A stretch of DNA of 32,293 nt. Source: an uncultured Muribaculaceae bacterium (lineage in GTDB: Bacteria; Bacteroidota; Bacteroidia; Bacteroidales; Muribaculaceae). The notes beneath the pieces were generated by a model that worked only from the letters and a program-made list of their open reading frames with translations, made no database searches and had not been told where the DNA came from. Shown here one piece after another: positions 1 to 32,293 of this stretch. Location: contig CANRCT010000036.1 of assembly GCA_947629175.1 (NCBI GenBank), forward strand, positions 1 to 32,293. Reading direction: 5' to 3'. The first letter of the stretch is position 1. The number at the start of each line of letters is the position of its first letter. The position numbers and the translations under genes are program-made.

Positions 1-87
1 GCAACCAGTCCAAATAGCAAATTGCCATCCGACTCTTGACCTTGAATTCGATTAACATTTTTTAAGAGACGCTAGTGTATTGTTTTC

Positions 88-915
88 TTAAACTGAAAAC
101 TTTTTAAGCTCATCAGCCATCTGAATCTGCAGTTTTTTTGCTTCTTCGGCAGCTCTTTCGGCAAAATCGGCGCCGTTGGATGCGAAGATGATGCCTCGCG
201 AAGAGTTGACAAGAAGTCCGCAGTCGGCAGTCATGCCATAACGGCATACCTCCTCAAGGCTGCCCCCTTGAGCTCCAACGCCTGGCACGAGCAGGAAATT
301 ATCGGGAGCAACGCGCCGGATATTCTCAAACATGCGTCCCTGGGTGGCGCCTGCCACATACATAAGAGCCTCAGGACCGGCCCACTTGCCGGAGGTGGTG
401 ATGACCTTCTCGAAGAGACGCCGGCCATCGGCATCTTCCGTCAGCTGGAAATCGTGGGAGCCTTTGTTGGAGGTCAGTGCGAGAAGTACCACCCATTTGC
501 CCTCGTAACCGAGGAAGGGGGTGACGCTGTCCTCGCCCATATATGGGGCCACGGTCACGGCATCGACTCCGAGATGTTCGAAAAAACTCTGAGCATACAT
601 GCGTGAAGTGTTGCCTATATCTCCGCGTTTTGCGTCAGCTATGATGAACTGATCGGGATAGTGTTGACGGATATAGCTTACGGTCTTCTCGAACGCTATC
701 CATCCTTCAGTGCCGAGACACTCGTAGAAAGCGAGGTTGGGCTTGTAGGCCACAGCATAGGGAGCGGTAGCGTCGATGATCTGGCGGTTGAACTCAAATA
801 TCGGGTTGTCGCATCTGAGAAGATGTTCGGGGATCTTCTTTATGTCGGGGTCGAGTCCGACGCAGAGAAATGTCTGCTTTCTCTTTATGTTGTCGATTAG
901 CTGCTGTCGTGTCAT
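88..915 (-). CDS. pyrF: Orotidine 5'-phosphate decarboxylase
   Basis: This cytoplasmic enzyme decarboxylates orotidine monophosphate to UMP, the last step of de novo pyrimidine synthesis. The 275-residue protein has the longer subfamily-2 architecture. Visible motifs are FLCVGLDPD (16-24), the YKPN lysine (K58) and the catalytic D-x-K-x-x-D array DAKRGD (D94, K96, D99), followed by a phosphate-binding segment near LLVPGVG. It lies 26 bp downstream of prfA on the same strand, so the two are probably cotranscribed, an arrangement familiar from Bacteroidales. The other pyrimidine genes of this window, pyrD and pyrK, are 14 kb away in a separate operon. I see no terminator in the 87 bases left after the stop. 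The start is the only good N-terminal Met before the first conserved motif. Confidence 0.97.
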
Positions 916-941
916 ATTTATGATCGGTTTTGTTGGTTGTG

Positions 942-2051
942 TTATAATTCTGATTCTTTCAGCCGCTCCGCATTCTCAGCCACAGTCAGGGCGTCGATGA
1001 GCTGCTGAATGTCGCCGTCAAGAAAGCCTGCGAGATTGTGAGAGGTGTAATTGATTCGATGGTCTGTCACCCTTCCCTGGGGAAAATTATATGTGCGGAT
1101 TTTTGCGGATCTGTCACCCGTAGAAACGAGCGAGCGTCGACGTGATGCTATCTCGTCATCGTATTTCTGCCGCTCGCGATCGTATATATATGTGCGGAGT
1201 CGCGAAAGCGCCCTCTCTTTGTTTTTTGGCTGATCACGGGTCTCTGTGCACTCAATAAGTATCTCTTCAGTTTCGCCGGAATTCGGGTTCTTCCATGTAT
1301 AACGCAGTCTGACTCCTGACTCAACCTTATTGACATTCTGTCCGCCGGCTCCGCCGCTTCTGAAAGTGTCCCACTTGATATCGCCTTCGTTGATGACCAC
1401 GTCGAATGGCTCCGCCTCTGGGAGCACGGCCACAGTGGCAGCCGAAGTGTGGATGCGCCCTTGTGTTTCGGTTGCAGGCACGCGCTGCACGCGGTGTACG
1501 CCGCTCTCATATTTGAGGGTGCCGTATACATTGTCGCCGCTTACTCTGACCACTGCCTCCTTGAAGCCTCCGGCAGCGCCTTCGTTGGCCGACAACAGTT
1601 CGGCTGTCCAGTGTCTTGACTCGATATAGCGGGCATACATCTTAAACAGATCGCCGGCAAATAGTGCCGCCTCGTCGCCTCCTGTGCCGGCGCGCAGCTC
1701 GAGGATCGCGTTGCGGCCGTCGGCCGGATCGGCCGGGATCAGGAGGAGCTTTATCTCTTCTTCCATTGACGGCAAGGTCTGTTCGATGGAACTGATCTCG
1801 ATCTTAGCCCATCCGCGCAGTTCAGGATCTGACTCTGACGACAGGATAGATTTCGCATCGGCGAGATCCGACAGCGTAGAGCGATATCTACGCGCCGCTT
1901 CGGTGAGCTTCTGCAGATCACGATATTCTTTTGACAGACGCACATAGCGCTCCCTGTCAGCGATCACAGCGGGATCGGTGATAAGGGTGGCTGTCTCCTC
2001 GAAGCGCGATTCGATGCCGTCGAGCTTGTCAAGTAGAGGGTTTTCTGCCAT
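942..2051 (-). CDS. prfA: Peptide chain release factor 1
   Basis: RF1 recognises UAA and UAG stop codons in the ribosomal A site and triggers peptide release. The 369-residue protein is full length. It has an N-terminal helical domain (about 1-110), the codon-recognition tripeptide PAT (192-194), which is the RF1 type rather than the SPF of RF2, and the universal GGQ motif (236-238) within [19 protein letters not shown]. An Arg/Lys-rich C-terminal domain follows. No in-frame programmed frameshift is present, which fits RF1. The gene leads a two-gene unit with pyrF. Upstream on the minus strand is a weak Bacteroidota promoter match: TTG complement at 2102-2104, then TAATTTCG at 2074-2081, one base off consensus. 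Confidence 0.97.
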
Positions 2052-2164
2052 GCTGAATATCTTGAATTTTTGGCGAAATTAGTAAAATTCCACGAAAATA
2101 TCAACCGATGAAAGTATTTATGATGAATGCAAAATGTGAAAATAGAATAAAAAACAACGACTGA

Positions 2165-2195
2165 TTGCGCAATATGGCCTTTTTTGGTAATTTTG
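2165..2195 (+). promoter_or_regulatory. Promoter of tig (Bacteroidota type)
   Basis: TTG at 2165-2167 and TAATTTTG at 2188-2195 are separated by 20 bp and match the Bacteroidota housekeeping promoter (TTG, 19-21 bp, TAnnTTTG). Transcription would start near 2200, giving a leader of roughly 45 nt before the trigger factor start at 2246. Seen by eye only. Confidence 0.65.
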
Positions 2196-2245
2196 CATTT
2201 CAGTTTTTGAAAAAATCAATTTACTTACATACATAACGTAGATTT

Positions 2246-3607
2246 ATGAACGTAACCATGCAAAAGACTGACGCCGTCAGCGCACGCCTGACGGTGAATG
2301 TCGAAGAGAACGATTACAAGGATACCGTTGTCAAGAAGCTCAAGGAGATCGGCCGCACGCACCAGATACCCGGTTTCCGCAAGGGACACGTCGCCATAGC
2401 TGATCTTCAGCGCCGCTTCGGAGCTGATGTCACAAGCGATGTGATCAATCACGACGTGTTTGAGGCTGTCATGAAATATATCGATGACAACAAGCTCAAT
2501 GTTCTCGGCCAGCCTGTGCCCGTGGAGGTGAAGGCACTCGATTTCAAGAAAGAGAAGGACTTTACATTCGAGTATGATCTGGCTCTTGCACCCGAACTCG
2601 ACGTTAAGGTCGACAAGGACGAGCATATACCTTATTATACAATCGAGGTGACCGATGCTATGGTCGACGAGCAGGACAAGGCGTTCTGCAAGCGTTTCGG
2701 TGCACAGGTTCCCGGCGAGGAGTTCGAGGATGACGCCCTTGTGAAAGGAGCCATCGAGCAGCTCGACGAGAACGGAAACGTCATGGATGGGGACGGAGCG
2801 ATTCAGGTGACCAACGGCATCATCGCGCCGATGTATTTCAAATCCGACGATCAGAAATCCCTTTTCAAGGGCGCCAAGGTCGGCGACAAGATCACTTTCA
2901 ATCCGTGGGCTACCTGCAATGGTGACCCGACCGAGCTCTCCTCGATGCTTCAGGTAGACAAATCACGCGTGGCCGACCTTCACAACGATTTCCGCTTCAC
3001 GATATCGGAGATCATCGTAGTGCGTCCGGCCGAACACAATCAGGAATTCTTCGACCAGGTATTCGGCAAGGATAAGGTCAGCGACGAAAACGGTTACCGC
3101 GACGCGATCCGCGAAATGATCGCCCGCGAGCTCAAGCAGAACTCCGAGATGGTGTTCCGTGTATCGGCCCGCAGCTATTTCCTCGGCAAGTACGGATCGA
3201 TGGAGCTCCCTTCGGCTATTCTCAAGAAGTGGCTTATCATGCGCAACGAAGGTCTCAACGAGAGCAACATCGACGAGGAATACACCCGCATGGAGCCTGA
3301 TCTCAAATGGCAGCTCATAAAGGAGAGCATAGCGCAGAAGCTGGAGGTGAAGATCGAGGAGTCGGATCTCATCGAGATGGCCAAGGGCATCGCTGCGCGT
3401 CAGTTCGCCCAGTATGGCATGACCAATATGGACGATGAGACCCTCACCAATTATGCCAAAAACATACTGGCCGACAAAAACTACCGTCCGCGTCTGGTAG
3501 AGCAGTGTGGCGACTTCAAGCTTTTCCAGGGCATAGAGAACGGTGTCACTCTCGACAGCGAGACTGTCAGCCTCGACAAATTCAAGGAGATCGCGTCGGC
3601 TCTCTGA
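2246..3607 (+). CDS. tig: Trigger factor, ribosome-associated chaperone
   Basis: Trigger factor docks at the ribosomal exit tunnel and shields nascent chains. The 453-residue protein has an N-terminal ribosome-binding domain with the signature loop PGFRKGH (42-48; usual form GFRxGKxP, here the final Pro is replaced and the loop reads GHVA). A poorly conserved middle region (about 150-245) sits where the FKBP-like PPIase domain belongs, and a long helical C-terminal chaperone domain (about 255-430) follows. The divergent middle domain is usual for Bacteroidota homologues, so loss of prolyl isomerase activity is plausible but not shown. The gene has its own promoter and its own strong terminator. 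It precedes clpP-clpX, linking nascent-chain folding with proteolysis. Confidence 0.93.
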   Translation: MNVTMQKTDAVSARLTVNVEENDYKDTVVKKLKEIGRTHQIPGFRKGHVAIADLQRRFGADVTSDVINHDVFEAVMKYIDDNKLNVLGQPVPVEVKALDFKKEKDFTFEYDLALAPELDVKVDKDEHIPYYTIEVTDAMVDEQDKAFCKRFGAQVPGEEFEDDALVKGAIEQLDENGNVMDGDGAIQVTNGIIAPMYFKSDDQKSLFKGAKVGDKITFNPWATCNGDPTELSSMLQVDKSRVADLHNDFRFTISEIIVVRPAEHNQEFFDQVFGKDKVSDENGYRDAIREMIARELKQNSEMVFRVSARSYFLGKYGSMELPSAILKKWLIMRNEGLNESNIDEEYTRMEPDLKWQLIKESIAQKLEVKIEESDLIEMAKGIAARQFAQYGMTNMDDETLTNYAKNILADKNYRPRLVEQCGDFKLFQGIENGVTLDSETVSLDKFKEIASAL

Positions 3608-3639
3608 GCATCTGCGGTCTGAGCAGATAAAACTGTTAC

Positions 3640-3686
3640 GAGGCAGGATCCTTCTGGTCAAAGTCAAGAGGGATCCTGCCTCTTTT
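3640..3686 (+). terminator. Rho-independent terminator after tig
   Basis: A perfect 12-bp stem, GAGGCAGGATCC (3640-3651) with GGATCCTGCCTC (3671-3682), encloses a 19-nt loop and is followed by TTTTA. It lies 33 bp after the tig stop and separates tig from clpP. Confidence 0.85.
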
Positions 3687-3752
3687 ATGACCGTTCGTCA
3701 CCTCTCTGATATGCTCCAAAGCAGCCGACGGCTCAAAAAATAAGTCCGAAAC

Positions 3753-3783
3753 TTGCAGAAGAGGCAAAATCTTACTAACTTTG
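3753..3783 (+). promoter_or_regulatory. Promoter of clpP-clpX
   Basis: TTG at 3753-3755, a 20-bp spacer and TAACTTTG at 3776-3783 match the Bacteroidota promoter consensus. The predicted start is near 3789, about 35 nt before clpP. Together with the terminator after tig, this makes clpP the first gene of a new transcription unit. Confidence 0.65.
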
Positions 3784-3823
3784 ATAAAGAATTTACAAAG
3801 AAAAAGATTGAACATTAGAGTAT

Positions 3824-4498
3824 ATGAAAAATGATTTCAGAGATTATGCCGTGAAACATCTCGGCATGAACCCGCTCGCACTTGACAAATACGCCTCGAC
3901 CATAACGTCGAGCTATATATCTCCCACCATCATCGAGGAGCGTCAGCTCAACGTGGCCCAGATGGATGTCTTCTCCCGACTGATGATGGATCGTATAATT
4001 TTCCTCGGCACTGATGTCAATGATTACACCGCCAACGTCATCCAGGCTCAGCTTCTTTATCTTGACTCGGCTGATCCCGGCAAAGACATAAGCATATATA
4101 TCAATTCGCCCGGCGGCTCGGTATATGCCGGTCTCGGAATATATGATACGATGCAGTACGTATCGAGCGATGTGGCTACCATATGCACCGGCATGGCGGC
4201 CTCGATGGCGGCGGTGCTTCTTGTGGCCGGAGCGAAAGGCAAGCGTTTTGCCTTGCGTCATTCGCGCGTGATGATCCACCAGCCTATGGGAGGAGCCCAG
4301 GGCCAGGCGTCGGACATCGAGATCACGGCACGTGAGATACAAAAACTCAAAAAGGAGCTGTATGCCATAATCGCCGATCATTCAGGCATGAGCTATGACA
4401 AAGTGGCTCAAGACTCCGACCGTGACTACTGGATGACAGCCGAGGAGGCCCGCGAATATGGAATGATCGACGACGTGCTTGTAAAGGCAAAACATTAA
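3824..4498 (+). CDS. clpP: ATP-dependent Clp protease proteolytic subunit
   Basis: ClpP forms the tetradecameric serine-protease chamber that degrades proteins delivered by ClpX or ClpA/C. The 224-residue sequence carries the complete catalytic triad: S127 in [11 protein letters not shown]152 in MIHQP and D201 in DRDYW. The oxyanion/substrate strand INSPGGSV (93-100) is present. About 28 N-terminal residues precede the usual mature start, so a processed propeptide is likely. clpX starts 53 bp downstream and is almost certainly cotranscribed. There is no Shine-Dalgarno sequence, as is usual for this phylum. Confidence 0.97.
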
Positions 4499-4551
4499 GT
4501 GTCGGACAGTAATAGTGATATTCTGTCGGACAATTCATCATACGACAATAG

Positions 4552-5808
4552 ATGGCTAAGAAAAACCAGATAAAATGCGCTTTCTGCGGGCGGCCGGCCG
4601 AAGCCACGGAGGTTCTCGTGCCGAGTCCGGTCTCCGATACGCATATATGCTCGGAATGCGTGGAACAGATCAACGAGGCTCTCGCACAGTATCGAAAGGA
4701 TATTCTCGGGCAGTCGCCGTCCAAAGCGAAGACCAGCGAACCCGAGTCGATGGAAAAAGTGCCCAAGCCCAAGGAGATATGTGCATTTCTCGACAGCTAT
4801 GTCATAGGTCAGGACGCTGCAAAAAAGTATCTGTCCGTAGCGGTCTACAATCATTATAAGCGATTGGCCCAGCACAATGATGACGTAGATATAGAAAAAA
4901 GCAATATAATCCTCGTCGGTCCGACCGGCACAGGCAAGACGCTTCTCGCAAAGACTATAGCGCGGATGCTGGATGTGCCGTTCACAATTGTCGACGCTAC
5001 GGTGCTTACCGAAGCCGGATATGTGGGCGAGGACATCGAGAGCCTGCTGACCCGTCTTCTTCAGGCCGCCGACTACGATGTGGAGAAAGCCCAGAAGGGC
5101 ATCGTATTCATCGACGAGATCGACAAGATAGCCCGGAAAGGCGACAATCCTTCCATCACCCGCGACGTCAGCGGAGAGGGAGTGCAGCAGGGACTGCTGA
5201 AACTTCTGGAGGGATCGATAGTCAACGTGCCTCCCCAGGGGGGACGCAAACATCCGGAGCAGAAGATGATCCCGGTAGATACAAAGAATATTCTTTTTAT
5301 CTGCGGCGGAGCGTTCGACGGAATCGAGCGCAAGATAGCCCAGCGCCTCAACACTCACGTAGTGGGGTATTCCAACAATACGGCCCGTGGCAACATCAAA
5401 CGCGACAATTTCCTGCAGTATGTCGCACCTCAGGATCTGAAATCGTTCGGGCTCATACCCGAGATCATAGGTCGTCTGCCAATACTGACTCATCTCGAAC
5501 CTCTTGACCGTGATGCTCTGCGACGGGTGCTCACCGAGCCTAAAAATGCCATTATAAGGCAATATGAGAAGCTGTTTGCAATGGACGGAGTGAAGCTTAC
5601 ATTCCTTCCGGAGGCGCTCGATCTTATCGTGGACAAGGCTATCGAATACAAGCTCGGAGCTCGTGGGCTTCGCTCGATTGTAGAGTCGATAATGACCGAC
5701 GCGATGTTTGACGTGCCTTCGAGCGATCTGAAATCGTTTGAGGTTACGGCTGATTACGCCCTCGACAAGCTGCGACAGGCCAATTTCGAGACAGCTGTAT
5801 TCAAATAA
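4552..5808 (+). CDS. clpX: ClpX, AAA+ unfoldase of the ClpXP protease
   Basis: ClpX recognises, unfolds and threads substrates into ClpP. The 418-residue protein has the N-terminal zinc-binding domain with two CxxC pairs (C9/C12 and C33/C36), Walker A GPTGTGKT (123-130), pore-1 loop GYVGE (156-160), Walker B IVFIDEI (184-190) and the pore-entrance RKH motif (232-234). The loop that docks ClpX onto ClpP, IGF in Escherichia coli, here aligns with VGY (271-273), which I believe is common in Bacteroidota. The gene follows clpP by 53 bp, and recQ begins 88 bp after its stop with no terminator between. Confidence 0.97.
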
Positions 5809-5896
5809 AACGACTGAAACCGCTCCTAATTTTAGTAGAACCACAACCAATTGTCAAAGCTACCGATATAACCCATTAAATCTTCCAAATTCCTCC

Positions 5897-8077
5897 ATGA
5901 CCCAGCGAACCCTCCTCACAGAAGCCCTCAAGCATCATTTCGGCTTCGATACATTCAAAGGCAATCAGGAAGCGATCATGCAGAGCCTTCTTGATGGAAA
6001 CGACACATTCGTGCTTATGCCTACGGGCGGAGGCAAATCCCTGTGTTTCCAGTTGCCGTCGTTGCTTATGGAGGGAACCGCCATAGTGATATCTCCGCTC
6101 ATAGCCCTGATGAAAAACCAGGTGGATGCGATGCGGAATTTCAGCGAGGAGGACGATGTGGCCCACTTCCTCAATTCGTCGCTCAACCGTGCGGCGATCG
6201 ACAAGGTGAAGGCCGATGTCGTCTCAGGCAAGACCAAGCTTCTTTATGTGGCTCCGGAATCACTGACCAAGGAGGAGAACATTGAGTTTCTGAAGACTGT
6301 GAAGATATCATTTTATGCAGTCGACGAAGCTCACTGTATTTCGGAATGGGGACATGATTTCCGCCCCGAGTATCGCCGGATACGTCCGATCATCAGCGAG
6401 ATCGGCAAGCGTCCGGTGATAGCCCTCACGGCCACTGCCACCCCCAAGGTGCAGCACGATATCCAGAAGAATCTGGCAATGCTTGATGCCAAGGTGTTCA
6501 AATCATCGTTCAACAGAGAGAATCTCTATTACGAGATAAGACCCAAGACGCCGAATGTCGACCGCGACATCATAAAGTTCATAAAAAACAACGAGGGAAA
6601 GTCGGGCATCATATATTGTCTGAGCCGCAAGAAAGTGGAAGAACTGGCGGAGATGCTTAAAGTCAACAATATCAAAGCGCTCCCTTACCATGCAGGCATG
6701 GACAGCCAGACAAGGTCGGAGAATCAGGACGCCTTCCTGCTTGAAAAGGTGGATATCATAGTGGCCACGATAGCCTTCGGCATGGGTATTGACAAACCCG
6801 ACGTCAGGTTTGTGATACATTACGATATGCCCAAGAGTCTTGAGGGATATTATCAGGAGACCGGCAGAGCCGGCCGTGACGGAGGAGAAGGCCAGTGCAT
6901 AACGTTTTACGCCGCGAAAGATCTTCAGAAAATGGAGAAGTTCATGCAGAACAAACCGCTTTCGGAGCAGACCATCGGAAAACAGCTCCTTATGGAGACG
7001 GCCGGGTATGCCGAATCGAGTCTCTGCCGGCGCAAATCGCTGTTGCATTATTTTGGCGAGGAATATCCTCATGATAATTGCGGAAACTGCGACAATTGTC
7101 TAAATCCAAAGATAAAAGTGGAAGCAAAAGACGAATTGTGTGCCGTCATAGAGACTGTGTCGGCTCTTAAGGAAAAATTCAAAGCTGACCATATAGTCGA
7201 CGTGATGCGTGGCAAACGCACGGCCGACGTAAGAAATCTCGGACATGACGAACTCGAAGTGTTCGGGTGCGCCGAAAAAACCGAGCCTAAATTTCTGACG
7301 GCCGTGATCCGGCAGGCAGTGATAGCAGGGTATCTCGAACGCGATATAGAAAATTACGGGCTGTTGAAACTGACGCCTAAGGCTAAGAAGTTTGTGGAAA
7401 ATCCCGTATCGTTCAAGATAGTCGAGGATAGGGAATTCAACGAAGAGGAAGAGGCTGAGGTGCTAAAGAGCGGCGCCGGATGTGCTGCCGATCCCGAACT
7501 GTATTCCATTCTTAAAGATCTCCGCAAGAAGATAGCCAGGCATTATTCGTTGCCTCCCTATGTCATATTCCAGGATCCTTCGCTCGAAGCGATGGCGACA
7601 ACCTATCCAGTCACCGTAGAGGAGCTTGCCGGGATATCCGGAGTGGGCGCCGGCAAAGCACGCCGCTACGGCAAGGAGTTTGTCGACGTCATCCGCAGGC
7701 ATGTGGAGGAGAATGAGATAGAGAGGCCGGAGGATCTGGTGGTGCGCAGCCTCGCCAACAAAAGCAAGGTGAAAATATCGATAATCCATGCCATCGACCG
7801 CAAGATAGAGCTTAACGAGATCGCCGATTCGAAGGGTATGGAGTTTGACGAACTGCTCGATGAGATCGAGGCTATCGTCAATTCCGGTACGAAGATCAAT
7901 ATAAATTATTATATCGACGAAATGCTCGACGAGGATCAGCAGGGTGAAATATTCGACTGGTTCAAACAGAGCGAGAGCGGCAGGCTTGAGGATGCATTCC
8001 AAGAGCTTGGCAGCGATTATTCGGAAGAAGAGATAAGGCTGATGCGCATAAAGTTCATCTCCGATATGGGTTATTGA
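5897..8077 (+). CDS. recQ: ATP-dependent DNA helicase RecQ
   Basis: RecQ is a 3'-5' superfamily-2 helicase for recombination and fork repair. The 726-residue protein shows Walker A MPTGGGKS (41-48), the DEAH box (143-146), the RecQ-specific WGHDFRPEY loop (151-159), motif VI QETGRAGRDG (320-329), four zinc ligands (C377, C395, C398, C401), an RQC winged helix (about 410-505) and an HRDC domain (about 530-605). A C-terminal helical extension of about 120 residues (606-726) follows, longer than in E. coli RecQ, with helix-turn-helix-like character. The frame is open further upstream into clpX, but the Met at 5897 aligns with the usual N-terminus. It is the third gene of the clpP-clpX run, and ftsE starts 28 bp after it. 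Confidence 0.95.
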   Translation: MTQRTLLTEALKHHFGFDTFKGNQEAIMQSLLDGNDTFVLMPTGGGKSLCFQLPSLLMEGTAIVISPLIALMKNQVDAMRNFSEEDDVAHFLNSSLNRAAIDKVKADVVSGKTKLLYVAPESLTKEENIEFLKTVKISFYAVDEAHCISEWGHDFRPEYRRIRPIISEIGKRPVIALTATATPKVQHDIQKNLAMLDAKVFKSSFNRENLYYEIRPKTPNVDRDIIKFIKNNEGKSGIIYCLSRKKVEELAEMLKVNNIKALPYHAGMDSQTRSENQDAFLLEKVDIIVATIAFGMGIDKPDVRFVIHYDMPKSLEGYYQETGRAGRDGGEGQCITFYAAKDLQKMEKFMQNKPLSEQTIGKQLLMETAGYAESSLCRRKSLLHYFGEEYPHDNCGNCDNCLNPKIKVEAKDELCAVIETVSALKEKFKADHIVDVMRGKRTADVRNLGHDELEVFGCAEKTEPKFLTAVIRQAVIAGYLERDIENYGLLKLTPKAKKFVENPVSFKIVEDREFNEEEEAEVLKSGAGCAADPELYSILKDLRKKIARHYSLPPYVIFQDPSLEAMATTYPVTVEELAGISGVGAGKARRYGKEFVDVIRRHVEENEIERPEDLVVRSLANKSKVKISIIHAIDRKIELNEIADSKGMEFDELLDEIEAIVNSGTKININYYIDEMLDEDQQGEIFDWFKQSESGRLEDAFQELGSDYSEEEIRLMRIKFISDMGY

Positions 8078-8105
8078 TCCCTGATGCTACTCATATACCC
8101 GTCGA

Positions 8106-8780
8106 ATGGCTATGGAAAAGATCGTTGATTATAAAGGCGTCGAACTGCACCGCAAGGAGCTCATCGTGCTGAAAAATGTGGATTTCACTCTTGAGGAAGG
8201 GGAGTTCGTATATCTTATCGGTAAAGTAGGCAGCGGTAAAAGCTCGCTGCTGAAATCGATGTATGCTGAGATTCCTGTAGCTGCCGGGGAGGCCCGGGTG
8301 CTCGGATATGATCTGCTTGATCTGCAACGCCGCGACATACCGATGCTTCGCCGTAAAATAGGCATCGTGTTTCAGGATTTTCAGCTGCTGACCGACCGCA
8401 GCGTCTATGAGAATCTTCGGTTTGTGCTTGACGCCACCGGCTGGAGCGACCGGCATGAGATCGACGGCCGCATAGAGGAGGTGCTTACTGAAGTGGGTAT
8501 GCTTACCAAATCATATAAGATGCCTCACGAGCTATCCGGCGGCGAACAGCAGCGCATTGTGATAGCGCGCGCTCTCCTCAACCGCCCGCGCCTCATACTG
8601 GCCGATGAGCCCACCGGAAATCTTGATCCGGCCACAGGGGAACAGATCGTCAATCGTCTCCGCGAGATATCCCGCAAAGGCACCGCCGTAGTGATGGCCA
8701 CCCACAATCTCGGCCTTGTCGAAGAGATGCCCGGACGTGTAGTGAAATGCGAACGCAAAGGTATAGCCGAATACGAATGA
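8106..8780 (+). CDS. ftsE: FtsE-like cell-division ABC ATPase
   Basis: This is the cytoplasmic ATPase expected to pair with the membrane protein FtsX and regulate peptidoglycan hydrolysis at division. The 224-residue protein is one ABC domain: Walker A GKVGSGKS (39-46), Q-loop FQDFQ (89-93), signature LSGGEQQ (143-149), Walker B LILADEP (163-169) and H-loop THN near 195. No ftsX or other permease gene is adjacent. Bacteroidales commonly keep ftsE and ftsX apart, so the FtsE assignment rests on sequence character and on the neighbouring lysC. A start two codons later (MEK) is equally possible. It is 28 bp after recQ and probably cotranscribed. Confidence 0.85.
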   Translation: MAMEKIVDYKGVELHRKELIVLKNVDFTLEEGEFVYLIGKVGSGKSSLLKSMYAEIPVAAGEARVLGYDLLDLQRRDIPMLRRKIGIVFQDFQLLTDRSVYENLRFVLDATGWSDRHEIDGRIEEVLTEVGMLTKSYKMPHELSGGEQQRIVIARALLNRPRLILADEPTGNLDPATGEQIVNRLREISRKGTAVVMATHNLGLVEEMPGRVVKCERKGIAEYE

Positions 8781-8863
8781 TATCCGATAATCTCCGGTGT
8801 CGGAGCTCAATAGTCAGACAACGCCGGTGAGCTGACGCGGTGAACGCGGTGAACTGACTCTGC

Positions 8864-8890
8864 AAGTGACAAACAATACGTTTGTCACTT
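8864..8890 (+). terminator. Hairpin after ftsE, probable terminator
   Basis: A perfect 10-bp inverted repeat, AAGTGACAAA (8864-8873) and TTTGTCACTT (8881-8890), has a 7-nt loop. The nearest T run (8903-8908) is 12 bp further on, so termination may be inefficient. The 3' arm runs directly into the -33 element of the lysC promoter. Confidence 0.5.
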
Positions 8891-8919
8891 GGCGTTTAGG
8901 GCTTTTTTATGTAACTTTG
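8889..8919 (+). promoter_or_regulatory. Promoter of lysC-lysA
   Basis: TTG at 8889-8891, a 20-bp spacer and TAACTTTG at 8912-8919 match the Bacteroidota consensus. The predicted start near 8925 gives a leader of about 60 nt, too short for a lysine riboswitch, and no such structure is visible. Confidence 0.65.
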
Positions 8920-8983
8920 CGCCCGAAAAAGGAGGCTAACGCCGCTTGAAAGAAAAAATCATATTAAAATATTTACACATAGG

Positions 8984-10297
8984 ATGAAAGTCATGAAGTT
9001 TGGCGGAACGTCAGTCGGTTCCGCCCAGCGAATGAAAGATGTAGTGAATCTGATCAGGGAGCGCGGCAAGAATATTGTCGTACTCTCGGCAATGTCGGGT
9101 ACCACCAACACTCTTGTAGAGATTTCCGACTATTTCTATAAGAAGAATCTCACCGGTGCGAAAGAGACTATCAATATGCTTGAGGCCAAATACCGCGCGA
9201 CAGTAGATGAACTCTATTCGACCGAGGAATACCGCGAAAAGGCATGGACGGCGGTGCAGGAGTGTCTCGACTTCATCCGCTCGTTCAGCAAGCCGATTTT
9301 CACCCTTTTCGAAGAAAAAGAGATCCTGGCACAGGGCGAACTCATGTCGACGGCGCTGATGATCAACTATCTTCATGAATCGGGAGTCAATGCCGTGATG
9401 CTCCCGGCTCTCGATTTCATGCGTACTGACAAGAACGCCGAGCCAGACATGCAGTATATCACCGACAAGATCACTGCCATGCTTGAGGCCGCTCAGGATG
9501 CTGATCTTTACATCACCCAAGGCTATATCTGCAAGAACGCCTACGGAGAGACCGACAACCTGCAGCGCGGCGGAAGCGACTACACGGCCTCGCTGATCGG
9601 CGCCGCAGTCAAGGCCGAGGAGATCGAGATCTGGACAGATATCGACGGAATGCACAACAATGATCCGCGGTTTGTAGAGGGCACCCGGCCTGTCAGCGAG
9701 CTGCATTTCGAGGAAGCGGCCGAGCTTGCATATTTCGGTGCCAAGATTCTTCATCCTACATGCGTTCTCCCGGCTAAGCTCAACAATATCCCGGTGCGTC
9801 TGCTCAACACCATGCAGCCCCAGGCGCACGGCACGCTTATCTATAATACCCGCCCGACGCGCAAGATCAAGGCCATAGCCGCAAAAGACAATATCACGGC
9901 CATCAAGATCAAGAGCAGCCGCATGCTTCTCGCCTACGGCTTCCTGCGGAAAGTGTTCGAGATATTCGAGACACACCGCACTTCGATCGACATGATCGTC
10001 ACCTCGGAGGTAGGAGTCTCGGTCACCATCGACAATGAGCGGAATCTTCACCAGATAATAGAGGATCTCAAGAAATTCGGCACCGTGACCGTCGACAGCG
10101 ATATGGTGATAATATGCGTCGTGGGCGATCTCGAGTGGCAGAACCGCGGATTTGAGGCCGACGTCGTCAACGCATTGCACGATATTCCCGTAAGAATGAT
10201 TTCCTACGGCGGCAGCAACTACAACATATCGCTTCTGGTCAAGGCTTCAGACAAGGTGCGCGCACTGAATCTCCTCAGCGAGCGTCTGTTCAAATAA
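8984..10297 (+). CDS. lysC: Aspartate kinase (monofunctional)
   Basis: Aspartate kinase phosphorylates L-aspartate, the first committed step toward lysine/diaminopimelate, threonine and methionine. The 437-residue protein begins with the kinase signature MKFGGTS (4-10) and contains RGGSDYTASLIGAA and the EIWTDIDGMHNNDPR catalytic segment. Two C-terminal ACT regulatory regions (about 305-437) follow, the first with the ITAIKIKSS start typical of the lysine-sensitive class. There is no fused homoserine dehydrogenase. Its stop overlaps the lysA start by one base (TAATG), so the two are translationally coupled and dedicated to lysine/diaminopimelate supply. Confidence 0.95.
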   Translation: MKVMKFGGTSVGSAQRMKDVVNLIRERGKNIVVLSAMSGTTNTLVEISDYFYKKNLTGAKETINMLEAKYRATVDELYSTEEYREKAWTAVQECLDFIRSFSKPIFTLFEEKEILAQGELMSTALMINYLHESGVNAVMLPALDFMRTDKNAEPDMQYITDKITAMLEAAQDADLYITQGYICKNAYGETDNLQRGGSDYTASLIGAAVKAEEIEIWTDIDGMHNNDPRFVEGTRPVSELHFEEAAELAYFGAKILHPTCVLPAKLNNIPVRLLNTMQPQAHGTLIYNTRPTRKIKAIAAKDNITAIKIKSSRMLLAYGFLRKVFEIFETHRTSIDMIVTSEVGVSVTIDNERNLHQIIEDLKKFGTVTVDSDMVIICVVGDLEWQNRGFEADVVNALHDIPVRMISYGGSNYNISLLVKASDKVRALNLLSERLFK

Positions 10298-11460
10298 TGA
10301 TCTTACCACGACAGATGAAAACCGTTTTCCCTCTTGAAAGATTACGCCGGGCATCCACACCGCTGTATTACTATGACATGGAGCTTCTCGGCCAGACGCT
10401 CGACATGATCCGAACGTCGGCCGGCCGCTTCGGCTACCACGTGCATTACGCCCTGAAAGCCAATGCCAATCCTGCGATCCTGCGCATGATCAGCGAGGCA
10501 GGACTCGGGGCTGACACAGTTAGCGGCGGAGAGATCGCGGCCGCCGTCGAAGCTGGCTTCAAGGCTTCCGACATAGTGTTTGCCGGAGTCGGAAAGACTG
10601 ATGCTGAAATACTCCTGGGGCTACGGGAGGGCATAGGCTGTTTTAATGTCGAGTCGCTCCAGGAACTTGAGGTCATAGAACAGCTCGCGCTCCGGGAGGG
10701 ACTGAAAGCGAGAGTGGCTTTGCGTGTCAATCCCAATATCGACGCACATACCCATCATTACATCACCACCGGTCTGGAGGAAAATAAATTCGGTCTGGAT
10801 ATGTCCGTAGTGCCCGATCTCATCCATAAGTGCATGGCTTCTCCTGCGCTTGTCTTCATGGGGTTGCATTTCCATATCGGGTCGCAGATTACGGTCATGG
10901 AACCCTATAGGCTTCTGTGTGAGTACATAAACAGCATGCAGGATGATCTCGAACGCCAGGGGCTCACTGTGGAGACAATCAACGTGGGCGGCGGTCTGGG
11001 AATCGACTATGAATGCCCCGACGAGCACCCGTTTGCTGATTTCGACCGGTATTTCTCACTGTTTCATGACAATCTCAGACTGCGCCGGGGCCAGCAGCTT
11101 CATTTTGAACTGGGGCGTGCTGTCGTGGCTCAGTGCGGATCGCTGATCACCCGTGTGCTTTACGTTAAAGAGGGTGTTGGCAAGCGTTTCGCGATAGTCG
11201 ATGCGGGAATGACCGATCTTATACGTCCGGCCCTTTATCAGGCCCATCATGCCATACAAAATCTTACCGGCGAGGGACGACCCGAGCTTAAATATGATGT
11301 GGTGGGGCCGATATGCGAGTCGAGCGATGTGTTCGGTATGAACGAGACATTGCCGGAAGTGAGACGCGGCGATCTGCTGGCACTACGCTCGGCAGGAGCT
11401 TATGGAGAGGTCATGGCATCGCGGTATAACCTCCGTTCTTTGCCCGGCTGCATGATATAA
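10297..11460 (+). CDS. lysA: Diaminopimelate decarboxylase
   Basis: LysA is the PLP enzyme that decarboxylates meso-diaminopimelate to lysine. The 387-residue protein has a fold-type III barrel: the PLP lysine is K54 in YALKANAN, with HFHIGSQ, the glycine-rich phosphate loop NVGGGLGIDY and the dimer active-site cysteine segment GPICESSDVFG near the end. The first ATG overlaps the lysC stop; an in-frame ATG six codons later (10315) is an alternative start. The gene ends the lysC operon and is followed by a strong terminator. Confidence 0.95.
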   Translation: MILPRQMKTVFPLERLRRASTPLYYYDMELLGQTLDMIRTSAGRFGYHVHYALKANANPAILRMISEAGLGADTVSGGEIAAAVEAGFKASDIVFAGVGKTDAEILLGLREGIGCFNVESLQELEVIEQLALREGLKARVALRVNPNIDAHTHHYITTGLEENKFGLDMSVVPDLIHKCMASPALVFMGLHFHIGSQITVMEPYRLLCEYINSMQDDLERQGLTVETINVGGGLGIDYECPDEHPFADFDRYFSLFHDNLRLRRGQQLHFELGRAVVAQCGSLITRVLYVKEGVGKRFAIVDAGMTDLIRPALYQAHHAIQNLTGEGRPELKYDVVGPICESSDVFGMNETLPEVRRGDLLALRSAGAYGEVMASRYNLRSLPGCMI

Positions 11461-11481
11461 ATTCCGCGATACAGAAATATC

Positions 11482-11530
11482 AAAGGCCTGCAGCGTCGGT
11501 CCGCCCGACAAGCCGCAGGCCTTTTACTTT
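11482..11530 (+). terminator. Terminator between convergent lysA and aguB
   Basis: AAAGGCCTGC (11482-11491) pairs perfectly with GCAGGCCTTT (11515-11524), with a nested stem GTCGG/CCGAC (11495-11499 and 11505-11509), followed by a T-rich tail. It terminates lysA. In the opposite direction the tail is poorer, so use by aguB is only possible. Confidence 0.85.
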
Positions 11531-11553
11531 GTATCATCTTTTACTTTGTATCA
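11521..11553. repeat. Perfect 16-bp tandem direct repeat
   Basis: CTTTTACTTTGTATCA occurs at 11521-11536 and again at 11538-11553, a 17-bp pitch, directly after the lysA terminator stem and 14 bp before the aguB stop. The first copy supplies the terminator T tract, so a local duplication seems to have copied that tail. Confidence 0.9.
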
Positions 11554-11567
11554 GCGGCGCGAACGTT

Positions 11568-12467
11568 TCAACCCTGATCAATATACCGCCTCAAAAGGCC
11601 ATCGTAGGCGTCGATCCTGCGGTCGCGCAGAAACGGCCACCAGCGGCGCACCTGTTCGCTACGGTCAAGATCGATGCCGATGATCTTCTCGCATTCGCTG
11701 TCGGAGGGTGCCTCGAAGAGCAATTCGCCCTGCGGCCCGGCAACGAAACTGCTTCCCCAGAACTGGATGCCTCCGGTAGCTCCCGACGGATCGGGCTCGT
11801 GACCTACACGGTTGACCGTCACGACATGAAGCCCGTTGGCCACTGCGTGTCCACGCTGAACGGTCATCCAGGCCTCTCGCTGACGCTGCTTCTCTTCAGG
11901 GGTGTCGGATGATTCCCAACCGATGGCGGTAGGGTATATAAGCAGTTCCGCTCCAGCAAGAGCCATAAGACGCGCCGCTTCAGGGAACCACTGATCCCAG
12001 CATACAAGTACGCCGAGCCGTCCCAGTGAAGTGTCGACCGGCTTGAATCCTATATCGCCGGGCGTAAAATAGAATTTCTCATAGTAGGCAGGATCGTCGG
12101 GGATATGCATCTTGCGGTATCGTCCCGCCTCAGAGCCGTCAGTGTCAAAAACGACTGCTGTGTTGTGGCACAGACCCGGCGCTCTCCGCTCAAATAGGGA
12201 TACTACCAGCACTATATGGTGGACCTTTGCAATCCGGGAATAGAATCCGTAAATTTCATCACCCTGATCCAGGCCCGCTGCAAGATCGAAGCAATCTACA
12301 TTCTCCGTCTGGCAAAAATAAGGAGTGTCGTGCAGCTCCTGGTTGATGATCAGTTCAGCTCCCTGAGAAGCGAGCCTGCCGATTGCTTCGGCAAGCCTTT
12401 TACGGTTGTCAGCGATATCGGCGGTTTTTGCCTGTTGTATAATGCCTATGTTGAGTGTATGAGACAT
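11568..12467 (-). CDS. aguB: N-carbamoylputrescine amidase
   Basis: This nitrilase-superfamily enzyme hydrolyses N-carbamoylputrescine to putrescine, CO2 and ammonia. The 299-residue protein has the Glu-Lys-Cys triad: E44 in NQELHDTPYF, K119 in RYRKMHIPDDP and C156 in VLVCWDQWFPE. The wording of these motifs and the C-terminal WWPFLRDRRIDAY segment are typical of the AguB class rather than of general nitrilases. Agmatine deiminase lies 39 bp upstream on the same strand, so the two consecutive steps from agmatine to putrescine are encoded together. No arginine decarboxylase is in the window. Confidence 0.93.
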   Translation of the reverse strand: MSHTLNIGIIQQAKTADIADNRKRLAEAIGRLASQGAELIINQELHDTPYFCQTENVDCFDLAAGLDQGDEIYGFYSRIAKVHHIVLVVSLFERRAPGLCHNTAVVFDTDGSEAGRYRKMHIPDDPAYYEKFYFTPGDIGFKPVDTSLGRLGVLVCWDQWFPEAARLMALAGAELLIYPTAIGWESSDTPEEKQRQREAWMTVQRGHAVANGLHVVTVNRVGHEPDPSGATGGIQFWGSSFVAGPQGELLFEAPSDSECEKIIGIDLDRSEQVRRWWPFLRDRRIDAYDGLLRRYIDQG

Positions 12468-12506
12468 AAATCGAGTAGTTGGTTTAAGAAATTAAACGGT
12501 ATCCTG

Positions 12507-13562
12507 TCACTTATCGTGACCGATTAACATTTCGCGCGGGAATTGCATCGTGGCGCAATGCAGCGAGCCGTGCTGTTCGACAAGAGCTCTGCAGTCGACC
12601 GTCAGTACAGCGCGTGAATAGACCTTCTCAAGCGTCCGCGCCGCCTCCTTGTCGAGATCAGGCTGATTGTATGTCGGCATGATTATGGCCTCCGGTGTGA
12701 CCAGGTAATTGCAGTATGTCGCTGGAAGGGGAGCGCCGTCGTCATCTTTCATCTGGCGGGGCAACGGAAGTTCTACAAGATCATACGGCTGTCCGGCGGC
12801 CGTAAGGAATGTCGACAGCTGCTTACGCATGGCTACAAGGCCGTCGTGCTGTTCGCCTTCCATGGTGCCGGCACCGCAGTATACAATGGTGTCGGGTGAA
12901 GCCAGGCGAGCCAGAGTATCTATATGGCTGTCGGTATCGTCGCCGTCAAGACCGCCGTGATCAAGCCACAGAACCCTTTCGGCACCCAGCTTCATGCAGA
13001 GGGCGCGCTCGATCCTGATCCTGTCGAGATCGCCGTTGCGGTTGGGAGAGAGCAGGCAGCGCGAGGTGGTGAGTATAGTCCCTCTGCCATCGCTCTCTAT
13101 CGAACCGCCTTCAAGCACGAAACCGAGCAGGTTTTCGTAGTCTCCACGGATAATTCCCTTATCAAACAGTGCGGAAGTAACAAGATTGTCATGGTCGGCC
13201 GCGAACTTCAGCCCCCAGCCGTTGAATTTGAAATCGCATGCAGTCCATATGTCGGATTGCCTTACGGTGATCTGACCGTAGTCGCGTGTCCAGGTGTCGT
13301 TGGTCAGAAAGCTGAACGGTATTGTGTATTCAGCCACTTCAGGAGCCAGTGAGCGCGTGATGCGTTCCGCTTCCGGATGAATGATCAGCATCGGAATCCG
13401 CAGCGATGCCATAGCCGATGCGATCTCACGGTAGCACATGTCGACGCGCCTGAGCATCGGCTGCCAGTCGGTCGCTTCATGAGGCCATGCAAGCAATATG
13501 GCGGGAGGGTAGGCTCCTTCAGCCGGGAGAGTCCTTTGAGCAGCGCGATCAGAAGATGTCAT
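12507..13562 (-). CDS. aguA: Agmatine deiminase
   Basis: Agmatine deiminase converts agmatine to N-carbamoylputrescine and ammonia. The protein (351 residues from this start) has the guanidine-modifying fold: AWPHEATDW near the N-terminus, NDTWTRDYG, FNGWG, VLEGGSIESDG, WLDHGGLDGDDTDSHID and the catalytic cysteine in GSLHCATMQFPRE near the C-terminus. The frame is open up to 13595, but the Met at 13562 gives the N-terminus normal for the family; 13568 is a close alternative. The start lies inside the 3' end of the upstream 80-residue gene (14-bp overlap), suggesting translational coupling. Confidence 0.94.
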   Translation of the reverse strand: MTSSDRAAQRTLPAEGAYPPAILLAWPHEATDWQPMLRRVDMCYREIASAMASLRIPMLIIHPEAERITRSLAPEVAEYTIPFSFLTNDTWTRDYGQITVRQSDIWTACDFKFNGWGLKFAADHDNLVTSALFDKGIIRGDYENLLGFVLEGGSIESDGRGTILTTSRCLLSPNRNGDLDRIRIERALCMKLGAERVLWLDHGGLDGDDTDSHIDTLARLASPDTIVYCGAGTMEGEQHDGLVAMRKQLSTFLTAAGQPYDLVELPLPRQMKDDDGAPLPATYCNYLVTPEAIIMPTYNQPDLDKEAARTLEKVYSRAVLTVDCRALVEQHGSLHCATMQFPREMLIGHDK

Positions 13563-13791
13563 CCTCATTGTCTCTGAGAGTCTGCCAGACATCATCCTGC
13601 GACCGAAGAATCTCCTCGCAGTAATCCCTGAAACCGTTTTTTTCCGAACTGCCTACCGTATGACACCATTCGCGGTAAGCGTCATGGAGATCCCTGTCTT
13701 CATGTATGTTTTTCTTGAATTCCGATTCGGCGATGTCAATACTTCCATACTGACGGAGGTAGTCGTCGAATATTTCGGTGATTTCGTTCAT
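13549..13791 (-). CDS. Small conserved-looking protein of unknown function
   Basis: I do not recognise this 80-residue protein. It is acidic and rich in Asp, Glu, Arg and aromatics (starts MNEITEIFDDYL, ends TLRDNEDDIF), with predicted helical character, no signal peptide and no membrane segment. The frame is open to 13923, but the Met at 13791 begins the plausible protein, and the preceding region contains a promoter. It overlaps the aguA start by 14 bp and is the first gene of the agmatine operon, which supports it being a real, expressed gene. Any link to polyamine metabolism is only inferred from position. Confidence 0.75.
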   Translation of the reverse strand: MNEITEIFDDYLRQYGSIDIAESEFKKNIHEDRDLHDAYREWCHTVGSSEKNGFRDYCEEILRSQDDVWQTLRDNEDDIF

Positions 13792-13878
13792 GTGTCTTAA
13801 ACGTAAAAATGTAGCAATGACTGCAGTTTGAAAGATAACAGGAAAACGAAAATATCGTTGTCTGTGCCAAATGATTTT

Positions 13879-13909
13879 CAAATTTAGGACTTTATACAGA
13901 CATAAGCAA
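13879..13909 (-). promoter_or_regulatory. Promoter of the agmatine operon
   Basis: On the minus strand, TTG (13907-13909), a 20-bp spacer and TAAATTTG (13879-13886) match the Bacteroidota promoter. The start would be near 13873, leaving a leader of about 80 nt before the small first gene at 13791. Confidence 0.6.
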
Positions 13910-14673
13910 ATATCTTGGTTCAAAAATGAAAAAACGGGGGTGGAAAAGAGGGGTTATAGAGAAGCTATGTAAGCTCAGTTCCTGATGCCACGGGAGCAGT
14001 ATTTCTCAAACTGTCTTAGACATGAATAAACCCATGGCGGAGGCGTAATCTCTCCGGATTTTTAATTCTCAGAGCCTGTTTTTTGAGGCTTTATTTATAA
14101 TAATAGGCGAATTGTCGGGAGGGGAGCGATAGCTAATGTTTTCATAATGCGGTTAAATTTAGAGAAATACACAATAATTAACTTGATCTGAATGATACGG
14201 GCCGCTATCGCGGTTGTTATATAATTGTAAGCGTAAAAATGATCAGAACTACAATGACAGTAAAATAATCGGTGAATAGTTTGCAAAATAGAACAAATTG
14301 AATGCAAATTCAACGACATGGTTTGCGAAATGAACATGTAAATTGTAAAGTTTAAGATTTAGTAGTGTTTACAAAAGCAAATTGAAGTGTGGTTTTCAAA
14401 TCTGATGGCATTATGCTCGCATTTCTAAATTTTTTCAAAGAGTTTACAAATTTAACATCGAGGAGGATCAGATATAGTTAACATAGGTTTATGAATGGCT
14501 ATTATAATCTGTATATCAGCTACACTATGTTAATAATCTAAACCTTTACTATAAATATTTTGCAAAAACGCTTAAATCACCTGCCATTCTCCCTTTATTA
14601 CAGAGCTTATATTGTTGACAATTAGTAAATAAGGCTACATTATTTTGAGTGTTGCTCTAATTGATTGTAACGC

Positions 14674-14798
14674 ATGCAAATGCGTCTGCTATGCAAATGC
14701 AAATTGAGTTTATAGATGCAAACCGCTGTTTGATCTGAAATTAAATTTGCAAAATACAAATACAATGATTACATTTGCAACGTAAAACAAATGCAAAT
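14674..14798. repeat. Cluster of TGCAAA/TTTGCA hexamers, candidate operators
   Basis: TGCAAA begins at 14675, 14692, 14698, 14717, 14748 and 14792; its complement TTTGCA begins at 14746 and 14774. The octamer ATGCAAAT occurs at 14674, 14691 and 14791. Two copies form the palindrome TTTGCAAA (14746-14753), which contains the -33 element, and the 14774 copy overlaps the -7 element of the downstream promoter. This placement suits an autoregulated repressor binding site. Confidence 0.6.
14747..14777 (+). promoter_or_regulatory. Promoter of the XRE-type regulator
   Basis: TTG (14747-14749), a 20-bp spacer and TACATTTG (14770-14777) match the Bacteroidota consensus. The predicted start is near 14783, about 26 nt before the gene. 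Both elements lie inside TTTGCA hexamers. Confidence 0.6.
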
Positions 14799-14808
14799 AT
14801 GAACGAAT

Positions 14809-15384
14809 ATGGACATCGTTGCAAGACTAAACTCTTTCATTAATCAGCTCGGAATGCCTGTCACCCAGATTGCTGACAGCTGCGGTATTCCCCGTCCTTC
14901 TATGACGCAGTTGCTCAAAGGACGCAACCAGAAGATCAGCGACGATGTATTGCGTAAGCTCCATGCGCGTTTCCCCCGTCTCAACATCCTGTGGTTGCTT
15001 TGTGGCGAAGGTGATATGCTTCTGAATGAAAATATTGAAACCTCAGAGCCCCAGATGACGGCAGTCAAAGCTTCTCCGTTCTCTCAACCATCTGAGCAGC
15101 AGCAGTCTCAGCAGACTATTGATTTCGGAAGTGCCGTAAATCAGATTTCGTCGTCCACGCCGGATACTGTCGGCGAGGCGTTGCAGACCGATACTTTTGT
15201 GTCGGGGCGTACGGTAAACGATGAAGATCCCGCACCCTACATAACGGCAGGAGCTGTCAAGGACAGTGCGTCAAAAAAGACAATCTCCTTTGCCCCTGAC
15301 AATGGGGAAAAGAAGATTGTCAATATCATTATTTATTACAGCGACAACAGCTTCGAAGCCTTCGTGCCCAAAGAGCAGCGCTGA
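14809..15384 (+). CDS. CI/XRE-type helix-turn-helix regulator
   Basis: This 191-residue DNA-binding protein is a probable transcription regulator. The N-terminus (about 1-72) is a phage-repressor-like HTH: a first helix, then VTQIADSCGIPRPSMTQLLKG (18-38) as the helix-turn-helix, then the WLLCGEGDML segment (62-71). A Gln/Ser-rich linker (about 80-165) follows, and a short conserved C-terminal block ends in IYYSDNSFEAFVPK (175-188). I recall this tail from other Bacteroidota regulators of this type; its role is unknown to me. No peptidase (LexA/CI) domain is present. The gene stands alone, preceded by 1 kb of AT-rich DNA and convergent with pyrD, whose stop is only 15 bp away. Confidence 0.85.
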   Translation: MDIVARLNSFINQLGMPVTQIADSCGIPRPSMTQLLKGRNQKISDDVLRKLHARFPRLNILWLLCGEGDMLLNENIETSEPQMTAVKASPFSQPSEQQQSQQTIDFGSAVNQISSSTPDTVGEALQTDTFVSGRTVNDEDPAPYITAGAVKDSASKKTISFAPDNGEKKIVNIIIYYSDNSFEAFVPKEQR

Positions 15385-15399
15385 ACCCTGTTAAGGCCG

Positions 15400-16308
15400 T
15401 CAGATCACCCCTACGAGATCGCTGACATTGTCAACGCCATGGCGCTGACAGTAGTCGCTGATGTAATCTATGACCTTTACAGTCGTCTGAGGATCTATGA
15501 AGTTGGCTGTGCCGATCTCCACTGCCGACGCCCCCGCAAGGATAAACTCAAGGGCATCGCGACCGTCCATAATCCCTCCGAGACCTATTACCGGAATCTT
15601 CACGGCCTTTGCCGTCTGCCAGACCATTCTTACGGCCACGGGCCTTACGGCAGGGCCTGAAAGGCCGCCGGTGACAGTGGAGAGGCATGGACGCTGCCGC
15701 TCGACATCCACGGCCATTCCCATGAGGGTGTTTATAAGCGATACGGCGTCGGCTCCTTCCGCCTCTGCTGCTCGTGCTATTTCAGTTATATCTGTCACGT
15801 TAGGCGACAGTTTCACAATGACTACGCCCGGGAATGCAGCGCGTACGGCACGTGTGACCGCTGCTGCTCCCGATGTGGTGGTGCCGAATGCCATTCCGCC
15901 CTGTTTTACGTTGGGGCAGGATATGTTTATCTCTACAGCCTTTATATCTGTACGCTCCGCAATCCTCCGGCACACCTCGGCATAATCCTCCGGTGAAGCT
16001 CCGGAAACGTTTACGATTATCTCGCTCCCGGCCGACTTGATCCTCGGATAAATATGCTCGATCATGTAGTCTATGCCCTTGTTCTGAAGGCCTACGGCAT
16101 TGAGCATCCCCGATGGTGTCTCGGCCATGCGCGGATAGGGGTTGCCCTCACGGGCGTGCAGCGTAGTGCCTTTGATTATGAATCCACCGAGACGGTCGAG
16201 ATCGATAAAGTCGGAGAACTCTTCGCCATATCCGAAGGTTCCCGAAGCTGTGAGCACCGGATTCTTCAGCGTCAGCGAGCCGATGCGTGTGGTCAAGTCT
16301 ACTGCCAT
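15400..16308 (-). CDS. pyrD: Dihydroorotate dehydrogenase B, catalytic subunit
   Basis: PyrD oxidises dihydroorotate to orotate with FMN. As a class 1B enzyme it passes electrons to PyrK and on to NAD+. The 302-residue TIM barrel shows LKNPVLTASGTFGYG near the N-terminus, KGTT, NAVGLQNKG, the catalytic cysteine (C131) in NISCPNVKQGG, and GGLSGPAVRP and GLGGIMDGRDALEFILAGA for FMN phosphate. The open frame extends upstream to 16437, but that part lies inside pyrK; the Met at 16308 matches the family start and overlaps the pyrK stop by 10 bp. Cotranslation with pyrK is expected. Confidence 0.96.
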   Translation of the reverse strand: MAVDLTTRIGSLTLKNPVLTASGTFGYGEEFSDFIDLDRLGGFIIKGTTLHAREGNPYPRMAETPSGMLNAVGLQNKGIDYMIEHIYPRIKSAGSEIIVNVSGASPEDYAEVCRRIAERTDIKAVEINISCPNVKQGGMAFGTTTSGAAAVTRAVRAAFPGVVIVKLSPNVTDITEIARAAEAEGADAVSLINTLMGMAVDVERQRPCLSTVTGGLSGPAVRPVAVRMVWQTAKAVKIPVIGLGGIMDGRDALEFILAGASAVEIGTANFIDPQTTVKVIDYISDYCQRHGVDNVSDLVGVI

Positions 16309-17087
16309 GTCAGTTGTTTTATATTGAATACAGGGCCTTCGGTGCATACGCAGACATTGCCTCTGACCGTGTTTTCCACGCAGCATAGGCAGGCTCCGAG
16401 GCCGCAGGCCATCATGTTTTCGAGAGAAACCTCGCATTCCACCTCTCTTTCACGGGCGATCGCAGCCACGGCTTTCATCATCGGAGCCGGTCCGCAGCAG
16501 TAAATGCGGCTTATGCCCGGATCATGCATCACCGGATGCTGTGTGACTACCCCATGAACTCCGGCCGAACCGTCATCGGTCGAAAGGTGTACCTTTCCGA
16601 AGCGTTCAAACTCATCGAGTTCGAGCAGATCGGCACGGCTGCGTGCTCCGAGCAGAAATTCCGGTTCGCGCCCGCTCTCTGCGAGAGCCTGTCCGAGAAA
16701 CAGCAGCGGGGCCACTCCTACGCCTCCACCTACAAGCAGCAGGCGTCGGAAGTCACCCTCGGCCTCCGGGATAGAGAAACCGTTGCCAAGCGGGAGGATG
16801 ATGTTGAGATGTTCTCCTGCCTTGAGGCTGCATAGCCTTGACGTGCCTTCTCCGGCATTTCTTACCAGCAGCCACAGGGTATTGTCGCTGCGGTCGATGA
16901 AATTGACGGATATCGGACGGCGCAGGAAAGTGTGCGGAGCATCCGGCACGGCTACCTGCACGAACTGGCCGGGCATGGCCGGAGTCACCTCCGAACCGTC
17001 AGCCGGAGTCAGTTTCAGCAACGCATAGGTTTCCGACAACCGTGTGCTGGATTTGATCGTGAAATCTGTGATTGTTTTCTTTACCAT
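16299..17087 (-). CDS. pyrK: Dihydroorotate dehydrogenase B, electron-transfer subunit
   Basis: PyrK carries FAD and a [2Fe-2S] cluster that take electrons from PyrD to NAD+. The 262-residue protein has a ferredoxin-reductase-type FAD domain with RRPIS (56-60), a nucleotide-binding domain with GGGVGVAP (120-127) and YCCGPAPMM (196-204), and the C-terminal cluster cysteines C228, C233, C236 and C248 in the C-x4-C-x2-C-x11-C pattern of PyrK. It lies directly upstream of pyrD with a 10-bp overlap, the usual pyrK-pyrD unit of organisms with an NAD-linked enzyme. Confidence 0.95.
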   Translation of the reverse strand: MVKKTITDFTIKSSTRLSETYALLKLTPADGSEVTPAMPGQFVQVAVPDAPHTFLRRPISVNFIDRSDNTLWLLVRNAGEGTSRLCSLKAGEHLNIILPLGNGFSIPEAEGDFRRLLLVGGGVGVAPLLFLGQALAESGREPEFLLGARSRADLLELDEFERFGKVHLSTDDGSAGVHGVVTQHPVMHDPGISRIYCCGPAPMMKAVAAIAREREVECEVSLENMMACGLGACLCCVENTVRGNVCVCTEGPVFNIKQLTWQ

Positions 17088-17121
17088 CTATCTTTATGGT
17101 TTTGGATTGATGCCTATAGTG

Positions 17122-17148
17122 CAAAATTAGATAAAAAACATGAAACAA
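17122..17148 (-). promoter_or_regulatory. Probable promoter of pyrK-pyrD
   Basis: On the minus strand a clear TAATTTTG (17122-17129) lies 35 bp upstream of the pyrK start. The best TTG (17146-17148) is only 16 bp away rather than 19-21, so the -33 element is uncertain. The site also overlaps the start of the divergent hydrolase gene. Confidence 0.45.
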
Positions 17149-18207
17149 ATAGTTTTTTCAGCCGTTGAATTATGTATGATGGTTATCCGTTCTCTACATT
17201 CGTTCATATTCCGGCTCATTGCCGCTGCCTGTCTGCTTCTCACTTCATGTCTCACGGCATACGCAGCTGCCTGGGAACCCGACTCGCTCGGCGAGGGATT
17301 CGAAAAGCATTATGCCGTAGGGCCCGACGATTATGCCGGCAGGGTGAGGTGTGCTGTTGTCAGATACAACGTCGGTGACAGGAAGTCGCGCCGCGGGGTG
17401 CTGTATATCCATGGCTTTAATGATTACTTCTTTCAGAAGGAGATGGCCGAGCGGTTCAGCGAGCATGGCTATCGCTTCTACGCTGTCGATCTCCGTCGTT
17501 ATGGCCGCGCTCTCATTCCCGGGCAGAAACCGTTTCTTGTCAGAAAGATCAGCGAGTATTATGCCGATATAGACTCGGCATTGAATCTGATGGCGGCGGA
17601 TGGTATCGACAGCATAGCACTGATGGGGCATTCGACAGGGGGCCTTGTCGCATCATGCTACATGGAGCATGCTCCCCGGGCGACAGTCAGGGCGCTGGTC
17701 CTCAACAGTCCGTTTCTTCAATGGAATCTGGCGCTGCCTCTGAAGATGCTGATTCCGGCGGTGGCCGGTCTCGGATGGTTCTTCCCTGATCTCACGATCC
17801 CTCAGGGCGGAACGGTCTACAGTGAGAGCCTCGACGCCGCCTGGCATGGCGAGTGGCACTTCAACCGTGCATGGAAGCTGCATGATTCGTCGGATGTCGA
17901 TGCCGGATGGATCAGGGCCATCGAGCGGGCCCAGCTGAGTCTGCGGCGTCATCCGTATGCCATCAAAGTGCCGGTGCTTCTGATGTTTTCGGCTAAAAGT
18001 TATAAAGGAGACAAATGGTCGCCGGAAGCACAGCGGGCCGACGCTGTGCTCAATGTGTCGGACATAAAGCGCATAGGCATGCGGCTCGGCCGCCATGTCA
18101 CTCCGCTGGAAGTAGAAGGGGGCATGCACGACCTAGTGCTGTCGTCCCCGGATGTCAGATATCCGCTGTACACAAAAATTTTTGAATGGCTTGACGCCAA
18201 TATGTGA
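17140..18207 (+). CDS. Exported alpha/beta hydrolase, serine lipase/esterase-like
   Basis: This is probably an exported hydrolase of the monoacylglycerol-lipase/lysophospholipase group; the substrate cannot be told from sequence. A hydrophobic leader (about 22-36) ends in a possible lipobox LTSC (34-37) or a signal peptidase I site near AYA. The fold follows: oxyanion HGFND (91-95), nucleophile elbow GHSTG with S165, a likely acid D301, and H330 in GGMHDL. The first ATG gives a long n-region; the Mets at 17176 or 17179 would give a more typical signal peptide and may be the real start. It is divergent from pyrK and 62 bp upstream of sodB. Confidence 0.8.
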   Translation: MKQIVFSAVELCMMVIRSLHSFIFRLIAAACLLLTSCLTAYAAAWEPDSLGEGFEKHYAVGPDDYAGRVRCAVVRYNVGDRKSRRGVLYIHGFNDYFFQKEMAERFSEHGYRFYAVDLRRYGRALIPGQKPFLVRKISEYYADIDSALNLMAADGIDSIALMGHSTGGLVASCYMEHAPRATVRALVLNSPFLQWNLALPLKMLIPAVAGLGWFFPDLTIPQGGTVYSESLDAAWHGEWHFNRAWKLHDSSDVDAGWIRAIERAQLSLRRHPYAIKVPVLLMFSAKSYKGDKWSPEAQRADAVLNVSDIKRIGMRLGRHVTPLEVEGGMHDLVLSSPDVRYPLYTKIFEWLDANM

Positions 18208-18223
18208 ACCGACTCCTCGGTTC
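18206..18223 (+). terminator. Short perfect hairpin after the hydrolase gene
   Basis: GAACCGA (18206-18212) and TCGGTTC (18217-18223) form a 7-bp stem with a 4-nt loop immediately at the stop codon. There is no T tract, so it may be an mRNA 3'-end stabiliser or weak terminator rather than a classical one. Confidence 0.35.
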
Positions 18224-18269
18224 AGGTGTTGTAATGATACATTCACAACAACCATATTAATTCAAATCA

Positions 18270-18854
18270 ATGAAAATGCCTACATACGTTCAGCCCAAAC
18301 TGCCTTATGCGCCCGACGAACTTGCGCCGGCCATCTCGCAGGAGACTGTGGATTTCCATTACGGAAAGCATGAGAAAGCCTATATCGACAATCTCAACCG
18401 CCTTATCGAAGGTACGGAATATGCCGACATGGAACTGGAGGATATAATCCGCAGCGCCAGCGGGCCTCTTTTCAACAACGCTTCGCAGGCCTGGAACCAT
18501 ATATTCTACTTCTTCACTTTCTCGCCCGACGGCGGAGGAGAACCCGACGGGGATCTCCGCAAGGCCATCGACGGGCAGTTCGGATCGTTCGATAAGTTCA
18601 AGGAGGATTTCGTAGGAGCGGGAGTGTCGCTCTTCGGTTCGGGATGGGTATGGCTGTCGAAGGACAATGACGGGAAACTGTTCATTACCCAGACATCAAA
18701 TGCCGGAAATCCGCTGACCGACGGCCTGACGCCGCTGCTCACATTCGACGTATGGGAACACGCTTACTATCTCGACTACCAGAACCGGCGTGCCGACGCG
18801 CTGAAAGCGCTTTGGGACATTGTCGACTGGGACGTCGTCAGTTCGCGTTACTGA
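18270..18854 (+). CDS. sodB: Superoxide dismutase, iron type
   Basis: This enzyme dismutates superoxide and protects an anaerobe during oxygen exposure. The 194-residue protein has all four metal ligands: H30, H77 (QAWNH), D160 and H164 (DVWEHAYYLDY). Gln73 in ASQAWNH occupies the position that hydrogen-bonds the metal-bound solvent in iron enzymes, favouring Fe, although some Bacteroidales enzymes accept Fe or Mn. No signal peptide is seen, so it is cytoplasmic. I find no TAnnTTTG element in the 62-bp gap upstream, so it may be read from the hydrolase or from an unrecognised promoter. A terminator follows. Confidence 0.95.
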   Translation: MKMPTYVQPKLPYAPDELAPAISQETVDFHYGKHEKAYIDNLNRLIEGTEYADMELEDIIRSASGPLFNNASQAWNHIFYFFTFSPDGGGEPDGDLRKAIDGQFGSFDKFKEDFVGAGVSLFGSGWVWLSKDNDGKLFITQTSNAGNPLTDGLTPLLTFDVWEHAYYLDYQNRRADALKALWDIVDWDVVSSRY

Positions 18855-18899
18855 CAAACAGCAAGCACAAGACAAAGCATAATGTGATGAATGGAAGGG

Positions 18900-18934
18900 G
18901 AGGTACCTGTGAAGGCGCCTCTCTTTTTCTTTTA
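18900..18934 (+). terminator. Rho-independent terminator of sodB
   Basis: GAGGTACC (18900-18907) pairs with GGCGCCTC (18914-18921) with one wobble and one mismatch around a TGTGAA loop, and is followed by TCTTTTTCTTTT. Confidence 0.7.
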
Positions 18935-18939
18935 TATAC

Positions 18940-18986
18940 AAAACAGAGATGGCTCCGCGGCGTTGTCAGTCCACTGCGGAGCCATC
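18940..18986 (-). terminator. Terminator of the ABC transporter operon
   Basis: A perfect 11-bp stem, GATGGCTCCGC (18948-18958) with GCGGAGCCATC (18976-18986), encloses 17 nt. On the minus strand it is followed by TCTGTTTTG, making it a plausible terminator 36 bp after the ATPase stop. Confidence 0.7.
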
Positions 18987-19021
18987 CGGCTGTCAGTCGT
19001 TTTTAAGCTGAAGAGTGAGGA

Positions 19022-19723
19022 TCAGATCTTGCGGGCCGCTTCGTCCGACACTACTGATCCGTCAAAGAGGTTTATCGTGCGGCGGGCGTATGACGCGTCG
19101 CGCTGGGAGTGGGTGACCATGACGATAGTGGTCCCTTCACGGTTGAGCGATGTCAGCAGCTCCATCACCTCGCGTCCGTTGGTGGAGTCGAGGTTGCCTG
19201 TGGGCTCGTCGGCGAGAAGTATCACGGGATTCCCTACGATAGCTCTCGCTATGGCCACTCGCTGCTGCTGTCCGCCCGAGAGCTGCAGCGGGTAATGGCG
19301 CGAGCGGTGCGACAGATTGAGACGGTCGAGTATCTCCCGAACCCGGCGCGCGCGCTCCTTGCGGGGCACGCCGAGGTAGGTCAGAGGCAACTCGACGTTT
19401 TCGGCCACCGTGAGCTCGTCTATGAGATTGAAGCTTTGGAACACGAATCCGATGCGTCCCTTGCGCACCGACGTGCGCTGGCTCTCCTTAAGCGCGCCCA
19501 TCTCCTTGCCGTCGAGCTGATAGGAGCCCGACGAAGGGTTGTCGAGCAGACCGATGATGTTGAGGAGGGTTGACTTGCCGCATCCCGACGGGCCCATGAT
19601 CGCCACGAAGTCGCCTTTGTCGACGTCGATGTTCACATTGTTGAGAGCCTGGGTCTCCACTTCCGATGTACGGAACACTTTGTTGAGATTCTTTATCTGT
19701 ATCATGTCGTTTTGTTTTTTCAT
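19022..19723 (-). CDS. ABC transporter ATPase, MacB/LolD type
   Basis: This is the nucleotide-binding subunit partnering the permease encoded immediately upstream. The 233-residue protein has Walker A GPSGCGKS (44-51), Q-loop FQSFN (95-99), signature LSGGQQQR (148-155), Walker B LLADEPTGNLDS (169-180) and H-loop VTHSQ near 208. The MacB/LolD/FtsE subfamily drives mechanotransmission across the envelope rather than classical import. The start overlaps the permease stop by one base (TAATG); a start at the Met of MIQIKNL (19705) is equally plausible. The operon is read from a sigma-54-type promoter. Confidence 0.93.
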   Translation of the reverse strand: MKKQNDMIQIKNLNKVFRTSEVETQALNNVNIDVDKGDFVAIMGPSGCGKSTLLNIIGLLDNPSSGSYQLDGKEMGALKESQRTSVRKGRIGFVFQSFNLIDELTVAENVELPLTYLGVPRKERARRVREILDRLNLSHRSRHYPLQLSGGQQQRVAIARAIVGNPVILLADEPTGNLDSTNGREVMELLTSLNREGTTIVMVTHSQRDASYARRTINLFDGSVVSDEAARKI

Positions 19724-22035
19724 TATTCTGAACGTAAGGATTTCGACGGGTTCTCGTTGGCTGTGCGCAGCGTCATGACTACGGATGCGAGAGTTATCAC
19801 CACAAGAGTGATCAGTCCCGACAGGGCATACATGGCTATGATCGAGGGCGCCTGTACGCTGAACTGTTCAAGCCAGTAGCGTCCGGCGAGCCATGCGAGC
19901 ACCGAACCTGTGATGACGGCCGGGACGGCCACTTTCATCACCGAGCGGCAGATGACCTCGATCACTTCGGCTGTCGATGCACCGTTGACTTTCCGTATGG
20001 CGATCTCACGGCTGCGGCGGTACATTTCGTCGCGCAGATATCCGAATAGGCCTATGAGGCTTATCAGAAGCAGTATTACGGCTCCGATCATGATCATCGT
20101 GCGGAGCACCTCCACGCTGTGGTAGGTCTGTCGGTAATTGCTTCCCAGACTGACGCAGGAATACGTCGTAGCTCCTTCCCTCAACTGTTCCTCCTCGGCA
20201 AGGATGCGGTTGAAATTCTCGTCAAACGGTTTCTTGAGTTTCAGGAAGAATCTTGTTCCCCAGCCTACTTTGGCCATGTAGGGTTGTTGCGGGTCGTATA
20301 AATTTCCGGTGATGAAGTCCTTGATGACGCCTGTGACAGTCACGTTATTTTCGCCACCGTCATTGAACTGTTTGCCTATGGCCTCACTGTCAGTCCAGTC
20401 CATCAGCCGCGCGAACTCCTGATTGATCACGGCTTCCGTGCCGTCGGTCGCTTCAGGATAGCGTCCGTGAAGAAGGCGGAATCCCATTACGTCGGCAAAT
20501 GATTTGTCGGCCCAGTAATCATAGCGTGTAGAGAACATCGGCGAACCATGTTCGTCGCGGATGAATTGTCCGCTGTATCCCTCTCCCGGAGGAGTGGACC
20601 CGATCGCTGCCTTTTCGACATACGGCAGTGAGGAATACATCTTCAGCAGACTCTCACGGTGTTCTTTGCCCTCATTGGAGCGGATGATGCACACTAAGTC
20701 GTCGGGCTCATATCCGGGATCGAAATCCATGACATACCGGTATTGGGTAGCCACAAGAGCCAGAAGTCCCGCCATCAGTGATGCTCCGGCAAACTCTGCG
20801 AAGAGCAATGTGTGTTTCCATCCGTGTTTCTTCTCGACAAAGCGCCGGAATACCTGGCTGACCGGTATGTTGCTGAATACCACCGACGGTATGAGAGCGG
20901 CTATCGCGAACACGAGTATCACCACTCCTGCCACCACCCACAGACGGTCGGTCGATATGTAGGCGGCGAAGTTGTCATATATGCTCTCCTGGGCGAAGCG
21001 CCGCGCTATGTAGAAACATAATGCAGCGAATACCAGGCCTGCCAGTATTATTATTACCGTCTCGATGGCAAACATGCCGAAGATCGTTCCGCGCCCGGCC
21101 CCTGCACATTTGTGGACCCCTATGGCCTTGGCGCGTCGGGTGAGTGCTGACAGCGACAGCAATACATAGTTGAGAGCTGTCACGAAGAGGATGAGCGTGG
21201 CGAGAAACGACAGTGTCCATGTGGCCACTCTGACCGATTCCTGGCCGCGATGTATGTCGCGGAGCGGCACGGCGATGGCTTTCAGAGAGAAGTCGTCGGT
21301 AGGCGGGACATTCGCTTCGATCACTTCCATTATCTTCCGGTTGAGGTCGTCGATGTCGGTGCCCTCTTTCACGAGCAGGTAGTCAAACCATGAGTCGCCC
21401 CCTTTCCATCCAAGCCACATTCCCCAATGGGTGATCATAGTCGGGAGCGATACAATGAAATCTGTGTTCAACGTGCTCTCCTCGCCCCAGTCGCGGTAGA
21501 CGCCGCAGATCTGCAGCGGTATCTCCTCCCATCCTGTCAGCATCTTCCCGACAGGCGATTCGTCGCCGTAATATTTTCTTGCCATCCGGTCGCTGATATA
21601 CATTTTCCCGAGCTGGGCGAGACCGTCGGGATCGCCTTCGATGATTTCAACGCCGAACGTTTTGAAAAACAGCGAGTCGGCCATCATCACTGTTCCGGGA
21701 AGCGTCTCGTTGTCGCGTGATATGTTGTCGGATGATCTGCGGGTCATGACGGCGCCCTCTATCAGGTCGCCTCCGAGAGCGGTGTATATGCCTTCTGCCA
21801 GTTTCCCGACACACTGCTCCTGCCATTCCAGTTCGTTGCCTCCGAGCTTGAACTGCATTTTCAGCTGATAGATGCGGTCGTAGTCGCGGAAACATGTATC
21901 GATAAGATTGTCATAGGCCACTCTCGCGAAGAGAAAGCAGCTCATTGCAAGCCCCAGCCCGATAGAAAGGATCTTCACGATTGTGGATCCACGGGCATGC
22001 ATCAGTGTGCGGATTGCATATGGATTTTTTTGCAT
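19723..22035 (-). CDS. FtsX/MacB-type ABC transporter permease
   Basis: This 770-residue inner-membrane protein is a fused double-FtsX permease. I see eight hydrophobic segments in two 1+3 sets: near residues 18-40, 283-310, 325-350 and 372-398, then 422-446, 655-682, 705-730 and 735-760. Large periplasmic domains of the MacB_PCD type sit after the first segment of each half. Such permeases occur widely in Bacteroidota, often in multiples; their cargo (peptides, lipoproteins, antimicrobials) is rarely known and cannot be inferred here. It is the first gene of the two-gene operon, and a two-component system diverges from it. Confidence 0.9.
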   Translation of the reverse strand: MQKNPYAIRTLMHARGSTIVKILSIGLGLAMSCFLFARVAYDNLIDTCFRDYDRIYQLKMQFKLGGNELEWQEQCVGKLAEGIYTALGGDLIEGAVMTRRSSDNISRDNETLPGTVMMADSLFFKTFGVEIIEGDPDGLAQLGKMYISDRMARKYYGDESPVGKMLTGWEEIPLQICGVYRDWGEESTLNTDFIVSLPTMITHWGMWLGWKGGDSWFDYLLVKEGTDIDDLNRKIMEVIEANVPPTDDFSLKAIAVPLRDIHRGQESVRVATWTLSFLATLILFVTALNYVLLSLSALTRRAKAIGVHKCAGAGRGTIFGMFAIETVIIILAGLVFAALCFYIARRFAQESIYDNFAAYISTDRLWVVAGVVILVFAIAALIPSVVFSNIPVSQVFRRFVEKKHGWKHTLLFAEFAGASLMAGLLALVATQYRYVMDFDPGYEPDDLVCIIRSNEGKEHRESLLKMYSSLPYVEKAAIGSTPPGEGYSGQFIRDEHGSPMFSTRYDYWADKSFADVMGFRLLHGRYPEATDGTEAVINQEFARLMDWTDSEAIGKQFNDGGENNVTVTGVIKDFITGNLYDPQQPYMAKVGWGTRFFLKLKKPFDENFNRILAEEEQLREGATTYSCVSLGSNYRQTYHSVEVLRTMIMIGAVILLLISLIGLFGYLRDEMYRRSREIAIRKVNGASTAEVIEVICRSVMKVAVPAVITGSVLAWLAGRYWLEQFSVQAPSIIAMYALSGLITLVVITLASVVMTLRTANENPSKSLRSE

Positions 22036-22075
22036 GATTGTGAAAAAAATTAGTTGGTTTTTGCCTTATAATGTC

Positions 22076-22090
22076 GCATTAACCGTGCCA
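22076..22090 (-). promoter_or_regulatory. Sigma-54 (-24/-12) promoter of the ABC transporter operon
   Basis: The minus strand reads TGGCACGGTTAATGC, matching the RpoN consensus TGGCACG-N4-TTGC except for A in place of the first T of the -12 element. The invariant GG and GC have the required 10-bp separation. Transcription would begin near 22064, about 29 nt before the permease start. I find no housekeeping promoter for this operon. Confidence 0.75.
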
Positions 22091-22117
22091 GAAATGCAAT
22101 GCACTGGCAGTCAGAAA

Positions 22118-22133
22118 TGTCGTAAGTCCGACA
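22118..22133. promoter_or_regulatory. Inverted repeat TGTCG-N6-CGACA, possible activator site
   Basis: A perfect 5-bp inverted repeat lies between the sigma-54 promoter and the tandem 18-bp repeats. It shares outer TGT...ACA ends with those repeats but not their inner sequence, so relation to the same protein is uncertain. Confidence 0.35.
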
Positions 22134-22143
22134 GATCGGGGTA

Positions 22144-22182
22144 GTGTAAAATATCTTGACAATGGTGTAAAATAATTTGACA
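22144..22182. promoter_or_regulatory. Two 18-bp direct repeats, candidate enhancer sites
   Basis: GTGTAAAATATCTTGACA (22144-22161) and GTGTAAAATAATTTGACA (22165-22182) agree at 16 of 18 positions and are spaced 21 bp apart, two helical turns, so they lie on one face of the DNA. Each has TGT-N11-ACA ends, like a dyad site for an NtrC/NifA-type dimer. They are centred about 90 and 110 bp upstream of the predicted sigma-54 transcription start, a normal enhancer distance. Confidence 0.65.
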
Positions 22183-22234
22183 GACAGGCGCTGCTGCATC
22201 GGATCGCTGCGGCGGCCTGAATGTCACGTCGGGA

Positions 22235-22264
22235 TTGCCGTAACCGTGAAAATGTCTAATTTTG
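22235..22264 (+). promoter_or_regulatory. Promoter of the response-regulator gene
   Basis: TTG (22235-22237), a 19-bp spacer and TAATTTTG (22257-22264) match the Bacteroidota consensus. The predicted start falls within a few bases of the ATG at 22270, so the message may be leaderless or nearly so. Confidence 0.6.
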
Positions 22265-22269
22265 CAGTG

Positions 22270-23601
22270 ATGAAGTCTAACACGCATATACTTGTGGTCG
22301 ACGACAACCGCGGCGTGCTCGCGGCTCTCGATCTTCTGCTCCGGCGTCATTTCGGACAGGTGACTCTTCTGGCCAATCCTTCCGAGATTATATCGGCAGT
22401 GCAGTCGGGGCATCCCGATGCGGTGCTGCTCGATATGAATTTCACATCATCGGTCAACAACGGCAACGAGGGACTCTACTGGCTCGGACGGGTGCTGGCC
22501 GTCAGTCCGCATCTTCCGGTTGTGCTGATGACTGCGTTTGCCGATATACCGCTTGCTATCAAAGGCATCAAGGCCGGAGCAGTGGATTTCGTACAGAAGC
22601 CGTGGGATAACGACCGGCTCGTGGAGATATTGAGAAATGCCGCTTCGAAATCAGGGAAAAGCAGGGCTGTGACACCGGCTGAGACCATGTATTGGGGCGA
22701 GTCAGCCGAAATGTCGCGTCTGCGTGAACTCGTTGAAAAGGTCGCGGCTACGGATGCCACGGTGCTGATTACAGGTGAGAACGGCACCGGCAAGGAGGTG
22801 CTCGCCGAGGAGCTCCACAGGCTCTCGGGCCGGGGCGACCGCAGGATGCTGAAGGTCGATATGGGCGCCGTCAGCGAGACGTTGTTTGAGAGCGAGCTGT
22901 TCGGACACCGCAAGGGCGCTTTCACGGGAGCTGTTTCCGACCGTAAGGGAAAGCTGGAGGAGGCGTCGGGCAGCTCGCTGTTTATGGACGAGATCGGCAA
23001 TCTGCCCATGCATCTTCAGGCCAAACTTCTCTCGGCGCTGCAAAACCGACAGGTGACGGCTCTCGGCTCAAACCATCCGGTAGCGTTTGATATAAGGCTG
23101 ATCTGCGCCACCAACCGCGATATTGATGCGATGGTGTCGGAGGGGACATTCAGAGAGGATTTGCTTTACCGTATAAATACAATACGTCTTCATCTTCCGC
23201 CCCTGAGGCAGCGTAAGGATGATATAGCTGTGCTTGCCGGGCGGTTCGCGTCGGAATTCGGCATGAGATACCGCGGTACGGAGATATCTTTGGGCGAGGA
23301 TGCAGTTACCGCTCTTGAGGAGTATGCATGGCCCGGCAATATCCGCGAACTGAGGCATGCGGTGGAAAAGGCTGTGATAGTGGGATCATCAGACAAGCTG
23401 TCGAAAGCCGATTTCTCGCTTACGCCCCACGCAGCTGCAGGCCATGAGATCAGTCAGGCTGCCGTGACGATAGAGGATATGGAGAGGCAGATGATAGCAG
23501 GCGCCATAGAGTCGTGCGGCGGCAATATGAGCGCTGCGGCCCAGCGGCTCGGCATAACGCGCCAGACACTCTACAACAAAATGAAGCGTTACGGCATATG
23601 A
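22270..23601 (+). CDS. NtrC-type sigma-54-dependent response regulator
   Basis: This 443-residue activator has three domains. The receiver (about 1-125) has acidic pair D11/D12, phosphoacceptor D55, T88 and K110. The AAA+ domain (about 140-375) has Walker A GENGTGKE (169-176), the sigma-54-contacting loop GAFTGA (216-221) and Walker B LFMDEI (237-242). A C-terminal Fis-type HTH (about 403-441) ends in AQRLGITRQTLYNKMKRYGI. The intact GAFTGA loop means it should activate RpoN promoters. The frame opens further upstream, but the Met at 22270 begins the receiver, and the promoter sits just before it. Its stop overlaps the kinase start by four bases (ATGA). The nearest sigma-54 promoter is that of the divergent ABC operon. 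Confidence 0.94.
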   Translation: MKSNTHILVVDDNRGVLAALDLLLRRHFGQVTLLANPSEIISAVQSGHPDAVLLDMNFTSSVNNGNEGLYWLGRVLAVSPHLPVVLMTAFADIPLAIKGIKAGAVDFVQKPWDNDRLVEILRNAASKSGKSRAVTPAETMYWGESAEMSRLRELVEKVAATDATVLITGENGTGKEVLAEELHRLSGRGDRRMLKVDMGAVSETLFESELFGHRKGAFTGAVSDRKGKLEEASGSSLFMDEIGNLPMHLQAKLLSALQNRQVTALGSNHPVAFDIRLICATNRDIDAMVSEGTFREDLLYRINTIRLHLPPLRQRKDDIAVLAGRFASEFGMRYRGTEISLGEDAVTALEEYAWPGNIRELRHAVEKAVIVGSSDKLSKADFSLTPHAAAGHEISQAAVTIEDMERQMIAGAIESCGGNMSAAAQRLGITRQTLYNKMKRYGI

Positions 23602-24872
23602 GAAATCCCTGGGTGATTCTTACGCTTGTCGTTCTTATGTCGGGCCTGACAGGGGTCCTGCTGACGTCGGGAGAATGGCTGTTCGGCTTCATCTCGGCCG
23701 CGTTGCTGGCCTGGTGCCTGAGTCGTGCCGCGGCAGTCATGAGGCGCGAGAAGAGGGCCGTAGGCCTCTTGTTGGAATCGTTGCGTAATGACGACTATTC
23801 CAGACGCCTGACTGACACCGGGGCTGATACGGCCGGAAAGCTCCACGAGATCTCCTCGATATTGAGAAAGATCAGGAAAAACGCTGTGGAAAAAGACCTG
23901 TTGTACGCCACAATCCTCAGACATATTGAGTCGGGAGTGCTTCTTATGGATTCGCGGGGATACGTTCTGATGGCCAACGGAAAATTCCTTGAGCTCCTCG
24001 GCATGGATGTGATTACACATATAGATCGTCTGAGTGAAAGGGCACCTGCGATAGCCGACCGCATAATGGGTCTGGCCTCCGGCGGCGAGTGCCGCACTGA
24101 GGCTGTCGAGGATCCTTGTGGCCACAGGGTGTTTTATATCCATGCCAGTGTCATAGAAGTGGGCGGCAAAAGTCTGAAGGCGGTGGTTATTAATGATATA
24201 AGCCGGGAAATCGAGCGAAACGAGACTGAATCATGGATCAAACTGACTCGCGTGCTCGTGCATGAGATAAACAATTCGCTCACTCCCATAGTATCTATTG
24301 CCGATATGCTTAAAGAAGGGAGTGACTCGGCGGAAGCCGTCAGAGGATTGTCGGCTATAAGCCGTATATGCGGTGACATTAAGGAGTTTGTCGGAGGCGT
24401 AAGATCTTTCTCGCACATTGCCGAACCGAGGATGAGCCTTGTCGAATTGCGTCCGCTTCTGGAGCAGGTGATTCAGTCGTGCCGTGGAGCGGGGAAGGCG
24501 GATATCTGTCTTGAATGCGACAGTGAGCTCATGGCATGGACTGACCCGTCGCTGTTGTCGCGTGCTGTTGGCAATGTGGCCCATAACGCCCTTCAGGCAG
24601 TGGAATCGGTCAGACAGCCCCGGGTGATGATCAAAGCCGAGGCATTGACGGATGATACGGTGGTGATAGAAGTGTCAAACAACGGACCGCATATTCCCGA
24701 GAGTATATCCGGTGATATTTTCGTTCCTTTTTTTACCACTCGTCCCGGCGGACAGGGTATCGGCCTCGCATTGAGCAGGCGTATTATGATCGCTCTTGAA
24801 GGGAATCTGTCGCTTGAGCCTTATTCGTCACCTGATGATGAGTTTACGACCTTCCGCTTTGAGATCCGCTGA
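23598..24872 (+). CDS. Membrane-bound sensor histidine kinase, NtrB/NtrY-like
   Basis: This 424-residue kinase is the evident partner of the preceding response regulator. Two adjacent membrane segments (about 5-23 and 26-44) are separated by only a few residues, so there is almost no periplasmic sensor. A linker, a PAS-like domain (about 103-205), the phosphoacceptor H222 in LVHEINNSLTP, and an ATPase domain with N-box NVAHNALQAV (326-335), NNG at 361-363 in place of the usual DNG of the G1 box, and FVPFFTTRPGGQGIGLALS (375-393) follow. The signal is thus probably sensed in the membrane or cytoplasm. The last 52 bp overlap the 3' end of the convergent glycosyltransferase gene. Confidence 0.92.
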   Translation: MRNPWVILTLVVLMSGLTGVLLTSGEWLFGFISAALLAWCLSRAAAVMRREKRAVGLLLESLRNDDYSRRLTDTGADTAGKLHEISSILRKIRKNAVEKDLLYATILRHIESGVLLMDSRGYVLMANGKFLELLGMDVITHIDRLSERAPAIADRIMGLASGGECRTEAVEDPCGHRVFYIHASVIEVGGKSLKAVVINDISREIERNETESWIKLTRVLVHEINNSLTPIVSIADMLKEGSDSAEAVRGLSAISRICGDIKEFVGGVRSFSHIAEPRMSLVELRPLLEQVIQSCRGAGKADICLECDSELMAWTDPSLLSRAVGNVAHNALQAVESVRQPRVMIKAEALTDDTVVIEVSNNGPHIPESISGDIFVPFFTTRPGGQGIGLALSRRIMIALEGNLSLEPYSSPDDEFTTFRFEIR

Positions 24873-25867
24873 ACGGCTGCATTATATATCGGTACAATAG
24901 GTTTCAGTCGCATAATGGCCATTATCGCCTGATATTTCCATGATGGGCGGCAGGGCAGTTCACGGGCTATCATGTGCAGAGATTCCGTGCGGTCATAGAG
25001 CTGTCCGCGTATGATCTGAGCAGCCAGGAAATCGAGCATGTGTCTGTAATAGCCGCTCATGGTGCTGTCAGTAATGCCGTATTTCTTCTGGATACGTCGG
25101 GTCAGCTTCACAGATCCCGAATAGAAATCAAAAGTCTTGCCGAACGACTCTTCCGAGCTGACCGAAGGGTGGCCTACGCTGTATGACAGGGTAATATCAG
25201 GCAGATATGCTATCTGCATGCTTGCCGCCATGACTGCGATTATCTGAAAATCCTCGCAGGTATACGCCTTATTTCTGAAAAGAAGTTGATCCGCGTCATA
25301 TTCATTCATCATCGCATCGCGCCGCCACAATGCCGTGGAGAGATGTATCATAGGCCGCAGCGACTTGACAAGAAGCGGCCGCAGGAGCGCGCCCTTCTCG
25401 AAGATGGTTTCTTGGGCGGCATTATGTTCATATGGCCATATGCGTCCGGTTATAGAGTCGTAATACTGCCAAGCGGTATGAACCATACCGACATCGCTAT
25501 GCTTCTGCATGAAATCATACTGTTTCTGCAGTTTTAGGGGATCACACCAGCAGTCATCGCCGGCGCAGTCGGCAAGATATATGCCGCGACAACGCAGCAT
25601 TGTATCGAAATAGTTGTCTAATAGGCCTTTGTTCGTGTCATTACAGTGCAGGCGAATAATGTCGGGATGCATTGCTGCATATTTTCGGCAGATCTCTGCC
25701 GTGGCGTCGCTTGAACAGTCCTCACCGATCACGATCTCCATCAGTCCGTCGAACCGTTGTCCAAGAATGGAGTCGAGACAGCGAGCTATCGTTTTATCCT
25801 GATTATAGGTGATGACGATGACAGATATGTCGGGCTGAGATTGCATGTCGGTGGATTTGGATTTCAT
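24821..25867 (-). CDS. Glycosyltransferase family 2
   Basis: This 348-residue GT-A enzyme should transfer a sugar from a nucleotide donor onto an envelope glycan; the acceptor is unknown. It shows the family start ISVIVITYNQDKTIARCLDSI, GEDCSSDATAEI for nucleotide binding, and the acidic metal-binding segment DCAGDDCWCDP. The C-terminal third is basic with no clear membrane span. The frame is open to 25930, but the Met at 25867 precedes the fold directly; 25846 is an alternative. It stands alone, not in a polysaccharide locus. Its coding end overlaps the kinase gene by 52 bp. A minus-strand TATATTTG (25894-25901) upstream may be its -7 element, but no good -33 element is seen. Confidence 0.88.
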   Translation of the reverse strand: MKSKSTDMQSQPDISVIVITYNQDKTIARCLDSILGQRFDGLMEIVIGEDCSSDATAEICRKYAAMHPDIIRLHCNDTNKGLLDNYFDTMLRCRGIYLADCAGDDCWCDPLKLQKQYDFMQKHSDVGMVHTAWQYYDSITGRIWPYEHNAAQETIFEKGALLRPLLVKSLRPMIHLSTALWRRDAMMNEYDADQLLFRNKAYTCEDFQIIAVMAASMQIAYLPDITLSYSVGHPSVSSEESFGKTFDFYSGSVKLTRRIQKKYGITDSTMSGYYRHMLDFLAAQIIRGQLYDRTESLHMIARELPCRPSWKYQAIMAIMRLKPIVPIYNAAVQRISKRKVVNSSSGDE

Positions 25868-26003
25868 GTCCAGGTAAATATGGCTTCTCCTTGCAAATAT
25901 AGTGTCTTTTTTTCTTAATGAAAAATTCATGACATTCTGCCTGAGATTGACGGCTGATGATCGGCAGGGGCAGTATTCATCTTATTATACCGCTTCAATT
26001 TTA

Positions 26004-26019
26004 CATAATCATGATTATG
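26004..26019. promoter_or_regulatory. Perfect 16-bp palindrome
   Basis: CATAATCATGATTATG is its own reverse complement over 16 bp. It sits 137 bp upstream of the glycosyltransferase start and 218 bp upstream of the efflux operon. It could be a dimer-binding site for either, but nothing shows which. Confidence 0.45.
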
Positions 26020-26143
26020 GGCAAATTGTGGGCAGGATCAAAAAAGAGGTGAGAATTGCTTGATTTAGCGAGGATTATCAAAGCTGATGTCTGCTTTATC
26101 TGATGCGCCGTTCTTGCGGTCATCTTTATAAGATGATTGATTA

Positions 26144-26177
26144 AGATTATTGATTATGTCAGTTAGTTCAATAATCT
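26144..26177. promoter_or_regulatory. Perfect 10-bp inverted repeat, candidate operator
   Basis: AGATTATTGA (26144-26153) and TCAATAATCT (26168-26177) are exact complements separated by 14 bp. The right arm ends 6 bp before the -33 element of the metal-efflux promoter, so a protein bound here could contact RNA polymerase. No regulator gene is adjacent in the window. Confidence 0.55.
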
Positions 26178-26183
26178 ATAGTT

Positions 26184-26213
26184 TTGATATTTACGACACT
26201 TTTTTTATCTTTG
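26184..26213 (+). promoter_or_regulatory. Promoter of the metal-efflux operon
   Basis: TTG (26184-26186), a 19-bp spacer and TATCTTTG (26206-26213) match the Bacteroidota consensus well. Transcription should begin near 26219, about 18 nt before the first gene. Confidence 0.7.
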
Positions 26214-26236
26214 CAGAACAATTGTACAGATAAAGA

Positions 26237-26659
26237 ATGTTGTCAGCAGTATCCTCCATAACCAAAATGATTATCAGTTCGGATCTGCGTCGCTCTGCCG
26301 TGTGGATCGTTTCGGGCATACTGATGATATGTGGCTGCCTGCAGTTTCATCACCATGACGACTGCGGACATGTGTGCATGCACATTGTCTGTTCAGCTGA
26401 TGGAAATCAGGATGATAACCATGATCAGACATCAGAACCCGACAATTGTTCGCTTCATTTGCCATCGGTCGTCTATCAGAAACGCATAGATAGCACTCTG
26501 GCGGCTTATGTCGGCATTATAGCCGGTTTTCTTGTTCCGGAGGTACGTTTGCCGCTGCCGGCTCTGACGTATCTTCGTTTGTCGTGGAGGCCGTCAGGTA
26601 CGCTATGTTGCGATAAAATCATTCAGAATATTAGCTTTAGAGCGCCTCCTTGCGCTTGA
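26237..26659 (+). CDS. Small His/Cys-rich membrane-anchored protein of the metal-efflux operon
   Basis: This 140-residue protein of unknown function has one strong hydrophobic segment (about 21-36), then a metal-ligand-rich stretch HHHDDCGHVCMH (38-49), more His, Asp and Cys to residue 74, a second weaker hydrophobic part (about 88-104), a CC pair (124-125) and the ending FRAPPCA. I recall similar small proteins, with His/Cys clusters and RAPP-like endings, ahead of RND metal pumps in Bacteroidota, possibly the DUF6769 group; that identification is from memory. It is the first gene after a clear promoter and 55 bp upstream of the adaptor gene. A periplasmic metal-binding or sensing role is inference. 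The start could also be the Met at residue 11. Confidence 0.75.
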   Translation: MLSAVSSITKMIISSDLRRSAVWIVSGILMICGCLQFHHHDDCGHVCMHIVCSADGNQDDNHDQTSEPDNCSLHLPSVVYQKRIDSTLAAYVGIIAGFLVPEVRLPLPALTYLRLSWRPSGTLCCDKIIQNISFRAPPCA

Positions 26660-26714
26660 GTGTGTCATAATCTTTGTGATGTGTAAAATCTGTTAAGCTA
26701 ATAACTGGTCCGAT

Positions 26715-27848
26715 ATGAATTTTCGTAAATATAATATAGTAATACCCTGCCTGACAGCTATTGTAGTGGCTTCATGCGGGGATAAAAAGCACTCTGAATC
26801 AGAGAATGGGTCTCATGCTGACGAAGAGCATGCCGATGAAATAGTGATCCATCCTGAAGAAGCCGAAAAATTCGGCATCAAAACAACTACAATCAATCCG
26901 TCGGCGTTTCACAACGTCATCCCCGCCAGCGGTTCGGTCGATTATTCTCCTGAAAGTAGCGTGACTATAGGGAGTCCGGTTGCCGGACGTCTGGAACTGG
27001 CTACTGGATTATCCGTAGGATCATCAGTCAGAGCCGGTCAGACAATAGCCGACATACGCGCCGACGGTATCAGCGGCGGCAATGTGGATGCAGCCGCCAA
27101 GGCACGTCTTGATGCTGCCAAGCGTGAGCTTGACCGTATCACTCCCCTGCATGCCGACGGCATTGTCACCACCCGCGATCTGAATGCGGCGCGTCAGGCC
27201 TACCTGGAAGCTAAGGCCGCCTATTCGCCCGCTGCGGCTTCCGGCCGTGTATCATCTCCGATCGCCGGAGTGATCGCTGCCCTGCCGGCGGCCAACAACG
27301 AGATAGTATCTGTGGGGACCCCGATAGCCACAGTGGTCAGGCGGGGACGTCTGACATTGCGCGCGGATGTCCCGGAAAAGTACTACTCTGAATTGTCAGG
27401 AGTTACTTCATGCCACATTCTTACTCCCGGCACCGACCGATGGATCTATCTTGATGAGCTCGACGGCCGCAAGGAAGGGATCGTATCGGGCAGTCAGAGT
27501 GACGGGCGTCAGGGATATGTCACTGTGATATTCTCGTTCGTCAATGACGGTTCGGTCAGCCCCGGTTCATTTGCCGAGGTCAATCTGCTGTCAGGCACAA
27601 GAGAGGGCGTCATCGCCGTGCCTGCCGGAGCTATCACCGAACAGCAGGGGCAGACGTTTGTATATAAGCGTCTGGATGAGCATGGTTATGAAAAAGTGCC
27701 GGTAGTATGCGGCCTGACCGACGGAAAGCTTACAGAGATAAAAAGCGGACTTCAGCCTGGCGATGAAGTGGTGTCTGAAGGCACTGTATTCGTAAAACTG
27801 GCGGAAACGAAGGGAAATGCTCCAGAAGGGCACTCGCATAACCATTAA
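26715..27848 (+). CDS. RND efflux periplasmic adaptor lipoprotein, CusB/CzcB type
   Basis: This membrane-fusion protein bridges the inner-membrane RND pump and the outer-membrane channel. The 377-residue precursor has a lipoprotein signal with VAS-C (lipidated C21), then a His/Asp/Glu-rich segment (26-49) likely to bind metal. It continues with a barrel-sandwich hybrid (about 65-100 and 185-215) split by a short helical hairpin (about 120-175), a beta-barrel and a membrane-proximal domain to about 365, and a second His cluster ending in GHSHNH. Two terminal His-rich tails favour a divalent metal substrate. The pump gene starts 12 bp downstream. Confidence 0.92.
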   Translation: MNFRKYNIVIPCLTAIVVASCGDKKHSESENGSHADEEHADEIVIHPEEAEKFGIKTTTINPSAFHNVIPASGSVDYSPESSVTIGSPVAGRLELATGLSVGSSVRAGQTIADIRADGISGGNVDAAAKARLDAAKRELDRITPLHADGIVTTRDLNAARQAYLEAKAAYSPAAASGRVSSPIAGVIAALPAANNEIVSVGTPIATVVRRGRLTLRADVPEKYYSELSGVTSCHILTPGTDRWIYLDELDGRKEGIVSGSQSDGRQGYVTVIFSFVNDGSVSPGSFAEVNLLSGTREGVIAVPAGAITEQQGQTFVYKRLDEHGYEKVPVVCGLTDGKLTEIKSGLQPGDEVVSEGTVFVKLAETKGNAPEGHSHNH

Positions 27849-27860
27849 TTCGATCGCGAA

Positions 27861-30800
27861 ATGCTCAACAGGATATTAAAAATATCTCTCTCCAACAGGG
27901 CAGTCACCCTCATAATAGCCGGGCTGCTTCTGATATGGGGATGCATCACAATGCTCCGCACGGATGTAGACATCTTCCCCGATCTAAACGCTCCGACCGT
28001 GGTGGTGATGACCGAGGCGCCCGGGATGGCACCGGAGGAAGTGGAAAAAACCGTCACATTCCCTATAGAGACTGCGCTTAACGGCGCTACCGGTGTACGA
28101 CGCGTCAGATCTTCGTCATCTACAGGTTTCTCGATTGTATGGGTGGAGTTTGACTGGGATTCCGACGTATACAAATGCCGGCAGACTGTCGGGGAAAAAC
28201 TTTCGGCAGTCGCATCTCAACTCCCCTCCTCTGTCGGCGCCCCGACACTTGGCCCGCAGTCGTCGATTCTGGGTGAAATGCTTATAATCGGGCTTACGAG
28301 CGATTCTACTTCGATGATGCAGCTGCGGTCGATCGCCGACCGCATTATCACTCCCCGTCTGCTTTCGTTGCAGGGCGTGTCGCAGGTATCAGTCATAGGC
28401 GGCGATGTCAAGGAATACCAGATATTGCTGTCGCCTGAGAGGATGCGTCATCACGGTGTCAGTCTTGACAATGTGATGGAGGCCGTGGAATCATTCAACG
28501 ACAATGCCTCCGGCGGCATACTTTATGATTATGGCAACGAGTATCTGATCAAGGGTGATATCACTTCAGTCAAAGCCGACGAGATGGGGCTGACTGCTGT
28601 GGCTACGGCCTCCGGGCGGCATGTGACCCTGGCTGATATTGCCGAGGTAAAACTCGGGCCGCAGACGCCGAGACTCGGAGCCGCTTCGGTAAAAGCTGAG
28701 CCTGCGGTGCTGATTACAGTGACCAAGCAGCCTCATCAGGGGTCAAATGATCTGACGCGCAATATACTTGCCGACCTTGACGAGATTGCATTGACTCTAC
28801 CTTCCGACATACATATTTCGACGGATATTTTCAGGCAGAGCGACTTTATCGACGCATCGATATCCAATCTTCAGACATCGCTGTTCGAGGGAGCTATATT
28901 CGTCATCGTGGTGCTGTTTTTCTTCCTGATGAACATTCGCACCACGCTCATATCGCTTGTGGCGCTCCCTCTTTCGATAATAGTGACGCTTCTTATCCTT
29001 GGCAAATTCGGTTTCACCATCAACACCATGAGTCTGGGCGGTATCGCCATAGCCATCGGATCGCTTGTTGACGATGCCATAGTCGACGTAGAAAATGTCT
29101 ACAGGAGGCTCAAGGAGAATCACCGTCTACCGTCGGCAGAAAGATTATCGGTCGTCAGGGTCGTATTCGATGCTTCACGTGAAGTCCGCCTTCCGATTCT
29201 CAACTCATCGCTCATAATCATAGCAAGCTTTCTGCCTCTGTTTTTCCTTTCAGGAATAGAGGGACGCCTGCTCAAACCTCTCGGCATATCTTTCATTGTG
29301 GCCCTGACCGCTTCGACTGTAGTGGCCCTGACGGTGACCCCCGTGCTGTGCAGCTATCTTCTTGGATCAGACAAGGCCGCTAAGGCGCTTGACAGCGAAC
29401 CGTGGCTGACCCGTAAAATGCGCGGCGCTTACCGACGCATGCTCGACTGGTCGTTCAGAAACAAGAGGCCGGTATTGCTCACTACTGCCCTGCTTTTCGC
29501 AGTGGCTCTCGGGTTATTCTTCACTCTCGGCCGCAGTTTCCTTCCGCCCTTCAATGAAGGATCACTCACCATCAATATAAGCGCACTGCCGGGAATATCG
29601 CTTGAGGAGAGCGACAAAGTCGGACGGGAAGCTGAGCGCATCATTCTGGAAACGCCCGAAATTATCACTACGGCCCGCAAGACCGGCCGTGCCGAGCTCG
29701 ACGAGCATTCGTTCGGTGCCAATGTGTCGGAAATCGAGGCGCCATACCGGCTCGACGGGCGTTCGCGCCGGGATATGGTCAGCGAGCTACGCGCCAATCT
29801 GTCGGCTTTGCCCGGAGTCAACATAGAGATCGGTCAGCCGATAAGCCACCGTATAGATGCGATGCTTTCAGGCACGGAGGCTCAGATAGCCATAAAGATC
29901 TTCGGCGATAATCTTGAGACACTGCATCGCATTGCCCTGGAGGTGGGCTCCGATATAAAGAAGATCCCCGGAGTGGTGGATGTCAATGTCGAACAGTCGA
30001 CGGGCCGCCCCCAGATAGATATCCGTCCGAAGCGTGTCATGATGGCAAAATACGGTGTCACGAATGCCGCTCTTGCCCGTGCGATCAATGTGATGATAGC
30101 TGGTCAGCCCGTATCGCAGGTTTATGAAGGCAATATGCCGTATGATGTTACGGTCAAGGCTTCCGACAGATCTCGGTCGAGCATCAGCAACATGTCGGAA
30201 ATCACCGTGGAGAGCGATCAGGGGCCTATACCGCTCAGCTATGTGGCCGACATCGTGTCGACGACCGGTCCGAATACGGTCAATCGCGAGAATGTAAGCC
30301 GCCGGACGGTTGTATCGGCTAATGTAGATGGTCGTGATCTCCGGAGCGTCATCAATGAGATAAAGCAGACACTGGGCAAGGACATAGAGCTACCCGAAGG
30401 CTACCATATAGCTTATGGCGGACAGTTTGAAAGCGAAGCGTCGGCTTCGCGGACATTGATGCTCGCGTCGGCAGCTGCCCTGCTTGTGATATTTCTACTG
30501 TTGTATCAGGAATACAAGAATTTCAAGCAGCCTCTCATCATACTGATAAATATGCCTCTGGCAATGATAGGCGGCATACTGATACTCCGCCTGACTTCAG
30601 GCGAGCTGAACATCCCTGCCATTATCGGTTTTATAGCTTTGCTGGGTATCGCCACCCGCAACGGGATGCTGCTTATTTCTCGTTACAATGCTCTTAAAGC
30701 TAATGGTGAGGGACTTATCCAACGGATATATCATGGTTCGGTCGATCGTCTTAACCCGATAATAATGACAGCCCTGACTTCTGCGCTCGCACTGATTCCG

Positions 30801-30950
30801 CTGGCAGTCAGAGGATCCGAACCCGGCAATGAGATACAGTCGCCTATGGCTGTGGTCATTCTGGGAGGATTGCTGACATCGACAGTGCTGAATCTCATTG
30901 TTGTGCCAATAATTTATAGTATATCAGAAACATACAAAAACGACAAATGA
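27861..30950 (+). CDS. Heavy-metal efflux RND pump, CzcA/CusA family
   Basis: This 1029-residue inner-membrane antiporter exports metal cations using the proton gradient. It has the RND layout: a first membrane helix (about 14-31), a periplasmic porter domain, a membrane bundle starting near 340, and a repeat of this pattern in the second half. The heavy-metal family opening TDVDIFPDLNAPTV (34-47) and the TM4 proton-relay segment with D404, D405, D409 and E411 (SLVDDAIVDVENVYRRL) are clear. The pair DD differs from the single-Asp form I recall for CusA and resembles divalent-cation pumps, but the metal (Zn, Co, Cd, Ni, Cu) cannot be fixed by eye. Its stop overlaps the next start by four bases (ATGA). 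Confidence 0.95.
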   Translation: MLNRILKISLSNRAVTLIIAGLLLIWGCITMLRTDVDIFPDLNAPTVVVMTEAPGMAPEEVEKTVTFPIETALNGATGVRRVRSSSSTGFSIVWVEFDWDSDVYKCRQTVGEKLSAVASQLPSSVGAPTLGPQSSILGEMLIIGLTSDSTSMMQLRSIADRIITPRLLSLQGVSQVSVIGGDVKEYQILLSPERMRHHGVSLDNVMEAVESFNDNASGGILYDYGNEYLIKGDITSVKADEMGLTAVATASGRHVTLADIAEVKLGPQTPRLGAASVKAEPAVLITVTKQPHQGSNDLTRNILADLDEIALTLPSDIHISTDIFRQSDFIDASISNLQTSLFEGAIFVIVVLFFFLMNIRTTLISLVALPLSIIVTLLILGKFGFTINTMSLGGIAIAIGSLVDDAIVDVENVYRRLKENHRLPSAERLSVVRVVFDASREVRLPILNSSLIIIASFLPLFFLSGIEGRLLKPLGISFIVALTASTVVALTVTPVLCSYLLGSDKAAKALDSEPWLTRKMRGAYRRMLDWSFRNKRPVLLTTALLFAVALGLFFTLGRSFLPPFNEGSLTINISALPGISLEESDKVGREAERIILETPEIITTARKTGRAELDEHSFGANVSEIEAPYRLDGRSRRDMVSELRANLSALPGVNIEIGQPISHRIDAMLSGTEAQIAIKIFGDNLETLHRIALEVGSDIKKIPGVVDVNVEQSTGRPQIDIRPKRVMMAKYGVTNAALARAINVMIAGQPVSQVYEGNMPYDVTVKASDRSRSSISNMSEITVESDQGPIPLSYVADIVSTTGPNTVNRENVSRRTVVSANVDGRDLRSVINEIKQTLGKDIELPEGYHIAYGGQFESEASASRTLMLASAAALLVIFLLLYQEYKNFKQPLIILINMPLAMIGGILILRLTSGELNIPAIIGFIALLGIATRNGMLLISRYNALKANGEGLIQRIYHGSVDRLNPIIMTALTSALALIPLAVRGSEPGNEIQSPMAVVILGGLLTSTVLNLIVVPIIYSISETYKNDK

Positions 30951-32137
30951 AATCTAAAGCATTGTTCCTGGCCATCCTTGTGCCGGCTATGGTGTCGGCA
31001 CAGAACGCTTTCGACTTTAATCGGGCGGCGTATGCGATGGCGGCGGGAAGCTATGTTCTCGCATCCGATTCGCTGTCGCTTGCGGCCGGTATCGAGGAAC
31101 TGAAAGGAGCCAATAATCTGCAGGATCCGGAGATCGAATTCGGCTATCTCTGGGGAGAAAAGCAGACAGGCAACAAATGGAACGTCAGCGTAAGTCAGGG
31201 ATTTGACTGGCCGGGTGCTTATTCTGCCAGAGCCAAGGGTATCCGGGCTGCCGAACAGGTCATCGGTCTGACACGGCAGGCCAACTTGTTGGCAAGGATG
31301 CTCGAAATAAAGCTGGCCATGATAGATGTGGTCTATTCCTCAAAGAGTCTTAAGCTTACCCAAGAGATGACCGACACGATCGCTCTCATGTGTGAGGCAG
31401 CACACAAGGCTTTGGAAAAAGGAGAGCTGACACGTCTTGACATGAACAAGATGGAGATCGTGCATATAGGCATGGAGGAGGAGTTAAGGGCGGCTTTGAC
31501 AGATTATGATGACAAAGTGGCGACTCTCACTGTGCTTAACAACGGTAAGGACTGTTCGTCACTCATTGAACAGCTGACAAGCTATCCGGAGGAGATGATC
31601 CTGCCCCTCGACACATATCTCAGTCAGTTGTCGGAAAAGGATCCTTCGATAAAGGCCCGGCTGATGCAGGTGGATGCCGATGAGAAGATGATCAAGGCAC
31701 AGCAGATGATGTCATATCCCGCTTTCTCTCTCGGTTACGCTTATGAGAACGAGGGCGAGGAACGCTGGCATGGCGTAACGGTAGGTCTTACTTTGCCGCT
31801 TTTTTCCAACAGGCACGTGACGACCAAAAACCGTCTGGCGGCAATGCAAAGCCGGCTTCAAGCCGAAAATGCAGGCAATGAGGCCAGGGTCAGGATTGCC
31901 AACGACCGACGCAAGGCTATAGACCTGTATGAGGATTTTACCAAGTATGACAAGGTGATCAACGGCGACGACAACATAGAATTGCTTAAGAAGGCTTATC
32001 GCGGAGGTCAGATGACTTTTATCGATTATCTTACGGAGGTGAACTTTTTCCTTGATGCCCGCCGGACTTTCCTGCAGACGGAATATCTCTATCATCTCGC
32101 GCTGGCACGCCTCAACCGTTACTCCATGACCATGTAG
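30947..32137 (+). CDS. TolC-family outer-membrane channel of the metal pump, CzcC/CusC type
   Basis: This outer-membrane efflux protein completes the tripartite pump. The 396-residue precursor has a signal peptide (about 1-19, ending MVSAQ) and two repeats of long amphipathic helices, including SQGFDWPGAYSARAKG in the first half and VGLTLPLFSNRH in the second, both typical of CzcC-like proteins. No lipobox is present. It is short for the family (usually about 410-450), but N- and C-terminal features are present, so truncation is unlikely. The start overlaps the pump stop by four bases, indicating coupling. A large hairpin follows. Confidence 0.92.
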   Translation: MKSKALFLAILVPAMVSAQNAFDFNRAAYAMAAGSYVLASDSLSLAAGIEELKGANNLQDPEIEFGYLWGEKQTGNKWNVSVSQGFDWPGAYSARAKGIRAAEQVIGLTRQANLLARMLEIKLAMIDVVYSSKSLKLTQEMTDTIALMCEAAHKALEKGELTRLDMNKMEIVHIGMEEELRAALTDYDDKVATLTVLNNGKDCSSLIEQLTSYPEEMILPLDTYLSQLSEKDPSIKARLMQVDADEKMIKAQQMMSYPAFSLGYAYENEGEERWHGVTVGLTLPLFSNRHVTTKNRLAAMQSRLQAENAGNEARVRIANDRRKAIDLYEDFTKYDKVINGDDNIELLKKAYRGGQMTFIDYLTEVNFFLDARRTFLQTEYLYHLALARLNRYSMTM

Positions 32138-32162
32138 CGGCAAGTGGCCGGATAAACATTTA

Positions 32163-32203
32163 AGCGGGGCGCACGATGTCATTATCCCATCGTGCGCCCC
32201 GCT
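32163..32203. terminator. Perfect 16-bp stem-loop after the efflux operon
   Basis: AGCGGGGCGCACGATG (32163-32178) and CATCGTGCGCCCCGCT (32188-32203) pair perfectly around a 9-nt loop. No T run follows on the plus strand, so it may act as a stabilising 3'-end structure or a terminator without a U tract. Confidence 0.6.
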
Positions 32204-32293
32204 GGGCATATTCCGTAATATTGCTGTCCGATAAAAGTGGGATAACGCAATATAGTATGGCTCGAACGCTGATTTTACGGTGTTCGAGTCTTC

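Follow-up and report, generated by a model that had tools for sequence, protein, structure and literature searches.

The 234 bases (22036-22269) between an ABC permease gene, which starts at 22035 on the minus strand, and the ATG of a divergent NtrC-type response regulator gene at 22270 carry a -24/-12 element together with a pair of palindromic sites, at a mutual distance that is nearly fixed in relatives. Based on the sequence, these parts very probably form a local circuit in which a kinase acts through an NtrC-type activator on an RpoN promoter controlling an ABC exporter. The window, i.e. the whole stretch of 32,293 nucleotides analysed here, is contig C36 of the 2.94 Mb genome of an uncultured Muribaculaceae bacterium, and among named bacteria, Paramuribaculum has the closest relatives of its regulator. 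In the proposed circuit, the kinase would phosphorylate the response regulator, whose own gene would be expressed from a TAnnTTTG promoter. Two dimers of the regulator, separated by two helical turns, would then occupy the palindromes, the AAA+ ring would assemble at these sites (-89/-110) and contact the RpoN polymerase on the -24/-12 element over a short DNA loop, and the permease-ATPase operon would be transcribed. The coordinates of the features are given in Table 1.

Table 1. Genes, predicted regulatory elements and further exact -24/-12 strings of the genome
Feature	Position	Strand	Basis or context
ABC permease, 770 aa	19723..22035	-	Pfam, PDB profile search, model and fold search
ABC ATPase, operon gene 2 after the permease	19022..19723	-	Pfam, NCBIfam
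NtrC-type response regulator, probable activator (REC, sigma-54 AAA+, Fis HTH)	22270..23601	+	Pfam, motifs
Sensor histidine kinase, H box at 222	23598..24872	+	Pfam, hydropathy
Proximal probable activator site TGTAAAATATCTTGACA, centre -89	22145-22161	.	Sequence, positional conservation
Distal probable activator site TGTAAAATAATTTGACA, centre -110	22166-22182	.	Sequence, positional conservation
-24/-12 element of the permease operon, TGGCACGGTTAATGC	22090-22076	-	Sequence; conserved in relatives
Predicted +1 of the permease operon	22064	-	Placed 12 nt downstream of the -12 C, by inference from the -24/-12 element
-7 box of the regulator, TAATTTTG, primary-sigma type	22256..22263	+	Box placement after the available part of PMC9723704
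Exact -24/-12 string L010	G000:C5:87958		Precedes a SlyD-like isomerase, below its cut-off
Exact -24/-12 string L011	C7:45257		Precedes GroEL
Exact -24/-12 string L012	C9:18912		Precedes Lon
Exact -24/-12 string L016	C13:30390		Precedes ClpB

The regulator has the features of an NtrC-type protein, namely a receiver with its aspartate at the expected place, a PF00158 domain and a Fis HTH. The initial annotation had described a divergent activator with an intact GAFTGA loop, and this motif is found at residue 216, together with Walker A, Walker B and an arginine-finger stretch. The protein stays below the curated cut-off in each of 25 of 73 NCBIfam models, the NtrC, ZraR and AtoC families being among the matches. 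The genome holds one rpoN match (E 5.6e-43) and seven PF00158 matches, three of them at 217-232 bits, this regulator included, and the rest at 58 bits at most. A longer reading frame of the regulator, from a TTG at 22177, would overlap the distal site; it was rejected, as the ATG at 22270 aligns with the starts in relatives.

The permease contains two MacB_PCD and two FtsX stretches (Pfam), and a profile search of the PDB matched it to MacB. Its model (pLDDT 81.9) gave fold matches to YbbAP, MacB, BceAB and LolCDE in the PDB, which are not told apart. Among NCBIfam models ADOP came first and DarB second, DarB with 84 of 700 bits and thus below its curated cut-off; the best match of the ATPase, DarD, is likewise below its cut-off with 304.7 of 375 bits. 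The MacB_PCD/FtsX permease is shared with MacAB-TolC and with the darobactin exporter DarBCD. In contrast to these systems, the permease-ATPase pair is not flanked on its strand by an HlyD or OEP gene, and the HlyD and OEP genes of the window belong to a separate RND operon (26715-32137). In the region near the kinase (26237-32137), a 140-aa ORF is followed by this RND efflux operon (HlyD, AcrB-type, OEP; Pfam); the same gene order also begins in Paramuribaculum intestinale DSM 100749 (L134), which has a regulator ortholog of 78% identity, and a search of the window found no exact -24/-12 match at this region.

The sigma-54 promoter consensus is TGGCAC-N5-TTGC, from which TGGCACGGTTAATGC departs once (A for T). 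As proposed in the initial annotation, the GG-to-GC spacing on the minus strand is correct, the distance being the 12 nt that a sigma-54 promoter requires, and its estimate of about 29 nt plus initiation distance before the permease gene agrees with the predicted leader of 29 nt from the +1 to the ATG at 22035. The string is not enriched in the genome (20 exact matches vs 24 for the reversed pattern) or in the window (four matches with at most one mismatch vs a shuffle mean of 5.75). By itself it could be chance, and it is conservation, not string frequency, that carries the evidence. Among the 20 exact strings of the genome, four lie outside ORFs of at least 100 aa (L010, L011, L012 and the permease's own), and for a fifth (L016) the +1 lies 24 nt before the start codon, under an ORF on the opposite strand. 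The 383-nt gap between L011 and GroEL presumably holds groES, which was not called. GroES/EL, Lon and ClpB have mapped sigma-54-type promoters in Flavobacterium psychrophilum (PMC9723704, in its available part), in support of reading these strings as RpoN promoters, and those before the SlyD-like isomerase, GroEL, Lon and ClpB probably make up an RpoN stress regulon. The partial selection of F. psychrophilum sigma-54 promoters in that source includes no exporter of such a kind (PMC9723704).

To assess conservation, 155 loci of regulator relatives were reduced to 125 non-redundant ones by filters on redundancy, length and upstream sequence; the relatives L042 and L043-L063 lie outside the 125, and L181 and L184 were dropped for missing upstream sequence. 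In the orthologous loci L035 and L036, whose regulators are 78 and 77% identical to that of the window, the -24/-12 element lies within 2 nt of its position in the window, and the palindromes stand at -127/-106 and -125/-104 from the regulator ATG, compared with -125/-104 in the window. In the 16 loci with a divergent permease, window included, the permease strand carries TGGCAY in 15 and TGGCGC in one; the conservation in orthologous loci on which the initial annotation had staked its promoter is thus observed, and so is a fixed distance to the palindromes. Within 400 nt, TTGGCAY occurs on the divergent strand in 48/125 loci and on the regulator strand in 4/125, and 100 dinucleotide shuffles gave a mean of 9.8 and a maximum of 18 against the 48 observed. 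In the aligned set, 54% of the sequences retain the -12 C.

This strand preference also bears on the reading that the permease operon is transcribed mainly from a primary-sigma promoter, the -24/-12 element being minor or a relic. Such a promoter could be seen in TAATTTTT, which has one mismatch and lies 9 nt before the permease ATG, but an exact TAnnTTTG, the element that the initial annotation had named as evidence against its own proposal, is absent from the permease strand of the intergenic region, and TTGGCAY favours the divergent strand. We consider this reading very improbable and retain the RpoN promoter. The regulator itself would be served by a primary-sigma box, TAATTTTG, which ends 6 nt before its ATG and predicts a leader of about 2 nt; the gap between TAnnTTTG and the ATG is 4-7 nt in 25/125 relatives, and leaderless mRNAs amount to 5.5% in F. 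psychrophilum (PMC9723704, available part).

The initial annotation had noted enhancer-like tandem repeats in the intergenic region. They can now be sharpened to two sites on the plus strand, TGTAAAATATCTTGACA and TGTAAAATAATTTGACA, each a TGT-N11-ACA palindrome; they are 21 bp apart, and their centres fall at -89 and -110 relative to the predicted +1. TGTCGTAAGTCCGACA (from 22118) was considered as a third palindrome and rejected, being absent in the near relatives L035 and L036. The genome (2.94 Mb) has one place with a palindrome pair at a spacer of 3-6, and the reversed control also gives one; further palindromes of the genome (C39, C57, C72) are single, none of them paired. The composite of the pair and a -24 box at the right distance is found once in this genome and not at all in the control, so the permease operon is possibly its single target there.

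Upstream of the regulator relatives, the palindrome pair is present in 36/125 loci, compared with a mean of 0.02 and a maximum of one in 100 shuffles. TGGCAY with a palindrome 60-130 bp upstream was found in 50/125 loci, and the distance is 87-91 in 42 of these 50, a count for which the site nearest 89 was chosen where several fitted; the counts of all pairs and of the open-gap search below are free of this choice. Among all 130 TTGGCAY/palindrome pairs within 500 nt, 35 are at 85-92 bp and 28 at 107-114 bp, whereas the regulator strand has five pairs within 500 nt, none at either distance. A helical-phase comb at 99-104 and 120-124 bp was considered and rejected, as -12 boxes reading TTGGCA had been counted as -24 boxes; such boxes account for at least a good part of the peaks near 101 and 123. 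In L157, L173, L162 and other loci, the -12 box often reads TTGGCA, giving tandem TTGGCA units every 10-12 bp upstream of the regulator, which could form overlapping promoters.

The combination of TGGCAY and an exact TGT-N11-ACA at 60-130 bp is missing from the 400 nt upstream of the regulator in 75/125 loci, in many of which the upstream neighbour runs in the direction of the regulator. In the B. fragilis locus L212, OEP, HlyD and FtsX genes are divergent from the regulator and the -24/-12 string TTGGCACACTCTTTGCC is present, with no exact TGT-N11-ACA. When the whole of the 125 regulator loci was searched (860,944 bp), TGGCAY with a palindrome 85-93 bp upstream was found at 54 sites, the reversed control giving none. 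The divergent slot holds 42 of the 54, and the adjacent gene encodes an FtsX protein in 22 cases and an OEP in 24, while for eight there is none or it is not callable. The OEP labels were made with a Pfam-confirmed OEP seed, the RND-type OEP of the window having given no outer membrane proteins as a seed. In a first labelling of neighbours, FtsX was found in 32/48 loci (47 and the window).

The location of the palindromes between both genes leaves room for a different reading, in which they belong to another DNA-binding protein or to the regulator's own expression, and the -24/-12 element is served by an activator encoded on C48 or C7. The regulator's own promoter could indeed be affected from these sites, the genome encodes two other high-scoring activators, and the recognition helices are nearly identical among 29 relatives, making cross-talk possible. 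Against it, the distance between the sites and the -24/-12 element is fixed, and seven of the 46 sites before FtsX or OEP genes (L144, L135, L067, L068, L155, L128 and L106, with a weak distal site in L067 and L106) lie outside the upstream slot of the regulator. This reading is therefore judged unlikely, though somewhat less so than the primary-sigma one, and, going by the positional conservation, the palindrome pair would be bound by the regulator encoded beside it. The closed circuit of membrane kinase, activator, RpoN promoter and transporter drawn in the initial annotation gains support from this conservation and would still be read as a prediction.

The composite was also searched as DNA alone, with no protein input (palindrome pair, gap of 52-57, TGGCAY), in whole genomes. 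It was found in 41/393 genomes of the order Bacteroidales, at 76 sites by row count and up to nine per genome, and in 9/395 genomes of a phylum sample, seven of them outside the order; the reversed control gave none in either set. The next gene was examined at 48 of the 86 distinct composite sites, and it encodes FtsX in 23, OEP in nine and HlyD in two (34/48), the others being unlabelled (eight, of which three resemble ABC ATPases by eye) or not callable (six). The 87-92 spread of the DNA-found loci holds by construction, the gap having been preset to 52-57. When the gap was opened to 40-70 and the box set to TTGGCAY, 178 genomes gave 24 matches in 12 genomes, compared with one in the reversed control, and the span is 97-100 bp in 21/24, the others being 90, 110 and 111; the window, which reads CTGGCAC, is outside this set. 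The spacing between the sites and the -24/-12 element is thus nearly rigid.

A relative of the regulator lies within about 1.5 kb in only 18/48 of the DNA-found loci; where none is near, one activator may serve several operons or may sit further away. Genome G500 has nine composite sites, three of them within 12 kb of one contig, and is perhaps an expanded exporter regulon. In L244 and L261, the composite precedes small secreted-looking proteins (142 and 134 aa) that carry no label and are possible cargo or accessory proteins.

The kinase of the window has two N-terminal hydrophobic helices separated by a loop of four residues, according to hydropathy, and a weak PAS match at residues 102-138. 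A kinase was called beside the regulator in 109/125 loci, and hydropathy of the first 110 residues gives two hydrophobic windows in 95 of these kinases, one in 12 and three in two. Their N-terminal loops have 0-20 residues or there is a single helix, except in L095 and L084, whose second window lies in the PAS region. When everything N-terminal to the H box is considered, 62/109 kinases have a further window after residue 75 at a KD of at least 1.2, and 11/109 at a KD of at least 1.6. These further windows lie around residues 84-140, overlapping the place of the PAS match in the window's kinase, and they are read as PAS strands, a reading that hydropathy cannot prove. By hydropathy alone, the 109 kinases give no sign of a periplasmic sensing domain, a point that was missing from the initial annotation. 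The kinases of L102, L104, L105, L106, L120, L125 and L128 are only 281-290 aa long; they have a single hydrophobic helix and, the H box lying at 83-88, no room for a PAS domain.

In the Bce antimicrobial peptide modules of Firmicutes, it is the ABC transporter that activates the kinase, which lacks a sensing domain (PMC10314905, available part), and a 2011 description called Bce-type systems Firmicutes-specific (PMC3023708, available part). The loci studied here resemble these modules in that a kinase with no extracytoplasmic sensing domain seen by hydropathy, in the 109 called, stands beside the ABC transporter that it would control (PMC10314905). The two differ in that the output is sigma-54 here, the permease is duplicated and MacB-like, and many relatives have OEP and HlyD genes. 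BceB is one permease with one large extracellular domain, unlike the two MacB_PCD and two FtsX stretches of the present permease, seen both with Pfam and in the model. Since no periplasmic domain is seen in the 109 kinases by hydropathy, sensing may be done by the transporter, as in the Bce modules; an input through cytoplasmic PAS sensing or membrane stress is also possible. One might speculate, tentatively and with less than even confidence, that Bacteroidota evolved the transporter-as-sensor apart from Firmicutes: an FtsX/MacB exporter would report its work to a sensor-less kinase, a sigma-54 activator would act at a fixed short distance, the exporter would be self-induced on demand, and the same DNA signature would mark such modules across the class.

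Control of FtsX-like permeases (COG0577) by sigma-54 in Bacteroidia was predicted in 2025 and termed first evidence (PMC12316311, available part), in a regulon that shares the gene family, the class of bacteria and the kind of promoter with the permease described here. The promoter class is thus already predicted and not new. That paper states that activator specificity is not to be had for every organism it studied; the terms 'UAS' and 'upstream activat' are absent from the main text as available, and in the available part the COG0577 permeases stand without assigned activator or site, whereas candidate sites are given here (PMC12316311). No paper on activator sites for the COG0577/FtsX permease family was found in the literature searched, which lies mostly within open journals, subscription journals being mostly outside it. 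As far as these searches go, what is new is that the sites are paired and nearly fixed in their geometry, that a link to FtsX, OEP and HlyD genes emerges from DNA only, and that the kinases have no visible outside sensor.

NtrC, ZraR and AtoC act from paired upstream sites, and sigma-54 activators are known for working at variable distances. The regulator and its sites resemble these systems in the receiver, sigma-54 AAA+ and Fis HTH domains and in the paired palindromic sites upstream, and differ from them in a position that is nearly fixed (-89/-110) across many families and in the target, an FtsX-type ABC exporter. Compared with activators acting at variable distances, such a fixed site position is unusual. 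With the composite as a DNA signature, exporters that are probably under signal control can be located in Bacteroidales by sequence alone, and candidate activator sites are supplied for a sigma-54 class that had been predicted without them. The signature also draws attention to kinases that are unlikely to receive their input through a periplasmic ligand-binding domain, and the question of what these kinases sense becomes testable.
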